Shown here one piece after another: positions 1 through 64,000 of a stretch of DNA of 64,000 bases. Positions within the stretch are counted from its first letter, which is position 1. The number at the start of each line of letters is the position of its first letter. The stretch spans positions 62,001 through 126,000 of the forward strand of contig CACILM010000001.1 of NCBI GenBank assembly GCA_902587515.1. The letters run 5' to 3'. The DNA comes from an uncultured Pelagibacteraceae bacterium (GTDB lineage: Bacteria > Pseudomonadota > Alphaproteobacteria > Pelagibacterales > Pelagibacteraceae). A program made the translations under genes and the position numbers. Under the pieces are notes generated by a model. That model was not told where the DNA came from. It was given only the letters and a program-made list of their open reading frames with translations, and searched no databases.

Positions 1-385
1 GTTCAATCACGATTTTGTCATCAATCTTAATTGGAAGAATTCCATTTTTAAAACAGTTATTGTAAAAAATATCTGCAAAGCTAGCACTTATTACACACTT
101 TATGCCAAAATCTGATAAAGCCCATGGAGCGTGTTCTCTAGATGAACCACATCCAAAATTTTTTCCTGTTAAAAGAATTTTTGATTTATTATAGGGTTCT
201 CTATTAAGAATGAATTCAACATTTTCTTTACCATTTTCATCATAACGCATTTCATAAAATAAACTTTTTCCTAAGCCTGTTCTTTTAATGGTTTTTAAAA
301 ATTGCTTTGGAATAATCATGTCTGTATCAATGTTTTGTAATGATAGATATGATGGTATTGATCTTAAATTGTTAAACTTTTCCAT
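1..385 (-). CDS. leuD: 3-isopropylmalate dehydratase small subunit (partial)
   Basis: LeuD pairs with LeuC to isomerise 2- to 3-isopropylmalate in leucine synthesis. The gene runs off the left edge, so only about the first 128 residues are visible. They include the family hallmark [13 protein letters not shown] and an upstream [14 protein letters not shown] stretch typical of the small-subunit swivel domain. The ATG lies 1 nt after the leuC stop, so the two subunits are translationally linked. The C-terminal third cannot be judged. Confidence 0.95.
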
Positions 386-386
386 A

Positions 387-1784
387 TTATATTTCTCTTA
401 CATCAGTTAGATGTCCTTTGATTGCTGCTGCGATAGCCATCCCTGGACTGACTAAATGTGTTCTACCTCCACGACCTTGCCTACCTTCAAAGTTTCTATT
501 TGATGTTGAAGCACATCTTTCTCTAGGTTTTAATTGATCTGGATTCATACCCAAACACATTGAACAGCCAGGCTCTCTCCATTCAAAGCCTGCTTCTTTA
601 AATATCCTGTCAATTCCCTCTTTTTCGGCTTGCTCTTTAACTAATCCAGATCCTGGAACGACCATTGCGCTTACATTTTTGGCAATTTTTTTGCCTTTTA
701 AAAGATCTGCAGCTAATCTTAAATCCTCTATTCTTCCATTTGTACAGCTTCCTATGAAAATTTTATCAATTTTTATGTCTGAGATTTTAGTGTTTGCTTT
801 TAACCCCATATAATCAAGAGATCTTTTCATGGCCATTTTTCTATCTTCGTTCTTTTCATTTTCTGGATCTGGCACAACACCAGTAACTGGTGATACATCT
901 TGAGGTGAAGTCCCCCAAGTAACAAGTGGTTCTATATTTTTGCCATCAATATTTACCTCTTTATCAAATTTGCAGTCTTTATCTGAATACAAAGTCTTCC
1001 AAAATTCTACAGCTTTAGTCCAATTTTCACCTTTTGGTGACATAGTTTTACCTTTTAAATAACTAAATGTTTTCTCATCTGGTGCGATTAACCCTGCTCT
1101 CGCACCTGCTTCAATGGTCATATTACAAACAGTCATTCTTTCTTCCATGCTTAAACTTTTAATTACATCGCCGGCAAATTCAACTACGTATCCGGTTCCG
1201 CCTGCAGTTCCAATCGTGCCAATAATTTTTAAAATTACGTCTTTTGCAGTAACTCCCTTGGGCAAATTGCCATTAACGTTTATTCTTAAATTTTTTGATT
1301 TCTTTTGCATTAAAGTTTGTGTAGCAAGAACGTGTTCAACTTCAGATGTTCCTATTCCAAAAGCTAATGCACCAAATGCTCCGTGTGTAGCAGTATGGCT
1401 GTCGCCGCATACAATCACTGTACCTGGCTGAGTGAAACCTTGTTCAGGTCCTATAATATGGACTATGCCTTGACGCTTATCATTAACATCAAAAAGTTCT
1501 ACTCCAAAATCTTTACAGTTTTTTCTTAATGTTTCGACTTGAATTCTAGAGTCCTCATCATTTATACCTTTTGACCTGTCAGTTGTAGGAACATTGTGAT
1601 CAGGCACTGCAAGAGTTAATTCTGGTCTTCTGACTTTTCTTTTTTGTAATCTAAGTCCTTCAAAAGCTTGGGGACTCGTAACTTCATGGACTAAATGTCT
1701 ATCGACATAAATTAACGACGTTCCATCGCTTTGTTCATGAACAAGATGGTTTTCCCATATCTTATCGTATAGAGTTTTAGACAT
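387..1784 (-). CDS. leuC: 3-isopropylmalate dehydratase large subunit
   Basis: This is the large, iron-sulfur-bearing subunit of the leucine-pathway isomerase. It has 465 residues, a normal LeuC length. The three cluster ligands of the aconitase fold are visible: Cys347 in [12 protein letters not shown], and Cys407 and Cys410 in PGCSMCLG. The substrate-region motif [13 protein letters not shown] is at 128-140. It sits just downstream of rplS (6-nt gap) and directly upstream of leuD, so it is probably co-transcribed with the ribosomal-protein operon. Confidence 0.97.
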
Positions 1785-1790
1785 TTAATT

Positions 1791-2300
1791 TTATTTTTTT
1801 TTGCTAATCGACTTTTCAGCTTTAGCTTTGACTTCTGGAGCCTCTTTTTTAACCTCTTCAACTTTAGTCTCTTGCGTAGCAGGCTCGATCGGTTTTACTT
1901 TTGGCTCCTCAGGCTTCACTGAAATATCGACACCAATTTTCTTTTTAATTTTTTCAGCAATTCTTGCAGATTTACCTTTTCTATCTCTCAAATAATAAAG
2001 TTTAGCTCTTCTCACTTTTCCCGATCTAATTACTTTAATTGAGTCCACATTAGGACTATAAAGTGCAAAAGTTCTTTCTACACCCTCACCAAATGAAATT
2101 TTTCTTACCGTAAAAGAGGAGTTTATATCTCTATTTTTTTTTGCAATACAAACACCTTCGAAGTATTGAATTCTCTCTCTTTTACCCTCAACAATTTTAA
2201 CACCAACTTTAATTGTATCCCCTGTAGAAAAGTCTGTAATTTTTTTATTCGCAATTATCTTTTTTATCGCTGCTTTATTTATGTCTTCAATATTTTTCAT
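1791..2300 (-). CDS. rplS: 50S ribosomal protein L19 with long charged C-terminal tail
   Basis: L19 sits at the 30S/50S interface. The first ~120 residues are a standard L19 ([43 protein letters not shown]). Canonical L19 ends near 115-120, but this protein continues to 169 with a Glu/Lys/Pro/Val-rich tail ([26 protein letters not shown]). The start overlaps the trmD 3' end by 14 nt, fitting the usual rpsP-(rimM)-trmD-rplS operon. The tail's function is unknown and it is probably disordered. Confidence 0.96.
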
Positions 2301-2988
2301 TTTTTTTATCTAAATATTTTTTCCAAAGATCGGGTCTCTGGCGACGTGTTATAGCCTCAGATTGAGATAAACGCCACCCTTTTATTTTGGCATGATCTCC
2401 CGAAAATAAGACCTCTGGTGGGCTTTTACCTTCCCATTCTCTTGGTTTAGTATATTGAGGATATTCTAAAAGATGATTTTCAAAACTTTCTTCTTTGACG
2501 GAATCTTTATTTCCAAGTACTCCAGGTAATAATCTAATCAAAGCGTCAACTAATACAAAAGAAGCTGGTTCACCCCCAGATAAAACGAAATCACCTAAAC
2601 TATATTCTTCAATGTTTCGTGTCTCTAGGAGCCTTTGATCAACACCTTCAAAATGACCACAGATAAGGTTTAAGTTTTTCTCTTTACTTAATGATCTAGC
2701 AACGTTTTGATCAAATTTTTTTCCTTTTGGAGATAAGTAAATAATTTTTTCTCCTTTTTTTATATTCCTATCAATAGCTGATGCTAATATATCAGGACGT
2801 AAAAGCATTCCACTTCCTCCTCCAAAAGGAGTATCGTCTACTGTTCCGTGATTATCTTTCGAATATTCTCTAATATTTATTACTTTTAAATTCCAAATTT
2901 TGTTTTCCCTTGCCTTTTTAAATATTCCAATGTCCAAAGGACCAGGAAATAAATCTGGATATAAAGTAAAAACTTTCACTTCTAGCAT
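2287..2988 (-). CDS. trmD: tRNA (guanine-N1)-methyltransferase
   Basis: TrmD methylates G37 of tRNAs reading CNN codons, which prevents +1 frameshifting. The 233 residues match the SPOUT/trefoil-knot family: [10 protein letters not shown] at the N-terminus, [16 protein letters not shown], then the SAM-binding knot around [12 protein letters not shown], and [11 protein letters not shown]. It lies between rpsP (17-nt gap) and rplS (14-nt overlap). The gene normally found between rpsP and trmD, rimM, is absent here. Confidence 0.97.
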
Positions 2989-3005
2989 CTCTAATTACCT
3001 TTTGG

Positions 3006-3530
3006 TTAAGCCTTTTTCTCTTCCTTCTTTGGCTCTTCCTTTTTAGCCTCTGCTTTAGGTTGCTCCTTTTTAGGTTCTTCCTTCTTTGGCTCTTCCTTTT
3101 TAGCCTCTGCTTTAGGTTGCTCCTTTTTAGGATCCTCTTTTTTTGCTTGAGTTTTTTGATCTGGCTTTTTACCGTCAGCTGCTGGAGCATCTTTTTTAGT
3201 TTCTTCTTTTTTATCTCCTTCAGCTTTTTTTCTATCTTTTTTTGGTATTGCCTTTTGAGGATTGTTCCCAGGTTTTGGCATTGGCATTAACTGCACCTCT
3301 CCTAGTAATCTAGAAACCCTCATCGTTGGCTGGGCTCCTTTGCTCATCCAATATTTTACTCTTTCTGCCTCTACTTTTATTCTTTCCTTTTTATCTTTCG
3401 GAAGTAACGGATTGTAAGAACCAATTTTTTCAATAAATTTTCCGTCTCTTGGGTATCTACTGTCAGCAATTACAATTTTATAAATGGGTCTTTTTCTTAC
3501 TCCACCCATTGATAGTCTTATTCTTAACAT
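3006..3530 (-). CDS. rpsP: 30S ribosomal protein S16 with repetitive Lys/Glu/Pro/Ala tail
   Basis: S16 is an early-assembly 30S protein. Residues 1-~85 are a normal S16 (MLRIRLSMGGVRKRPIYKIV, DSRYPRDGKFIEKIGSYNPL). The family usually ends near 80-100 residues, but here ~85 further residues follow, made almost only of K, E, P, A, D and Q. The tail ends in two near-identical 19-residue units starting KKEQPKAEAKKEEPK, encoded by a 57-bp tandem duplication. It is probably disordered. It is first after ffh in the minus-strand operon. Confidence 0.96.
   Translation of the reverse strand: MLRIRLSMGGVRKRPIYKIVIADSRYPRDGKFIEKIGSYNPLLPKDKKERIKVEAERVKYWMSKGAQPTMRVSRLLGEVQLMPMPKPGNNPQKAIPKKDRKKAEGDKKEETKKDAPAADGKKPDQKTQAKKEDPKKEQPKAEAKKEEPKKEEPKKEQPKAEAKKEEPKKEEKKA
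3021..3134. repeat. 57-bp tandem duplication inside rpsP
   Basis: Two adjacent 57-bp units, 3021-3077 and 3078-3134, appear identical apart from one substitution near the end (position 3132). 57 is a multiple of 3, so the S16 frame is kept and the unit adds 19 residues. The near-identity suggests a recent duplication, or continuing slippage or recombination, in a genome otherwise poor in repeats. Confidence 0.9.
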
Positions 3531-3540
3531 TTTATACCTT

Positions 3541-4893
3541 TCATTTTAGTTGATTAAGCATTTCATCTGGGATCATCCCGGATGGAATTTTTTTTCCTTG
3601 AGACATTTTTTTCATCATGTCTGACATCATTTTAAATTGTTTTAATAGTTTATTAATTTTTGAAACATCTACACCTGCTCCTTTAGAAATTCTTTTCCGT
3701 CTTGATCCGCTAATAATTTTTGGATTTTCTCTTTCATTTTTAGTCATTGATAAAATGATTGCCTCATTCTCTACTAACATTTTTTCATCTATATTTGCTT
3801 GATCCATTTTTGCTTTCATTTTATTCACACCAGGCAACATAGACATAACTCCTTCCATGCCACCCATCTTTTTCATTTGCCTAAGTTGCGAAAGATATGA
3901 CTCCATTGTGAAAATTCCTTTTTTTAATTCGTCCTCTGTTTCTTTAATTTTTTCTTCACTTAAATCTTGTTGGGCTTTCTCTACTAGGGTTACTACATCA
4001 CCCATTCCTAATATTCTATTAGCTAATCGATCTGGATGGAAAAGTTCAAGATCAGTAATTTTTTCTCCAACACCAATATATTTAATTGGTTTACCTGTTA
4101 CATGTTTCATGCTTAATGCTGCACCACCTCGCGCATCACCATCAACTCTTGTGAGAATGATTCCAGAAAGATTAACAGTGGTGTCAAATTCCTTTGCTAC
4201 ATTTACAGCTATTTGTCCTGTTAATGCATCAGCTACTAAAATTGTTTCAGCTGGTTTTGTAATGTCTTTAATTTGCTTAATCTCAGACATCATTGGTAGA
4301 TCTATCTGGGTTCTTCCTGCAGTATCAAATATAATTACATCTGAGCCATTGAGGTTGGCTGCATTTAATGCTCTCTTAGTAATGTCTATTGGTTGTTGCT
4401 TTTCAACTATAGGCAAACATTGAATTCCGTTTGCTTCGGCAAGTAATTTAAGTTGTTCTTGAGCAGCTGGTCTGTAAACGTCTAAACTAACTAACATTAC
4501 TTTTTTTTTATAATTCTTTTCTATATTTTTTGCTAACTTTGCTGCAGAGGTTGTTTTACCTGAACCCTGTAATCCAACCAATAAAAGTGAAACTGGTGGA
4601 ACAGCCTTAAAGTTTAGCTCTTCATTTTTAGAACCTAAAATATTAACCAGTTCATCATAAACAATTTTAACTATCATCTGTCCAGCAGAAGTTGATTTTA
4701 TAATTTCTTTGCCAATTGCTTTTGGTTTAACGTTGGCTATAAATTCTTTAGTGACAGGAAGAGATACATCAGCCTCTAATAAAGCTAATCGTATCTCTTT
4801 TAAACCAGAGTCAACTTGCTCCTCAGTCAATGAGGGAGCACTTTTTAATTTAGAAAAAATACTTTCTAATTTATTTGTTAAATTTTCAAACAT
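3541..4893 (-). CDS. ffh: Signal recognition particle GTPase Ffh
   Basis: Ffh binds signal sequences of nascent membrane proteins and, with SRP RNA and FtsY, delivers them to the translocon. The N domain is followed by the GTPase (GLQGSGKTT P-loop; DTAGR; TRVDGDARGGAALS) and a Met-rich M domain ending in MKKMSQGKKIPSGM. I start at the ATG at 4893 (MFENLTNKLE, the usual Ffh start) rather than an upstream GTG at 4911, giving 450 residues. A structured element lies directly upstream. Confidence 0.97.
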   Translation of the reverse strand: MFENLTNKLESIFSKLKSAPSLTEEQVDSGLKEIRLALLEADVSLPVTKEFIANVKPKAIGKEIIKSTSAGQMIVKIVYDELVNILGSKNEELNFKAVPPVSLLLVGLQGSGKTTSAAKLAKNIEKNYKKKVMLVSLDVYRPAAQEQLKLLAEANGIQCLPIVEKQQPIDITKRALNAANLNGSDVIIFDTAGRTQIDLPMMSEIKQIKDITKPAETILVADALTGQIAVNVAKEFDTTVNLSGIILTRVDGDARGGAALSMKHVTGKPIKYIGVGEKITDLELFHPDRLANRILGMGDVVTLVEKAQQDLSEEKIKETEDELKKGIFTMESYLSQLRQMKKMGGMEGVMSMLPGVNKMKAKMDQANIDEKMLVENEAIILSMTKNERENPKIISGSRRKRISKGAGVDVSKINKLLKQFKMMSDMMKKMSQGKKIPSGMIPDEMLNQLK

Positions 4894-4899
4894 TTTTAT

Positions 4900-5024
4900 A
4901 ACGTCCAACACCTATCGCACTAGTGGGCGAACCTTCGCTGACTAGTGTCGACACTCTTGTTTTCAAGAGCACCGCAAAAACATGTGTATTTGCGGAAAGT
5001 TTGTGGAAACTACAATTTGGGGTT
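4900..5024. ncRNA. Candidate structured RNA: four hairpins closed by a long-range stem, between ffh and dapF
   Basis: Four consecutive inverted repeats fill this short spacer: 4915-4951 (CACTAGT/ACTAGTG with inner GCGAA/TTCGC), 4954-4969 (CTCTTG/CAAGAG), 4972-4995 (CCGCAAA/TTTGCGG) and 4998-5011 (AGTTT/AAACT). The outer segments 4900-4908 and 5017-5024 can also pair (AAC..CCAA with TTGG.GTT), closing a multibranch loop. Read on the minus strand it would be the ffh 5' leader; on the plus strand it ends 33 nt before dapF. I see no SRP-RNA GGAA loop and no tRNA fold. Strand and function are unresolved. Confidence 0.5.
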
Positions 5025-5057
5025 TTAAAAGTCAATGAATAATTATACTAATCAATT

Positions 5058-5876
5058 ATGGCAACGATTAACGCATATAAAATGGATGGATTGGGTAATG
5101 ATTTCATTATTATAGATAGAAGATCAAGTCCTATCAATTTGACAAAAGATAAAATTATTGAGTTGGGAAAAAGAAGTAATATTGGTTTTGATCAAATAAT
5201 TTTTATTGAAAAAGAAAAAGAGAATTCTTTTCCGATAACAATTTTTAATTCTGACGGTGGTGAAGTAAGTGCCTGTGGCAATGGTTCGAGATGTGTTGCC
5301 TATCTTTTGAGTAAAAATTTAAATGCTAACCAAATCAAATTAAAAACGAGTAATCGGGTTCTTAATGCCAAAATTGTTGATAATTTAATGGTAGAACTTG
5401 AAATGGGAAAACCTTTATTTAATTTTAAGGATATTCCGATTTCAAAAATAGAAAATCCTGCTGATGTCTCATTAGATATTAAAGGCAAAAAGTTTACTGG
5501 TGGATTTTGTTTAAATGTAGGGAACCCTCATATAGTTTTTTTTGTAGATGATTGTTTTAAATATGATTTGAAAGTAATAGGACCTTTGATTGAAAATCAT
5601 AAATTATTTCCTGAAAAAACTAATGTAACATTTGCTCAAATTTTAGATAAAAAAAATATTTTAGTAAATGTTTGGGAAAGAGGTGCTGGGCTTACTAAAG
5701 CATGTGGAACAGCAGCTTGCGCGACCGCTGTTGCTGGAAATAAAAATAAATTAGTTGAAAAAAAAGTTGCTATTAAATTTAAAGAGGGAATCCTAAATAT
5801 AGTTTTAGATGAAACAAATAATATATTTATGACTGGGCCAGTGTCAGAAATAAAGAACATAAAAGTAGAAATATAA
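5058..5876 (+). CDS. dapF: Diaminopimelate epimerase
   Basis: DapF converts LL- to meso-diaminopimelate for lysine and peptidoglycan. It has 272 residues with two mirrored domains. The two catalytic cysteines are Cys73 in SACGNGSRC and Cys216 in KACGTAACAT. The N-terminus KMDGLGNDFI is family-typical. It is followed after 1 nt by ftsY. In many alphaproteobacteria a MiaB-like methylthiotransferase gene sits between these two; none is present here. Confidence 0.97.
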   Translation: MATINAYKMDGLGNDFIIIDRRSSPINLTKDKIIELGKRSNIGFDQIIFIEKEKENSFPITIFNSDGGEVSACGNGSRCVAYLLSKNLNANQIKLKTSNRVLNAKIVDNLMVELEMGKPLFNFKDIPISKIENPADVSLDIKGKKFTGGFCLNVGNPHIVFFVDDCFKYDLKVIGPLIENHKLFPEKTNVTFAQILDKKNILVNVWERGAGLTKACGTAACATAVAGNKNKLVEKKVAIKFKEGILNIVLDETNNIFMTGPVSEIKNIKVEI

Positions 5877-5877
5877 A

Positions 5878-6798
5878 ATGGGAATTTTTGATAAGTTTAA
5901 ATCAGGACTTGGAAAAAGTTCATCAAATCTTTCAGACGGCTTCAAAAATATTTTTTCAAAAAAAAAGATTGACTCAACTATTCTTGAAGAATTCGAAGAA
6001 TTACTCATTTCATCTGACGCTGGTGTTGATGTAGCTAAAGAACTTAGGAAAGATTTTGAGAGCTTAAAAGTTGATAAAAAATTAGACGATCACAAAGAAA
6101 TTTTGAAACTCTTAGCTGATAAGTTAGCAGTAAATCTACAAAAGTACGAAAAAGATTTAAGCCTTATGGGAAACGCTAAAACTGCTGTAATAGTTCTTTC
6201 TGGTGTGAACGGTGTTGGAAAAACAACTAGTATTGGAAAACTTGGAAAGTATTTTAAAGACAATAATAGATCCGTTGTATTTGGAGCTGCAGACACTTTT
6301 AGAGCAGCAGCCATAGATCAACTACAAGTATGGGCTGCAAAAGTAAAAGTAGATATAATTAAGTCAGAAATTAATAGCGATCCGGCTTCAGTTGCTTTTA
6401 AAACTGCTGAATTTGCAAAAAAAAATGAAATTGATGTTGCCTTAATTGATACTGCAGGAAGACTACAAAATAAAAGAAATTTAATGGAAGAATACAAAAA
6501 GATTATCAATGTCTTGAAAAAAATTGATGAGTCTTTTCCAAACGAAGTAATTCTAGTTCTTGATGCAACTACTGGCCAAAATGCATTAAATCAAGTTGAA
6601 GAATTTAGTAAGATACATGATCTAACGGGGCTTATTATTACAAAACTTGATAGCACTGCAAAAGGCGGGGTAGTCCTTGCCATTTGTAAGAAATATAATT
6701 TACCTATTGTTGCAATCGGAATGGGAGAGAAAGAAGATGACTTACAGCCCTTCAATGCTGAATATTTTTCAAAGGCTCTTTTAGGTATTGAAACCTAA
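5878..6798 (+). CDS. ftsY: SRP receptor GTPase FtsY
   Basis: FtsY is the membrane-associated receptor for the Ffh-ribosome complex. It has an N domain (~30-95) and a G domain with P-loop GVNGVGKTT (109-117), DTFRAAA, DTAGR, and TKLDSTAKGG. At 306 residues it lacks the long acidic A domain of E. coli FtsY and keeps only a short basic, Phe-containing N-terminal helix that could touch the membrane. Its 3' end overlaps the convergent hydrolase gene by 18 nt. Confidence 0.96.
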   Translation: MGIFDKFKSGLGKSSSNLSDGFKNIFSKKKIDSTILEEFEELLISSDAGVDVAKELRKDFESLKVDKKLDDHKEILKLLADKLAVNLQKYEKDLSLMGNAKTAVIVLSGVNGVGKTTSIGKLGKYFKDNNRSVVFGAADTFRAAAIDQLQVWAAKVKVDIIKSEINSDPASVAFKTAEFAKKNEIDVALIDTAGRLQNKRNLMEEYKKIINVLKKIDESFPNEVILVLDATTGQNALNQVEEFSKIHDLTGLIITKLDSTAKGGVVLAICKKYNLPIVAIGMGEKEDDLQPFNAEYFSKALLGIET

Positions 6799-7584
6799 AA
6801 AGTTTCTCAAAGCATTAATTAGTTGATCATTAAATTCCATCATGTGATCGTCGTTATCGGAAAAGTAACTGAATTTTGGGTTATTCGCCTTCTCAAATAA
6901 TTCTATACCCATTTTAAAAGGAACAACATCATCTTTTTTACCGTGCATAATCAAAATAGGAATATTTACATTCTTAATCTTTTTTAAAGAGTCGTATCTG
7001 TCTTTAATCAATAAATCGATGGGTAAATAAGGATAATAAATTTTTGCTGCATCAGCGATTGAGGTAAAAGGTGACTCTAAAACAATACCAGCGAAGGAAT
7101 TGCCCTGGGCCAACTCTGTAGCAACACCTGTGCCTAGTGACTCTCCATATAAAATTATATTTTTATTTTCAATTCCAATATTATTAAGCCATTCAACAGA
7201 TTTTCTAGCATCATTGTACAAATTTTTTTCTGTAGGTTTGCCTGGATTACCGCTGAACCCTCTCCATGAAATAATAAGAATATTTACATTTAATCTATCT
7301 AATTCATTAAGCTTATGAACTCTATTTGTTAGATCGCCCGCGTTACCATGGAAATATAGAATTGTTTTATCTTTTTTTAAGTCTTTTTCCAAAAACCATG
7401 ATTTAAGTTTTATATCTTTATCAACCTCAATAAAAACTTCTTTATATTCAAATTGAATTTCGTCTCCTGTATAATTATTTTCACTTGGGTGATAAAGTAA
7501 TTTTCTTTGATACAAATAAGTGAAAAGTGCAATTATGAAGTAAGCTAAAATAATTGACGATAATGCTATATAAAGATACTTCAT
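6781..7584 (-). CDS. Membrane-anchored alpha/beta hydrolase (BEM46/ABHD-like)
   Basis: 267 residues with an N-terminal membrane helix (~4-24) followed by an alpha/beta-hydrolase domain: oxyanion strand YFHGNAGD, nucleophile elbow GESLG (Ser149), acidic residue around Asp218-219 in HGKKDDVVP, and catalytic His247 in DNDDHMME. The substrate is unknown; the family holds esterases, thioesterases and peptidases. It is the last gene of the minus-strand run that starts with the TRAP transporter and overlaps the upstream permease gene by 4 nt. Confidence 0.85.
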   Translation of the reverse strand: MKYLYIALSSIILAYFIIALFTYLYQRKLLYHPSENNYTGDEIQFEYKEVFIEVDKDIKLKSWFLEKDLKKDKTILYFHGNAGDLTNRVHKLNELDRLNVNILIISWRGFSGNPGKPTEKNLYNDARKSVEWLNNIGIENKNIILYGESLGTGVATELAQGNSFAGIVLESPFTSIADAAKIYYPYLPIDLLIKDRYDSLKKIKNVNIPILIMHGKKDDVVPFKMGIELFEKANNPKFSYFSDNDDHMMEFNDQLINALRNFLGFNT

Positions 7585-8483
7585 ACTTTTTTTCTAGCGA
7601 AATAGACTCCAGTAAAAACCAGTAAGGCGCCTAAATAATGAAAACTAAGAAGAGGTTCTTCAAAAATTATAATTCCAAAGATAGATCCATAGACTGCGAA
7701 TAAATATAAAGTAAACCCTGCAAAGGATGCGCCTACATATTTTTGTAACCGAGTATATAAAGAGAAAGCTATTATACTGGGAGAAATAGCAGCAAATACA
7801 ATCCAGAACAAAAATGTCTGATTGTAGTTTGTCTTGGCAAAGTAAATATTTTCTAAAACAAAAAATGGGAAAAGTGAAATAAATCCAAACATTGCGATTA
7901 AAGTAAATCGAGCCATTAAACTAAATTTTGATTTCCAATTTAATAAATAAATTGAGTAGAGAGCCCAGCCTAAAGCTGCACCTAAAACCCATAAGTCTCC
8001 TATTGTAAAATTCAAGTTGATTAAAAAATCTAAATTACCTTTAGATATAATTGTAAAAACACCTGAAATACAAATTAATAAGCCCATTATCCTAAAAAAA
8101 TTAATTTTTTCTTTAAAGAATAAAATTGATAAAAAAATTATTATTACTGGTGAAGAAGTATAGATTATTCCAATATTTGCCATTGTTGTAGTCATTCCTG
8201 CAAGATTTGGGAAAGCCCCACATATACCACAACCCATTGAGCCTAAGAAAAAAAGCTTAAAAAACTCTTTATTAAAGTCTTTTTTATTTTTTAAGATTTC
8301 GTTAAAAAAAAATGGAAATAATATAATGAATACAGTAAACCATCGCCAAAATGCTAGAGAAATAGGAGGTACTGACTCAACGCCACCTCTTGCTACTATA
8401 GTGTTTGTAGCCATAAAAATTGGCTGGATTAACAAAAGTAAATAAGGAGCGTAAGGATTATTTTTTGTCAATGAAGGCTTCAT
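7581..8483 (-). CDS. EamA/DMT-superfamily permease
   Basis: 300 residues with ten predicted hydrophobic helices arranged as two five-helix halves, as in the drug/metabolite transporter (EamA, RhaT-like) superfamily. The N-terminal TNTIVARGGV and the end of the second half (LGALLVFTGVYFARKK) are typical. Substrate cannot be inferred; members export amino acids or metabolites. It overlaps the preceding small membrane gene by 26 nt and the following hydrolase by 4 nt, so these genes are one transcription unit. Confidence 0.85.
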   Translation of the reverse strand: MKPSLTKNNPYAPYLLLLIQPIFMATNTIVARGGVESVPPISLAFWRWFTVFIILFPFFFNEILKNKKDFNKEFFKLFFLGSMGCGICGAFPNLAGMTTTMANIGIIYTSSPVIIIFLSILFFKEKINFFRIMGLLICISGVFTIISKGNLDFLINLNFTIGDLWVLGAALGWALYSIYLLNWKSKFSLMARFTLIAMFGFISLFPFFVLENIYFAKTNYNQTFLFWIVFAAISPSIIAFSLYTRLQKYVGASFAGFTLYLFAVYGSIFGIIIFEEPLLSFHYLGALLVFTGVYFARKKV

Positions 8484-8637
8484 AGAACATCATTACAATT
8501 ACCATGCCCATTAAAATATAAACAGGAAGCACGTCAAAAAAACCAATCATCATTGATCTAGTTAGTGTTGTAGCTAACCCAATTAAAAAAATGGTGCAAA
8601 GCGCAACGCCAATTATTATTGTAACTTTATCCTTCAT
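8458..8637 (-). CDS. Small two-helix membrane protein, unknown function
   Basis: About 59 residues starting MKDKVTIIIG, with two hydrophobic segments (roughly 5-25 and 31-52) joined by a short loop. I chose the ATG at 8637, which overlaps the amidase 3' end by 11 nt, over a TTG further upstream. I do not recognise a family. Tight overlap with genes on both sides argues that it is real and co-expressed with the amidase and the EamA permease, perhaps as an accessory of one of them. Confidence 0.6.
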   Translation of the reverse strand: MKDKVTIIIGVALCTIFLIGLATTLTRSMMIGFFDVLPVYILMGMVIVMMFYEAFIDKK

Positions 8638-9961
8638 CTTTACAATTTTTTTCAAGCCAGTTAGCTGTTCCTAAAAATCTTAAATCATCAAGTTTATCAC
8701 CAACTAACTGAACACCTAATGGTAAGTCATTTTCTCCTGTAAGTAAAGGCAATGAAATTGTGGGCAAACCAAGATAAGTCCAAATTTTTTGAAAGTCTGC
8801 ACTTCCAGTAGATTTTAATCCTTTGTCAGCAACTCCGCTTGATGATGGAGTGATAATTCCATGATAATCCTCGAAAACTTCTTTGTAAGACTCATAACTT
8901 TGTTTCATAAAATCTGCAGCATCTCCGTACTCCTTTGCTGAATATTTTAATCCTCTGGAGATAGCTTCTCTCATTTCCTTTGAAAGTTTAGTTTTATCTT
9001 TTTTATAGTAAACTTGAAAATTATTTGCCATATCAACTTCATGAATGATTTGATGATACTTTGGTATGTCATCAAAGTATGATGGAGTATCAAAAACTTC
9101 TATGTTCTTTTTAAAGTTTTTAATTAGAAACTCAAAAGCTTGCTGTGATTTTTTATTTATATTTTTCCAATTTTTCGTTTTATAAAAAATAAACTTTGGA
9201 TCAAAAACTGGTCCTTTCTCACATTCCTGAATCATGTTGTCAGCTGCGAAATAAATTGTTGAGGGGTCATGTAAATCTTTTCTAATTAGTGATTTAGATA
9301 ATAATGCAACATCTTTCACACTTTTACCAAATACGCCCATTGTATCTAGTTTATCCGAAACTTTTAAAACACCGTTTCTAGAGATTAATCCATACGAGGG
9401 TTTATATCCAACTACACCACAATATGATGCTGGCCTGATTACTGATCCTCCAGTTTGAGAACCCACAGATAAAGGTGCCATATGAGCTGCAACTGCTGCT
9501 GCTGATCCACTTGATGATCCCCCTGGTGTCCTTGAATAATCATGAGGATTTTTTGTTTTAGATGGATGTATATATGCAAGTTCGCAAGTAACAGTTTTAC
9601 CCATGATAATTGCCCCTGAATTTTTTAATAAGTTTACAATTTCCGAGTCTTGTGAATTAGACATTTTTTTTCTAAATACTGTCCCACATTCGGTTGGCAT
9701 ATCATACGTACCTATAATATCCTTAATTGCAACTGGCATTCCGTGCAATGGTCCTAGAGGTTTTCCAGATTTTCTATAAGTGTCAGCTTCTTCAGCTTTT
9801 TCTAATAAAAGTTTTTTGTCTAAAAATTGCCAAGCTTGGACGTCTTTTTCAAATTTTTTAATTCTATCTAAATAAGCTTTGCAAAGGTCTAAAGAAGAAA
9901 TTTCACCAGAATGAAGTTTTTGAGATAAATCGTAAGCACTTAAAGATGTAACGTCTATCAT
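8627..9961 (-). CDS. Amidase-signature hydrolase
   Basis: 444-residue amidase with the full Ser-cisSer-Lys triad: Lys80 in MPVAIKDIIG, cis-Ser149 in PGGSSSGS, and nucleophile Ser173 in QTGGSVIRPAS, spaced 24 residues apart as in the family. It hydrolyses a C-N amide bond, but the substrate is not predictable. It is not clearly GatA: it lies outside a gat operon and directly downstream of TRAP transporter subunits (8-nt gap). That suggests it may process a transported amide or carboxamide. Confidence 0.88.
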   Translation of the reverse strand: MIDVTSLSAYDLSQKLHSGEISSLDLCKAYLDRIKKFEKDVQAWQFLDKKLLLEKAEEADTYRKSGKPLGPLHGMPVAIKDIIGTYDMPTECGTVFRKKMSNSQDSEIVNLLKNSGAIIMGKTVTCELAYIHPSKTKNPHDYSRTPGGSSSGSAAAVAAHMAPLSVGSQTGGSVIRPASYCGVVGYKPSYGLISRNGVLKVSDKLDTMGVFGKSVKDVALLSKSLIRKDLHDPSTIYFAADNMIQECEKGPVFDPKFIFYKTKNWKNINKKSQQAFEFLIKNFKKNIEVFDTPSYFDDIPKYHQIIHEVDMANNFQVYYKKDKTKLSKEMREAISRGLKYSAKEYGDAADFMKQSYESYKEVFEDYHGIITPSSSGVADKGLKSTGSADFQKIWTYLGLPTISLPLLTGENDLPLGVQLVGDKLDDLRFLGTANWLEKNCKDEG

Positions 9962-9969
9962 TTAAATTG

Positions 9970-11331
9970 TTAATTAGCGAATAATGTATCTGGCAACCAA
10001 AGAGCTATTCCTGGAAATAGATACATTAAAAACATAGCAAATATAACAATACCTAGGAAAGGCATAATGCCTCTAAATATTTCCATTAACTCTACATTTT
10101 TAGATTGGACACCTTTTAAATAGTAGGCGGACATTGCCATCGGCGGTGTTAAAAATGAAGTTTGTAAATTCAAAGCGATAAGCATTGCGAAAAAATAAGG
10201 ATTTACCTCGAAGAAAGCTACTAAAGGTAAAAATATTGGAACAAATATAATTAAAATTTCCGTCCACTCCAGTGGCCAACCTAATAAGAAAATAATTATT
10301 TGTGTGATTACTAAGAATTGCCATGGTTGTAAATTCATTGATTTAAAGAAATGCTCAAAAACTTCATGGCCCCCTAAGTAAGAAAAAACAGATGCAAAAG
10401 TCCAAGAGCCAATGAATAACCACATTATCATTGCAGTTGTCTTTGCTGTTAGAAATACAGACTCTTTAAAATTTTTCCATTTTAAAGTCTTGTAAAAATA
10501 AGAAAGCACTAAGGCGCCAAAGGCTCCTACTGCTGCAGCCTCTGCAGGTGTAGCAAGTCCTCCTAAAATAGTTCCTAATACTAATATTATTAATGAGAAA
10601 AGTGGTAAGAACGAAACCATTACCTCTTTTAAAATTTCAGATCTTGGCGGAATATCCTCTTTTGGAGGTTTAGGCGCTATTGATGGATTAAAATAAGCAA
10701 GTGTAACTGCGTACATTATATAAAGACCAGCTAATAATAATCCTGGGAAAATTGCTGCTGCAAACAATCTTAAAGGTGAAAGCTGAGCAATAACTGAGTA
10801 AACAATTAACATGATACTTGGAGGAATCAAAATTCCTAAACATCCACCAGAACATATTACTCCTGAAGCAAATTTTTTATCATATCCTGCCCTTATCATT
10901 GCAGGCCATGCAAGTAATCCCATTAGTGTAACAACAGCACCAATAATTCCTGTCGCTGTTGAAAATAAAGCGCAAGTTACAAGCGCGGCAACAGCCATAG
11001 AAGCAGGCAGTCTGTGAGAAGCTAATCTTATTGCAAAAAACAATCTAGAAACTATTCCGGCTCTCTCAACTAAGTAGCCCATAAATAAAAAGAGTGGGAC
11101 GGCGGTTAAAACAGTGTTGTCCATCACGGTATAAGTATTCTGAACAAATAATTGAAAAATCCTATTGTCAAAAAGATGTTCCATTCTTGTAGGATCAAAG
11201 TAAGCGTAATAACCGAATCCAACTCCCATCGCCATTAAAGTAAATGCTATAGGAAAACCTAGCAGTACAGCAAATAAGAAAATTGACATCATTAAAATTG
11301 CTATTTCTGGATTGGTTAAACTAAATAACAT
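9970..11331 (-). CDS. dctM: TRAP transporter large permease DctM
   Basis: 453-residue, ~12-helix DctM-family subunit that forms the Na+-driven transport path of tripartite ATP-independent periplasmic systems. Family motifs include the N-terminal AFTLMAMGVGFGYYAYFDP region, SGGCLGILIPPSIMLIVY, GLATPAEAAAVGA and LNLQTSFLTPPMA. It overlaps dctQ by 11 nt. Substrates of the class are carboxylates and related acids. The mannitol/chloroaromatic-type annotation often given to such proteins is not a real substrate call. Confidence 0.93.
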   Translation of the reverse strand: MLFSLTNPEIAILMMSIFLFAVLLGFPIAFTLMAMGVGFGYYAYFDPTRMEHLFDNRIFQLFVQNTYTVMDNTVLTAVPLFLFMGYLVERAGIVSRLFFAIRLASHRLPASMAVAALVTCALFSTATGIIGAVVTLMGLLAWPAMIRAGYDKKFASGVICSGGCLGILIPPSIMLIVYSVIAQLSPLRLFAAAIFPGLLLAGLYIMYAVTLAYFNPSIAPKPPKEDIPPRSEILKEVMVSFLPLFSLIILVLGTILGGLATPAEAAAVGAFGALVLSYFYKTLKWKNFKESVFLTAKTTAMIMWLFIGSWTFASVFSYLGGHEVFEHFFKSMNLQPWQFLVITQIIIFLLGWPLEWTEILIIFVPIFLPLVAFFEVNPYFFAMLIALNLQTSFLTPPMAMSAYYLKGVQSKNVELMEIFRGIMPFLGIVIFAMFLMYLFPGIALWLPDTLFAN

Positions 11332-11905
11332 CTTTTTGATCCTCGTCTTGTGAAGTTCGCATTAACATTTTTTCTGTCTCCTCTGCTACTACCATTCGAG
11401 CAGGCCAGTGACCTGTTTGAATACAAATAATTGCTCTACAAACTTCGCTGATACCCTGGATAACCAATAAAATTCCTGCTGCAGGTATCAAAGATTTAGC
11501 CATATAAATTTGTATTTGTGCTGGACTGTTCCAGCTTGTTTCTTTTATCTTCCATGCAAGCGAGGCATATTCATAACCATAAAAAGCTAAAGCAAGAACT
11601 CCAGGAAAGAAAAAAATAAAATATAAAATTAAATCTATGTAACCTTGTGTTCTTGGTTTAAAAAGTCTGTAAATTACATCACCTCTTACATGAGCTTCTG
11701 TAGATAAAGTGTATGCGCCTGCCATCATAAAAATTGCGCCATACATTTGTAAACTAAAATCGAAATTCCATAAGGTAGGAGCATTGAAAGCATATGCCAT
11801 AACCACTTCATAACAAGTTCCTCCCATTAAAATTACGATACACCATGAAAATGCCTTTCCTACGGAAGTGCTTAAAGTATCTGCAAAATGAATAAATCCC
11901 CTCAT
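11321..11905 (-). CDS. dctQ: TRAP transporter small permease DctQ
   Basis: 194 residues with four hydrophobic helices, matching the DctQ small membrane subunit (motif EAHVRGDVIYRLF near the second helix; NSPAQIQIYMAKSLIPAAG). It is paired with dctM through an 11-nt overlap and separated from the binding protein dctP by a hairpin terminator. The C-terminal ~30 residues are hydrophilic and acidic, slightly longer than usual. Confidence 0.92.
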   Translation of the reverse strand: MRGFIHFADTLSTSVGKAFSWCIVILMGGTCYEVVMAYAFNAPTLWNFDFSLQMYGAIFMMAGAYTLSTEAHVRGDVIYRLFKPRTQGYIDLILYFIFFFPGVLALAFYGYEYASLAWKIKETSWNSPAQIQIYMAKSLIPAAGILLVIQGISEVCRAIICIQTGHWPARMVVAEETEKMLMRTSQDEDQKDVI

Positions 11906-11943
11906 GAAATTTTAAACTATTCTAATTTTTTTATAATTTCCAT

Positions 11944-11974
11944 AAAAAAAGGGGGCGTAAATACGCCCCCTTTT
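11944..11974 (-). terminator. Rho-independent (attenuating) terminator between dctP and dctQ
   Basis: A perfect G+C-rich inverted repeat, GGGGGCGT-AAAT-ACGCCCCC at 11951-11970, is followed on the minus strand by a run of seven T. It lies between the dctP stop and the dctQ start, all on the same strand. Partial read-through would give more periplasmic binding protein than permease, as is common in solute-binding-protein operons. Confidence 0.9.
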
Positions 11975-11989
11975 ATGTTTAAAATATAA

Positions 11990-13138
11990 TTAAATTTTAA
12001 CTTTCGCTATTGAACCGAACTCATTCTCGTAAGCCAACTTGTAATTAGGTTGGTTCATGAGTAAGTATTTCATAACTCTCTTAGCATAAGCTTTTTGTGA
12101 GTCTACAATCTTTTTAAAGAATGGATCTTTCTTATTGAAATCACCAATTACTTTATCCCAACCTTTTAGTTGTTGAGCTAAGATCGCATCTGACGTTTGA
12201 TACACATTTACTTTGTGCTGGTTCATCAATTTAGATAAGTCAGCAGAGTATCTTACTAATGCTTTAAAGTAGTTATCACTGTTCGCAGCATAAGCAGCAT
12301 TTTTTAGAATAGCCTGATGTTTTGGCGATAAACCATTAAATGTCTTCTTATTAACCGGGATTTCAAACATCTCTTGTGATTGGTGGAAGCTTCCTAAGTG
12401 ATAATGCTTAGAAACGTCTTGCATACCAAATTGAGAGTCTGATGTTGGGTTGTTAAACTCAGCAGCTTCAATCAAACCTGTCTTCATTGCTGGCTGAATT
12501 TCACCACCTGGTAATTGTCTTACAACCATTCCCATTGCTGTTAATACGTTAGTAGCTAGTCCTACTGTTCTGTACTTCATACCTTTTACATCAGATACTT
12601 TTGTTACGTTCTTTTTGAACCATCCAAAAGGCTGTGCAGGCATTGGCATATGGAAGAAACCAATATAATCGAAACCAACTTTTGCAAGTGTTTCATCATA
12701 AAGTTTTCTACCTCCACCATACTCTATCCATCCCATAATTTCTTGAGATGACATTCCGTATGACGGACCAGTACCGAATAGAGAAGCTGCTGGATTTTTT
12801 CCATACCAGTAAGCTGTTACCCAGTGTCCCATATCAAGTACACCTGAACTTACTGCTTGTCCAATTTCCGAAGTCTTAACTACAGCTCCAACTGGCTGAA
12901 GATCAATTTTTAATTCACCTCCAGACATGTCGCCTACCATTTTTGCGTAGTCGCCAGCCATTTCAAAGAAAATGTTAGCGCCTGACGGCCAAGCCGCTTG
13001 CATCTTTAAAGTTTGAGGAGCACCAAATGCAACGTTAGGCATTGCAACTGTTGCTGCCGCTGCAGCACCCGTAGCTGCTGCTGCTTTAAAGAACTTACGT
13101 CTTGATGGAGTTTTTACTCCTTTTTTTATTTTTGACAT
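11990..13138 (-). CDS. dctP: TRAP transporter substrate-binding protein DctP (Tat-exported)
   Basis: 382-residue periplasmic receptor of the TRAP system. The N-terminus has a Tat signal, PSRRKFFKAAAATG, followed by an Ala-rich hydrophobic segment and a probable cleavage after VAFGA. The body shows the DctP fold, including the FNNPTSDSQFGMQDVSKHYH region. Codons look richer in C-ending choices than those of the neighbours, fitting strong expression. Its ribosome-binding site is GGAGGA, 4-5 nt from the ATG and partly inside a hairpin arm. Confidence 0.94.
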   Translation of the reverse strand: MSKIKKGVKTPSRRKFFKAAAATGAAAAATVAMPNVAFGAPQTLKMQAAWPSGANIFFEMAGDYAKMVGDMSGGELKIDLQPVGAVVKTSEIGQAVSSGVLDMGHWVTAYWYGKNPAASLFGTGPSYGMSSQEIMGWIEYGGGRKLYDETLAKVGFDYIGFFHMPMPAQPFGWFKKNVTKVSDVKGMKYRTVGLATNVLTAMGMVVRQLPGGEIQPAMKTGLIEAAEFNNPTSDSQFGMQDVSKHYHLGSFHQSQEMFEIPVNKKTFNGLSPKHQAILKNAAYAANSDNYFKALVRYSADLSKLMNQHKVNVYQTSDAILAQQLKGWDKVIGDFNKKDPFFKKIVDSQKAYAKRVMKYLLMNQPNYKLAYENEFGSIAKVKI

Positions 13139-13141
13139 ATG

Positions 13142-13163
13142 TCCTCCGTTAGTTAATTAACGG
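13142..13163 (-). promoter_or_regulatory. Hairpin overlapping the dctP ribosome-binding site
   Basis: Upstream of dctP an inverted repeat CCGTTA-N6-TAACGG (13146-13163) has its 3' arm, on the minus strand, overlapping the first two G residues of the GGAGGA ribosome-binding site (13142-13147). It could modulate translation or stabilise the mRNA end. The rest of the 112-nt spacer up to 13250 shows only A+T-rich sequence. Confidence 0.45.
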
Positions 13164-13250
13164 AAATATTTAAGCACAATCTCAAATCAGAGTCTCGATA
13201 TATTTTAGAATAATTTTAAAGTAAAATAATAGATTCAATCTATAGGTGTA

Positions 13251-14207
13251 CTAATTAACTTGATCTTGTGGTTTCTTTCCAGAGAAGAAGTCTTCTAAAT
13301 TTTTCGTAGCTCTAAACGCCATGTCCCACCTAGTCCTTTTTGTTGCGCTTCCTAAATGTGGAAGTAAGAAAATATTTTTTAATTTTAAATACTCTGGATG
13401 AATTTTAGGCTCACCATTATAAACATCCAGACCGTAAGCAAAAACTCTTCCGCTTTTTAATGCTTCAATCATAGCATCATCATCTACTATATCTCCTCTT
13501 GCTGCGTTACCTACCACAGTATTTTCCTCTAAGTAGCTTAGAGTTTCTTTATTTACAAGTTTTGTTGTCTCAGGTGTAGCTGGACAGTTTATTGACAAAA
13601 ATTCACTTTGTTTAAAAAGGCTTTTTAAATCTTTATGATAAATTGCGCCATCCTCAAGTTCTGGTGAAAGTTTAGATCTATTATGATAATGAATTTCCAT
13701 ATTAAAAGCCTTAGCTCTTTTAGCGACTGCTCTGCCTATTCTACCCATTCCTAATATTCCTAATTTTTTATTCGACATTTGCTTCCCCAACAAGAAATCC
13801 CAGGACCATTTCCAGCTTTGAGTTTCAGCTGCTATTCTTCCTTCATAAGCTTTTCTAGAGGCACCTAGTAAAAGTAAAATCTGAATATCTGCTGTAGCAT
13901 CTGTTAGTACATCAGGTGTATTCGTTACGGTAATTCCTTTTTCTTTTGCAGCTTTTATATCTATATTTCCAAAACCAACTGCGCCATTAGCAATAATTTT
14001 TATAGAACTAGAAAGTTTAGAGATAGTATCAGCATTAATAGGATCAGAAACAGAACTTAATATCCCGTCAAAATTTTTTGAGCCATCTATTATTTCTTGA
14101 GGTTTGTAAACCTTATCATCTTTATTTAAAGTAACTTCAAATAATTCTTTAAGTTTCTCCTCGTTTTCTTTGAGAAGTCTTCTTGTAACGAAAATCTTTT
14201 TTTTCAT
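13251..14207 (-). CDS. D-2-hydroxyacid dehydrogenase (glyoxylate/hydroxypyruvate reductase-like)
   Basis: 318 residues with the D-isomer-specific 2-hydroxyacid dehydrogenase fold. The Rossmann motif is GILGMGRIGRAVAKRA, followed by HYHNRS, a strand end often seen in NADP-using glyoxylate reductases. NAARGDIVDD and the catalytic LLPHLGSAT are present. It follows glcF by 1 nt, so it belongs to the glycolate operon and could interconvert glyoxylate and glycolate. The exact substrate is inferred from context. Confidence 0.88.
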   Translation of the reverse strand: MKKKIFVTRRLLKENEEKLKELFEVTLNKDDKVYKPQEIIDGSKNFDGILSSVSDPINADTISKLSSSIKIIANGAVGFGNIDIKAAKEKGITVTNTPDVLTDATADIQILLLLGASRKAYEGRIAAETQSWKWSWDFLLGKQMSNKKLGILGMGRIGRAVAKRAKAFNMEIHYHNRSKLSPELEDGAIYHKDLKSLFKQSEFLSINCPATPETTKLVNKETLSYLEENTVVGNAARGDIVDDDAMIEALKSGRVFAYGLDVYNGEPKIHPEYLKLKNIFLLPHLGSATKRTRWDMAFRATKNLEDFFSGKKPQDQVN

Positions 14208-14208
14208 T

Positions 14209-15507
14209 TTAATTATTATTTAACTTATATGGCTTAGGGCCTCCGGTAAACCAATCAAGCAACTCTACGGTATGGATAATTGGTATTCGAGTACCAGCTG
14301 AGATTTGTGTCATACAACCAATATTACCTGTTGAAATAAAATCAGGTGAAATTTTTTCTATATTATTTACCTTGTTCTTTAAAAGTGATTTAGCCATCTT
14401 TTGATGTAGAATATTGTAAGTGCCCGCGGAGCCACAACACAAATGTCCTTCTGGGATATCTAGTACTTCGTTACCAGTTTTTGAAATTAAATCTTTTGGT
14501 TGATCGTGGACTTTTTGTCCATGTTGCATCGAGCATGCTGAATGGTACGCTATCCTGTATTTTTTTTCAGAATTTAAATTTATGTTTAGCTTTAAGTTTT
14601 CATCAAGATACTCAGTAATATCTTTAGTTAGTTCTGAGATTTTTTTGGCTTTCTTTTTTAGGTCTTTATCATTTTTAAAAATATGACCATAATCTTTTAA
14701 TGTTGTACCGCATCCAGATGTATTACTTATTATCGCATCTAATCCATTTTGTAGATACTCTTCGTGCCAGCTTTCAATATTATTTTTAAATGAATCGTGT
14801 GCTAGTTTTTGTTTACCCAAATGATGATTTAAAGACCCACAACAATTAATATCTGGGATCACAACAACTTCAACATTATGCCTGTTTAAAAGTCTTATAG
14901 TAGCTTCGTTTATTTCAGGAGAAATAACTCTTTGAACACATCCGGTTAGTAAAGCCACTCTCGAAACCTTCTTGCCTTTTTTAACTTCGTAAACTTTCTG
15001 CTCTTTCAATTTTTTTCCTGGGATCTTATCTGGCATTAAATTTAATGCGTTTCTAATAAATTTTGGAAATAAAAAACTAAATGGTTTTATTAATTTAGAA
15101 GATAATGCCATTAACAAAAAGACTTTTGGTCTTGGCAAAACAAATGAAAGTATATTTCTAAATACTCTATCCAAAAAAGGTCTTCTGTAAGTTTCCTCAA
15201 CGTAATTTCTGCCATGGTCAATTAAATGCATATAGTTCACCCCTGAAGGACAAGTAGTCATACAAGAGTAACAGGATAAACAACTATCGATGTGTTTTGC
15301 TATTTCTTTTGTAGCTGGTTTCTTATTTTCTAACATATCTTTGATAAGATATATTCTGCCTCTTGGACCCTCTAGTTCCTCTCCATTAACTTGATAAGTA
15401 GGACAAGTAGCATTGCACATTCCACAGTGAACACATTTCCTTATAATTGTTTCACTCGTTTTATTATCTTTGTCTTGAAGTTGTTTATCTGTAAATGATG
15501 TTTGCAT
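14209..15507 (-). CDS. glcF: Glycolate oxidase iron-sulfur subunit
   Basis: 432 residues. Two 4Fe-4S ferredoxin motifs are visible near the N-terminus: CVHCGMCNATCPTYQ and CLSCYSCMTTCPSGV. Two CCG-type cysteine-rich domains follow (GCVQRV...INCCGSLNHHLG and ACSMQHG...LCCGSAGTYN). It passes electrons from GlcD/GlcE to the membrane quinone pool. It is sandwiched between glcE and the hydroxyacid dehydrogenase with 0-1 nt gaps. Confidence 0.95.
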   Translation of the reverse strand: MQTSFTDKQLQDKDNKTSETIIRKCVHCGMCNATCPTYQVNGEELEGPRGRIYLIKDMLENKKPATKEIAKHIDSCLSCYSCMTTCPSGVNYMHLIDHGRNYVEETYRRPFLDRVFRNILSFVLPRPKVFLLMALSSKLIKPFSFLFPKFIRNALNLMPDKIPGKKLKEQKVYEVKKGKKVSRVALLTGCVQRVISPEINEATIRLLNRHNVEVVVIPDINCCGSLNHHLGKQKLAHDSFKNNIESWHEEYLQNGLDAIISNTSGCGTTLKDYGHIFKNDKDLKKKAKKISELTKDITEYLDENLKLNINLNSEKKYRIAYHSACSMQHGQKVHDQPKDLISKTGNEVLDIPEGHLCCGSAGTYNILHQKMAKSLLKNKVNNIEKISPDFISTGNIGCMTQISAGTRIPIIHTVELLDWFTGGPKPYKLNNN

Positions 15508-16767
15508 TTAAATTCCTGTGTACATTTTTCCTGGATTAAAAATTCTTTTTGGATCAAAACTCCTTTTAATTTTTTCACTTATTTTATACTTAATTGGATC
15601 TATTGTAAAAATATCAGCAGAGGCTTTTAGATCCTCCTCAACTTTGATTAATGTAAAATATCCTTGATGTTTTTTAACTATTTCCTTAATTTCACTAAGA
15701 ATTTTTGTATTTAATTGATCGAATGAAGCCCAGATTAGACTACCTCCCCAATCAATAAAATATTTAATCTCATAATTTTTAAGTTTTTGAATAACCTGCA
15801 ACGTTTCGCTCATTGGCAGAACTAACCTTAAGAGATTAGCTTTCAAATTTTTAAAAATCTCCAAATTTTTTGTCCTATTCCAAAAAATATTACTTTGTTC
15901 ATTGTCTAAAATGGATAACTCTTGTTCTAAAAGACTTAATTCTTTCGATAATCTACCTAATCTTTGATCAACAGAATTAATTGGTCCTTCAATTCTTATA
16001 GCGGTTAAACCTCCATCGTGTGTGAGATCGTTTAAAATAAAATTTTTTCCAAAATAATCTGGATAAAATACCCCTCCTGTTGGATCTGTAGAAGATGACA
16101 ATGCTTTTCCAAGAAAATCTATTGCTTTTTTGAGATGAGGATTTTTTATTACCAAAGTTTTACTAGTTTCAGGTTTTGGTAATACTTTTATTGAAAGTTC
16201 AGTCAAAATTGTAAGCGTACCAAAAGATCCTGATATTAATTTACTCAAATCATAGCCAGTCACATTCTTAACTACTGTGCCCCCAGATTTAATAGTTTCA
16301 CCTTTTCCGTTTATCCCTTGAAAACCAAGTATATGATCTCGAACACTACCAACTTTAAATCTTCGTGAACCAGCGAAATTGCACGATACAACTCCGCCAA
16401 TAGAACCACTATTACTTTCTCCAGAGAAGAGATAGCCAAAATCATTTGGTTCGAAAGCTAATTGTTGATTATTTTTATCTAGTTCTTTTATTATTTCTCT
16501 TAAAGGTGTACCAGCTTTGACTTTTATATAAAGCTCTTCAGGTTTGTAATCAATTATACCCTTAAAATCTGATAAATCTAAAGTTTTTTCAGATTGAAAG
16601 TTTCTTCCAATTTTATTTTTTGATTTTAATCCGTTGATTTCTAGAGGTATATTTTTTTTATAACAATTTTTAACTATCTCTACTATTTCTTCTCTAGAAG
16701 TCGGTTTATAAATATTTTGATTAAAATCTAGGGATGTCTGGGAATTTTGTTTTTCCTCCATGGACAT
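15508..16767 (-). CDS. glcE: Glycolate oxidase FAD-binding subunit
   Basis: About 419 residues. It has the PCMH-type FAD-binding domain: LEINGLKSKN, the LYIKVKAGTPLREI strand, and GSIGGVVSCNFAGSRRFKVGSVRDHI, a GlcE signature. I start at ATG 16767 (MSMEEKQ), preceded by AAGGAAGAG, rather than a GTG at 16788. It still overlaps glcD by 47 nt in another frame. GlcE is required with GlcD and GlcF for glycolate oxidation. Confidence 0.93.
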   Translation of the reverse strand: MSMEEKQNSQTSLDFNQNIYKPTSREEIVEIVKNCYKKNIPLEINGLKSKNKIGRNFQSEKTLDLSDFKGIIDYKPEELYIKVKAGTPLREIIKELDKNNQQLAFEPNDFGYLFSGESNSGSIGGVVSCNFAGSRRFKVGSVRDHILGFQGINGKGETIKSGGTVVKNVTGYDLSKLISGSFGTLTILTELSIKVLPKPETSKTLVIKNPHLKKAIDFLGKALSSSTDPTGGVFYPDYFGKNFILNDLTHDGGLTAIRIEGPINSVDQRLGRLSKELSLLEQELSILDNEQSNIFWNRTKNLEIFKNLKANLLRLVLPMSETLQVIQKLKNYEIKYFIDWGGSLIWASFDQLNTKILSEIKEIVKKHQGYFTLIKVEEDLKASADIFTIDPIKYKISEKIKRSFDPKRIFNPGKMYTGI

Positions 16768-18217
16768 GAACTCTTCCTTCCTCAGCACATTTTCTAAGTA
16801 TTGGATAAACTTTTCCAGGATTTAATAAAGAATTAGGATCTAATGCTACTTTAATTGTTAGTTGTTGTTGAATATCTTTATCATTGAAAGCTTCACACAT
16901 TAACTCTCTTTTCTCAATACCCACTCCGTGTTCACCAGTAAGTGCGCCGCCGACTTTTACGCAATATTTTAAAATATCAGCCCCAAATTCCTCACATTTT
17001 CTTAGAGACTCTTTATCATTTGCATCAAACATAATCAGAGGATGAAGATTTCCGTCTCCTGCATGAAAGGCATTTGCTACTGGCAAATTATATTTTTTAG
17101 AAAGTCTCGAAATTTCATTTAAAACCTCAGCAAGTTTTCCTCTAGGAATTGAACCATCCATACACATATAATCAGGTGCTAAAACTCCGCAAGCAGGGAA
17201 AGCTGCTTTCCTACCAGCCCAAAATTTTAATCTCTCTTCATTTGATTTACTAATTTTTAAACTTGATGAATTATTTTTTTCAGCAATTTCTTTTGTCTTT
17301 TGAATGTAAGCTTCAACTTCATGCTCTGTTCCGTCAAATTCTACAATCATCATTGCTTCAGCATCGGTTGGATAACCTGCTTTAGAATAATCATTAGTTG
17401 CTTTTGTTAAGGCTTTATCCATTATTTCCATCCCAGCTGGTATACATCCCTCTGCAATTATTTCAGCAACACAGTTTCCTGCATCTTCAATTGAAGGAAA
17501 GCCTACTAAAGCAGCTTTAACAACTTCAGGTGACTTTAAAATTTTTACCGTTACCTCTGTAATAACGCCAAGCAAACCCTCTGAGCCAGTCATTAAACCT
17601 AAGAAATCATATCCCTCCGAGTCCATAGCTTTGCCACCGAATTTAGTTACAGTTCCATCCATTAAAACAACTTCTATGCCCAAAAGATTATTTGTAGTTG
17701 CGCCATATTTAAGAGAGTGAACACCGCCAGAATTTTCAGCAACGTTTCCACCTATAGAACAAGCTATTTGACTCGATGGGTCTGGAGCATAATAAAAACC
17801 TTTGTCTTGAACGGCATGAGTAATTGCTAAATTTGTGACACAAGGTTGAGTAACTACACATCTGTTTTCGTAATCAATTTCGATAATCTTATTAAATTTT
17901 CCCATTGCCATCAAAACACAATCTTCTAAAGGCATCGATCCACCAGATAGGCCTGTTCCAGCTCCTCTTGGGACTACTTTAACTTTATTTTCATTACAAT
18001 ATCTTAAAATTTGACTAACTTGCTCAACAGTCTCAGGCATAACTACTAAAAGAGGCATTTGTCTGTAAGCTGTCAAACCATCAGTTTCAAAAGGTCTTAA
18101 TTCATCAGGATTCGAAAGAACGTTTTTAGAATTTATAATTCCACGGAGATCCGAAGCAATTCTGTCTTTTTTAGACATAACTGCGTTATCAACTTTTGGC
18201 ATTTGCAAAGTACTCAT
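16721..18217 (-). CDS. glcD: Glycolate oxidase catalytic subunit (FAD-linked)
   Basis: About 498 residues of the VAO/PCMH flavoprotein family: PRGAGTGLSGGSMPL and CSIGGNVAENSGGVHSLKYG in the FAD domain, and HAGDGNLHP plus GGALTGEHGVG in the cap and C-terminal parts. It oxidises glycolate (possibly D-lactate) to the 2-oxoacid. I start at ATG 18217 (MSTLQMP) rather than the TTG two codons upstream. It overlaps glcE and is 8 nt from the upstream aminotransferase gene. Confidence 0.95.
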   Translation of the reverse strand: MSTLQMPKVDNAVMSKKDRIASDLRGIINSKNVLSNPDELRPFETDGLTAYRQMPLLVVMPETVEQVSQILRYCNENKVKVVPRGAGTGLSGGSMPLEDCVLMAMGKFNKIIEIDYENRCVVTQPCVTNLAITHAVQDKGFYYAPDPSSQIACSIGGNVAENSGGVHSLKYGATTNNLLGIEVVLMDGTVTKFGGKAMDSEGYDFLGLMTGSEGLLGVITEVTVKILKSPEVVKAALVGFPSIEDAGNCVAEIIAEGCIPAGMEIMDKALTKATNDYSKAGYPTDAEAMMIVEFDGTEHEVEAYIQKTKEIAEKNNSSSLKISKSNEERLKFWAGRKAAFPACGVLAPDYMCMDGSIPRGKLAEVLNEISRLSKKYNLPVANAFHAGDGNLHPLIMFDANDKESLRKCEEFGADILKYCVKVGGALTGEHGVGIEKRELMCEAFNDKDIQQQLTIKVALDPNSLLNPGKVYPILRKCAEEGRVHVHGGKTKFPDIPRF

Positions 18218-18225
18218 AATCAATC

Positions 18226-19389
18226 CTACTTAAGCATTTTTGAAATTTTTTCTAGTGCTTTTTGAATATTATCCCTTGATGCAGCAAAGCTAAAACGAAC
18301 GAAATCTGTTGATGTTTTACCAAAAGCCGTACCAGGCACAATTGCCACACCAGCTTCATGCATGCATTTTTTTGAAAATTCGCTTCCGCTCATACCTGTT
18401 CCTTTTACATTTGGGAAAGCATAAAATGCTCCACCAGGCATACTGCATTCAACGCCGGGTAAATCATTTAAACCTTTATGAATTAATTTTCTCCTTTGGT
18501 CAAACTTTTCCATCATATGATGAATAGAGTCATCGGGCCCATCTAAAGCCGCTATTCCAGCAAACTGTGACGGCGCGTTCACACATGAAAAACTATTAAT
18601 TGCTAATTTAGTTACATGAGGAATTAAATTTTCTGGCCACACGCTCCATCCCATTCTCCAACCAGTCATGGAGTAAGCTTTACTCCATCCATCCAAAACT
18701 ATTAACCTATCTTGTAAGTCAGGGTAATTAAAAAAAGTTGGCATTTCTTTTCCATCAAAAATTTGTCTGCTATAAATTTCGTCGCTAAGGATTGTAACAT
18801 GAGGATGTTTTTTTAAACCTTCGGCAAGAAAATCAATTGCTGGTTTTTCTACAAAACTCCCCGTAGGATTATTAGGATTTATTAGGATTACAAGTCGTGT
18901 TTTATCTGTAATCAATGATAAAATTTTTTCTGGATCAAACTTTAAATCTTTCTCTTTTGTTAAATCATAAGGTACTGCTTTGGCTCCAGTATAATTAATC
19001 ATAGATTCATAAATTGGAAAACCAGGCGTTGGATGAACTATTTCGGCACCAGGCTCACCAATCATTTGAATAGCAAAGTACATTGTGGGTTTCCCGCCAG
19101 GCATAATCATAATCCGATCAGGACTGACCTCTTTTTTGTATAAACTTTTAATTTTTCTTGAGACTGCTTGCCTACATTCAACTATTCCATTCGCTAAAAC
19201 ATATCCGTGATGTCCATCATCAATAGCTTTTTTTGCGGCGTCCATAATATGTTTAGGTGTCATAAAATCTGGCTGACCTAAACCCAAGTGGATCATCTCT
19301 TTTCCTTGAGCTTCAAGTTTTTTTGCTTCAGCCAAAACACTAAAAGCTGTTTCCGTTCCGAGTCTATCTAAATTTTTTGCTAATTTCAT
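18226..19389 (-). CDS. Class I/II pyridoxal-phosphate aminotransferase
   Basis: 387 residues of the aspartate-aminotransferase fold. The PLP lysine is in DGWSKAYSMTGWRMGW; INPNNPTGSF and the C-terminal FVRFSFAAS arginine region are present. The substrate is uncertain (aspartate, aromatic or branched-chain). Its place between an FMN hydroxyacid oxidase and glcDEF suggests it aminates the 2-oxoacids (for example glyoxylate to glycine) made by these enzymes. That link is inferred from the operon only. Confidence 0.88.
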   Translation of the reverse strand: MKLAKNLDRLGTETAFSVLAEAKKLEAQGKEMIHLGLGQPDFMTPKHIMDAAKKAIDDGHHGYVLANGIVECRQAVSRKIKSLYKKEVSPDRIMIMPGGKPTMYFAIQMIGEPGAEIVHPTPGFPIYESMINYTGAKAVPYDLTKEKDLKFDPEKILSLITDKTRLVILINPNNPTGSFVEKPAIDFLAEGLKKHPHVTILSDEIYSRQIFDGKEMPTFFNYPDLQDRLIVLDGWSKAYSMTGWRMGWSVWPENLIPHVTKLAINSFSCVNAPSQFAGIAALDGPDDSIHHMMEKFDQRRKLIHKGLNDLPGVECSMPGGAFYAFPNVKGTGMSGSEFSKKCMHEAGVAIVPGTAFGKTSTDFVRFSFAASRDNIQKALEKISKMLK

Positions 19390-19438
19390 ATTTTAAACCT
19401 AATATTTATTAATACTTTTGCAAACTAGTTTTTTTGCA

Positions 19439-20587
19439 TCACCTATATGCAATTTTCGTTTTATTTAGCTCTTTTATGCTTTTACATCCAAGTAAAATCA
19501 TATCTCTTCGTATCTCATCCCTCATTCTTTGAAGAATTTGCTCAACTCCTTTTTGACCTCCAGCGCCTAGTGCAAATAAAAATCCTTTTCCAAAACTACA
19601 CGCAGTAGCCCCTAAAGATAGTGCTTTGAGAATGTGTGTACCTCTTCTTATTCCGCCGTCTAAGATAATTTCTAACTTTCCTCCAACTGCGTCCGCAATA
19701 GCTGGGAGTTGGTCAAAAGGTGATCGTGAACCATCAAGTTGTCTACCACCATGGTTGGATAGCATTATTGCAGAAGCTCCAATTTCAACTGCTCTTTTTG
19801 CATCTTCAACTGACATAACTCCTTTCAAAGCAAATGGTCCTCCCCATTTTTTAACAACATACTCAGCATCTTTCCAGCTCATTGCTGGATCATATTGCTC
19901 ATTGATGTAATCCATTACACCTCTTGCAATACTTGATCCTTTTTTTGTCCAGTGAGAAACATTAGCTAATTGAAATTTCTCATGAGTTAAGTAGTTAAAA
20001 GCCCATTTAGGATGAGTAGCAAAACTTAGAAGACTTTTTAATGTAAGTTTTGGCGGAGTCGTAAAACCCCACCTATGATCTCTTTCTCGGTTACCAGCAA
20101 CGACTGTATCAACTGTAAGACACATTGCTTTGAACCCTGAACTCTTACATCTATCTATTAAGTTATCTGTTAAACCTTGATCTTTATGTATGTAAAGCTG
20201 AAATAGTTTTGGACCTCCCGAAATATTTGCGACTTCCTCAATCGAAGAAGTTGCCATTGTAGACATGCTGTAAAAAGTTCCAAACTTTTCAGCAGCCCTT
20301 GCCGAAGCTTTATCTCCATCATGGTGATAAAGTCTTTGCATAGCGGTAGGTGAAAGGAATAGCGGCATATCTATTTTTTGTCCAAATACAGAAGTAGATA
20401 AGTCTGGTTCTCCAACACTTGCTAAAATGTTAGGAACCAAATCACATTTTAAGAAAGACTCTGTATTTCTTTTCAAAGTTGTTTCATCGTCTGCACCACC
20501 ATCGATGTAATGAAATATTGGTGCAGGTAAATTTTTTTTTGCTAATTTTCTAAAATCATCAAAATTATAACAATCATTTAAATTCAT
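19439..20587 (-). CDS. lldD: FMN-dependent alpha-hydroxyacid dehydrogenase (L-lactate dehydrogenase type)
   Basis: 382 residues of the FMN-binding TIM-barrel family (LldD, glycolate oxidase). The N-terminus has FHYIDGGADDETTLKRN; the barrel ends with the FMN-site motif SNHGGRQLDGSRSPFDQLPAI and the LDGGIRRGTHILKALSLGA phosphate-binding loop. It probably oxidises L-lactate to pyruvate, though L-glycolate-type substrates are possible. It is the promoter-proximal gene of the hydroxyacid cluster, with a 49-nt gap to the aminotransferase. Confidence 0.88.
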   Translation of the reverse strand: MNLNDCYNFDDFRKLAKKNLPAPIFHYIDGGADDETTLKRNTESFLKCDLVPNILASVGEPDLSTSVFGQKIDMPLFLSPTAMQRLYHHDGDKASARAAEKFGTFYSMSTMATSSIEEVANISGGPKLFQLYIHKDQGLTDNLIDRCKSSGFKAMCLTVDTVVAGNRERDHRWGFTTPPKLTLKSLLSFATHPKWAFNYLTHEKFQLANVSHWTKKGSSIARGVMDYINEQYDPAMSWKDAEYVVKKWGGPFALKGVMSVEDAKRAVEIGASAIMLSNHGGRQLDGSRSPFDQLPAIADAVGGKLEIILDGGIRRGTHILKALSLGATACSFGKGFLFALGAGGQKGVEQILQRMRDEIRRDMILLGCKSIKELNKTKIAYR

Positions 20588-20592
20588 TGTTA

Positions 20593-21096
20593 TTAAAAAT
20601 TTTTTGAAAATGTTATTTGTTGATTATCTGTTCCTGGATTTGTGTCTCCCCAATCATTGTTAGAGATATGGCTGTAGCTGTAACTTAATTTGGAATTCTC
20701 AAAAATATCAAAGCCAACTTTTATTTCACTTTTGAATTCTAGCATACTTCCTAAATCCTTACCGTCACCTTTTTCATAATAACCTGGAGAAAAACTTGGT
20801 AAAATTTTTATTGGACCGATTCCATATTGGCCCTCAACGCCTGTATATAAATATATTGAACTATCACCGGTTATGAAACCTCCGGTAATTGGTTTGAATT
20901 TTCCAAGGAAAGTATTTCTAAACAAATCAGGATTTTTATGTTCTATACCTAACAAAGAAGTTTGATCATCACCTTCTTTGTCAATCACATCAAAAGTTCC
21001 AGTATAAAAAGATATGTCTGCCTCACCTTCATTCGCTTTTGCTAGTGTCACTAAAAAAACTAAAGTGAATAAAAATGTGAAAAATTGAAATTTCAT
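20593..21096 (-). CDS. PagL-like lipid A 3-O-deacylase (outer membrane beta-barrel)
   Basis: 167 residues with a cleavable signal peptide (ending near AKA) and alternating beta-strand pattern, ending in Phe like outer-membrane barrels. The C-terminal YSHISNNDWGDTNPGTD aligns with the PagL active-site segment: His143 and Ser145 in H-x-S spacing. Asp157 lies at +14, where PagL carries the catalytic Glu. This suggests a lipid A deacylase with Glu-to-Asp replacement, or a structural relative. It is 5 nt downstream-to-upstream of lldD, so it may share its transcript. Confidence 0.7.
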   Translation of the reverse strand: MKFQFFTFLFTLVFLVTLAKANEGEADISFYTGTFDVIDKEGDDQTSLLGIEHKNPDLFRNTFLGKFKPITGGFITGDSSIYLYTGVEGQYGIGPIKILPSFSPGYYEKGDGKDLGSMLEFKSEIKVGFDIFENSKLSYSYSHISNNDWGDTNPGTDNQQITFSKNF

Positions 21097-21141
21097 ATTT
21101 AAAAAAATACAACTAAATAACTAATATGTACAGTTAGCAAT

Positions 21142-21510
21142 TTAAGCTTTTTTTGAGGATTTTCTGATTAAAAAAATGATAATTAAACCACCGACAATAA
21201 GAACCAGGTATGGTAAGCCCCATAGCAAAAAGTTGCCTGGATTAATTTTAGGCTTATATAAAATCCAGTCTCCATATTTATCTGATAGAAAACTATAAAT
21301 TTCCTTCTCTGTTTTTCCTTGTTCAATCAAGTCTTTGACTACCATTTTTAAAGTCAAAGCGAAATCAGAATTAGAATCTGCAATTGATTGACCTTGGCAA
21401 ACTAAACACCTCAAGTTTTTGTGTATCTTACTTTCCTCTACTAGCACATTTGCATGAAGATTGATGTTCAAATTAAGAAAAAAAATTATAAGCAAAATTT
21501 TAAACTTCAT
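21142..21510 (-). CDS. ccmH: Cytochrome c maturation protein CcmH
   Basis: 122 residues: signal peptide, the redox motif LRCLVCQGQ (Cys35, Cys38), ALTLKMVVKDLIEQGKTEKEI, YGDWILYKP, and one C-terminal membrane helix. CcmH keeps apocytochrome c haem-binding cysteines reduced. It is the short form without the TPR (CcmI) part. It overlaps ccmG by 4 nt and is the last gene of the ccm operon. Confidence 0.95.
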   Translation of the reverse strand: MKFKILLIIFFLNLNINLHANVLVEESKIHKNLRCLVCQGQSIADSNSDFALTLKMVVKDLIEQGKTEKEIYSFLSDKYGDWILYKPKINPGNFLLWGLPYLVLIVGGLIIIFLIRKSSKKA

Positions 21511-22028
21511 AAAGAATTTATTATCTCCTTTATATCATTTAAATTTTGCTCGTTAAGAGGCCCTATAAATTTTTTTAAAACTGTTGTTTCATTATTAATC
21601 AAAATACTTTCTGGTATCCCGTAAATTCCAAAATTAACCGATTGCTTTCCTTTAGTGTCTTTTGCCATATAATAATATGGATTCCCTAGCTCATTCAAAA
21701 ATTTCGATGCATTAATTTTTTTATCTTTAAAATTAACTCCTAAAATCTTTAAATTTTTTTCATTTGATAATTGCATTAAATAGGGATGTTCGACTCTGCA
21801 CGGAGCACACCAAGATGCCCAAAAATTTATAAGTGTATAACGATTTTTTTTAAAATCTTCACTTGTATAAATTTTATTGTCATCAAAACTTTTTAAATTT
21901 ATTTTTGCTAATTTATTTCCTACTAAATAGTCAGTGCTATAGTTAGTTTCTCTATATAATGAATTGTAAAACACTAAAAGAACAAAAATGAATAGTAAAA
22001 CTATTATAGATTTAATTATTTTTTGCAT
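21507..22028 (-). CDS. ccmG: Thiol:disulfide interchange protein CcmG/DsbE
   Basis: 173 residues with an N-terminal membrane anchor and a periplasmic thioredoxin fold. The active site is WCAPC (Cys74, Cys77) in INFWASWCAPC, and GIYGIPES carries the conserved cis-Pro. It reduces apocytochrome c or CcmH. It overlaps ccmF by 17 nt and ccmH by 4 nt. Confidence 0.95.
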   Translation of the reverse strand: MQKIIKSIIVLLFIFVLLVFYNSLYRETNYSTDYLVGNKLAKINLKSFDDNKIYTSEDFKKNRYTLINFWASWCAPCRVEHPYLMQLSNEKNLKILGVNFKDKKINASKFLNELGNPYYYMAKDTKGKQSVNFGIYGIPESILINNETTVLKKFIGPLNEQNLNDIKEIINSL

Positions 22029-23886
22029 TTTTAAATAAACTTAAAAATCCCCCAAAAGAAAGCAGAATAACGGATATCCAGATCCAAATCATAAGTGGTT
22101 TGTGCTGAAATTTAATATTGTAATATTCTGAACGATCAATATTACTCATCGTTAAGTAGTGGTCTCCTAAAAAGCTTGTTTGAATCGAGGCTTCATATGT
22201 AAGAGTTTGAGGATTATCATAAATTCTTATCTCGGGATATAAAATTCTACTTTTCATAGTGTTTGAGTCATTTACCTGTAATTTACCTACTACAGCTTTA
22301 TAATTATTTTCCTGACTCAAATTAAGATCTAAAAGAGCAAATTCATATTCATCTATTTTTTTAGCTTCACCAAGTTTTAAATTAAAATCTTTTTCAATAG
22401 AAAAATTATGATTCAATCCAATAAATAAAATTAAAAAACCAAATGATAAGTGAGAAATTATTCTTGGAAGACTCAATCTGCTTTTTTTGAAGATATCAAA
22501 AATAGAAGACATAATTAAAAATAAAGAGGATATTAAGATTAAATTTGATATTAAACTGTAACTTTTAAAGAAGTAAACGATTGTAAAATTTATTAAAATT
22601 GCTCCACTAAGAATTAATAGTATGCTTTTTAAGTTTGAAAATTTATTTCTAATCCATTTAGCTTGTGGTCCGATCGCCATAAAAAATAAAAAGGCTATTA
22701 CAACTGGAATTATCACAGAATTGTAAAAAGGAGGACCAACCGATATCTTGTTATTTGAAATCGCGTCTGTAAAAATCGGGTACAAAGTACCTAATAACAC
22801 CGTGATTAAATAAAACATCATGAACCAATTGTTTATTAAAACAAAAGTTTCTTTACTGTTTGAATTGATCAAATCGTTCGTTGGCCTATATTTGCTAAAT
22901 AAAAAATAAATTGACGCAAAAATCATTAAACTTAAAAATATTAAAATATATATACCTCTCGATGGATCGTTAGCAAAAGTATGAACTGAATTAAGTATTC
23001 CAGACCTAACTAAAAAAGTACCTGTTACACTTAAAGTAAATGTTAATAAACAAAGTATAATTGTCCAAAAATAAAGCGTATTTCTTTTTTCTAAAACTAA
23101 TAGACTGTGTAACAGAGCTGTCATTGCAAACCATGGGAGTAAAGAAGCATTTTCAACTGGGTCCCAAAACCAAAAACCTCCCCAACCTAACTCATAGTAT
23201 GCCCAGATAGATCCAACCAAAATTCCTAGTGTTTGAAAAATCCAAGAGATCAAAACCCAACTTTTAATTGACTGAGCAAAAAATCTTCCAGAATAATTTG
23301 AAATCATTGAAGCCATAGCTGCAGAAAAATATATAGAAGACCCAACGAATCCAATATAAAGTAGAGGAGGGTGAATAGCTAAAGCTGGATCCTGCAAGAT
23401 TGGGTTCAAGCCTAACCCCTCTTTCGGAACTGGGTTTATATAACTAAAAGGATTAGAATTCAAAATTATAAAAAATAAAAAACCTAAAATTAAAAAGTTT
23501 TGAATTATTAAAGTATAAAGTCTGTAATGCTTCGAGTGGTTTTTATTTGTAATTAAAAATAAAAATGAGAAAATTGTAAGTATTATAACCCAAAGTAGTA
23601 GACTGCCCTCGTGGTTCCCCCAAGTTCCAGAAATTTTATAAAAAAGAGGCTTTAATGAATGAGAATTTTGATAAACAGTTATTAAAGAAAAATCAGAGAC
23701 TATGAAAGCAGCAATGAGTGTAAAAAAACAAATTAAAACTAAAGTGCTTTGCACCAAACTAATTTGATAAATATTTTTGAAAATTATATTATTTTTTGTT
23801 TTTAAACATTTGTAAGAATTATAAATTATTAAAGAACTTAAAAAAATATTTATAAATAAAAGAAAATTTCCAGTATTACTTAGCAT
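22012..23886 (-). CDS. ccmF: Haem lyase subunit CcmF
   Basis: 624-residue polytopic membrane protein. The haem-handling WWD-type motif GWGGFWFWDPVENASLLPW is present, with GTWGNHEGSLLLW upstream and flanking histidines (HPPLLYIGF, LHSLLV). With CcmH it attaches haem to apocytochrome c in the periplasm. It overlaps ccmE by 11 nt. Confidence 0.96.
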   Translation of the reverse strand: MLSNTGNFLLFINIFLSSLIIYNSYKCLKTKNNIIFKNIYQISLVQSTLVLICFFTLIAAFIVSDFSLITVYQNSHSLKPLFYKISGTWGNHEGSLLLWVIILTIFSFLFLITNKNHSKHYRLYTLIIQNFLILGFLFFIILNSNPFSYINPVPKEGLGLNPILQDPALAIHPPLLYIGFVGSSIYFSAAMASMISNYSGRFFAQSIKSWVLISWIFQTLGILVGSIWAYYELGWGGFWFWDPVENASLLPWFAMTALLHSLLVLEKRNTLYFWTIILCLLTFTLSVTGTFLVRSGILNSVHTFANDPSRGIYILIFLSLMIFASIYFLFSKYRPTNDLINSNSKETFVLINNWFMMFYLITVLLGTLYPIFTDAISNNKISVGPPFYNSVIIPVVIAFLFFMAIGPQAKWIRNKFSNLKSILLILSGAILINFTIVYFFKSYSLISNLILISSLFLIMSSIFDIFKKSRLSLPRIISHLSFGFLILFIGLNHNFSIEKDFNLKLGEAKKIDEYEFALLDLNLSQENNYKAVVGKLQVNDSNTMKSRILYPEIRIYDNPQTLTYEASIQTSFLGDHYLTMSNIDRSEYYNIKFQHKPLMIWIWISVILLSFGGFLSLFKNAKNN

Positions 23887-24304
23887 TGTCTTCCATTATA
23901 TTTTTTAGTTCTGGAGGCATGTAATTCTCATCGTGTTTTGCTAAAATTCTGTCGGCAACAAAAAATTTTTTGTCCTGCAGTTTACCTTCTGCTACTACTC
24001 CTTTTCCCTCTGCAAATAAGTTTGGTATCGTTCCTTTAAAGCTCACATTTATTTCATTTTTAAAATCTGTAATTATAAACCTTATTTCCTGATCTTTTAT
24101 TTTTAATGTATCCTTTTTTACCATTCCACCGACTCTAATTTTTTTATCAAAATTTATATCTTGTTTAATCTTAATATCAGTGGGAGAATTAAAATATAAA
24201 ATATTTTTGTTTAGAGCATTTAGAATCAAAAAAATTCCAATAACTGATGTAGATAAAAATATTGCTAAAAGAGAGGCCCTTTTTTTTACTTTTTTTGGAA
24301 GCAT
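23876..24304 (-). CDS. ccmE: Haem chaperone CcmE
   Basis: 142 residues: one N-terminal membrane helix, then a beta-barrel OB domain (RVGGMVKKDTL, FAEGKGVVAEGKL). The haem-binding motif LAKHDENYMPPE carries His124, which binds haem covalently, and Tyr128. It shuttles haem from CcmC to CcmF. It is separated from ccmD by 8 nt. Confidence 0.96.
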   Translation of the reverse strand: MLPKKVKKRASLLAIFLSTSVIGIFLILNALNKNILYFNSPTDIKIKQDINFDKKIRVGGMVKKDTLKIKDQEIRFIITDFKNEINVSFKGTIPNLFAEGKGVVAEGKLQDKKFFVADRILAKHDENYMPPELKNIMEDNAK

Positions 24305-24312
24305 TAAACGCT

Positions 24313-24546
24313 TTAAATCGTTTTATTATATGATGCTAATATTTTCGAAGCGATTTTAGAATTTCTTAAAACTGTTTTTTTTTGTTGAACAGAAAGTTCT
24401 TCAATTTCTTTGGCAAATTCCTTTTCATACTTTTTAAGCGTTTTTCTTGTCTTGTAGTAGACGAGCCCACAAACTAGAAAAGTTATTACAAAAGATGACC
24501 ATACGAAAACTCCGTACCCGTTCATTGTTATTAGATTGTTAATCAT
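24313..24546 (-). CDS. ccmD: CcmD-like small membrane protein
   Basis: 77 residues: MINNLITMNGYGVFVWSSF followed by a single membrane helix and a basic coiled-coil-like tail. The NGYGxFVWxS pattern and position between ccmC (8-nt overlap) and ccmE identify CcmD, which helps release holo-CcmE from CcmC. The tail is longer than the common 45-60 residue CcmD. Confidence 0.88.
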   Translation of the reverse strand: MINNLITMNGYGVFVWSSFVITFLVCGLVYYKTRKTLKKYEKEFAKEIEELSVQQKKTVLRNSKIASKILASYNKTI

Positions 24547-25249
24547 ATCTTTTTAAATTTTTTTTCTTAATTCTAATGATTTCTGTCTTGTATTTCATTA
24601 GAAAAATTAGCGCACAATACAAAATTAGTACAAAAAACATAAGCATTAAAGGCATTAACATTGAAGAATGTATTGTGCTTGTTCCAGTTATTTTAATACT
24701 TGCTGGTTGGTGTAACGTGCTCCACCATTCTACAGAGTATTTAATGATTGGAATGTTTATTAGACCTATAACTGCAACAATGCTTGAAATTTTGTTTGCT
24801 TTATCATCTTCATCAAAAAATTTATGTATGATAATGAAAACTAAATAAAAGAGTGCCATAATTAACATAGACGTTATCCTTGCGTCCCAGGCCCAAAAAG
24901 TTCCCCAAGTAGGCTGACCCCAAATGGAACCAGTTACTATTGCGATGCAAGTAAACATTAAACCTATCGGTGCGATACTCTTTGTTATCAATTTTAAGTT
25001 TTTAATTTTGAAAATAAAATTTAAAATAGATAGAATGGCAATACAGCTAAAGGAAGCTAGACTTATCCAGGCCGCTGGAACATGCACATACATAATTCTT
25101 ACACTATCGCCTTGCAGATAATCAGGGGGAGAAAAAACTAATGCAAACGAGAGAGCAATTAGTAATAAAACAAAAAAAATTGAATTTATAAAATTTATTA
25201 ATTTTTCTATTATAATGAAAATATAACTATTATGAAAAAAATTTAACAT
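24539..25249 (-). CDS. ccmC: Haem exporter/holo-CcmE assembly protein CcmC
   Basis: 236 residues with six membrane helices. The WWD domain WGQPTWGTFWAWDARITS (~110-127) and the flanking histidines in MYVHVPAAW and LHQPASIK bind haem for transfer to CcmE. No clear Shine-Dalgarno precedes the ATG. An unusual inverted repeat lies 46 nt upstream. ccmA and ccmB are not in this cluster. Confidence 0.96.
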   Translation of the reverse strand: MLNFFHNSYIFIIIEKLINFINSIFFVLLLIALSFALVFSPPDYLQGDSVRIMYVHVPAAWISLASFSCIAILSILNFIFKIKNLKLITKSIAPIGLMFTCIAIVTGSIWGQPTWGTFWAWDARITSMLIMALFYLVFIIIHKFFDEDDKANKISSIVAVIGLINIPIIKYSVEWWSTLHQPASIKITGTSTIHSSMLMPLMLMFFVLILYCALIFLMKYKTEIIRIKKKNLKRYD

Positions 25250-25295
25250 TTAGTTTAACTACTATAATATATTTTTTTTGTGAAGTTAAATTATA

Positions 25296-25368
25296 AGCCC
25301 AATTGAGAATTGGAGGGAGTAATATAATAAGATTATTCTCAATTAGGCTAAAACAAGCTATTATTACT
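25296..25368 (-). ncRNA. Candidate structured leader: long stem with possible pseudoknot upstream of ccmC
   Basis: 25296-25310 and 25335-25349 form a 15-bp stem (AGCC.AATTGAGAAT / ATTCTCAATT.GGCT). The single odd position is C:A read on the plus strand but a G:U wobble on the minus strand, favouring a minus-strand RNA. Loop bases 25318-25324 (AGTAATA) are complementary to 25362-25368 (TATTACT), so a pseudoknot is possible. No T-run follows on either strand, so it is not a simple terminator of hspQ. It ends 46 nt from the ccmC start. Confidence 0.4.
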
Positions 25369-25423
25369 TTGTCGGTGTGTCGCAGATTTGAATAAATTTT
25401 GTTTTATTTAAGGCGATTAGAAA

Positions 25424-25747
25424 TTAATTAGATATTTTAAAGTAACTTGATCCTTTTTTGCCTGAAAAAATTTCTTCAATTAAGGGATGCTTTACTGGCT
25501 CTTTAGAACTATCTAAAAGTAAATTTTGCTCTGAAACATAAGCCTCGTAAGTTACATCGTTACTTTCAGCTAAAAGGTGATAGAAAGGTTGGTCTTTTCT
25601 TGGTCTAACTTCTTTTGGGATTGATTGATACCACTCCTCTGAATTATTAAATTCAAAGTCAACATCATAAATCACACCTCTAAAATCGAAATGACGATGT
25701 TTAACTACTTCACCTATTGAAAATTTAGCTCTATTGCTTATTGCCAT
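25424..25747 (-). CDS. hspQ: HspQ / YccV-like DNA-binding heat-shock protein
   Basis: 107 residues matching the HspQ/YccV family: AKFSIGEVVKHRHFDFRGVIYDVD, then EEWYQSIPKEVRPRKDQPFYHLL and TYEAYVSEQNLL. In enterobacteria HspQ binds hemimethylated DNA and adjusts Lon and DnaA activity; whether that holds here is unknown. It is divergent from yciB, with 77 A+T-rich nt between them. Confidence 0.9.
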   Translation of the reverse strand: MAISNRAKFSIGEVVKHRHFDFRGVIYDVDFEFNNSEEWYQSIPKEVRPRKDQPFYHLLAESNDVTYEAYVSEQNLLLDSSKEPVKHPLIEEIFSGKKGSSYFKISN

Positions 25748-25824
25748 ACCTAATAGTTAGTAATTTTTTTGTTAAAATCAATATCTAATTTGTTTAAGTT
25801 AAATTATATGTTAATCTTTAGTTT

Positions 25825-26370
25825 GTGAATAAGTCACTTTTAAAATTTATTACTGACTTTGGGCCTTTATTAATCTTTTTTACAATTTATTACAAAAGCG
25901 GAAACAATCTCACAGTTGCTATCCCTCCTTTAATCATCTCCACAATTGTAGCTGTTGGAATTATGTATTTTATCGAAAAAAAAATACCATACGTACCATT
26001 AGTAGGTGGTGTAGTTATTACACTATTTGGCGGCCTTACTCTTTATTTTAATAACCCAATTTTTATCTACATGAAACCAACCATTGTAAATTTAATTTTT
26101 GCTGGAATTTTAATTATAAGCAAAATTTTTTTTCAAAGAAACTTCCTAAAATTTTTTTTACAGACTGCTTTTAACTTAAATGATATTGGTTGGGATAAAT
26201 TAAATTTTAGATGGGCATATTTTTTTATATTTTTAGCGATATTGAATGAAATAGTTTGGAGAACACAGCCTGAAACCACTTGGGTAAACTTTAAGGTGTG
26301 GGGAATTCTGCCAATAACTTTTATATTTACAGCTTTTCAGTTACCATTAATCAATAAGTATAAAATATGA
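25825..26370 (+). CDS. yciB: Intracellular septation protein A family (YciB/IspZ)
   Basis: 181-residue polytopic inner-membrane protein (five to six helices). Family motifs include KFITDFGPLLIFF at the N-terminus, PLVGGVVITLFGGLTLYFNNPIFIYMKPT, and LNEIVWRTQPETTWVNFKVWG. The start is GTG at 25825; the ATG at 25808 is out of frame and soon stopped. It acts in envelope and division upkeep. It overlaps the next gene by 4 nt. Confidence 0.93.
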   Translation: MNKSLLKFITDFGPLLIFFTIYYKSGNNLTVAIPPLIISTIVAVGIMYFIEKKIPYVPLVGGVVITLFGGLTLYFNNPIFIYMKPTIVNLIFAGILIISKIFFQRNFLKFFLQTAFNLNDIGWDKLNFRWAYFFIFLAILNEIVWRTQPETTWVNFKVWGILPITFIFTAFQLPLINKYKI

Positions 26371-26714
26371 ATAAAATTAGATTAATTATAAATAATGATG
26401 TTAAGAAAAGTGAAAAGCAGAAATTTTTTATTAAGAAAGAACTTCAATGTATTTTAAATCTTTATGCAAGAATGGTATCTAACGGGTCCTGGAAAGATTA
26501 TTCTTTTTCAACTGGAGCAAAAGAAGTTTCATTTGATGTTTATCAAAGAGCATCAGAGAAACCCGTATTAAGAATTACAAAAAACCTAAAGCCAAATTAT
26601 TTTAATGAAAAGTATTTAATAAAAGATAAAGATGGAAAAGTAATTAAAAAGTCGGAAAGTTTAGATTTTCTTATAGATAGAACTAGCTGGAATAGATTAA
26701 AGCTTGTAAAATAA
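26367..26714 (+). CDS. DUF2794 family protein
   Basis: 115 residues matching the alphaproteobacterial DUF2794 pattern: an N-terminal KKELQCILNLYARMVSNGSW helix, KDYSF, an RASEKPVLRITKN strand, then a basic C-terminus. Function is unknown. It has no membrane segment or signal. The ATGA overlap with yciB shows co-transcription. Its end abuts the convergent BI-1 gene. Confidence 0.8.
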   Translation: MNKIRLIINNDVKKSEKQKFFIKKELQCILNLYARMVSNGSWKDYSFSTGAKEVSFDVYQRASEKPVLRITKNLKPNYFNEKYLIKDKDGKVIKKSESLDFLIDRTSWNRLKLVK

Positions 26715-27467
26715 TTATCTTCTTTGACCAAAAAGTCTTAAAAGCATTATAAAAAGATTTATGAAATCAAGGTAAAGTGTTAAGGCACCCATAACAGCTT
26801 TCTTTCCCATCAACTCGCCACTATCGCTTACTAAGTACATATTTTTAATTTTTTGAGTGTCATAAGCTGTCAAGCCCACAAACACCAGCACACCTATGAT
26901 TGATATTACAAAATACATCATAGAAGATTTCATAAAAATATTTACTAATGAAGCAATAATAATTCCAAATAGGCCCATCATTAAAAATGAACCAAGTTTA
27001 GTAAGATCTCGTTTTGTCGTGTAACCGTAAATACTCATTGCTCCGAAAGTACCAGCCGTGATAAAGAATACTCTTGTAATACTTGCGCCGGTATAAATTA
27101 AAAATATTGATGAAAGCGATGCTCCCATTAAAGCTGCAAAAACCCAGAAAGTAGTTTGCGCTTTAGCTGCTGACATTTTCGCTATTCCAAAGCTCATGTA
27201 AAAAACTATTGCTAGTGGAGCTAGCATTATTACCCATTTTAAACCTGAGGCATATATTGAATTACCAAAATTAGTTAGTCCAAGTATTTGACCTTCTGCT
27301 GAAGTAACAACTGCCATTTTGAAAAATAATAAAGCAACGAACCCGGTTAAAAGAACACCAGAAGCCATATAATTGTAGACCTTAAGCATGTAAGATCTTA
27401 AGCCTTGATCTAAAATTGCTTCAGTTGCTGACGAGCGAACTGTTGATCGTTGTTTATTAATTTCCAT
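26715..27467 (-). CDS. Bax inhibitor-1/YccA family membrane protein
   Basis: About 250 residues with seven hydrophobic helices of the BI-1 (UPF0005) family. The terminal helix region SLVNIFMKSS...GLTAYDTQKIKN has the acidic AYDTQ motif. I start at ATG 27467 (MEINKQRSTV) rather than 14 codons upstream, because the upstream residues are not family-like. Homologues include YbhL and YccA; the latter modulates FtsH. Confidence 0.92.
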   Translation of the reverse strand: MEINKQRSTVRSSATEAILDQGLRSYMLKVYNYMASGVLLTGFVALLFFKMAVVTSAEGQILGLTNFGNSIYASGLKWVIMLAPLAIVFYMSFGIAKMSAAKAQTTFWVFAALMGASLSSIFLIYTGASITRVFFITAGTFGAMSIYGYTTKRDLTKLGSFLMMGLFGIIIASLVNIFMKSSMMYFVISIIGVLVFVGLTAYDTQKIKNMYLVSDSGELMGKKAVMGALTLYLDFINLFIMLLRLFGQRR

Positions 27468-27546
27468 AAGTAAATATATAAGTTTTTTTAAATACTTTTC
27501 AATAGGCAAAAATTGACCTAAAAAACTACTAAATTATTACAATTTT

Positions 27547-28584
27547 ATGAAATTTAAAAAATTAGGCACTACGGAGTTAGACGTAAGTTTAATATGTCTT
27601 GGAACTATGACGTGGGGAACACAAAATACAGAAAAAGATGCATTTGAGCAAATGGATTACTCATTAAGTGAAGGGGTAAACTTTTTTGATACTGCAGAAC
27701 TTTACTCGGTACCTCCAAACTCGGATTCCTACGGCAAAACCGAAGTTATGATTGGAAATTGGTTTGAAAAAAGAAAAAATAGGGAAAAAATAATTTTAGC
27801 CACAAAAGTAGCAGGCCCAGGATGTAATTGGATTAGAGGAGGAAGAAATAATTTTGATGAAAAAACGATTGGTGAAGCAATTGATGGGAGTTTAAAGAGA
27901 TTGAAAACAGATTACATTGATTTATACCAATTGCATTGGCCCGAGAGATCAACCAATTACTTTGGTAAAAGAGATTACACTGTTGATACCGATGAGGGGG
28001 AGTGGAATAGTTTTGAGAGCATTCTTGAGGCTTTAAAAAAATTTATTAAGAGTGGAAAGATTAGGTATATTGGCATGTCTAATGAAACTCCGTATGGACT
28101 CTCAAAGTATATTGAATTATCTAAAAGTAAAAAATTACCTAGGATGATGTCAGTTCAAAATCCTTATAATTTAGTTAATAGAACCTACGAAATTGGCATG
28201 TCTGAAATTTCAATCAGAGAAAAATGCGGTCTTTTAGTTTATTACCCGCTGGCAACAGGTGCTCTATCTGGAAAATATAGAAATGGTCAAATGCCAAAAA
28301 ATTCTAGACAAGCTTTATTTAAAGGTTGGGAAAGACATCTAAATCCTTTAGCTATGAAAGCATACGAGGAATACTATAAATTAGCTAAAGAAAATGAAAT
28401 GACAATGGCTCAATTAGCACAAGCATTCGTAAATACAAGGCCTTTTGTTACAAGCAATATAATAGGCGCTACAACTATGAATCAATTAAAAGAAAATATA
28501 GATAGCGTTAATATTGAATTGTCCGATGAAATTTTGAATAAGATTAATGTTATCCATAATAATAATCCAAATCCATCTCCATAA
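27547..28584 (+). CDS. Aldo/keto reductase, Tas-like
   Basis: 345-residue NADPH-dependent (beta/alpha)8 oxidoreductase close in pattern to E. coli Tas. It shows VSLICLGTMTWGTQN, FFDTAELYSVPP (catalytic Asp and Tyr), LATKVAGP (Lys), DYIDLYQLHWPERSTNYFG, and the C-terminal cofactor motif IIGATTMNQLKENI. The physiological substrate is unknown. It is a single-gene unit between two convergent or divergent neighbours. Confidence 0.92.
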   Translation: MKFKKLGTTELDVSLICLGTMTWGTQNTEKDAFEQMDYSLSEGVNFFDTAELYSVPPNSDSYGKTEVMIGNWFEKRKNREKIILATKVAGPGCNWIRGGRNNFDEKTIGEAIDGSLKRLKTDYIDLYQLHWPERSTNYFGKRDYTVDTDEGEWNSFESILEALKKFIKSGKIRYIGMSNETPYGLSKYIELSKSKKLPRMMSVQNPYNLVNRTYEIGMSEISIREKCGLLVYYPLATGALSGKYRNGQMPKNSRQALFKGWERHLNPLAMKAYEEYYKLAKENEMTMAQLAQAFVNTRPFVTSNIIGATTMNQLKENIDSVNIELSDEILNKINVIHNNNPNPSP

Positions 28585-28627
28585 TACAAGGCATTGAAAT
28601 AGATAATTTTTAGTATAAAAATAAAAT

Positions 28628-29128
28628 ATGTTAGTTAAAAAATTTTTTATAATACTTAGCCTTGGCTTATTTTCTGTAAATGCTTTTGCTGTTACTCCGA
28701 GATCAGCCGGAAAATACAAAAACTGGGAGAGCTTTGTAGCAGAAACTGATAAAGGAAAAATTTGCTTCGCTCAAACCATTCCGACAAAAAGAGCACCAGC
28801 TGCCGTAAAAAGAAATAAATCTAAATTATTTGTAACCTTCAGGCCTTCTGAAGAAATCAAGGATGAGGTAAGTTTAACAAGCGGCCATGATTACAAGACG
28901 TCAAGTGTAACCGCAAGCTCTGGCAAAAGAAAATACTCTTTTTTTTCACAAAAAGATTTTGCTTGGTTGCTGGACGATCAGGAAGAAAAAAAATTTATTC
29001 AATTAATGAAAAAAGCAACTGACATAATCGTAAAAGCAAGAACCACAAAGGGAGCTGAGACCACTGATCACTATTCTATGATGGGATTTACAAAGGCATA
29101 TAATACAGCAAAAAAAGCTTGCAGCTAA
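28628..29128 (+). CDS. Invasion-associated locus B (IalB)-like exported protein
   Basis: 166 residues with a Sec signal peptide (LFSVNAFA cleavage region) and a small secreted domain: NWESFVAETDKGKICFAQTIPTKR, YSFFSQKDFAWLLDDQEEKKF, and a Cys near the C-terminus that could pair with the internal Cys. The CFAQ and Cys-terminal pattern fits IalB (PF06776), common in alphaproteobacteria, including free-living ones. Function is unknown. It ends directly before argG (0-nt gap). Confidence 0.7.
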   Translation: MLVKKFFIILSLGLFSVNAFAVTPRSAGKYKNWESFVAETDKGKICFAQTIPTKRAPAAVKRNKSKLFVTFRPSEEIKDEVSLTSGHDYKTSSVTASSGKRKYSFFSQKDFAWLLDDQEEKKFIQLMKKATDIIVKARTTKGAETTDHYSMMGFTKAYNTAKKACS

Positions 29129-30313
29129 ATGAAAAAAATTGTTTTAGCCTACTCAGGCGGTTTGGATACATCTATAATTTTAAGATGGTTACAAGAAAAT
29201 TATAAAGCCGAGGTAATAGCTTACACCTCTGATATTGGACAAGTTTTAAATAAAAAAAAAATTATAAAAAACGCTAAAAGATTAGGTGTCAAAAAAATAA
29301 TTATCGAAAATCTGAAAAATGTTTTTGTGAAAGATTATGTTTTTCCTATGATAAGAGCTCATGCAGTTTATGAGGGAGTATATTTACTAGGCACATCTAT
29401 TGCCAGGCCATTAATTGCAAAAAGACAGGTTGAGATTGCAAAAAAATTTAAGGCTTTTGCAGTTTCTCATGGCGCAACAGGGAAAGGAAACGATCAAGTA
29501 AGATTTGAGCTTGGTTACGCATATTTTGGTAAAAATAAGATTAAAACTATAGCACCGTGGAGAGAATGGAAATTACAATCAAGAGCAGATTTAATTAAAT
29601 ATGCTAAAAAAAATAATATACCAATTCCTAAAGATAAAAAAGGTGCCCCACCATTTTCTGTGGATGACAATATTTTTCATACCTCAACAGAAGGCAAGGT
29701 TCTAGAGGACCCAAAAAATTCTGCTCCTGAATTTATTTATCAGAGAACAGTTTCACCACAAAATGCTCCTAACAAACCTACAAAAGTAAAAATTACTTTT
29801 AGAAACAGTGACCCGGTTGCTGTTAATGGAAAAAAATTAAGTCCAGAAAAACTTTTAAGTAAATTAAATATTCTAGCTGGAAAAAATGGAATAGGGAGAG
29901 TTGATCTAGTTGAAAATAGATTTATTGGGATTAAATCCAGAGGTGTTTACGAAACTCCAGGTGGTACTGTGTTATATACTGCGCATAGAGCTATAGAGTC
30001 TGTAACTCTTGATAAAGAAACCGCTCATAAAAAAGAGAGAATAATGCCAGAGTATGCTGAGTTAGTTTATAACGGCTATTGGTTTTCAAAAAAAAGACTT
30101 AAATTACAAAAATTAATTGATAAAAAAAGAAGCAAAGTATCTGGCGATATTATTTTAAGTTTATGCAAGGGGAATATAACTATTTTGTCAAGAAGAACGA
30201 AAAATAGAGCTTATTCAATGAAAAAAGTTTCTTTTGAGGAGAATAAAACCTTTAATAAAAGAAAAGTTGAAAATTTCATAAAATTTCACTCTAAACAGTT
30301 AAATAAAGCCTAA
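29129..30313 (+). CDS. argG: Argininosuccinate synthase
   Basis: 394 residues. It condenses citrulline and aspartate with ATP in arginine synthesis. The PP-loop AYSGGLDTS (8-16), LLGTSIARPLIAKRQVEIA, SHGATGKGNDQVRFELGY and the IGRVDLVENRFIGIKSRG region identify it. It begins immediately after the IalB-like gene. Confidence 0.97.
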   Translation: MKKIVLAYSGGLDTSIILRWLQENYKAEVIAYTSDIGQVLNKKKIIKNAKRLGVKKIIIENLKNVFVKDYVFPMIRAHAVYEGVYLLGTSIARPLIAKRQVEIAKKFKAFAVSHGATGKGNDQVRFELGYAYFGKNKIKTIAPWREWKLQSRADLIKYAKKNNIPIPKDKKGAPPFSVDDNIFHTSTEGKVLEDPKNSAPEFIYQRTVSPQNAPNKPTKVKITFRNSDPVAVNGKKLSPEKLLSKLNILAGKNGIGRVDLVENRFIGIKSRGVYETPGGTVLYTAHRAIESVTLDKETAHKKERIMPEYAELVYNGYWFSKKRLKLQKLIDKKRSKVSGDIILSLCKGNITILSRRTKNRAYSMKKVSFEENKTFNKRKVENFIKFHSKQLNKA

Positions 30314-30335
30314 ATTTTTGATAGATTAATATCTG

Positions 30336-30722
30336 ATGAACAGTTCGATTCGAAATATTCAGCTAGTTGCAGTTATAGTTGTTCTTGTATCAACTATTAT
30401 TGCTTTCTTTTTAGAAATGAAAGAAATGTACGAAAACAAAGACATTACATTAGCTGATTTGCTTTTGATGTTCATTTATATCGAAGTAATTGGTTTAGTG
30501 AGGTCTTATTGGGAAACCCAATCCGTAAGAATAACATATCCTTTAATCATAGCTATTACAGCGCTAGCTCGGTTCATAATATTACAAGATAAAGAGAGCG
30601 ACCCTGCCAACTTAATTTATATTTCTTTAGCTATTTTAATAGTTGCGATTGCTACAGTTATTATAAGATTTAGAAATAGTAGGTACTTAAAAATTGAAAA
30701 GACTAGGTCAAGCGAGCTTTAA
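30336..30722 (+). CDS. psiE: PsiE-like phosphate-starvation-inducible membrane protein
   Basis: 128 residues with four hydrophobic helices matching the PsiE family (LLLMFIYIEVIGLVRSYWE, then VRITYPLIIAITALARFIIL). In E. coli psiE is Pho-regulated, but its function is unknown. I see no clear Pho box upstream of this copy. Its 3' end overlaps the convergent folD by 20 nt. Confidence 0.85.
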   Translation: MNSSIRNIQLVAVIVVLVSTIIAFFLEMKEMYENKDITLADLLLMFIYIEVIGLVRSYWETQSVRITYPLIIAITALARFIILQDKESDPANLIYISLAILIVAIATVIIRFRNSRYLKIEKTRSSEL

Positions 30723-31545
30723 AACACGTTAAAGTATTCTTTAACAAACATGCGATTGTCATCGGTCCTACGCCTCCAGGAACAGGAGTTATTGCTTTAA
30801 CATTGTCTTTTAATTCATCAAAATTGACATCTCCTACTATTTTTTCCCCTTCTTTATTAATGCCAACATCTATAACAATCGCATCTTTTTTTACCCATTC
30901 TTTTTTAATCAAATTAGGAACTCCGGCAGCTGCTACTAAAATATCTGCTTTGAGGCACTCATTTTGTAAATCGTTTGTTTTTGAATGAACTATAGTTACT
31001 GTGCAATTTTCCTTTAATAATAATTGAGCCATTGGCTTACCATTTAAATTAGATCTTCCTACTATAACAGCATGTTTGCCTGCTAAATTTGATTCTATTT
31101 TTTTTATTAATAAAAGACATCCTAAAGGGGTGCAAGGAACGATTGAGTTATAACCTGATGAGAGATTGCCAACATTTATTGGATTAAAACCGTCTACGTC
31201 TTTGGATGGATTAATTGCATTAATAATTTTCTCCTTACTTATCTGGCTTGGCAAAGGAAGTTGAACTAATATACCAGAAATTTCATCGTTTTTATTGAGT
31301 TCTTCAATTTTTTCTAAAATATCTTTTTCACTTACATCTTTTGGATATCTTATTATTTCAGAACTAATACCAACTTCTCTAGCACTTTTTTCTTTATTCT
31401 TTACGTAGATTAAACTGGGCGCAAAATCTCCTATCAAGATAACTGTAAGACTGGGTGTTTTACCGCTCTTTTTCTTTAAATCTGAAATTTCTTTTTTAAT
31501 TTCATTTCTAATTATCTCTGCTTGTTTTTTTCCATCAATAATCAT
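30703..31545 (-). CDS. folD: Methylenetetrahydrofolate dehydrogenase/cyclohydrolase
   Basis: 280-residue bifunctional FolD converting 5,10-methylene-THF to 10-formyl-THF. Motifs: SLIYVKNKEKSAREVGI (catalytic Lys), GILVQLPLPSQI, the NADP-binding VGRSNLNGKPMAQLLL, and the C-terminal PVPGGVGPMTIACLL. One-carbon metabolism is important in SAR11. It overlaps yggT by 4 nt. Confidence 0.97.
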   Translation of the reverse strand: MIIDGKKQAEIIRNEIKKEISDLKKKSGKTPSLTVILIGDFAPSLIYVKNKEKSAREVGISSEIIRYPKDVSEKDILEKIEELNKNDEISGILVQLPLPSQISKEKIINAINPSKDVDGFNPINVGNLSSGYNSIVPCTPLGCLLLIKKIESNLAGKHAVIVGRSNLNGKPMAQLLLKENCTVTIVHSKTNDLQNECLKADILVAAAGVPNLIKKEWVKKDAIVIDVGINKEGEKIVGDVNFDELKDNVKAITPVPGGVGPMTIACLLKNTLTCFKARLT

Positions 31546-31838
31546 CTTAAAAATAATCCTGGTGCAAACATTTCAAAAACTAAATTTCTAAAAAACATTA
31601 ATCCTAAAATAAGAATCACTGGAGAGATATCTATAGACCCTAAGTTAGGCAAAAACTTTCTTATAAAGTTAAGAGGAGGTGCTGTTAGTTTGTAAGAAAT
31701 ATCTAAAACAGAATATACAAAACGATTACTTGTATTTAAAACATTAAAAGCGACTAGCCAACTGAATATAACGTGGATAATTAATATCCAAATATAAAGG
31801 CTAACTAGATTGTCGAACAAAATTAATATCGACTTCAT
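31542..31838 (-). CDS. YggT family membrane protein
   Basis: 98 residues with two hydrophobic hairpins and the YggT pattern: WLVAFNVLNTSNRFV, LTAPPLNFIRKFLPNLGSIDISPVILIL. The family is linked to osmotic or envelope stress and division factors in other bacteria; function here is unknown. It is in one run with folD (4-nt overlap) and mscS (1-nt overlap). Confidence 0.88.
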   Translation of the reverse strand: MKSILILFDNLVSLYIWILIIHVIFSWLVAFNVLNTSNRFVYSVLDISYKLTAPPLNFIRKFLPNLGSIDISPVILILGLMFFRNLVFEMFAPGLFLR

Positions 31839-32929
31839 TAATTTTTCTCCACGTAAATTGATGTACTCGGAAAGGCAAAAGAAGCTTTATGTTTTTCAAC
31901 AATATTTTTTATTTCAATTGCAAGAATATCTTTTACTTTCATCCATTCTAGATAGTTTTTAGTTTTGGTAAAACATATTAATTTAATATCTATAGAGCTA
32001 GCTGCAAACTGATCAATTTTCACAGAGAGTATAGTGTTATCAGAAGTAGTGAAATGTTCACTTTTTTTAATATATTCCTCAATTTCTTTTTTAATATCAG
32101 ACAGTTGCTTGCTAGTTGTTCTATATTCGAGACCTATAATCCAATTAATTCTCCTATTGGTGATTTGAGAATTATTTATTACTGCTTTCTCAGCGAATTG
32201 AAAATTTGGTATTGTGGCTAGAGATTTATCGAATCTTCTAACAACTGTAGATCTAAAGCCAATAGACTCAACTGTACCCTCAATAACATCCTCTACAAAA
32301 ATCCAATCTCCAACTTGAAATCTTCTTTCGACCAAAACTAAAATTCCTGAAATAAGATTCTTAAATAAGTCTTGTGCGCCTAATGCAACTGCAACACCAA
32401 ATAAGCCTAGGCCAGCAATGATAGGACCTATTTTAATTCCCCAAAGTTCTAATACCGCAGCTACTCCTAATATAAAAATTAAAACTTTAATTGCTTTTAT
32501 AATCCAGTTCACAAGATCACGCGAAATAAGATCTCCTATTGATTTTATTACAACTGAAAGTGGGCCAATTATTTGATGAAAAGTCCAAAAAATTAAAATT
32601 GTTATCAATGAACGATTAATAGTTTCAAGAAATTCTGCAGCCTGGTTTTCAATAGTTAAATAACTTGTAGATACGAAAAACCCTAAAACTATTGGAAAGA
32701 ACTTTGCAGGTCCCTCCATAGAAAAAACTAATGAATTATCAAAATTATTTGTAGTTTTTGATACGTAATTTTCTAATCGCTTTATAACAAATTTTGAGAA
32801 GATGCCTCTTAAAAAAAGAAAGAAAAGGAATATTAACAAGGCTATAACAATTTCGGAAATATTAACTCCTGATATTCCCTTGTTCCAAACATCAAAAAAC
32901 AAATTTTTAAAATTTTCTAATACTTCCAT
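31838..32929 (-). CDS. Mechanosensitive ion channel MscS family
   Basis: 363 residues. Several N-terminal helices precede the MscS core: the pore helix GLGLFGVAVALGAQDLFKNLISG, then the beta domain (FQVGDWI, GTVESIGFRSTVVRRFD, TIPNF) and a C-terminal alpha/beta domain. It releases solutes on osmotic downshift. It is longer than E. coli MscS (286) by the extra N-terminal helices. Confidence 0.92.
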   Translation of the reverse strand: MEVLENFKNLFFDVWNKGISGVNISEIVIALLIFLFFLFLRGIFSKFVIKRLENYVSKTTNNFDNSLVFSMEGPAKFFPIVLGFFVSTSYLTIENQAAEFLETINRSLITILIFWTFHQIIGPLSVVIKSIGDLISRDLVNWIIKAIKVLIFILGVAAVLELWGIKIGPIIAGLGLFGVAVALGAQDLFKNLISGILVLVERRFQVGDWIFVEDVIEGTVESIGFRSTVVRRFDKSLATIPNFQFAEKAVINNSQITNRRINWIIGLEYRTTSKQLSDIKKEIEEYIKKSEHFTTSDNTILSVKIDQFAASSIDIKLICFTKTKNYLEWMKVKDILAIEIKNIVEKHKASFAFPSTSIYVEKN

Positions 32930-32933
32930 TCAA

Positions 32934-33632
32934 TTATTTCTTTAATTTTGTTAATTCTTCTCCAGCTTCGAAAATTTCAAGCCTTTTCCAACCGTTCTGC
33001 TTAAATACATTTAAAACTTTCTCACTTATACACATAACTTTTGAGTCTGTCATCAGCCCTTTAAGTGAATATTTTTTCATAAGTTCATTAAAGCTTTCTG
33101 CGCTCCTTTTTGAATAGACAAAAATTATGTCAGGAGGATGATCGTTGATTAAATTATTCGTATCTGCGTTTAATTCTTTAATTTTTTCTGAAGTGTAATT
33201 GATGATTTTTTCTATTTGAAAACCCTCTTTTTGAAGCTCTAGATCTAAGTCTGAGGTAATATTATCTCCGCATATATAAGCTAAGACTTTTTTTTTATCT
33301 AAGTCACCTGAGTTAACAATAATATTTTTTAAAGCATTTATCGTCCCGCCAGCTGAAATAGTATTGCTATAACCTTGTTGTCTTACAATCTTTTCTGTAA
33401 TTGCTCCAACACAGAAACAAAGTTTGTTTCTATCTGGTTTTATTAGTTTTAGACTTCTAATTGCATTAGCACTTGTAAATATAAACGCATAGTATTTCTC
33501 AGGATCTATAGGATCAAGTTCTGCTTTTGAAATTTTTAAAGTAGGTACATGAATAATTTTATGTCCTAAAGAAAATAATTTACCCATTAAATCTTCAGAA
33601 TCAATTAAAGGTCTTGTTATTATAATATTCAT
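32934..33632 (-). CDS. hemD: Uroporphyrinogen-III synthase
   Basis: 232 residues of the weakly conserved HemD family: IIITRPLIDSEDL start, FIFTSANAIRSL, and the C-terminal DIIFVYSKRSAESFNELMKKY. It closes the tetrapyrrole ring with D-ring inversion. The call is supported by the 4-nt overlap with hemC. Confidence 0.9.
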   Translation of the reverse strand: MNIIITRPLIDSEDLMGKLFSLGHKIIHVPTLKISKAELDPIDPEKYYAFIFTSANAIRSLKLIKPDRNKLCFCVGAITEKIVRQQGYSNTISAGGTINALKNIIVNSGDLDKKKVLAYICGDNITSDLDLELQKEGFQIEKIINYTSEKIKELNADTNNLINDHPPDIIFVYSKRSAESFNELMKKYSLKGLMTDSKVMCISEKVLNVFKQNGWKRLEIFEAGEELTKLKK

Positions 33633-34546
33633 TTTTTTTTAAATTTCTCTCCGGCTAGATCCAATAATTTTTCACCAACACTTTTCCCAATAAAAGATGC
33701 GTCAACCTCTCTTCCCGTAAGTTCATATTCAAAACTCTCTTGTCCGCTATCTGAAAAAAGCTGAGCTTTGAGTTTTAAATTATGGTTTTCGATTTCAGCT
33801 AACCCGCCTATTGCAGTATTGCAATCCCCTCCAATAGTTTGAAGCATTTTTCTTTCAGCAATTGCGCATAAACTAGTTGCGCTATCATTTATTCTTTTAA
33901 TTAGACTTTTAATTTCATCTTCCTTTCTACATTGTACTGCAATTATGCCTTGTCCTACCGCTGGTAAAATGTGCTCACAGTTAAAGGTGAAGCTAATTTT
34001 TTTATCGAGCTTAAGTGATTTAACTCCAGCAGCTGCAAGAATGACTCCATCTAATTTGTTCTCATTAATTTTATTAATTCTAGTATCAATATTTCCCCGA
34101 ATATTGATTACAGAAATATTATTATTTATTTTTTTTAATTGAAGTTCTCTCCTTTTTGAACTTGAGCCGATTTTTACGCCATTTCTTAAATCAGAAATAT
34201 TTTTAATTTTTTCACTAATTATTACATCTCGGTAATCGTTTCTCTTTAAATATGCACCTATCAATAGACTCTCGTTTTCATTAGCCTCCATATCTTTTAA
34301 AGAATGAACGGCAATGTCTATTTCTTTCTTTAATAAACTTTCTTCAATTTCTTTACAAAATAAATTTTTTCCACCTATTTCTGAAATATTCTTATTTAGA
34401 TACAAATCACCTGATGTTTTTATAGCTTTAAAATAAATATTTTCCTCTTTAAGGTCATTATTGTTTTTTAGTAATAGCTCTTTAACTTTAGCTACATAGG
34501 CTAATGAAAGTTTACTGCCTCGAGCTCCAATTGTAATTTTTGTCAT
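33629..34546 (-). CDS. hemC: Porphobilinogen deaminase
   Basis: 305 residues. It polymerises four porphobilinogens. The dipyrromethane-cofactor cysteine is Cys242 in IGGDCNTAIGG. AVHSLKDME, GSSSKRRELQL and ILPAVGQGIIAVQ are family motifs. It is divergent from tsaD with a 55-nt spacer, an arrangement common in alphaproteobacteria. Confidence 0.96.
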   Translation of the reverse strand: MTKITIGARGSKLSLAYVAKVKELLLKNNNDLKEENIYFKAIKTSGDLYLNKNISEIGGKNLFCKEIEESLLKKEIDIAVHSLKDMEANENESLLIGAYLKRNDYRDVIISEKIKNISDLRNGVKIGSSSKRRELQLKKINNNISVINIRGNIDTRINKINENKLDGVILAAAGVKSLKLDKKISFTFNCEHILPAVGQGIIAVQCRKEDEIKSLIKRINDSATSLCAIAERKMLQTIGGDCNTAIGGLAEIENHNLKLKAQLFSDSGQESFEYELTGREVDASFIGKSVGEKLLDLAGEKFKKK

Positions 34547-34601
34547 TAATTGATTATATATTTGATAGAAGTATTTTATACTATTTTAATTTTTTAAAGA
34601 G

Positions 34602-35678
34602 ATGACAAAAAAGATTACATTTTTAGGAATAGAAACCAGTTGTGATGAAACTGCTGCATCTGTAATTAGGGAAAATGATAAGGGCACCGCAGACGTTTTA
34701 TCAAATATCGTTTCAAGTCAGATTTCAGAGCATAAAAAATTTGGAGGAGTGGTGCCTGAATTAGCTGCTAGAGCACATATAGAAAATATTGAATATATAA
34801 TCAAAGCTGCTTTAGAGAAGAGCAAAGTTTCTTTAAATGAAATAGATGGCATTGCAGCTACTGCGGGTCCAGGTTTAATTGTTTGTTTAACGGTTGGACT
34901 TAACATAGGTAAATCAATTGCTGCATTTTCAAATAAACCATTCGTTGCCGTTAATCATTTAGAAGGTCATGCTTTAAGTCCAGGAATAGAAAATAATATT
35001 CCATTCCCTTACTTGCTTTTATTAATTTCTGGAGGTCACTCTCAATTTTTAATTGTTAAAGATGTAAATGAATACGAACAATTAGGGACCACAATCGATG
35101 ATGCTTTAGGTGAAGCTTTTGATAAAACTGCAAAATTGCTTGACCTAGGTTATCCAGGTGGACCGAGTGTTGAAAAAGCCTCAAAACTGGGAGATAAAAA
35201 TTTTTTTACGCTACCTGAACCAATAGTAAATAAAGCAGGATGTAATTTATCATTTGCTGGACTTAAAACTGCAGTTTTGAGAGAGTCAAAAAAAATAAAC
35301 GGAAATGATAAATTAAAATTTAATCTTGCAGCATCTTTTCAAAATACCATAAATAAAATTCTTTATAAAAAAACAAAGATTGCAATCGAAATGTTTAAAA
35401 AAAAAATTAAAACCCCAAATATTAATTTAGTTGTAGCTGGAGGTGTAGCTGCTAATATTTCGATAAGAGAAAATTTAAAAAAACTTTCAAGAGAAATAGG
35501 ATTTAAAACTATTTATCCTGATTTAAAATTTTGTGGTGATAATGCTGCTATGATTGCATGGGCAGGTATAAAAAGATTTAAAAAAAATTTATTAAATAAT
35601 ATAGATGTCGAAGCTAAATCTAGATGGCCTTTGGATGAAAATGCTCCCTATATGAAGGGGCCAGGTTTAAAGTTATAA
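34602..35678 (+). CDS. tsaD: tRNA N6-threonylcarbamoyladenosine synthase subunit TsaD
   Basis: 358-residue ASKHA-fold enzyme that transfers threonylcarbamoyl to A37 of ANN-decoding tRNAs. It has GIETSCDETAAS at the N-terminus, metal-binding His119 and His123 in NHLEGHAL, LLLISGGHSQ, and GGVAANISIRENL. It overlaps the EVE gene by one base (TAATG). Confidence 0.97.
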   Translation: MTKKITFLGIETSCDETAASVIRENDKGTADVLSNIVSSQISEHKKFGGVVPELAARAHIENIEYIIKAALEKSKVSLNEIDGIAATAGPGLIVCLTVGLNIGKSIAAFSNKPFVAVNHLEGHALSPGIENNIPFPYLLLLISGGHSQFLIVKDVNEYEQLGTTIDDALGEAFDKTAKLLDLGYPGGPSVEKASKLGDKNFFTLPEPIVNKAGCNLSFAGLKTAVLRESKKINGNDKLKFNLAASFQNTINKILYKKTKIAIEMFKKKIKTPNINLVVAGGVAANISIRENLKKLSREIGFKTIYPDLKFCGDNAAMIAWAGIKRFKKNLLNNIDVEAKSRWPLDENAPYMKGPGLKL

Positions 35679-36091
35679 TGAAATATTGGTTACTTAAGTC
35701 TGAGCCTAATGTTTGGTCAATTGAGCAGCAAAAAAAAGCTGGCATAAAAGGTGCTGCCTGGGATGGAGTTAGAAATTATCAAGCTGCAAACAATTTGAGA
35801 AAAATGAAAAATGGTGACTTATGTTTTTTCTATCATTCAAATATTGGAAAAGAAATTGTTGGTATAGTTAAAGTAATTAAATCAGCATTTATTGATAAAA
35901 CTGATAAGAAAAAAAGGTTTGTGGCCGTTCAAGTTAGGTTTGTAAGTAAATTTAAAAGGGCTATTTCTTTAGAAAAAATTAAAAAAAACACGAAAATTTC
36001 TCATTTACCGTTGATAAAACAAAGCAGGTTGTCAGTAATGCCAATAGATTATAAAAGCTGGAAAATTATTTGTAACATGGGTAAAGTATAA
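35678..36091 (+). CDS. EVE-domain protein
   Basis: 137 residues of the EVE (PUA-like) fold: [53 protein letters not shown]. These domains are thought to bind modified bases in nucleic acids. Linkage to tsaD is common in alphaproteobacteria. No catalytic residues are evident. Confidence 0.92.
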
Positions 36092-36108
36092 AAAATTTAG
36101 GGGTATTT

Positions 36109-38244
36109 GTGGCTAATAAGAAAAAAAAGAAAAAATCAAAAGTAAAAAAGTCTAGAAAAAAACCTAGAAGATTTAAAAGGTCTAGAAAAGTTAACAGACC
36201 TAGACAGAAGTCTAAGAAATCCAGAAAAAGGAAAAAATCTAGAAAAAAAGCTAAAAAAGTAAGGCGAATTAGTTTTAAAGCACCTACTTATTCAAAAGAT
36301 AGTGACGGTAATTCAGTCATAAAAGTTTCAGACAGTTGGGCAAATCATGCCTATGTAAACGATTCTAAGTATAAAAAGAAATACAAGATGTCCATTAAAG
36401 AAAACGATAAATTTTGGGCTAAAGAAGGAAAAAGAATAACTTGGATGAAAAAGTTTACAAAAATTAAAGATGTTAAGTACAGCAAAGATGAAGTTAAAAT
36501 AAAGTGGTATTATGATGGAACATTAAATGCCTCAGCGAATTGTATAGATAGACATTTAAAAAAAAATCCAAGCAAAACAGCAATCATTTGGGTCGGCGAT
36601 GATCCCGCTGATACAAAGAAAATTTCTTATAAAGAATTACATCAAAACGTATGTAAAGCTGCAAATGGTTTAAAAAGTTTAGGTATACAAAAAGGTGATA
36701 GAGTTACAATTTATCTGACTATGATCCCGGAATTAGCTTACATTATGTTGGCTTGTGCGAGAATTGGTGCTGTTCACTCAATCATTTTTGGTGGTTTCTC
36801 ACCTGACTCAATTGCTACTAGGATTACTGATTGCGAGTCTGAATATTTAATAACTGCAGATGAAGGAGTAAGAGGTGGAAAAATAATTCCGTTAAAAAAA
36901 ATTGCTGATGAGGCCTTAGATCAATGTCCTGGAGTAAAAAAATGTGTTGTTGTTGAAAGAACTGGCAATCAAGTTGATTGGAATAATGAAAGGGATGTTT
37001 CTTATAAAGAACTAATTTCATCAGTTCCATCAAAATGTGATCCAGAAGAAATGAGCGCAGAAGATCCGCTATTTATTTTATATACATCTGGTTCAACTGG
37101 AAAACCTAAAGGTGTTCTTCATACAACAGGTGGTTATATGGTTTATGCATCAATGACTCACCAATATATTTTTGATTATAAGGCTAATGATATTTATTGG
37201 TGCACTGCAGACATTGGTTGGGTTACGGGGCACAGTTATATTATTTACGGGCCTCTTTCTAATGGAGCAACAACTATCATGTTTGAAGGAGTTCCAAACT
37301 ATCCAGATAGTTCTAGATGGTGGCAAATAGTAGATAAATACAAGGTAAATATTTTTTATACAGCACCTACAGCAATTAGAGCTTTAATGCGAGAGGGAGA
37401 TAAACCTGTAAAAAAAACAAGCAGGAAAACGCTTAAATTATTAGGAACTGTTGGAGAGCCTATAAATCCAGAGGCTTGGATGTGGTATTATAAAACAGTT
37501 GGGGACTCTAGATGTCCCATTGTAGATACTTGGTGGCAGACAGAAACCGGAGGAATTTTGATTGCACCTCAACCTGGCGCTATAGATTTAAAGCCGGGCT
37601 CAGCAACAAAACCTTTTTACGGCATAAAACCAGTTTTAGTTGATAAAGATGGTAAAACTATAAAAGGAGAAGGTAAAGGAAGACTTTGTATGGCTACTTC
37701 TTGGCCAGGTCAAATGCGAACAGTTTATGGGGATCATCAAAGATTTATAGACACATATTTTTCTCAATTTGATGGTAAATATTTTACTGGGGATGGGTGT
37801 AGAAGAGATAAAGATGGTTACTATTGGATTACTGGAAGAGTAGATGATGTGATCATTGTTTCGGGCCATAATCTTGGAACCGCTGAAATTGAAAGCGCAT
37901 TTGTAGCGCATACTAAAGTAGCCGAAGCTGCTGTAGTTGGATTTCCGCACAGTATAAAAGGTAATGGGTTATATTGTTATGTCACGCTCAATGCAGGTGA
38001 AAACCCATCAGGAGATTTAGAAAGAGACTTAAAACTTTGGGTAAGAAAACAAATTGGACCAATAGCAACTCCTGATGTTATTCAATTTGCGCCAGGATTG
38101 CCAAAAACAAGATCTGGAAAAATTATGAGAAGAATTTTAAGAAAAATTGCTGCAAATGAGCCAGATAATTTAGGAGATACAACTACTCTTGCAGATCCTA
38201 GCGTTGTTGCATCCCTGGTAGAAAATAGACAAAATAAAGGTTAA
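36109..38244 (+). CDS. acsA: Acetyl-CoA synthetase with ~53-residue basic N-terminal extension
   Basis: 711-residue AMP-forming acetate:CoA ligase. The core starts near residue 54. The P-loop [11 protein letters not shown] is at 325-335, WWQTETGG is present, and the regulatory/catalytic Lys671 lies in TRSGK. Residue 588 in SGHNLGTAE is Asn where the enterobacterial enzyme has Arg526. Residues 1-53 are almost only Lys, Arg, Ser and Pro, which is not part of the usual Acs. Start is GTG with upstream AGGGG. The acetate-type symporter lies 0.8 kb downstream. Confidence 0.93.
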
Positions 38245-38882
38245 TTAAATTTTAAATTCTTAGTTAATTTTTTAAACTCATCCTTCATCAACCCCCATTT
38301 TAAATGAATAGAATTCAAAACAATTTTTTTATCGAGAGATTTTAATTCATCTGCAATAGGCGACCAATAATATAAAGCTTGGCCACTCTCTTTAAAAGGA
38401 TCATTTAAATGATAGTTTGAAAAATTCAGTTTAGCTAATCTTTCTAAAAAGTTTGTTTTTCCTCTATCAAAAATTTCGTTGCTTAATCCATTTTTTTTTT
38501 CATTTTCTAAAATATTTAGAAAAATTTCTTTGCAATCATTTTCTTTCAAGTTTTTTTCTGAAATAAGATAAGAGAAAACGTAAAATGCACAGTCTGCTAG
38601 AGCAACCACATAAATATTCCATTTTGCAATATTAATTGACTGCAAAAATTTTTCATCTTCCATCATAGCAATGTACTTAACTCCAATTCTTGTTTTTAAA
38701 TACCCATACAGAGTTGTTTGGGTTACATGTGCTGATCTCTCTTGAATGAAATTCTCAAGGTCTTTTTTAGATCTTATTCTTTTAAAGAGACCAGAAATTT
38801 TCCAGATTGGTATTACATACTCCCAAACGTTTATTAGAGTGTTTCTAAAAGTAATTCTCAATTTATTTAGATTCAATTTCAC
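38241..38882 (-). CDS. Conserved alphaproteobacterial hypothetical protein
   Basis: 213 residues from a GTG start. The region [23 protein letters not shown] followed by [22 protein letters not shown] resembles a conserved alphaproteobacterial family of unknown function that I remember only as uncharacterised (sometimes loosely called esterase). I see no GxSxG elbow here. Mostly alpha-helical, with no signal peptide. It overlaps the convergent acsA end by 4 nt. Confidence 0.65.
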
Positions 38883-38997
38883 GTTGTATATAAAAAACCC
38901 TTTATTTACTTGTCTTATAGCATTTCAATTTGGTTTTGGGGTCCTTTTTTCTCTTTTAATTCAACTCATAATCAGTATGCTCCCCAGCAATAAGAGT

Positions 38998-39015
38998 ACT
39001 TTTTACGTAAAAAGT
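38998..39015. promoter_or_regulatory. 18-bp perfect palindrome upstream of the acetate-type symporter
   Basis: ACTTTTTACGTAAAAAGT is a perfect 18-bp palindrome 22 nt before the DUF4212 gene start and 12 nt before its AGGGGG ribosome-binding site. It could be an operator for a dimeric regulator or an mRNA 5' hairpin. The rest of the 155-nt spacer 38883-39037 shows no other structure that I can see. Confidence 0.5.
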
Positions 39016-39037
39016 TAAAAAATAAATAGGGGGAAAT

Positions 39038-39295
39038 ATGTCAAATAAAGACGCATATTGGAATAAGACCAAAAACCATATGATCGTAACATTGGTTCTT
39101 TGGGCTTTCTTCTCATTAGTGATCTTCATGTTTGGTTCAGAACTGAACACGATGTCTTTTCTTGGCTATCCACTAGCATATTACATGACTGCGCAAGGTT
39201 CACTTCTTGCCTTTGTGATAATTTTGTTTTGGACTGCAAATAAACAAGAAAAAATCGACGAAGAACATGGTTTCTCAGAAAGAGAGGATGACTAA
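39038..39295 (+). CDS. DUF4212 small subunit of sodium/solute symporter
   Basis: 85 residues with two membrane helices and the DUF4212 pattern (AYWNKTKNHMIVTLVLWAFFS, FLGYPLAYYMTAQGSLLAFV). It overlaps the large symporter gene by one base (TAATG) and is always paired with it in this family. Strong AGGGGG ribosome-binding site 5 nt upstream. It probably assists assembly or activity of the transporter. Confidence 0.92.
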   Translation: MSNKDAYWNKTKNHMIVTLVLWAFFSLVIFMFGSELNTMSFLGYPLAYYMTAQGSLLAFVIILFWTANKQEKIDEEHGFSEREDD

Positions 39296-41151
39296 TGTTT
39301 AAAGGAGATTTTATACAAAACCTTCCTAAAATATATGGTACCTACACTGGTGGCTTTTTAGTGTTCATCATTTTGATGGCATTAGCAGAGCAAGCAGGTG
39401 TGTCGGCTAAAAACATCGGAGTGATGTTCGTGGCCTTCACGGTATTGATTTATGCCTTAATCGGTTATTTATCAAGAACCATTCAAGTAGATGCCTACTA
39501 TGTTGCAGGAAGACAAGTGCCGACCGTATTTAACGGAATGGCAACAGCAGCTGACTGGATGTCAGGTGCATCATTCGTAGCTTTAGCGGGTGGAGTTTAC
39601 TTTGGTGGCTATACTTATATGGCCTTCTTAGTAGGTTGGACAGGTGGATACGTACTTGTTGCAACTCTAATGGCTCCGTACCTAAGAAAGTTTGGATGTT
39701 ACACAGTTCCTGATTTTATCGGAACACGATACGGTGGTAACCTCGTAAGAGCTTGCGCAGTATTCGTGCTTTTCATAGCATCATTTACTTACGTAACAGC
39801 ACAAATTAATGCTACGGGAACAATTGCTTCTAGAGCTCTAGGAATCAAGTTTGAATATGGTGTATGGGTAGGATTAATAAGTATCCTTATCTGTTCAATG
39901 CTTGGTGGAATGAGAGCCGTAACTTGGACACAGGTTGCTCAGTACATTGTATTAATCATCGCATACTTAATACCAGTTTTCTGGATTAGTTCTAACGTAG
40001 GTGGAGGAATTTTCCCTCACTTAATGTTAGGTGATGAGGTTGCAAGACTTGGCGAACTTGAACAACAATTTGGACTAGTTAAAAACAGCGCCGCAGATAT
40101 GAAAGCAGCTGGGGTACCAGGAGGATTGAAATACATCTCTGGATCTCACTCTGGAGTACCTGAAGGTGGAATGGCTGTCTGGAAATACTTATCGTTAGCG
40201 ATTTGTATGATGGTGGGAACTGCATCGTTACCTCATATCTTAATGAGATACTTTACAACTCCTACAGTAAGAGCAGCAAGAAAATCAGTAGCTTGGTCGC
40301 TATTCTTTATTTTCTTACTTTACTCTTCAGCGCCTATGTTAGCAACATTGTCTAAATTAGCATTGATGGATCCAAATCTACCAACTGGAATTATCGGAAA
40401 ATCTATTTCTGAAGTTCAGTCGATAGAGTGGGTACAAAGATGGTCTGAAGTTAAACAAGTATTTATCGCAGACTTTAATGGTGACGGAATACTTCAGTTG
40501 AACGAGTGGTTCATGAGAGGCGACGTTGTGGTATTAGCTACTCCAGAAGTAGCGGGTCTACCGTTCGTAATCTCAGGACTTGTGTTTGCTGGTGGTATGG
40601 CTGCTGCCATGTCAACTGCCGATGGATTAGTACTAGCGATCTCAAATGCGTTATCACACGACATTTACTACAAGATCATTAATCCAAAAGCGGAAACTGC
40701 TAAAAGACTATTAGTTGCTCGTGTACTTCTAGTATTAATCGGAGCTGCAGGTGCTTACATAGCCTCTTTCAGGCTAACGAGTATCTTAGGTTCGGTTGCT
40801 TGGGCATTCGACTTTGCAATGTCAGGCTTATTCTTCCCACTTGTACTTGGTGTATGGTGGAAGAGAGCTACTAGAGAAGGTGCAATCGCCGGTATCATAG
40901 CAGGAATTGTGTCAGGAACAGTTTACTTAACGTGGGTGTTCCCTAAATTCTCAGTTCCACTATGGGGCGGTGTAAATACTCCTTTCTTAGGTATCGACCA
41001 CTTAAGATTTGGTTTAATCGGAGCACCAATTTGTTTAGTTGTAATGGTGGTAGTCAGTTTAATGACTAAAGAGCCAAGCCCAGCTACACAAAAATTAGTA
41101 GACGATACGAGAATACCAACAGGTAAGGCTATTCTTGGTAAGCAACACTAA
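39295..41151 (+). CDS. VC_2705/ActP-type sodium:solute (acetate) symporter
   Basis: 618-residue SSS-family transporter, ~13 helices. Motifs: VAGRQVPTVFNGMATAADWMSGASF at the first core helix, GGMRAVTWTQVAQY, and FAGGMAAAMSTADGLVLAISNALSHD. Between late helices, residues 393-404 form DFNGDGILQLNE, a canonical EF-hand-like loop. The nearby acsA suggests acetate or a related short acid as substrate, but the substrate is inferred. Codons look C-ending-rich, fitting high expression; a strong terminator follows. Confidence 0.9.
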   Translation: MFKGDFIQNLPKIYGTYTGGFLVFIILMALAEQAGVSAKNIGVMFVAFTVLIYALIGYLSRTIQVDAYYVAGRQVPTVFNGMATAADWMSGASFVALAGGVYFGGYTYMAFLVGWTGGYVLVATLMAPYLRKFGCYTVPDFIGTRYGGNLVRACAVFVLFIASFTYVTAQINATGTIASRALGIKFEYGVWVGLISILICSMLGGMRAVTWTQVAQYIVLIIAYLIPVFWISSNVGGGIFPHLMLGDEVARLGELEQQFGLVKNSAADMKAAGVPGGLKYISGSHSGVPEGGMAVWKYLSLAICMMVGTASLPHILMRYFTTPTVRAARKSVAWSLFFIFLLYSSAPMLATLSKLALMDPNLPTGIIGKSISEVQSIEWVQRWSEVKQVFIADFNGDGILQLNEWFMRGDVVVLATPEVAGLPFVISGLVFAGGMAAAMSTADGLVLAISNALSHDIYYKIINPKAETAKRLLVARVLLVLIGAAGAYIASFRLTSILGSVAWAFDFAMSGLFFPLVLGVWWKRATREGAIAGIIAGIVSGTVYLTWVFPKFSVPLWGGVNTPFLGIDHLRFGLIGAPICLVVMVVVSLMTKEPSPATQKLVDDTRIPTGKAILGKQH

Positions 41152-41170
41152 TAAATAATTATTTAAAATT

Positions 41171-41202
41171 AAAAGGGGCGATTTATTCGCCCCTTTTTTT
41201 TT
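41171..41202 (+). terminator. Rho-independent terminator after the symporter
   Basis: GGGGCGA-TTTAT-TCGCCCC (41175-41193) is followed by nine T and preceded by four A, so it could also act in the reverse direction. It ends the DUF4212-symporter transcript. Confidence 0.95.
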
Positions 41203-41227
41203 GCCTAAATCATGGTAATTTACAAAT

Positions 41228-41563
41228 ATGATACCAACCTGGGCAATAGTTTTAGATTACGTGCTAGGCACTATTATGTGGACTTTAATAGGTCGTGCAT
41301 TCATGAATATTTTTCAGAGAGAAGATTCTACTTTTTTTTTCATGAGAATATTTGTGAAAACAACTAATCCCATAATCAATTTATTTAAGTTTATTACTCC
41401 AAGCTTCTTATTTGGTCCTTTTATAGCTTTGTATGTGGCATGGTTCTTTTATTTATTTAGATTCTACGCAATGCCATACATATTAGGCTATGATGTATGG
41501 GGAATGCTAGCTTTTCCTTTAGAAAGTGATTTTTCAAGACAATTATATCAACTGTTTAATTAA
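41228..41563 (+). CDS. Small membrane protein, distantly YggT-like
   Basis: 111 residues with three hydrophobic segments. NPIINLFKFITPSFLFGP resembles the P-rich NP-x-x-x-hairpin of YggT proteins, but the match is weak. Function unknown. It precedes rpe with a 43-nt gap that holds a promoter-like sequence, so it may be its own unit. Confidence 0.55.
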   Translation: MIPTWAIVLDYVLGTIMWTLIGRAFMNIFQREDSTFFFMRIFVKTTNPIINLFKFITPSFLFGPFIALYVAWFFYLFRFYAMPYILGYDVWGMLAFPLESDFSRQLYQLFN

Positions 41564-41572
41564 GCTTATTTT

Positions 41573-41600
41573 TTGACAAAGTTTTGGATTAAAATATAAA
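41573..41600 (+). promoter_or_regulatory. Sigma70-type promoter for rpe (possibly leaderless)
   Basis: TTGACA (41573-41578), 16-nt spacer, TATAAA (41595-41600). The -10 box ends only 6 nt before the rpe ATG (41607), so a standard start site would fall at or next to the start codon. No Shine-Dalgarno is visible between. Confidence 0.55.
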
Positions 41601-41606
41601 TAAATT

Positions 41607-42269
41607 ATGAGTAATTCGATTAAAATTTCACCTTCAATTTTATCAGCTGATTTTAGTAAGTTGGGAAGTGAAGTTGTTGCTCTTGAAAAAGCAGGTGCTG
41701 ATTATATTCACATTGACGTAATGGATGGGCACTTTGTTCCAAACTTAACAATAGGACCGGAAGTAATTAAAAAACTAAGACCTTTAACAAAAAAAACTTT
41801 TGATGTTCATTTGATGATTTCGCCGGTAGATAAATTTATAAAGGATTTTGCTAGTGCTGGGGCAGATATAATAACTTTTCATCCGGAGGCAACAAAAAAC
41901 ACATCTAATACAATTGATCTTATTAAGAAGGAAAATAAAAAAGTTGGAATTTCCTTAAAACCTAATTCGAAAATTGAACTTATAGAAAATCATCTTAACA
42001 AAATCGATTTAGTACTTATTATGAGTGTCGAACCAGGTTTTGGAGGACAAAAGTTTATACCTGAGGTGTTAGAAAAAACAAAATTACTAAAAAATTTAAT
42101 TGAAAAAAAAAATCTTAATGTAGATATTGAAATTGATGGCGGGATTAATTTTGATAATTGTTCTTTAGCAAAAGAAGCTGGTGCAAATATTCTCGTTTCA
42201 GGGTCTACTATTTTCAAAGAAAATAAAGGTGATCTAAAAAAAAATATAGAGATTTTAAGAAAAAATTAG
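41607..42269 (+). CDS. rpe: Ribulose-phosphate 3-epimerase
   Basis: 220-residue TIM barrel of the pentose-phosphate pathway. ISPSILSADFSKLG, YIHIDVMDGHFVPNLT (metal ligands), FDVHLMI, MSVEPGFGGQKF, IDGGI and LVSGSTIF are all family motifs. It starts a run rpe-heparinase-like-purH with 2-3 nt gaps. Confidence 0.97.
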   Translation: MSNSIKISPSILSADFSKLGSEVVALEKAGADYIHIDVMDGHFVPNLTIGPEVIKKLRPLTKKTFDVHLMISPVDKFIKDFASAGADIITFHPEATKNTSNTIDLIKKENKKVGISLKPNSKIELIENHLNKIDLVLIMSVEPGFGGQKFIPEVLEKTKLLKNLIEKKNLNVDIEIDGGINFDNCSLAKEAGANILVSGSTIFKENKGDLKKNIEILRKN

Positions 42270-42272
42270 TAA

Positions 42273-43916
42273 ATGTTTGGCTTTAAAAGTGCCTATTTTT
42301 ATTTAGTTGCTATTCAAGTTACTTTTGTAAAATTTATAAAAAAGTTATACTTTTCATCCAAACATTACAATGACTCATTAAAATCAAAAGTTCCTGTTCA
42401 AGTTTATTTTAATCCTAATCCATTTTTATTATCATTAATATCCCCTTTATCCAAAAGATCATTTAAGTTTACTGAAATAAATCCTAATGATTTTTGGCTT
42501 GAAAAGAAAAATAAGAAAATTAGTCAGTACCACAATTTTTTATGGCTTAGTCTAATCAACAGAAAAGCATACGAAAAAAATATACAGAAAATAATATATT
42601 TATGGATAGTCAAATACTCAAATTTTAAAAGAAATATTTGGGAAACTTCTACTTTGAGTTCAAGGGTTATTAGCTGGATGCTAAATATTGATACAATTAT
42701 TAATAATGGGACTTTTGAGTTTAAAAAAATTTTTTTTCAAAGCATTATTACCCAATGTAATCATTTAAAAAAAAATTTTAAGTATGAAAAAGATCCTATC
42801 AAAAAACTAGAAGTTTTTACCGTATTAATATTGTCAGGAATAATATTTAAAGATTACGAAGACAACTTTAAAATTGGTGTAAAAGAGCTAGAAAAATTCG
42901 TTAATTCACATTATGATAAAGATGGTTTCACATTATCTAGAAGTAAGAATGATTTAATTATTTTCACAAAATACCTTTTGTTATGCCATGAAAACATTAA
43001 GGAAGCGCAGCAGTATTTACCTGAATTCTTAGATGACATCATTAAGAAAAATTTGGAATGTATAAAGTTTTTTCGGACTCCAGATAATCAACTACCTCTT
43101 TTTAATGGAACGTCTGAAAATGACTTAAATAATTTTGAAAAATATTTAGAAAGTGTCAAAATTTCTAAAAAAAAGAAAAAAAACATCATTGGAAATATTT
43201 ATTTTGCAAAATCTAGGAATCAAGTTATTTATTTTGATGTTGGAGGGCCTCCAAGTAAAAATTTCTCTAAAAATTATCAATCTGGTCCACTCTCATTTGA
43301 ATATTATTTAGATGGTTTAAAAATAATAACTAATTGTGGTTTTGGAAACAATATTTCCGCTAAAGCTGAGCTTATAAGTAGGTTAACAGCTAGTCAGTCT
43401 ACACTAACAATAAATGATACAAGTGTTACTAAGTTTGAGAGAAACAAGTTGATTAACAGAATTTTTGGTAATTCTATAAAAAATACTTTTAAAACAAAAG
43501 AATTTCGAGATCATAATGATAATAATTTAATTGGTTGTTCTATTTCTCATAATGGGTATGAAAAAAATTTTGGCTGTACACATAGGAGAGAAATATATTT
43601 AGATCATGATGACAATAGGTTAAAAGGTAAAGATCATATTTTTAAAAAAAGTGATGGTATTCCTATCAGGTATGTGTTTAGATTTCATTTAAATCCAAAG
43701 TTAACTGCTATAAAAACTATGAGTGGGAATAGCGCTTTAATACAAATTTCAAGGAATAAATCACTGATTTTTACAATAAAGGATGAAAATATAGAAATAG
43801 AAAAAGGCATATATCTTGGAGGAAAAAAGATACTAGATAATACTTGTATAACTATTTCAGGTAATCTAGTTAATAAAAATAAGTCTTTTGATTGGGAAAT
43901 TAGGAAAAAAATTTAG
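42273..43916 (+). CDS. Heparinase II/III-like protein
   Basis: 547 residues. The N-terminal alpha-helical part has LSSRVISWMLNIDTI; the C-terminal half shows the heparinase II/III beta pattern, including SGPLSFEYYLDGLKIITNCGFGN and SRLTASQSTLTINDTS, the family's antiparallel-beta core. No signal peptide is evident, unlike secreted lyases. In many alphaproteobacteria such a gene sits next to purH; a polysaccharide or cell-envelope role is possible, but catalysis is unproven. Confidence 0.82.
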   Translation: MFGFKSAYFYLVAIQVTFVKFIKKLYFSSKHYNDSLKSKVPVQVYFNPNPFLLSLISPLSKRSFKFTEINPNDFWLEKKNKKISQYHNFLWLSLINRKAYEKNIQKIIYLWIVKYSNFKRNIWETSTLSSRVISWMLNIDTIINNGTFEFKKIFFQSIITQCNHLKKNFKYEKDPIKKLEVFTVLILSGIIFKDYEDNFKIGVKELEKFVNSHYDKDGFTLSRSKNDLIIFTKYLLLCHENIKEAQQYLPEFLDDIIKKNLECIKFFRTPDNQLPLFNGTSENDLNNFEKYLESVKISKKKKKNIIGNIYFAKSRNQVIYFDVGGPPSKNFSKNYQSGPLSFEYYLDGLKIITNCGFGNNISAKAELISRLTASQSTLTINDTSVTKFERNKLINRIFGNSIKNTFKTKEFRDHNDNNLIGCSISHNGYEKNFGCTHRREIYLDHDDNRLKGKDHIFKKSDGIPIRYVFRFHLNPKLTAIKTMSGNSALIQISRNKSLIFTIKDENIEIEKGIYLGGKKILDNTCITISGNLVNKNKSFDWEIRKKI

Positions 43917-43918
43917 TT

Positions 43919-45469
43919 ATGAATCTTAAAATTAAAAATGCTTTAGTTTCTGTGTCAGACAAAGAGAACATAATTTCTTTGTTAAGGATTTTTAAAAAAT
44001 ACAATATTAAGGTTATTAGTTCAGGCGGAACCTTTAAGTATATCAAAAAACTTGGTTACGATTGTACAGAGTTATCAAAATATACTGGCTTTAAGGAAAT
44101 GTTAGATGGACGAGTAAAAACTCTTCACCCTAAAATACATGCTGGTATTTTACACGATAGACAAAATAAGAATCACAAAAATCAAATGTCTAAAAACAAA
44201 TTTCCTCCAATTGACTTAATCGTTGTTAACTTCTATCCCTTTCAAAAAGTTGTAACAGAGTCTAGAAATTCAGAAAAAATAGTTGAAAATATAGATATTG
44301 GCGGACCAACAATGGTTCGTGCAGCTGCTAAAAATTTTAAAAATGTCACAATTATTACCAATAAGAATGATTATGTACCGCTCATTAGAGAATTAAAAAA
44401 AACTAAAGGTAAAACAACTTTAAAGTTTAGAGAATTTATGTCTTCAAAAGCTTTTGGGTTAACTGCATACTATGATGCAATGATAGCTAATTGGTTTAAT
44501 AGAAAACTTAACATTCGATTTCCTGAGAGGAAAACGATTTTTGGAAAGAAATTAACTAATCTTAGATATGGTGAAAACCCGCATCAAGAAAGTTCAATTT
44601 ACATAAACGATTATGATGATAAAAAACTCGGATTTAAGCAACTGCACGGTAAAGAATTAAGTTACAATAACTTTAATGATTTATTTGCAGGATTAGAGAT
44701 TTTAGAGTCACTTAAGGGTCAACCAGCTACAGTAGTGATAAAACATGCAAACCCGTGTGGAATAGCAGTAAATAAAAAACCTTTTCTGAGTTTTAAAAGT
44801 GCTTACAAATGTGATCCGGTAAGTGCATTTGGAGGTGTAATTGCATGTAACTATAAAATAAATAAAAAAATTGCAAATGAAATAACAAAGAACTTTCTAG
44901 AGGTAATTTTATCGAATGGTTTTGACAAAGATTCTTTAAAAATTTTAAAAAGAAAAAAAAATTTAAGAATTATCGATATATCAAAGTTTAAAACTAAAGA
45001 TCAAATGTCTGTCAAAACTTTTGATGGCTCTTTTTTAATTCAAAATAAAAATGATAAGATCGTAAAAAAGAGAGAATTTAAATGTGTGACAAAATTAAAA
45101 CCAAATAAAAGAGAACTCTCAGAAATAGAATTTGCATTTAATATAAGTAAATATGTAAAATCTAATGCAATAATATTGTGCAGTAATTTTTCTACCATAG
45201 GTATTGGAGGTGGCCAACCAAGTAGAGTAGATAGTTGTAAGATTGCAATTCAAAAGGCTAGAAGATTTCAGCCAGAAAAAATTTCTAATGCAATAGTAGC
45301 TTCGGACGCTTTTTTTCCTTTTTCGGATGGATTGGAATTATTAATTAAAGCTGGTGTGAAAATTGTCATTCAGCCTGGTGGATCTATTAGAGATAAGGAA
45401 ATAATTAATTATGCTAATAAAGCAAAAATAAAAATGTTATTCACTGGTATAAGGCATTTTTACCATTGA
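43919..45469 (+). CDS. purH: Bifunctional AICAR transformylase/IMP cyclohydrolase
   Basis: 516 residues. It performs the last two steps of IMP synthesis. The N-terminal MGS domain has KTLHPKIHAGIL; the transformylase domain has LRYGENPHQESSIY, KHANPCGIA, and SDAFFPFSDGLELL. It abuts the convergent phhB (no gap). Confidence 0.97.
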   Translation: MNLKIKNALVSVSDKENIISLLRIFKKYNIKVISSGGTFKYIKKLGYDCTELSKYTGFKEMLDGRVKTLHPKIHAGILHDRQNKNHKNQMSKNKFPPIDLIVVNFYPFQKVVTESRNSEKIVENIDIGGPTMVRAAAKNFKNVTIITNKNDYVPLIRELKKTKGKTTLKFREFMSSKAFGLTAYYDAMIANWFNRKLNIRFPERKTIFGKKLTNLRYGENPHQESSIYINDYDDKKLGFKQLHGKELSYNNFNDLFAGLEILESLKGQPATVVIKHANPCGIAVNKKPFLSFKSAYKCDPVSAFGGVIACNYKINKKIANEITKNFLEVILSNGFDKDSLKILKRKKNLRIIDISKFKTKDQMSVKTFDGSFLIQNKNDKIVKKREFKCVTKLKPNKRELSEIEFAFNISKYVKSNAIILCSNFSTIGIGGGQPSRVDSCKIAIQKARRFQPEKISNAIVASDAFFPFSDGLELLIKAGVKIVIQPGGSIRDKEIINYANKAKIKMLFTGIRHFYH

Positions 45470-45805
45470 TTAAATCTGATCTATTTTTGCTGCCAGAATG
45501 AAATCGCTTTCAGCCAAACCTTTGATAGCGTGTGTGAAGATCTTTATATTGCAATAACCCCAGCCAAAAGAAATATCAGGATGATGGTTCTCTTTCTCAG
45601 CTATTTCACCTACTTTATTTATAAAATTGTGGCTTTCAGTAAAATTTTTAAATTTAAAATTTTTTTTTAGGTAAAAGCTTTTATCATCATTACTTTTCAC
45701 GTCCCAACCATCTACTTTTTTTAAATATTTATGTATTTCGCTTTTATCAAAGGGAGGAATATTTCCCTCACAAGGAATACATTTTTTTTTTGCTAAATCA
45801 CTCAT
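45470..45805 (-). CDS. phhB: Pterin-4a-carbinolamine dehydratase
   Basis: 111 residues. An N-terminal CIPCEGNIPPF leads into the PCD fold; the active-site stretch KENHHPDISFGWGYCNIKIFTHAIKGL contains the paired histidines. It recycles the pterin cofactor of aromatic amino acid hydroxylases; a hydroxylase gene is not in this window. It starts 5 nt downstream of the tRNA-Gly, on the same strand. Confidence 0.93.
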   Translation of the reverse strand: MSDLAKKKCIPCEGNIPPFDKSEIHKYLKKVDGWDVKSNDDKSFYLKKNFKFKNFTESHNFINKVGEIAEKENHHPDISFGWGYCNIKIFTHAIKGLAESDFILAAKIDQI

Positions 45806-45809
45806 AATT

Positions 45810-45884
45810 TGGAGCGGGCAAAGGGACTTGAACCCTCGACCTTCTCGTTGGCAACGAGACGCTCTACCACTGAGCTATGCCCGC
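45810..45884 (-). tRNA. tRNA-Gly(GCC)
   Basis: On the minus strand: acceptor GCGGGCA pairs with TGCCCGC, D-arm AGCTCAGTGGTAGAGC, anticodon arm CTCGT-TGCCAAC-GAG with anticodon GCC, T-arm GAGGG-TTCAAGT-CCC, discriminator T and a genome-encoded CCA (45810-45812). The 5' half is repeated perfectly at 47089-47128. No strong promoter is visible in the 60 nt upstream of this copy. Confidence 0.97.
45845..45884. repeat. Left 40-bp direct repeat (5' half of tRNA-Gly), putative att site
   Basis: These 40 bp are identical to 47089-47128. The repeat spans the tRNA 5' end through the anticodon loop and part of the 3' anticodon stem; identity stops sharply at both ends. It bounds the left side of a ~1.24-kb segment holding only the DUF4268 gene, as expected for an integration core site in a tRNA gene. 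Confidence 0.85.
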
Positions 45885-46056
45885 TTGTTCTATTATTGTT
45901 GAAAGTATTAGCTTTTTAAAAATTAAGCAAGGGGCAATATTGGTAAAATTTGCAGCAAACTGTGTCGTGAGTGAGTCGAAATTTTATCTAAAAAAGTAAT
46001 TTAAAATTTATAAGAAGTTCTCTAAAATAAATCTTTCAAAGATATAGAATGCACTT

Positions 46057-47010
46057 ATGAAAAAAAATTTAGGACGTCTAGAAAAAGTAGAATTAAGAGA
46101 CATATGGGAAAAGGAAGATAAGCATTTCACCCCTTGGTTAGCCAAAGAGGAAAATATTGAATTATTAGGTGAAACTATTGGTATGACACTAGTTGTTGAG
46201 GCGCAAGAAAAAGACGTTGGTCCTTTTAAAGCTGATATTTTATGCAAAGACTATGCTACTAACAATATGGTTCTTATTGAAAACCAATTAGAAAAAACTG
46301 ATCACAAACATTTAGGGCAATTACTAACTTACGCAACTGGCTTAAAAGCAGTCACAATAATTTGGATTGCCTCAGAATTTAATGACGAACATAGAGCAAC
46401 ATTAGATTGGTTAAATGATATTACTGATGAAAAATTTAATTTTTTTGGAGTTATTGTTGAGCTATATAAAATTGGTGAGTCAAATATTGCTCCAAATTTT
46501 AAGATTATTAGTAAACCAAATAATTGGTCTAAGAGAGTATCTTCAGCCAAATCTAAAATGCAAAATGAAGAGCTTGGAGAAACAAAATTATTACAAATGA
46601 AATTTTGGAGTGCACTTAACGATAAAATAAACCAAATTGAAAATAGCCCTGTTAAACCACAAAAACCTACAGCAAAGCATTGGCACACTTTTTCGACAGG
46701 TAAAAGTGGGGTTAACTTAAACTTAACGTTCAATACTAAAACCGAAAAATTAGGTATAGAAATTTATATTATAAATGACAAAGAAATTTTTGATGAGCTC
46801 GAACGAGATAAAGAAGAAATAGAGAAAAAACTTAATGTCAAATTAAGTTGGCAACCGCTTCCTAATAGATCTGCATCAAGGATAAAGCTATACAGGGAAA
46901 ATTCAATTTTGCATGAAGAAAGCAAATGGAAGGAGTATATAGATTGGTCCGTAGAGATGTTGGAAAAATTCCACATAGTATTTTCTTCAAAACTCAAAGC
47001 GATAGATTAA
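46057..47010 (+). CDS. DUF4268 protein with PD-(D/E)XK nuclease-like N-terminus
   Basis: 317 residues. The N-terminal part shows GPFKADILC (Asp60), VLIENQ (Glu75, Gln77) and TDHKHLGQLLTYATGL, the pattern of a PD-(D/E)XK-fold domain with Gln in place of the usual Lys. The C-terminal part (~170-315) fits DUF4268. It is the only gene between the two tRNA-Gly repeats. Related proteins occur in variable islands and near restriction genes, so nucleic-acid defence is possible but unproven. Upstream, TATAGAAT could serve as a -10 box. Confidence 0.8.
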   Translation: MKKNLGRLEKVELRDIWEKEDKHFTPWLAKEENIELLGETIGMTLVVEAQEKDVGPFKADILCKDYATNNMVLIENQLEKTDHKHLGQLLTYATGLKAVTIIWIASEFNDEHRATLDWLNDITDEKFNFFGVIVELYKIGESNIAPNFKIISKPNNWSKRVSSAKSKMQNEELGETKLLQMKFWSALNDKINQIENSPVKPQKPTAKHWHTFSTGKSGVNLNLTFNTKTEKLGIEIYIINDKEIFDELERDKEEIEKKLNVKLSWQPLPNRSASRIKLYRENSILHEESKWKEYIDWSVEMLEKFHIVFSSKLKAID

Positions 47011-47045
47011 TTGTAGCGACAGTGTGTCGAAAACAGAGGTCGTTT

Positions 47046-47128
47046 AAAAAAGGTTAGAAGAACCGCAGGAAATAAACCAAGGACTACGTCGTTGGCAACG
47101 AGACGCTCTACCACTGAGCTATGCCCGC
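47046..47128 (-). pseudogene. Truncated tRNA-Gly (5' half) with possible terminator
   Basis: 47089-47128 carries the tRNA-Gly 5' half. Beyond it the sequence keeps only scattered matches to the tRNA 3' half (GTC, GGTT, TCC in register) and cannot form a T-arm. On the minus strand a short GGTT-CTTCT-AACC hairpin with six T (47064-47046) follows. With the promoter upstream this could make an ~85-nt transcript, but no functional tRNA. Confidence 0.6.
47089..47128. repeat. Right 40-bp direct repeat, putative att site
   Basis: Perfect copy of 45845-45884 (see the left repeat). It marks the right boundary of the segment; beyond it the sequence is the apparent ancestral upstream region of tRNA-Gly, with its promoter. 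Confidence 0.85.
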
Positions 47129-47137
47129 AATATTTAA

Positions 47138-47167
47138 AGTATAATATATGGTCTCCAAAGCGGTCAA
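47138..47167 (-). promoter_or_regulatory. Strong sigma70-type promoter reading into the truncated tRNA
   Basis: On the minus strand TTGACC (47167-47162), an 18-nt spacer, and TATACT (47143-47138). The -10 box ends 9 nt before the tRNA 5' end, so transcription should start about 2-4 nt upstream of it. This is the best promoter in the region and most likely the original tRNA-Gly promoter. Confidence 0.7.
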
Positions 47168-47219
47168 CCTAAATAAAATGTCGCTATCAGTAAAATGAAT
47201 TTTTTATTATAATAACCTT

Positions 47220-47837
47220 ATGAAAACATTTCCTAACACTATTCCAATTTTCCCATTAAGTGGGGTAATTTATTTTCCCAAAACAAATCTTCCTTTAAAT
47301 ATATTTGAGCAAAGGTATAAAGATCTTGTCAATGATACATATAACAAAGATAAACTAATGGGTATGGTTCAGTCACAAAAAAATGGAAATGAAGTTTATA
47401 AAGTTGGATGTTTGGGAAAAATCAGTGATTTACAAAAAAGTCAGGATGGTAGAATTCTAATAAACCTTACAGGAATAACACGATTTAATATTATTAAGGA
47501 AATCAAAAACAATAAATTATATAGAGAGTTTAACGTAGATTACAAAAATTTTGACTTAGATTTAAAAAGTTTGTCAGAGGATCATGGTGTTGAGGATCTT
47601 ATGGATAAAGCGAAAGTTTTTTTTAAAAAGAATGGATTGCTATTAAATTGGAGGGAATTTGAAAAGATGGATAAGATTCAAAAAATTAATACATTATCTA
47701 TGATTTCACCCGTAACAAATGAGGAGAAACAAAAATTATTAGAGGCTCTGACTATAAAGGATAAAATACAAACTTTAGAAAAAATAATCAGTTTTTATCT
47801 ACATGATGTAAGTTTTAATAACCAAACAGTCCAATAA
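47220..47837 (+). CDS. LON substrate-binding-domain protein
   Basis: 205 residues with the Lon N-terminal domain only: IPIFPLSGVIYFPKTNLPLNIFEQRY, MGMVQ, VGCLGKI, and ILINLTGITRFNI. No AAA+ or protease domain. Stand-alone forms are common in alphaproteobacteria and their function is unclear; an adaptor role in proteolysis is possible. Convergent with rho (4-nt gap). Confidence 0.9.
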   Translation: MKTFPNTIPIFPLSGVIYFPKTNLPLNIFEQRYKDLVNDTYNKDKLMGMVQSQKNGNEVYKVGCLGKISDLQKSQDGRILINLTGITRFNIIKEIKNNKLYREFNVDYKNFDLDLKSLSEDHGVEDLMDKAKVFFKKNGLLLNWREFEKMDKIQKINTLSMISPVTNEEKQKLLEALTIKDKIQTLEKIISFYLHDVSFNNQTVQ

Positions 47838-47841
47838 ATTA

Positions 47842-49116
47842 TTAATTTGCTGATTTATTCATTGAGTCAAAAAAGTCAGAATTATTTTTTGTGTTTTTTA
47901 ACTTAGATATAAGAAATTCTATTCCATCCATAGTTCCCATTGGACTTATAATTCTTCTAAGAACATTCATTTTAGAAAGTTCATCTTTTGCAAATAGTAA
48001 TTCTTCTCTTCTTGTCCCAGACCTTGTGATATCAAGCGCTGGGTAAATTCTTTTATCTGCTACTTTTCTATCCAAAATTAATTCTGAGTTTCCTGTTCCT
48101 TTAAATTCTTCAAAAATAACTTCATCCATTCTACTTCCAGTATCTATTAATGCTGTTGAAATAATTGTTAATGAGCCGCCTTCCTCGACGTTTCTTGCAG
48201 CTCCGAAAAATCTTTTGGGACGCTGCAGAGCGTTAGCGTCTACACCCCCTGTTAGTACTTTACCAGAGCTTGGGATAACGGCGTTATAAGCTCTCCCCAA
48301 TCTAGTAATTGAGTCCAATAAAATTACAACATCTTTTTTGTGTTCCACTAATCTTTTTGCTTTTTCGATAACCATCTCAGCAACAGCCACGTGCCTAGAT
48401 GCTGGTTCATCAAAAGTTGATGCTACAACCTCGCCTTTAACAGATCTTTGCATATCAGTTACTTCTTCAGGTCTCTCATCAATTAACAGTACCATCAAAT
48501 AACACTCTGGGTGATTAGCGGTTATAGATTGAGCAATATTTTGAAGAATAATTGTTTTTCCTGCTCTTGGCGGTGAAACTATTAAAGACCTTTGTCCTTT
48601 TCCGATTGGACTTACTAAATCAATAAGTCTAGCTGTATTGTCAGGTTTCTTCTCAATTTTATTCGTTTCAACTTCTAACTTAATTCTTTCGTTAGGATAG
48701 AGAGGTGTTAAATTATCAAAAGCAATTTTATTTTTTCCTTTTTCTGGATCATCAAAATTAATCTTATTTACCTTTAACAAAGCAAAATATCTTTCTGCAT
48801 CTTTTGGCCCTCTTATTTCTCCCTCTACAGAATCACCAGTCCGTAATCCGAATCTTCTTATTTGACTTGGGCTAACATAAATATCGTCTGGACCCGGAAG
48901 ATAATTAGACTCTATTGCTCTTAAAAAACCAAATCCATCCTGCAATACCTCAAGAACACCAGTAGCTGTAATTTGCTCGTTTTTTTCTGCAAGTTTTTTA
49001 AGTATCGCGAAAAGTATTTCTTGTTTTCTTAAAGTGCTTGGATTTTCTATACCTAACTTTTCAGCTTCGCTAATAAGTTCTGCAGGGTTTTTTTGCTTCA
49101 ATTCTTGTAAGTTCAT
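47842..49116 (-). CDS. rho: Transcription termination factor Rho
   Basis: 424-residue hexameric RNA helicase. N-terminal three-helix domain, cold-shock RNA-binding domain ([33 protein letters not shown]), Walker [10 protein letters not shown] (181-189), [14 protein letters not shown], and the Q-loop and R-loop region [25 protein letters not shown]. The hemE-hemH-rho neighbourhood flanks the origin in many alphaproteobacteria. Confidence 0.98.
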
Positions 49117-49183
49117 GTGATTTTTATCGATTTAAGGAATGTAATAAAAATATATGTCTTTTTTTAAAAAATTCAACCCCTAA

Positions 49184-49615
49184 TTATATCGGTTTGAATA
49201 TTGCAACAAATATGACCACAATTAGTAAAATTGTTGGTATTTCATTGTATATTCTAAAAAATTTAGACGATTTATGATTGTTGTCAGAAGCGAAATCATT
49301 GAGATATTTTCCTAAAGTGAAATGATAATAAGTTAAGAGTATAACTGCAAAGATCTTAATTTGCATCCAAAGCTCACTAAATACCGAAAATCCGATACTA
49401 TGTAGAAGTAATATACCAAAAAGCCAAGAAAGTAGCATTGCGGGCATCATAATGAAGTTATAGAGTTTTCGTTCCATGGTCTTAAAAACTTTTTTTTGTG
49501 ACTCATGGTCAGCTTCGCTGTGATAAACAAATATCCTGGGTAAATATAATAATCCTGCCATCCACGAAATAATTGCTACTAAATGAAGTGATTTATAGAG
49601 TAAATAAAAGTTCAT
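49184..49615 (-). CDS. hemJ: Protoporphyrinogen IX oxidase HemJ
   Basis: 143 residues, four to five helices: LLYKSLHLVAIISWMAGLLYLPRIFVYH carries the conserved His, and the LYNFIMMPAMLLSW and KYLNDFA segments follow. I use the ATG at 49615, 1 nt past the hemH stop, rather than six codons upstream. HemJ is the usual oxidase in alphaproteobacteria lacking HemG/HemY. It fits between ferrochelatase and rho. Confidence 0.92.
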   Translation of the reverse strand: MNFYLLYKSLHLVAIISWMAGLLYLPRIFVYHSEADHESQKKVFKTMERKLYNFIMMPAMLLSWLFGILLLHSIGFSVFSELWMQIKIFAVILLTYYHFTLGKYLNDFASDNNHKSSKFFRIYNEIPTILLIVVIFVAIFKPI

Positions 49616-49616
49616 T

Positions 49617-50609
49617 TTATAGATATTTGCCAATCAATTTCTCAAATAATTTAATGTGGTCAGAATTATCATTTAAGCAAGGTATTAGATCAAAGTTTTC
49701 ACCTCCTTTTTCAATAAAACTCTCTCTGCCCTGAATATTAATTTCTTCTAAAGTTTCAACACAGTCTGATGCGAAACCAGGGCAAATCACCAATAAATTT
49801 TTAACACCTTTTTCTGGCAAAGTTTCTAAAGTTTTGTCTGTGTATGGAGTAAGCCATTCTTGAGGTCCAAATCTTGATTGGAAAGTTGTTTGAATTTCTA
49901 TTTTATTGAACTTTTCTTTAATTAGTCTTGTAGTTTTATGACAATAACAATGATAAGGATCGCCCTTATCAAAATAAGATTTGGGTATTCCATGATAAGA
50001 CGAAATAATTAAATCTGGCTTCCAGTTTATTTCTTTAACTTTTCTTTCAATGCTATTTACGAGCGCGTCAATATACAATGGTTCGCTTTCATAATGAGGA
50101 ATAATTTGCAGACTTGGTTGCCATCTCATTCTCATTAAAGATCTGTAAACTTCGTCACAAACTGTTGCGGTTGTTGCTGCAGCGTACTGTGGATATAAAG
50201 GTAAAATAATTATATTTTCGCATCCGTTTTCTTTAAGATTGTTTAACCTTGATTTAATACTTGGATTTCCGTATCTCATGGCATAGTCTACTATAATTTT
50301 ATCGCTATCTATTTTTCTTCTAAGTTCATCTGCTTGACGTTTCGTAAAGTATAATAATGGTGACTCATCACTTTCTTTTCTCCAAATTTGCTTATATGCG
50401 TGAGCAGTTTTCGATGGCCTAAAAGTTAAGATGATCAAATTTAATATTATCTGCCAAATTATAGGGTTAACTTCTATTACTCTTCTATCAGATAAAAATT
50501 CTTTTAAGTACTTTCTAATATCCCACCAGTTTGTTGAGTCTGGTGTTCCAAGATTAATTATAAGTACGCCTGTTTTACCAAATTTTATTTTTGGATGATC
50601 TTCATTCAT
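49617..50609 (-). CDS. hemH: Ferrochelatase
   Basis: 330 residues. It inserts Fe2+ into protoporphyrin IX. GVLIINLGTPDS at the start, AMRYGNPSI, LPLYPQYAAATTATV, SSYHGIPKSYFDKGDPYHCYCHKT (metal-site His) and CPGFASDCVETLEEI are family motifs. It overlaps hemE by 8 nt. Confidence 0.97.
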   Translation of the reverse strand: MNEDHPKIKFGKTGVLIINLGTPDSTNWWDIRKYLKEFLSDRRVIEVNPIIWQIILNLIILTFRPSKTAHAYKQIWRKESDESPLLYFTKRQADELRRKIDSDKIIVDYAMRYGNPSIKSRLNNLKENGCENIIILPLYPQYAAATTATVCDEVYRSLMRMRWQPSLQIIPHYESEPLYIDALVNSIERKVKEINWKPDLIISSYHGIPKSYFDKGDPYHCYCHKTTRLIKEKFNKIEIQTTFQSRFGPQEWLTPYTDKTLETLPEKGVKNLLVICPGFASDCVETLEEINIQGRESFIEKGGENFDLIPCLNDNSDHIKLFEKLIGKYL

Positions 50610-51612
50610 TATAATTCCTATAAAAATCGACTAACAATTTTACTTTATCAGGATCTGTTTCTGGAAGTAAACCGTGTCCAAGATTAAAAACATATGGAAT
50701 ATCTTTAAAAGTTTTTATGTATTTCGTCGCTGCCTTCAAAATATCTTCATCAGTTCTAAGAAGTATATTTGGATTAAGTCCCCCTTGAAGAACAACATCT
50801 TTAAGTTTATTTTTAGCCCATTGAGGATCTAAATCGGCATCTAAATTAATTCCATTTGGTTTAACAAAATTATTAAAGACTTCATAATTATCTTTTAAAC
50901 CTTTAGGAAAACAAATGGTCACTATTTTTTTACTTTTACAAAAATCGACTATTTTTTTGTTTGGAATATAACAAAGGTCTTTAACATCATTTTCTGGTAT
51001 TATGCCAGCCCAGGAGTCAAATATTTGAACCACATCTGCTCCTGCATTTATCTGATTTTCTATATGAACACATAGATAATCGTTTAACTCTATAAGTGTT
51101 TGATAAATTTGTGTTTTAAAATTATTATATTTATCTAAATCTAACTTATTATCGTCTTTTTTTAATCCAAACATATAAATTAAAAGAGTCCATGGTGCCC
51201 CAATAAAACAAATTAATGATTTATTTTTTTCTAACCTTTTTCTTGTTATTTCAATGGCTTTGTAAACTGGACTTAACTTTTGAGAAAATTTTTCTTTATT
51301 GTTTTTTATCAAATTCTTTATATTTAACTCACTTAACTTTGGTCCTTTATCTTTTATAAAAGTTATGTTTTGTCCTAAAGCATAAGGTGTCATCAAAATA
51401 TCAGAAAAAATTATTGCTGCATCTAGGTTAAATCTTTTAATTGGTTGTAATGTAATTTCTGAACTTAAGTCACTGTTTAAACAAAGTTTAATAAAATCTT
51501 TATTTTTTTTTCTAATTTTTTTAAACTCTGGTAGGTAACGTCCTGCTTGTCTCATAAACCAAATTGATTTACAAGAATTTTTACTTAGTAAAATAGTTTT
51601 TAAATTAATCAT
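50602..51612 (-). CDS. hemE: Uroporphyrinogen decarboxylase
   Basis: 336 residues. SIWFMRQAGRYLPE at the N-terminus, AIIFSDILMTPYALG, CFIGAPWTLLIYM, QIFDSWAG and NLGHGLLPETDPD identify HemE. It is the first leftward gene from the putative origin. hemE-hemH-hemJ form the haem-synthesis end of a minus-strand run. Confidence 0.97.
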   Translation of the reverse strand: MINLKTILLSKNSCKSIWFMRQAGRYLPEFKKIRKKNKDFIKLCLNSDLSSEITLQPIKRFNLDAAIIFSDILMTPYALGQNITFIKDKGPKLSELNIKNLIKNNKEKFSQKLSPVYKAIEITRKRLEKNKSLICFIGAPWTLLIYMFGLKKDDNKLDLDKYNNFKTQIYQTLIELNDYLCVHIENQINAGADVVQIFDSWAGIIPENDVKDLCYIPNKKIVDFCKSKKIVTICFPKGLKDNYEVFNNFVKPNGINLDADLDPQWAKNKLKDVVLQGGLNPNILLRTDEDILKAATKYIKTFKDIPYVFNLGHGLLPETDPDKVKLLVDFYRNYNE

Positions 51613-51663
51613 TTCTAAATAATAGTTTTTTTAAAACGTTGTTCTTGTATTAGGTCCTGTTTA

Positions 51664-51699
51664 TTATCCATATAACTTTTTATACATATCTTATACATG
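51664..51699 (+). promoter_or_regulatory. Cluster of three DnaA-box-like nonamers
   Basis: TTATCCATA (51664-51672), TTATACATA (51680-51688) and TTATACATG (51691-51699) are same-strand and closely spaced. All share an A-T change at the eighth base relative to TTATNCACA; the third also differs at the last base. Same-direction clustering is typical of DnaA loading regions. Confidence 0.6.
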
Positions 51700-51795
51700 A
51701 GCAAGTTAACAATTTTTGCTTAAAAACCTTTATTTGATGACTTTATTAATCTTATAAACATTAGTAAAACAACATTATCAACATCGAACTAATTG

Positions 51796-51810
51796 TTAAA
51801 ATAGTGTTAA
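51796..51810. promoter_or_regulatory. TTAA-N7-TTAA (CtrA-type) site in the origin
   Basis: TTAA-AATAGTG-TTAA matches the full consensus spacing of the alphaproteobacterial cell-cycle regulator CtrA, which silences the Caulobacter origin. In such A+T-rich DNA the match can arise by chance, and whether this organism encodes CtrA cannot be seen here. Confidence 0.35.
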
Positions 51811-51819
51811 TTAATGTTA

Positions 51820-51833
51820 GCTTTTTAAAAAGC
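51820..51833. repeat. 14-bp perfect palindrome in the origin
   Basis: GCTTTTTAAAAAGC is fully self-complementary. It may be a hairpin or cruciform in the unwinding region, or part of the ppsR leader; no T-run follows, so it is not a terminator. Confidence 0.5.
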
Positions 51834-51886
51834 ATTTTTGTAACAAACGAAGAAAAGCAATTTACTATTAATTTATTAACAACTTT

Positions 51887-52705
51887 ATGAACGAAAAATA
51901 CAATGTATATCTTGTGTCTGACTCTACAGGTGAAACTCTAGATAGAATATTCCTTTCTCTTAAGTCGCAATTTGAAAATTTTGAATACAACAAAAAAGAG
52001 TTTGCTTTCGTGAGAACAGAGCAGCAAATTGACAAAATTATTAAGGAATGTAATGAGGTAGAAAATTCATTAATTCTATATACTATTGTTGAGACAAAAC
52101 TAGCTAAGTATATTTCAAATCAGAGCCAGAAACACAATGTACCCTGTTTTGGTATTCTAGGAAATTTGATTTTAAGTTTTTCTAAATTATTAAATCAAAA
52201 AGCTATCCATAAACCAAGCGCGCAGCATGTTTTAGATGATGATTATTACAAAAGAATAGAGGCTATACAATTTACAATGTCACATGATGATGGAAAAAAA
52301 GTTGACGATATTGATAGTGCAGATATTATTTTATTAGGTGTTAGTAGAACTAGCAAAACCCCTACGTCTATTTATTTAGCTAATAGAGGATTTAAAACAA
52401 TCAATATTCCTTTGGTCTTGGAGCAGAAAGTACCAGAGAATCTTACAAAAAATAAATCAGCATGTATCATAGGATTAGTAGCTGACCCAGAGAGATTGGC
52501 TGATATTAGACGGAATAGAGTAGCTATAATGAAAGACCCAAAATTAAAAGATTATACCAACTTAGATTTTATTAGAAAAGAGGTAAGTGACTCAAAAATC
52601 TTATTTAAAAAAAATAATTGGCCAATTATAGACGTTACAAGGAGATCAGTAGAAGAAACAGCAGCTTCAATTTTAAAAATAATAGAAATTAAAAAACATA
52701 GATGA
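51887..52705 (+). CDS. ppsR: Bifunctional kinase/phosphatase regulating PEP synthase or PPDK
   Basis: 272 residues of the DUF299 family. NVYLVSDSTGETLD at the start and the nucleotide-binding GVSRTSKTPTSIYLANRG are hallmarks. It reversibly phosphorylates pyruvate phosphate dikinase or PEP synthase using ADP. It is the first rightward gene from the putative origin and overlaps maf by 4 nt. Confidence 0.95.
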   Translation: MNEKYNVYLVSDSTGETLDRIFLSLKSQFENFEYNKKEFAFVRTEQQIDKIIKECNEVENSLILYTIVETKLAKYISNQSQKHNVPCFGILGNLILSFSKLLNQKAIHKPSAQHVLDDDYYKRIEAIQFTMSHDDGKKVDDIDSADIILLGVSRTSKTPTSIYLANRGFKTINIPLVLEQKVPENLTKNKSACIIGLVADPERLADIRRNRVAIMKDPKLKDYTNLDFIRKEVSDSKILFKKNNWPIIDVTRRSVEETAASILKIIEIKKHR

Positions 52706-53286
52706 AAATTATATTAGCGTCGAAAAGCGGGGTAAGAAAAAAAATACTTGATAAATATAAAATAGATTGTGAAGTAGTAGTATCTAATGTAGACGAAGAT
52801 GAGGTAAAAAATTCGTTATTGGATGAGGGAGCGGACCCAAGAATAATATCAAAAAATTTAGCTGAAATAAAATCAGTTAAAGTAAGCACTAAGTATCCCG
52901 ATAGACTAGTACTGGGAGCAGACAGTGTTATTTCACTTGATAATGAATTGATAAATAAGCCAAAATCTAGAGACGAAGCACTCAAAATACTTAAAAAACT
53001 GAATGATTCAGTTCACTTTTTAATAAGTTCAGTTTGTATTTCAAAAAATGGTTCAATGATTTGGAATCATACCGATTCTTCCGAGCTAAGAATGAAAAAT
53101 TTTACAGAGGAAAAACTTAAAGAATATCTTGACAAAATAAGCACAGAAACTTTACTTGCTTATGGTGTTTATCAAATTGAGGCAAATGGGTTGGAATTAT
53201 TTGAATATATTAAAGGTGACATGGAATCAATTATGGGTTTGCCTGTAAAAGATATTATAAACTACATTAAACAGTATAAAAAATGA
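52702..53286 (+). CDS. maf: Maf-family nucleotide pyrophosphatase
   Basis: 194 residues: IILASKSGVRKKIL (substrate-loop), VSNVDEDEV, and VLGADSVISLDNELINKPKS with the catalytic Asp. Maf proteins hydrolyse non-canonical NTPs and can delay septation. 4-nt overlaps with ppsR and aroE place it in one operon. Confidence 0.95.
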   Translation: MKIILASKSGVRKKILDKYKIDCEVVVSNVDEDEVKNSLLDEGADPRIISKNLAEIKSVKVSTKYPDRLVLGADSVISLDNELINKPKSRDEALKILKKLNDSVHFLISSVCISKNGSMIWNHTDSSELRMKNFTEEKLKEYLDKISTETLLAYGVYQIEANGLELFEYIKGDMESIMGLPVKDIINYIKQYKK

Positions 53287-54107
53287 TAAAACAATTTGGA
53301 ATTATAGGAAATCCTATCAAACACTCATTATCACCGATTCTTCATAATTATTGGTTAAAAAAATATAATATCGATGCTAATTATTCTATCATTGATATAA
53401 AAAATGAAAAAGATCTACCGGTAATAATAAAAAAAATAAGAAACAAAGATATAAGCGGTATCAACATAACTTTACCTTATAAACAAAAAATAGTTTCTTA
53501 CGTTGACGCTCTTGTTAATGATGCAGAAACCACAAGTTCTGTGAACACAATTTATCTTGATAATCAGGACACCGTTGTCGGTGAAAATACGGATGTTTTC
53601 GGTTTGCAGGCAGCATATCTGAAAGAAATTGATAACGCGCAAAAAAAAAAAGTTCTTGTAATTGGTGCTGGAGGCGTTTCGCCCTCTGTAATTTTATCTT
53701 TGCAGAAGTCTGGTGTTCAGGAAATATCAATTATTAATAGAACCAGAGAAAAATGTATTTTCTTAAAAAAGAAATTTAATAAATTGAAGATTATCGAATG
53801 GGAAAAGCTGCAAGAAGAAATAAAAAATTTTGATGTAATAATTAATGCAACAAGCTTAGGTTTAAAAGGTAGTAAAGATTTTGAATTCAATTTTACTCAA
53901 ACTAAGAAGGATCTGATATATATAGATACAATTTATAATCCCTTGGAAACTAAAACTCTTAAATATCTTAAGAAAATGGATATTAAAGTTTTTAATGGTC
54001 TCAATATGTTTATTTACCAAGGGCAAAAATCTTTTTATTTGTGGAATAAAATCAATCCTGAAATTGATGAGAAATTAATTGAAATTTTGGTATCAAACTT
54101 AAAATGA
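53283..54107 (+). CDS. aroE: Shikimate dehydrogenase
   Basis: 274 residues. It reduces 3-dehydroshikimate with NADPH. GNPIKHSLSPILHNYW (Ser and Lys shikimate contacts), INITLPYKQKI (catalytic Lys), GENTDVFG, the Rossmann GAGGVSPS and NRTREK are visible. 4-nt overlaps on both sides. Confidence 0.96.
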   Translation: MIKQFGIIGNPIKHSLSPILHNYWLKKYNIDANYSIIDIKNEKDLPVIIKKIRNKDISGINITLPYKQKIVSYVDALVNDAETTSSVNTIYLDNQDTVVGENTDVFGLQAAYLKEIDNAQKKKVLVIGAGGVSPSVILSLQKSGVQEISIINRTREKCIFLKKKFNKLKIIEWEKLQEEIKNFDVIINATSLGLKGSKDFEFNFTQTKKDLIYIDTIYNPLETKTLKYLKKMDIKVFNGLNMFIYQGQKSFYLWNKINPEIDEKLIEILVSNLK

Positions 54108-54667
54108 GAAGAATAGGTATAACGGGCTCCTTAGCCTCTGGTAAATCAACAGCAGTTAAGATCTTAAAAGAAAAAGGCCCAGTTTTTAGCGCTGATAAAA
54201 TAGTCAAGAAACTTTATAAACAAAATAATTTTAAAAAATATATTTCAAAAAAATTAAGAATTAAAAACTACTCTATTGTAAAAAGTTTAATTAAAAAAAA
54301 AATTTTAAAAGACACATCTTTTTTTAAAAAAATTGAAAAAATTATTCACCCATTAGTAAGAAAAGAAATGTTTAGATTTGCTAAAATACACCGAAATAAG
54401 AAATTTGTTTTTTTTGAAATTCCTTTACTAGTAGAAAGTCGTTTAATGAACGAATTCGATACAATACTTTTCATTAAGGCGAAACAAAGTTTGAGATTAA
54501 AAAGATTTAAAAAAAAAGGAGGGGATAAAGCATTTTTTAATATACTTAATAAAAAACAATTCAGCGATAAGAAGAAAGCTAAATTTTGTGATCATATAGT
54601 TGTTAACGAAAAAAATATTCATATTTTAAAAAAAAATTTGTTAGATATACTAAAAAATTATGAATGA
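54104..54667 (+). CDS. coaE: Dephospho-CoA kinase
   Basis: 187 residues. P-loop GITGSLASGKST, FSADKIV and the HPLVRKEM and FEIPLLVESR segments identify CoaE, the last step of CoA synthesis. Unusually Lys-rich. It overlaps dnaQ by 8 nt. Confidence 0.95.
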   Translation: MRRIGITGSLASGKSTAVKILKEKGPVFSADKIVKKLYKQNNFKKYISKKLRIKNYSIVKSLIKKKILKDTSFFKKIEKIIHPLVRKEMFRFAKIHRNKKFVFFEIPLLVESRLMNEFDTILFIKAKQSLRLKRFKKKGGDKAFFNILNKKQFSDKKKAKFCDHIVVNEKNIHILKKNLLDILKNYE

Positions 54668-55319
54668 AATCTTCTTAGATACAGAAACTACAGGTTTATC
54701 ATTTAAAGATGGACATAAAATTGTTGAAATTGCTTGTATTGAAACGAAAGATCTCATCTCTACGGGAAAAGTATTTCATAAATTGATAAATCCTAAAAGA
54801 AGTGTTCCAAATGATGCGTTCAAGATACATGGTTATTCACAGGAATTTTTAAATGATAAAGATACATTTGATAAAGTAGCAGATGATTTAATTGACTTTA
54901 TCAAGGATAAGAAAATTATAATTCACAATGCGTCATTTGATATAGGATTTCTTAATGGAGAGCTAAGTCTTATTAAAAAAGAATTAATAAAAAAAGAGTT
55001 AGTAATTGACTCATTGGATGTTGCACGACAAAAATTCCCAGGTGTGTCCAATTCCCTTGATGCGCTATGCAAAAGATTTAATATAGATCTTTCTAGAAGA
55101 ACCAAGCACAATGCGTTGTTAGATTGCGAGCTACTTAGAGAAGTTTACATTAATCTTTTAGATGTAAAAGAGCCTAAATTTAATCTCTCAGCCAACAACA
55201 CTGAACAAAATATAATAAATAAAGATAATTATAACAAAAGTGTTGTTAAAATTACAGAGGATGAAATAGCAAACCACAGAAGTTTTTTAAAAAAAGAGCT
55301 AAAGAAAAATTTTTATTGA
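54660..55319 (+). CDS. dnaQ: DNA polymerase III epsilon subunit (proofreading 3'-5' exonuclease)
   Basis: 219 residues of the DEDDh family: EIFLDTETTGLS (Asp7, Glu9), HNASFDIGFL (Asp), and KHNALLDCELL (catalytic His and Asp). The C-terminal tail after ~175, which binds the polymerase subunit, is Lys/Asn-rich. End of the plus-strand run from the origin; it overlaps the convergent secB by 7 nt. Confidence 0.95.
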   Translation: MNEIFLDTETTGLSFKDGHKIVEIACIETKDLISTGKVFHKLINPKRSVPNDAFKIHGYSQEFLNDKDTFDKVADDLIDFIKDKKIIIHNASFDIGFLNGELSLIKKELIKKELVIDSLDVARQKFPGVSNSLDALCKRFNIDLSRRTKHNALLDCELLREVYINLLDVKEPKFNLSANNTEQNIINKDNYNKSVVKITEDEIANHRSFLKKELKKNFY

Positions 55320-55732
55320 ATTTTTCTCATTTGGTATAGTTTTTTAAAATCAACATTTTCACTTATTTTTACATCCTTAAACCCAGAATTTTCAAATAAA
55401 AAAACAAAGATGGCTCGAAGTTCCGTATATATTTTAGTAGGTACATCTATAAGTATAATTTTCTCCATTTCTTTTTTTTCCAATTTATCATTAGATAATT
55501 CTACAACTGTAGCGTAAACAATTTTTGTATTTATTTTTTCAAAATCTTCTTTGGTTGGTGATAAATTTAAAGAAGTTAGCACTTCAATAATATTTTGTTT
55601 AACTTGGTCACTCTTTATTTCAATATTAATTTTGTAGTTTGCAATATCTTTTGAAAGTAAAAAAAAAGTTTTCGGATTAGGAATGTTAAAATTTAAGTCT
55701 TTGATGTATTTTCCAATAATTTTATAGTTCAT
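55313..55732 (-). CDS. secB: Protein-export chaperone SecB
   Basis: 139 residues. IGKYIKDLNFNIPNP at the start, the central YATVVELS strand, and LFPYAR-type region replaced by IFVFLFENSGFKDVKISENVDFKKLY. It keeps preproteins unfolded for SecA. Slightly short for the family (~150-165). It overlaps fxsA by 11 nt. The secB-fxsA-Tim44-like-Smr order near dnaQ is common in alphaproteobacteria. Confidence 0.9.
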   Translation of the reverse strand: MNYKIIGKYIKDLNFNIPNPKTFFLLSKDIANYKINIEIKSDQVKQNIIEVLTSLNLSPTKEDFEKINTKIVYATVVELSNDKLEKKEMEKIILIDVPTKIYTELRAIFVFLFENSGFKDVKISENVDFKKLYQMRKIQ

Positions 55733-56144
55733 CTTTTTCCTTTTTTACTATCTCCCCATCGATAGTATCGACACTTCCTTTTTGTTCATCTATTTTAGTT
55801 TTATTTTTAAGAATTATTTTAAATAAAAGTTTCCTTGTAAAGGGAATTAAAAGAACAAATCCAAAAAAATCAGTTAAAAATCCTGGTATGATTAAAAGCA
55901 TTGCTGCGAAAGCAATTGATGCTCCAGACATAAGGTCATAAATAGGAATTTTATTTTGATATAAATTTACTAACCCAGATTTTAAGGTTTGAATACCTTG
56001 AATTCTTGCAAAAAACACACCAAGAACAGCTGTGAGAAAAATTAGAGCTAATGTGCTTAAAGCACCTATTTCTGATCCAATTTCTATCATTAAAAATATC
56101 TCTAGAGCTGGCAAAACTATAAATATCAAGAAAAATGTGTTCAT
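55722..56144 (-). CDS. fxsA: FxsA family membrane protein
   Basis: 140 residues with three to four membrane segments: LPALEIFLMIEIGSEIGALSTLALIFLTAVLG and RIQGIQTLKSGL, then GFLTDFFGFVLLIPFTR, matching FxsA. In E. coli overexpression eases F-plasmid exclusion of phage T7; the cellular role is unknown. The C-terminus is charged and cytoplasmic. Confidence 0.92.
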   Translation of the reverse strand: MNTFFLIFIVLPALEIFLMIEIGSEIGALSTLALIFLTAVLGVFFARIQGIQTLKSGLVNLYQNKIPIYDLMSGASIAFAAMLLIIPGFLTDFFGFVLLIPFTRKLLFKIILKNKTKIDEQKGSVDTIDGEIVKKEKDEL

Positions 56145-56188
56145 TTGTCTGATACAAAAATATATTATTCATGTATATTTATCAAATT

Positions 56189-56788
56189 ATGAGTAATAGT
56201 TTTGGTTATTTAGACATAATTTTGCTTGGAATGATCGCAGGATTTATAATTCTAAGGTTAAGAAGCATTTTGGGAAGAAAAACAGGGCATGAGTCAAAAG
56301 TCTATCCAGGCTTTGATGAGAAAAAATTTAGTATACCCAAAAAAGATATTCAGCCTAAAGAACAAAATTTAGAAACACTAGAAGGGAAAAATAAAAAAGA
56401 GTTCCTCAAAGGAGCTGAAATAGCTTATGAAACTATTTTAACTGCTTTTGCTAGCGGAGATTTAATAAAATTAAAGTCATTACTTTCTTCAAATATGTTC
56501 TCAAACTTTTCTGATGCAATAAAAGCTAGAAATAAAGAGAATATAAAATCAGAATTTACATTCATAGGTGTAAAAGAGTCTTCGGTTGAAAAATATGAAA
56601 AAATTAAAGATAATTTGTTTGCCACTGTAAAATTTGTTGCAGAGGTAATTTCTGTCAAAAGAGATAAGGAGAATAAGATTATTGAGGGAAATCCAGATAA
56701 AATTAAATTTGTTTCAGACAATTGGATATTTACAAGAAACATCAATCAAAAAAGTCCGAATTGGTATTTGTCCAAAATCGTTAGCTAG
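56189..56788 (+). CDS. Tim44/TimA-like domain protein
   Basis: About 199 residues: one N-terminal membrane helix (GYLDIILLGMIAGFIILRLRSILG), a charged linker, then a Tim44-like domain (FLKGAEIAYETILTAFASGDLIKLKSLLSSNMF). I start at ATG 56189 (MSNSFGYLDII) although an ATG at 56171 is possible. The bacterial homologue of the mitochondrial import motor subunit binds inner-membrane proteins. Overlaps the Smr gene start. Confidence 0.9.
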   Translation: MSNSFGYLDIILLGMIAGFIILRLRSILGRKTGHESKVYPGFDEKKFSIPKKDIQPKEQNLETLEGKNKKEFLKGAEIAYETILTAFASGDLIKLKSLLSSNMFSNFSDAIKARNKENIKSEFTFIGVKESSVEKYEKIKDNLFATVKFVAEVISVKRDKENKIIEGNPDKIKFVSDNWIFTRNINQKSPNWYLSKIVS

Positions 56789-57207
56789 TGATCAAAAAAA
56801 AAGATCTAGAACAAGATAATACAAAAGCTTGGGAAGATTACATAAAAAATCCGTCAGATATTTACGATAAAGATAAAAATTATTCTAAAGAAAATTTCAT
56901 AAAAAGGAGATTTAAATACGATCTTCACGGATATACGTTAGATGAAGCTAACAGTAAAGCTAAAGAGATCATACTTTCTTGCAAAGAAAAAAATTATAAA
57001 GAAGTATTATTAATTACTGGTAAAGGCTTACATTCAAAAAATCATGAAGATGCCTATGTTTCAAAAAATTATGGAACACTTAGGTATTCAGTACCTGAAT
57101 ATATAAAATCTGATAAAGAATTAAAAAATTTTATAATCTCTATCAACGAAGCTGATACTAAAGACGGTGGAGCAGGCGCTATATTAATTAAATTAAAAAA
57201 TTTATAA
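56788..57207 (+). CDS. Smr-domain protein
   Basis: 139 residues from a GTG that overlaps the upstream stop (TAGTG). It has the Smr core [29 protein letters not shown] and [11 protein letters not shown]. Smr domains are nucleic-acid nicking or RNA-cleaving modules. Convergent with hslU (6-nt overlap). Confidence 0.92.
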
Positions 57208-58578
57208 TATAAATTTTGATAGGTCTGTATCTTTTACTAAATTCCCTAGGTTGTTTTGAACAAATTTTTTGTCAACTGTAATTGTTTCACCCGCTTTATC
57301 AGTAGCATTGAAACTTATATCATCTAAAACTTTCTCAATGATTGTGTGAAGTCTTCTAGCACCAATGTTTTCTACAGATGAATTTACTTCTGCAGAAATC
57401 TTAGCAAGCATATCGATACCGTCTTCTGAAAATTCAAGATTTACATCTTCTGTTTTTAATAAAGCCTTATATTGTTTTATTAAACTATTATCTGGCTCTT
57501 TAAGAATTCTTTTAAAATCTTCTTCATTAAGCGCGTTCAATTCCACTCTTATTGGCAATCTTCCTTGAAGTTCAGGCAATAAGTCTGATGGTTTGGCTAA
57601 TTGGAAAGCTCCAGAAGCAATAAATAAGATATGATCAGTTTTAATTGGTCCGTGCTTAGTGCTTACTGTTGTCCCTTCAATTAAAGGTAATAGATCTCTT
57701 TGAACCCCCTCTCTAGAAACGTCTCCACCAACCCTATCGCTTCTTGCAGAAACTTTATCAATTTCATCTAGAAACACTATACCGTTTTCTTCAGTAGCCT
57801 TTTTGGCTTCTTTAATAATTTTATCTTCCTCAATCATTTTATCTGACTCTTGAGCGACTAAAATCCCATGAGATTCTTTAACAGTCATTTTTTTCTTTTT
57901 ACCTTTTTTATTACCCATAGATTTTCCAAGTATATCTCCAAGATTTACCATACCGACGTTTCCTCCGGGCATACCAGGTATTTCAAAACTTTGTAATCCA
58001 GAGGATGTGTCTTGCACTTCTATTTCGATTTCATTATTGTCTAAATCACCATTTCTTAGTCTTTTTCTAAAACTTTCTCTCGTAGCAACGCTTGCTTTAT
58101 TCCCAACTAAAGCATCTAAAACTTTTTCCTCTGCCTTTAATTCAGCTTTGGCTTTAACTTCTTTTCTCTTTCTCTCTCTTTCCATCGCTATAGCTATTTC
58201 TATTAAATCTCTGACGATTTGCTCAACATCTCTACCTACATAACCAACTTCAGTAAATCTTGTTGCTTCAACTTTAATGAAAGGTGCCTCGGCTAATCTA
58301 GAGAGTCTTCTAGATATCTCAGTTTTACCTACTCCTGTTGGACCAATCATAAGTATATTTTTTGGTAATACCTCGTCTCTCATTTCATCAGTAAGAGCCT
58401 GTCTTCTCCATCTATTTCTTAATGCAACAGCAACAGCTTTTTTTGCTTCCTTTTGACCAATTACATATCTATCTAGCTCTGAAACTATTTCTCTTGGAGA
58501 AAGCGCACTGACCTTTGAGCTGTCAGTTTTAGATCCTTTGACTAACTTTAAATTTGTTTCTTTTTTTGATTTAGACAT
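57202..58578 (-). CDS. hslU: ATP-dependent protease ATPase HslU
   Basis: 458-residue AAA+ unfoldase partner of Hsl[17 protein letters not shown], Walker [28 protein letters not shown] (pore), and [11 protein letters not shown] are visible, ending in KFIL, which inserts into HslV. The I domain contains a Lys-rich [10 protein letters not shown] segment. hslV is directly upstream. Confidence 0.97.
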
Positions 58579-59118
58579 TTAAATTTTTTCCATTGTTACG
58601 TTATTGTTCGTAAATACACAAATATCTGATGCAACTTTTAAAGCTTTTTTAGCTATCTCCTCTGCTTTCATATCAGTTTCAATTAATACCTTTGCAGCCG
58701 CAAGAGCATAGTTTCCCCCAGATCCAATTCCAATTATTCCATCCTCCGGCTCTAAAACATCTCCAGTTCCGGAAATTATAAAGCTGTGATCTTTATCTGC
58801 TACTGCCATTAACGCTTCTAATCTTCTTAAAAATTTATCACTTCTCCAATCTTTAGCTAACTCAACAGCTGCTCTTTGTAAGTTACCAGCGTGCTTTTCT
58901 AATTTTGCCTCAAGCCTCTCAAATAAAGTTAAGGCATCTGCGGTTGAGCCGGCAAACCCTGCGATAACTCCTCTGTTCTCAATTTTTCTAACTTTTTTGG
59001 CTTTGCTTTTTAAAACTGTATTACCAAGACTTACTTGACCGTCACCTGCTACAATGGTTTCCCCACCTTTTCTCAAAAGGACAATTGTAGTACCGTGCCA
59101 TTTTTCAGCTGTATTCAT
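58579..59118 (-). CDS. hslV: ATP-dependent protease peptidase HslV
   Basis: 179 residues. The N-terminal peptide MNTAEKWHG precedes the catalytic Thr in [23 protein letters not shown], so the mature enzyme has Thr1 after cleavage. KVRKI and [12 protein letters not shown] are family motifs. Abuts hslU (0 gap); divergent from hisB with 96 nt between them. Confidence 0.97.
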
Positions 59119-59214
59119 GAAGTTATATGTGGAGATTAATTTGCGATCTTCAATAGTGATTTATTGATAAAATGACCAATTAAATATATATCAAAGGTAA
59201 ATCGGGCATAGTTT

Positions 59215-59805
59215 ATGAGTAGAAAAGCAAAAATTACAAGAAAAACAAAAGAGACCAGTATTTCTGTCGCGGTCAATTTAGACGGAAAAGGAAAGTATAA
59301 AATTAAAACCGGAATAGGTTTCTTAGACCACATGTTGGAGCAATTATCAAAGCACTCTCTTATAGACTTAGAAGTTAAAGCGAAGGGCGATACGCATATA
59401 GATTTACACCACACTACTGAGGATACAGGTATAGCAATCGGAGAAGCTATTAAAAAAGCAGCAGGTAATCGAAAAGGTATTACACGATACGCATCAACAA
59501 TGATTCCAATGGACGAAACTCTAAGTCGCGTTTCAATTGATATATCGAATAGACCTTATCTAATTTGGAAAGTAAGCTTACCAGTTGAGAAACTTGGAGA
59601 GATGGACACTGAATTATTTAAAGAATGGTTCCAAGCTTTTTCACAATCAGCAGGAATTACTCTGCACATCGAAAACATTTATGGTGAAAATAGTCACCAC
59701 AAGATTGAGTCGTGTTACAAAGGTTTAGCTAGATCATTAAAAGATGCTTTAGCGATAGATAAAAGAATTAAAAACTCTATACCTTCGACAAAAGGCTCTA
59801 TTTAA
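59215..59805 (+). CDS. hisB: Imidazoleglycerol-phosphate dehydratase
   Basis: 196-residue monofunctional enzyme of histidine synthesis. [29 protein letters not shown] and [15 protein letters not shown] carry the Mn-binding histidine pairs. First gene of hisBHAFE. The spacer 59119-59214 toward hslV shows no strong box. Confidence 0.97.
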
Positions 59806-59810
59806 AATTG

Positions 59811-60437
59811 ATGAACGTCACAATTGTTGACTACCAATCGGGCAATATTAGCTCTGTTATAAATTCTTTTACAGAGGTTGCTAAAGGTAAAGTTAATTTA
59901 GAGGTAACTTCAGACATCAAGAAAATTAAGTTTAGTGACAAGATTGTTTTACCAGGGCAAGGTTCATTTAAAAGCTGTGTCGACTCTCTTAATCAAATTA
60001 AGGGATTAGTTGATACACTTAAAGAATTTGCAATAACAAATAAGAAACCTTTATTAGGAATTTGTGTAGGCTTACAAATGTTTGCTGATATTGGGTATGA
60101 GGAAGCAGAAACAAAGGGATTAGGTTGGATTTCCGGTAAAGTTTCCAAAATTGATAATCAAAAAGGAAAATTTAAGCTTCCACATATTGGTTGGAACGAA
60201 ATTGAAATTCAAAAAGAAAGTAAAATATTTAAAGATATAAAAAATAAATCTCACATGTATTTCGTACATAGTTATGAATTTATTCCTGAGGATAAATCAG
60301 TCATTTCAGCGATAACAAATTACTCGTCAAAAATTGTCTGCTCTGTCGAAAGAGATAATTTATTTGGAACACAGTTTCACCCTGAGAAGAGTGATAAAAT
60401 CGGATTAAAAGTAATTGATAACTTTTTAAAATTATAA
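59811..60437 (+). CDS. hisH: Imidazole glycerol phosphate synthase glutaminase subunit
   Basis: About 208 residues. The nucleophile elbow PLLGICVGLQMF carries the catalytic Cys; His and Glu are in GTQFHPEKS. I start at ATG 59811 rather than the adjacent TTG. It feeds ammonia to HisF. Overlaps hisA by one base (TAATG). Confidence 0.96.
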   Translation: MNVTIVDYQSGNISSVINSFTEVAKGKVNLEVTSDIKKIKFSDKIVLPGQGSFKSCVDSLNQIKGLVDTLKEFAITNKKPLLGICVGLQMFADIGYEEAETKGLGWISGKVSKIDNQKGKFKLPHIGWNEIEIQKESKIFKDIKNKSHMYFVHSYEFIPEDKSVISAITNYSSKIVCSVERDNLFGTQFHPEKSDKIGLKVIDNFLKL

Positions 60438-61162
60438 TGAAAATATTTCCTGCAATAGATATAAAAGATAAGAAATGTGTAAGATTAATCAAAGGTGACT
60501 TCGAAAATAAAACTGAATACGAAACTTCACCCATTGAGCAAGCAGCAATATTTAAAGATCATGGCTTTAAAAACTTACATATTGTAGATTTAGACGGAGC
60601 TTTAACGGGTAAAACAATCAATTTAAATATTATAAAAGAAATAGTAAGTAAATACGATTTGAAGATTGAAATAGGAGGCGGTGTTAGATCTCTAGATAGC
60701 ATTAAACAATATGTTGATACTGGTGTTGAGAAAGTAATTTTAGGAAGTGGTGCAATCAAAAATAAAGAATTTTTAAAAGAGTCTTGCGTAAAATTTAAAG
60801 GTCAAATTGCTTTGGGATTAGATGCAAAAGATGGAAATCTTTCAGTATCAGGCTGGAAAGAAAATCTAGAAATTAAAACCACAGATTTTTTAAAAGAAGT
60901 AAATGATTTTGGCGTTAGCAGAATTATTTTTACAGACATAAACAGAGATGGAATGAAAACTAGCCCCAACTTAGATGAGACCGTGAAAATTGCAGGGCTT
61001 TCTAATTGTCCTGTAGTTATTTCAGGAGGTGTTTCTTCAATAAATGACATTAAGAAGGCTAAAGAATTAAAAAATAAAAAAATTGAAGGTATTATTGTTG
61101 GTAAAGCTATTTACGATGGCGATATTAAGCTTGATGAGTTAGCAAAGGAGGTTAATGCTTAA
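60437..61162 (+). CDS. hisA: ProFAR isomerase
   Basis: 241-residue TIM barrel. [19 protein letters not shown] (catalytic Asp), [42 protein letters not shown]. Overlaps hisF by 8 nt. Confidence 0.96.
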
Positions 61163-61913
61163 AAATAGAATTATACCTTGCCTTGATGTTAAAGATGGAA
61201 GAGTTGTTAAAGGTATTAACTTTGTTGCATTAAAAGATGCTGGAGATCCAGTAGAACAAGCTAAAATTTATAGTGAAGGTGGCGCTGACGAGATTTGTTT
61301 TCTTGATATCACCGCTTCAAATGAAAATAGAGAAACGATCATTGATATTGTTAGAAAAACTGCAAAAGAATGTTTCGTTCCTTTAACTGTTGGAGGTGGT
61401 GTTAGAACTATTCAAAATATTACCGATTTATTGTTAGCTGGTGCAGATAAAGTTTCTATTAATACTGCCGCTGTAAAGAATATCGATTTAGTTAAGGAAG
61501 CTTCAAAAAAATTTGGATCTCAATGTATTGTTGTTGCGATTGACGCAAAAAAAGTTTCAGAAAATAAATGGGAAGTATTCACACACGGCGGAAGAAATAA
61601 AACAGGTATTGATGCTGTAGGCTTTGCAAAAAAAGTAGAAGAAAATGGAGCCGGTGAAATTTTATTAACTTCAATGGATAAAGATGGTACTAAATCTGGT
61701 TACGATATTGATTTATTAAAAACAATTACGAATAGTACCAATATTCCTGTAATAGCTTCTGGTGGAGTTGGAACTTTAGATCACCTGTATGATGGTATTG
61801 TTAAAGGTGGTGCAAGCGCAGTTTTAGCTGCTTCTATTTTTCATTATGGTGAATATAAAATTAAAGATGCTAAAGAATATTTGAATTCTAAAAATGTATC
61901 GGTAAGATTATAA
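61155..61913 (+). CDS. hisF: Imidazole glycerol phosphate synthase cyclase subunit
   Basis: 252-residue TIM barrel: [19 protein letters not shown] with the catalytic Asp, [43 protein letters not shown]. It forms the complex with HisH. Overlaps hisA and is 1 nt from hisE. Confidence 0.97.
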
Positions 61914-61914
61914 A

Positions 61915-62187
61915 ATGTTTGAAAACTTAGAAGAATTAATCGAAACAATCAGAAAGAGAAAAAACTCTTCTCCAGATAAATCTTATACAAATAAACTTTT
62001 GAACGATAAAAATTTAAGTGTTTCAAAAGTAAAAGAGGAAATAGGCGAATTAATAGAATCTGTGGAAAAAAATTCAAATAAGATACACGAGGCTGCCGAT
62101 GTGATTTATCATTTGATGGTTTACTTAGAGGCCAATAATATAAAGATTGAAGATGTTATGAGTGAACTAAAGAAAAGACAGAAATGA
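61915..62187 (+). CDS. hisE: Phosphoribosyl-ATP pyrophosphatase
   Basis: 90 residues of the MazG-like all-alpha family: LEELIETIRKRKNSSPDKSYTNKL, VKEEIGELIESVEK, HEAADVIYHLMVYL. It is stand-alone, with no HisI fused; hisI is not in this window. Overlaps the HIT gene by 4 nt. Confidence 0.92.
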   Translation: MFENLEELIETIRKRKNSSPDKSYTNKLLNDKNLSVSKVKEEIGELIESVEKNSNKIHEAADVIYHLMVYLEANNIKIEDVMSELKKRQK

Positions 62188-62540
62188 GTTACGATAAAAA
62201 TAATATATTTGCTAAAATTCTTAGAGGAGAAATCCCGTGTAAAAAAGTTTACGAAAATGATCATGTTTTAGCTTTTCATGATATTAACCCCCAAAAGAAA
62301 GTTCATGTTTTAGTTATTCCTAAAGGTGAATATGTAGATCTTAATGACTTCAACAGCAAAGCTTCAGATAAAGAGATTGTAGAATTAAACAGAGCGGTGA
62401 CGCATGTCGCAAACTTAATGGGGGCAAAAGATAAAGGATTTCGAGCTTTAACTAATATTGGAAGTGATGGTGGACAGGAGGTGCCTCACTTACACTTCCA
62501 TATATTTGCAGGCGAAAAGATCGGGAAGATGGTAAGTTGA
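62184..62540 (+). CDS. HIT family (HinT-like) hydrolase
   Basis: 118 residues. NIFAKILRGEIPCKKVYENDHVLAFHDINPQ start and the HLHFH catalytic triad of histidines in VPHLHFHIFAG are HinT-like. It hydrolyses nucleoside phosphoramidates. The his-operon-HIT linkage is common in alphaproteobacteria. Confidence 0.95.
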   Translation: MSYDKNNIFAKILRGEIPCKKVYENDHVLAFHDINPQKKVHVLVIPKGEYVDLNDFNSKASDKEIVELNRAVTHVANLMGAKDKGFRALTNIGSDGGQEVPHLHFHIFAGEKIGKMVS

Positions 62541-63046
62541 TGGTTTCAAGAGTAAAAAGATATTTTTTAGAAATTAAAGATTTTTCAAAAACAGTTGACT
62601 TGAATCTTCCAGAAAATTTCCAAATTATTTTGGATGATAAAGATAATTTCCACTTAAACAGATTTTTCTACAAACAAATAGGCGTAGATCACTATTGGAG
62701 AGACAGATTACTTTGGTCTGAAAGTGAGTGGGTAAAGTATGTTACAAATAAAAATTTAGAAACGCATGTTCTTAAAAAAGGTGAAGATCTTGTAGGATAT
62801 TACGAACAAGAGTATCATCCTGGATCTAATGAAGTAGAGCTTATCAATCTAGGAATACTAAAAGAATTTAGAGGTTTGAAATTAGGTTCGACTCTTGTAA
62901 ATCATGCTATTGCAAGCGCATCAAGAAAAAATCCTGAAAGAATGTGGGTTCACACTTGTAGTTTAGACCATAAACACGCATTACAAAATTACAAATCCAA
63001 AGGTTTTGAAATTTTCAAAGAAGAAGAAATTGATTTTGTAGCTTAG
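62540..63046 (+). CDS. GNAT-family N-acetyltransferase
   Basis: About 168 residues. The acyl-CoA-binding segment ILKEFRGLKLGSTLVNHAIASA fits motif A (Q/R-x-x-G-x-G/A). The ATG overlaps the HIT stop (TGATG) at 62540, which I prefer to a TTG one codon earlier. The N-terminal part, with a WRDRLLWSESEW helix, is not seen in simple RimI proteins. Substrate unknown. Overlaps the convergent lolA by 4 nt. Confidence 0.85.
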   Translation: MVSRVKRYFLEIKDFSKTVDLNLPENFQIILDDKDNFHLNRFFYKQIGVDHYWRDRLLWSESEWVKYVTNKNLETHVLKKGEDLVGYYEQEYHPGSNEVELINLGILKEFRGLKLGSTLVNHAIASASRKNPERMWVHTCSLDHKHALQNYKSKGFEIFKEEEIDFVA

Positions 63047-63612
63047 TTTATTTCAGGTACTTTAAAGGTGCCTCTTTTATAAGAATCATTTTCAGCAATA
63101 ATGTTAAGGGAGAAATTTATATTATTGTTGTATTGATCTTTAATCTCCCATCCTTTCAAATCCAGTTTTTTTTTATCAAAAAAAATTGTAATTTCGTTAT
63201 CACCAAAATAAACAAGCTTAATTATTTGATCAGTTGATTCTAATTCACCTGATTGCACTATTTCTAAAAGTTTATCCTTATATAAAATATTTAAAAATGG
63301 AGATTTTGAAATAGGATAATGATAAGTTTTGTTATATCTTTTCTGGGTTATTGCTAATCTCTTATTATTAATAACTAATTCTTTTTCCTTGTCGTCAAAG
63401 TAATTACATTTCAATTTTCCTGGAAATTCTAAAAGACAGCTACCTTTTTCTGTTTTTTCATTAATTAATTGATTAAATGTAAATTCTAAAGAGTTTAATT
63501 TATTTAATTGAGCAATTATTTGATCTTTTTCATTAGCTAATAGACTTGTTGCTATTAATAGAAAAAAAGAGATTAAAAATGTTTTTTTAAAGAACTTCGC
63601 GTTTACCAACAT
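63043..63612 (-). CDS. lolA: Outer-membrane lipoprotein carrier LolA-like protein
   Basis: About 189 residues with a signal peptide (ATSLLANE cleavage region) and the LolA beta-fold pattern: LNSLEFTFNQLINEKTEKGSCLLEFPGKLKC, LVINNKRLAITQKRYN. It ferries lipoproteins across the periplasm. I use the ATG at 63612; an upstream TTG is less likely. It overlaps the ftsK end by 26 nt, and ftsK-lolA linkage is common. Confidence 0.85.
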   Translation of the reverse strand: MLVNAKFFKKTFLISFFLLIATSLLANEKDQIIAQLNKLNSLEFTFNQLINEKTEKGSCLLEFPGKLKCNYFDDKEKELVINNKRLAITQKRYNKTYHYPISKSPFLNILYKDKLLEIVQSGELESTDQIIKLVYFGDNEITIFFDKKKLDLKGWEIKDQYNNNINFSLNIIAENDSYKRGTFKVPEIN

Positions 63613-64000
63613 GATTTGCCTTGCTAACAATACCTTTTTCTTCCATCATATCAATAATTCTAGCAGCTCTATTGTATCCGATTTGCAACTTTCTCTGTAA
63701 AAAGCTTGTAGAGGCTTTTCCTTCTGCTTTAATAATTTCTACGGCTTGATTAAATAATTCATCTTCATCACCTTCATTTCCAGGAGTTAGTGAGCTTTCA
63801 GTTGTTACTTGGGAAGTAATTTCTTCCATATAATCTGGCTCTCCTTGTGCTCTTAACGAATTAGTAATTTTCTCAATTTCTTGTTCAGAAACATATGGAC
63901 CATGAATTCTAACTATTCTGTTTGCTGATGACATGAATAACATGTCTCCTTTTCCTAGTAATTGTTCGGCACCCTGCTCCCCTAAAATTGTCCTACTATC
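63587..64000 (-). CDS. ftsK: DNA translocase FtsK (partial, C-terminal end)
   Basis: The last ~137 residues of FtsK, open to the right edge. GEQGAEQLLGKGDMLFM belongs to the motor domain, and the final ~65 residues (DELFNQAVEIIKAEGKAST, LQRKLQIGYNRAARIIDMMEEKG) are the gamma winged-helix domain that reads KOPS and contacts XerD. The remainder lies outside the window. Confidence 0.95.
   Translation of the reverse strand, partial: DSRTILGEQGAEQLLGKGDMLFMSSANRIVRIHGPYVSEQEIEKITNSLRAQGEPDYMEEITSQVTTESSLTPGNEGDEDELFNQAVEIIKAEGKASTSFLQRKLQIGYNRAARIIDMMEEKGIVSKANHVGKREVL

What the first reader, a model, noticed from the sequence alone, without database searches (positions are those of the whole stretch)
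45845..47128. Minimal tRNA-Gly island: 40-bp repeats flanking one DUF4268 gene, no integrase
A 40-bp perfect repeat of the tRNA-Gly 5' half bounds a ~1.24-kb segment with a single plus-strand gene. In SAR11-like genomes almost everything else is syntenic core. The arrangement matches a site-specific insertion at a tRNA gene, but using the 5' half and anticodon loop instead of the more usual 3' end, and with no recombinase left. Either the recombinase was lost or the segment was mobilised in trans. A decayed tRNA duplication is the main alternative, since the orphan side keeps faint in-register matches to the 3' half.
Basis: partly seen in the sequence, partly recalled or inferred. Interest (0 to 1): 0.75.

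Follow-up and report, generated by a model that had tools for sequence, protein, structure and literature searches.

The report
Integrase-less tRNA-Gly mini-islands in SAR11
A 1.2-kb piece of DNA carrying one probable antiphage gene sits at a tRNA gene of an ocean SAR11 bacterium, and it belongs to a family of tiny mobile elements that carry the landing sites of phage satellites but not the enzyme that moves them.

Summary
A tRNA-Gly(GCC) gene and an exact 40-bp copy of its 5' half bound a 1,244-bp segment with one DUF4268 gene. It is a site-specific insertion, not a tRNA duplication: of 77 genus genomes with the tRNA and the LON-domain gene on one contig, 64 have an empty site.

The segment is one of a family. 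Nine elements with different cargo share a repeat 57-61 bp from the core; in the eight whose tRNA side was seen, a motif lies 93-94 bp from the tRNA. No integrase was found in the sequenced parts. Near-identical elements (97.9-99.8%) sit in hosts with diverged flanks. The same far-end layout precedes the integrase of small circular virome contigs; one, L105, carries the tRNA-Gly 5' half as attP beside a tyrosine integrase and has a terminase-small-subunit-like gene.

Best reading: a non-autonomous mini-island, moved in trans by a phage-satellite-type integrase, carrying the single-gene defence candidate PDC-S11. An integrase matching the window's own motif was not found, and excision and defence are untested. 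New variant of a known kind.

The parts
45810..45884 (-). tRNA-Gly(GCC), the target gene, made whole again by the element's copy of the 5' half
   Evidence: ARAGORN; only full-length copy found in the genome; Rfam 74.8 bits
45845..45884 (-). core repeat, tRNA-side copy (5' half through the anticodon loop)
   Evidence: exact 40-bp repeat
45885..45930 (-). element end next to the tRNA; promoter-like stretch TTGCTT...TACTTT (17-nt spacer, read by eye), nearly identical in elements with other cargo
   Evidence: window, G084, G038 share it; the consensus scan lists other sites here, 9 of 12 at 45892-45920, and finds no more sites in the region than shuffles allow (8 against 5.6, sd 2.4)
45958..45978 (-). 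tRNA-side arm motif CGACTCACTCACGACACAGTT, 1 mismatch to the family motif, 94 bp from the tRNA
   Evidence: the only place in the own genome within 3 mismatches
46057..47010 (+). cargo gene, 317 aa, DUF4268 / PDC-S11 single-gene defence candidate
   Evidence: aligns without stops to five SAR11 homologues, dN/dS 0.09-0.22 for four of them (dS 1.6-2.5), synonymous sites saturated for the fifth
47009..47029 (-). far-end arm motif CGACACACTGTCGCTACAATT, 60 bp from the core; overlaps the last two bases of the cargo stop codon
   Evidence: 5 mismatches, 0 of 1,000 shuffles reach it; position by sequence
47030..47088 (-). attP right half; in-register similarity to integrase-carrying relatives (21-24 of the first 36 positions)
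47089..47128 (-). core repeat, orphan copy (displaced 5' half of the original tRNA gene)
47129..47219 (-). displaced native tRNA upstream region, best sigma-70-like match TTGACC-18-TATACT at 47167-47138
   Evidence: 79 of 92 columns match the empty site of G039

Best explanation
The segment is a non-autonomous integrative mini-island. SHOWN BY SEQUENCE: it is a 1,244-bp insertion at the 5' half of the tRNA-Gly(GCC) gene. It carries its own 5' half and tRNA-upstream sequence, so the tRNA stays whole while the native 5' half and upstream region are displaced towards the LON-domain gene. Its two ends carry a motif at fixed distances from the core, shared with other mini-islands that hold different cargo and in which no integrase was found. 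Such elements have moved recently between diverged SAR11 genomes. The same far-end layout lies in front of the integrase in small circular satellite-like virome contigs, one of which has this tRNA-Gly 5' half as attP. INFERRED: a tyrosine integrase of that family, arriving in trans, binds the motifs as arm-type sites, crosses over in the anticodon loop, and excises or inserts the mini-island; the mini-island may also travel in cis in a tandem array with a satellite. The cargo is expected to act as a single-gene antiphage defence (PDC-S11), inferred from family membership only.
For: Empty sites: 64 of 77 genomes with both genes on one contig have an 83-211 bp gap; in G039 the joined flanks align through the core 40/40, with 79/92 on the LON side and 346/400 on the phhB side; the sequence upstream of the orphan resembles the native one (alignment score 77 of 92), that upstream of the tRNA does not (39 of 92). 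Fixed motifs: the best direct repeat of period 10-12 lies 57-61 bp from the core in 9 of 9 type-A elements and 4 of 4 relatives with an integrase, one of them truncated; the 21-bp motif lies 93-94 bp from the tRNA in 7 of 7 tRNA sides tested, two being copies of one element, and 93 bp in L160 and L162 (by coordinates). In 300 genomes of a second genus the motif pattern hits 10 places in 9 genomes, reversed control 0; all 10 are at tRNA-Gly(gcc). Transfer: a 2,329-bp element 2353/2404 identical in L140 and L142 with flanks 965/1444 and 313/539; a 1,647-bp element 1683/1686 identical in L163 and L164 while phhB is 234/333. Integrase source: L105, a circular 5.9-kb contig, has the core without the tRNA 3' half next to a tyrosine integrase, with terminase-small-subunit-like and AAA genes; relatives L122, L123 and L127 have a tRNA-Val-like 5' half (anticodon read by eye). 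The window's first 36 positions after the core match these four at 21-24 positions, 0 of 2,000 shuffles each. Cargo: of six other DUF4268 genes found in the order, four lie between and one beside repeats of a tRNA or tmRNA gene, no integrase found there.
Against: The integrase that would recognise this exact motif was not found: 0 viral contigs hold the type-A pattern, none of the 8 motif regions fetched shows an integrase, and around the 13 related integrases in 12 of 397 family genomes (about 1.5 kb each side) there are only short matches to tRNA-Gly. As letters, the motif is significant in only one of the four integrase-carrying relatives on the far side (L122, 6 mismatches, p 0.001; L123 p 0.06, L127 p 0.21, L105 p 0.65), and on the tRNA side of the three circular contigs the best match lies 119-129 bp from the core, not 93-94. 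A free local alignment of the window's and L105's right halves is not significant (p 0.29 and 0.32), unlike that with L127 (z 11.3 and 10.5). L162's right half matches these contigs weakly. The window's own repeat is not significant alone (p 0.28). L127's integrase is truncated (142-aa frame). In the DUF4268 islands at other tRNA/tmRNA genes the scan put the repeat at 55, 29, 24, 8 and 7 bp, not at 60. Promoter-like sites are no more frequent than in shuffles, and the strongest is the displaced native one. Several elements (G038, G073, G104, L147) are only partly sequenced, so absence of an integrase there covers the known part. No read evidence for excision was available. No structure or assay supports the cargo's function; the AlphaFold model was unusable (pLDDT 43.6).
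Confidence: 0.82

Rival explanations
1. A dead remnant: a satellite or prophage integrated at tRNA-Gly, lost its integrase and everything but one gene, and now only persists by descent.
For: No integrase inside and none of this family elsewhere in the genome. One relative (the 1,647-bp element) keeps a leader-like stretch where satellites have the integrase start (by eye), fitting origin by deletion. The window's far-end motif has drifted (5 mismatches). No second host with the window's own element at tRNA-Gly was found.
Against: Relatives without an integrase are 97.9-99.8% identical in hosts with diverged flanks, so the class as such moves. Both arms and the core are kept in the window, and the gene was found in 1 of 101 genus genomes, many of them incomplete.
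Confidence: 0.13
2. A decayed tandem duplication of the tRNA-Gly gene, with the DUF4268 gene inserted between by chance.
For: The orphan scores 27.5 bits as a tRNA, just under Rfam's cut-off, and matches the 3' half at 15 of 36 positions.
Against: Elements with other cargo have the same orphan right half; contigs with an integrase have it too (L105 28.6 and L122 26 bits); 64 of 77 genomes have a gap too short for a second copy; repeats sit at fixed distances.
Confidence: 0.02
3. The islands spread by homologous recombination through conserved flanking genes, not by a site-specific enzyme.
For: phhB and the LON-domain gene flank the site in many genomes, so exchange through them is possible.
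Against: In L140/L142 identity collapses at the tRNA on both sides, and in L163/L164 the flanks are far less alike than the element; phhB is 242/333 and 234/333. Flanks were not exchanged.
Confidence: 0.03

Closest known systems
Gene cassettes at tRNA genes (additive flexible genomic islands) in Ca. Actinomarinales and Ca. Methylopumilus
   Same: [quoted passage not shown] in Actinomarinales exchange between genera (passages of PMC7771536; passages of PMC10872708: tRNA-Lys repeats, islands of 330 bp to 42 kb).
   Different: The Methylopumilus repeat is the last 20 bp of the tRNA, here it is the 5' half; the passages seen give no arm motifs and no integrase source for the cassettes.
CIME (cis-mobilizable element)
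   Same: Keeps attL and attR but no integration or transfer genes, and can accrete in tandem with an incoming element (passages of PMC5704250).
   Different: Described there for decayed conjugative or mobilizable elements; here the related integrase belongs to phage-satellite-like contigs and elements are as small as one gene.
Marine phage satellites (VEIMEs, PICMIs)
   Same: L105 is small and circular, with an integrase, a terminase-small-subunit-like gene and an AAA protein; it shares core and attP layout with the window.
   Different: The window element has none of these genes. The VEIME paper was not seen (recalled; named in a passage of PMC11389934); PMC10803314 (PICMI) seen only as search listing with the start of its abstract.
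Tycheposons
   Same: Cargo elements of marine bacteria at tRNA genes.
   Different: Described as 4-200 kb with a tyrosine recombinase (passages of PMC10872708; the primary paper was not seen); the window element is 1.2 kb without one.
CALIN / MITE (enzyme-less cassettes or transposons mobilised in trans)
   Same: Would work like them: ends recognised by an enzyme encoded elsewhere (passages of PMC11389934).
   Different: Target and sites are tRNA attB/attP, not attC sites or transposon ends.

Membership tests
tRNA-gene genomic island (Islander definition) | intact tRNA gene plus displaced fragment, same orientation, correct side | tested here: met
   the 5' fragment lies upstream of the tRNA as that filter demands
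tRNA-gene genomic island (Islander definition) | integrase gene inside | tested here: not met
   none in the segment
tRNA-gene genomic island (Islander definition) | length at least 2 kb | tested here: not met
   1,244 bp; so that database's filters would drop it
CIME | attL and attR kept, integrase and transfer genes absent | tested here: met
   att sites by sequence only
CIME | mobilised by accretion with an integrase-carrying element | tested here: inconclusive
   stacked element ends seen in G069, G009, L160, but no array with an integrase
phage satellite (PICI/VEIME type) | own integrase and packaging or replication genes | tested here: not met
   the only substantial gene in the segment is DUF4268
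Tycheposon | 4-200 kb with tyrosine recombinase | tested here: not met
   definition
PDC-S11 (PADLOC candidate defence gene) | full-length match to the model | tested here: met
   E 1.3e-122, residues 1-314 on model 1-313 of 318
PDC-S11 (PADLOC candidate defence gene) | protects against phage | not testable with these tools
   no assay; the one paper search for DUF4268 listed two papers, neither on this gene by title

The most novel reading that the evidence does not exclude
SAR11 genomes take part in a cassette economy without a resident integrase. Elements consisting of little more than an attP and one or a few genes sit at tRNA and tmRNA genes, each tRNA-Gly one replacing the upstream region of what appears to be the genome's only copy of that tRNA gene, and are shuttled by integrases of transient phage satellites. 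Cargo such as PDC-S11 hops between elements of different tRNA specificity. Streamlined genomes would thus get integron-like gene exchange at almost no genome cost.
Probability: 0.5. Interest if true: 0.82.

Novelty: new variant of a known kind. Interest (0 to 1): 0.72.

Why it matters
SAR11 is among the most abundant bacterial groups (common knowledge), has very small genomes and is said to have few prophages (passage of PMC7771536), so how its accessory genes move is an open matter. Here the sites, the boundaries, recent transfers and a candidate enzyme family can be named from sequence. Island finding of the Islander kind requires an integrase and at least 2 kb, so this class is filtered out by design; a search by arm motif plus tRNA half could count it across marine genomes. 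It also ties a recurrent single-gene defence candidate to elements related to phage satellites.

Tried and rejected
Type-A and type-B arm patterns in viral contigs: 0 and 0 hits. Exact junction patterns in viral contigs: 0 and 0. DUF4268 protein in viral contigs: none; in annotated phages only distant matches, 24-45% identity in 8 records. 40-bp core in annotated phages: 19 records at 80-99% identity, 14 under an annotated tRNA; their flanks were not examined for an attP. PDB sequence search: one chance-level hit to a designed protein, E 0.08. AlphaFold of the cargo without an alignment: unusable, so a nuclease fold (a PD-(D/E)XK-like stretch with ADILCKD and ENQ, a pattern recalled by me) is not tested. 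Host XerD-like recombinase as the mobiliser: considered; it is the only PF00589 match of the genome, and 65 of the 71 genus genomes with a match (of 101 searched) have exactly one; no evidence links it to these sites. Of the 13 genomes with more than 250 bp at the site, G014, G015, G028, G064, G066 (about 900 bp, one 273-aa gene) and G078, G093 (1.6 kb, two genes) show no orphan half at E 0.001 and are not counted as family members; G003 shows a decayed half by eye; in G033 the far end runs to the contig end and was not examined for an orphan half. G024 has an orphan half at a contig end and could not be typed. L138 (Hyphomicrobium) was a chance hit of the pattern and was dropped. Papers seen without use: PMC12324425, ocean mobile elements of about 4.6 kb (abstract and passages), and PMC7318151, SAR11 genomics (passages).

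Full report
THE OBSERVATION. The window lies in a SAR11-type genome (1.05 Mb, 94.6% complete). tRNA-Gly(gcc) lies at 45810-45884 on the minus strand. Its first 40 bases recur exactly at 47089-47128, start-to-start 1,244 bp. Between them is one substantial intact gene, 46057-47010. No other match to this tRNA was found in the genome at E 0.001.

AN INSERTION WITH EMPTY SITES. Searches with the tRNA and with the LON-domain gene over 101 genus genomes gave 77 genomes with both on one contig. In 64 the gap is 83-211 bp (median 94); in 13 it exceeds 250 bp. The window's orphan half lies 91 bp from the LON gene, within the spacing of empty sites. Joining the window's flanks and aligning to the empty site of G039 gives core 40/40, LON side 79/92, phhB side 346/400; the native upstream sequence scores 77 of 92 on the orphan side and 39 of 92 on the tRNA side. 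So the junction falls in the repeat, and the sequence now upstream of the tRNA came with the insert. The gene was found in 1 of 101 genus genomes, many of them incomplete.

A FAMILY WITH CHANGING CARGO. A pattern for the orphan half (39 exact bases, then any base, then not G) hits 7 of 169 genus genomes, 9 of 397 family genomes and 11 contigs in a named genome collection, 10 of them SAR11. The pattern misses orphans with G at that place; the 1,647-bp element and L162 came to light only through the arm motif. Cargo of the nine type-A elements: DUF4268 (window), a trypsin-like protein (G084), small proteins unsearched (G038), a 195-aa protein without a Pfam match (G207), a similar 197-aa protein plus a 140-aa protein that looks HNH-like by eye (G298; Pfam only DUF968, below cut-off), a four-gene set with a phage CII-type regulator (L140/L142), a NUMOD3 protein (L147), a choice-of-anchor I beta-propeller (1,647-bp element, six genomes) and an HSP90-like ATPase (L162). 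A second end type (type B) carries a PvuII-like restriction enzyme with a methyltransferase (G073), an OmpA-like protein (G009), a 915-aa protein (G069) and, by eye, pilus genes (G104, G033).

THE ENDS. Read in the tRNA's direction, several type-A elements end next to the tRNA in a shared stretch, and a 21-bp motif, CGACACACTCACGACACAGTT, lies 93-94 bp from the tRNA: 0-4 mismatches in 7 of 7 tRNA sides tested, L140 and L142 being copies of one element, and at 93 bp in L160 and L162. The tRNA side of L147 was not fetched. On the far side the motif lies 59-60 bp from the core in 8 of 8 type-A sequences tested there (0-7 mismatches, window 5; shuffle p at most 0.003). The four type-B elements do not have it (9-11 mismatches). 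Without using the motif, the best direct repeat of period 10-12 falls 57-61 bp from the core in 9 of 9 type-A elements and 4 of 4 integrase-carrying relatives. Single-sequence p-values run from 0 to 0.28 (window 0.28); the shared position carries the weight, and the sequences are partly related. Type B has another repeat at 84-85 bp in three of four and 79 in one. Over 300 genomes of G207's genus the motif pattern hits 10 places in 9 genomes, reversed control 0, all at tRNA-Gly(gcc). In the window's own genome the only place within 3 mismatches is the island's tRNA-side motif.

RECENT MOVEMENT. L140 (SAG AG-457-N04) and L142 (AG-422-N07) share a 2,329-bp element; with the tRNA 2353 of 2404 columns are identical, against 965/1444 beyond the tRNA and 313/539 beyond the orphan. 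The identity drop begins inside the tRNA: the 3' halves differ. L163 and L164 share the 1,647-bp element at 1683/1686 with phhB at 234/333; L160 and L165 at 1681/1686 with phhB at 266/333; L165 and L166 at 1682/1686 with phhB at 280/333. L161 and L165 are closer hosts (element 1652/1688, phhB 315/333). No integrase was found in these regions (tblastn with 8 integrases), nor in a profile search over 34 regions, in which only three integrase controls (L105, L122, L127) and the host recombinase (L167) match; the profile was built from 8 integrases, L105's among them. G038, G073, G104 and L147 are only partly sequenced, so for them the absence covers the known part.

WHERE AN INTEGRASE IS. Of 24 viral contigs with the 27-bp core pattern, 23 continue as an ordinary tRNA (one cut by its contig end); L105 does not. 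L105 is a circular 5,875-bp contig (123-bp terminal repeat) with a 317-aa tyrosine integrase starting about 110 bp after the core, a terminase-small-subunit-like protein (PF03592, 30.3 bits, cut-off 26.1) and an AAA protein. Two relatives at 66-67% identity, L122 and L123, also have terminal repeats and carry the 5' half of a tRNA-Val-like gene, as does the genomic stretch L127 in G184, whose integrase is truncated (57% over residues 1-123; tRNA identity by eye). The first 36 positions after the core agree between the window and these four at 21-24 positions (chance mean 10; 0 of 2,000 shuffles reach it in each case). For the 1,647-bp element and L105 it is 28 of 36. That element also has, after the arm repeat, a stretch resembling the satellite's integrase leader down to an ATG (by eye), a hint that it arose by deletion. 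Against this: the window's free local alignment with L105 is not significant while that with L127 is; as letters the motif is significant only in L122 (p 0.001) of the four; on the tRNA side of the circular contigs the nearest motif-like stretch lies 119-129 bp out, not 93-94; and no integrase with the window's motif was found. In 397 family genomes 12 have a related integrase, with only short matches to tRNA-Gly in the 1.5 kb around.

THE CARGO. The protein matches PDC-S11 over its whole length. In 317 genomes of the order it occurs in 7. Of the six others, four lie between direct repeats of a tRNA or tmRNA gene (G339 at tmRNA, 86% amino-acid identity; G403 and G373 at tRNA-Thr; G397 at tRNA-Leu), one lies beside such repeats (G132, tmRNA), and G278 has no tRNA within the 11 kb fetched. 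Some of these segments hold further genes. The period repeat is seen by eye 59 bp from the core in G373, but the automatic scan preferred others and put it at 55, 29, 24, 8 and 7 bp in these islands, so the 60-bp rule is not shown outside tRNA-Gly and the satellites. dN/dS against four homologues is 0.09-0.22 with dS 1.6-2.5; against the closest, G339, synonymous sites are saturated. DUF4268 as a domain is known next to GmrS/GmrD restriction domains (passage of PMC4619093). Defence is an inference.

THE tRNA UPSTREAM REGION. Each insertion replaces the sequence upstream of what appears to be the only copy of this tRNA gene. The window's insert has a TTGCTT-17-TACTTT stretch, shared by relatives (by eye), but the consensus scan lists other, weaker sites there, its best site is the displaced native one at 47167-47138, and the total is within shuffle range. 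Which drives the tRNA is open.

HOW IT WORKS, GRADED. Shown by sequence: insertion, boundaries, empty sites, transfer of relatives, no integrase in the segment, shared end layout. Inferred: the repeats are integrase arm sites; crossover lies in the anticodon loop, after which the element's copy of the 5' half restores the gene; a satellite-type integrase acts in trans or through tandem accretion. Not shown: excision, the cognate integrase, packaging, defence.

KNOWN OR NEW. tRNA cassettes without a named enzyme are described in other streamlined marine bacteria (passages), and enzyme-less elements moved by others are a known concept (passages). Ten paper searches showed in their listings no account of integrase-less tRNA elements in SAR11; several listings were capped (for example 15 of 511 and 12 of 13,217 papers). 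'Pelagibacter' with 'phage satellite' and 'tRNA' found no paper. The library holds open-licence papers only. I file it as a new variant: single-gene, 5'-half, integrase-less, with its end sites tied to a satellite integrase family.

Noticed in passing
L081 2439-18750 (G033) and L095 1140-10059 (G104): Gene clusters that look like type IV pilus genes by eye sit at the same tRNA-Gly; G033's tRNA side and G104's far side carry the type-B end sequence, so the cluster may have come in as, or grown from, such an island.
   Followed up: partly
L167 1312-2265 (own genome, contig C2): The genome's only PF00589 gene is XerD-like but far below the curated XerD cut-off (75.7 bits against 329.6); genus genomes mostly show either an about 309-aa or an about 320-325-aa frame, and none of the six with two matches shows both.
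   Followed up: no
window 47064-47128 (minus); L105 5177-5234; L122 1558-1621; L160 7869-7935; L064 3531-3595; L067 2693-2748: These attP or orphan sites score 22-31 bits as whole tRNAs in Rfam (L160 above the cut-off of 29), as if the attP once held a whole tRNA gene; no such match was listed for L123's or L140's site in the same search.
   Followed up: partly
L182 4214-11586 (G397, tRNA-Leu): Three repeats of 118-148 bp, the DUF4268 gene in the first interval and a helicase-like gene (by eye) in the second: a cassette array at another tRNA, no integrase found.
   Followed up: partly
L175 (G373) and L124: G373 holds both a DUF4268 segment at tRNA-Thr and, on another contig, a 49%-identical relative of the L105 integrase: a possible place to look for action in trans.
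   Followed up: no
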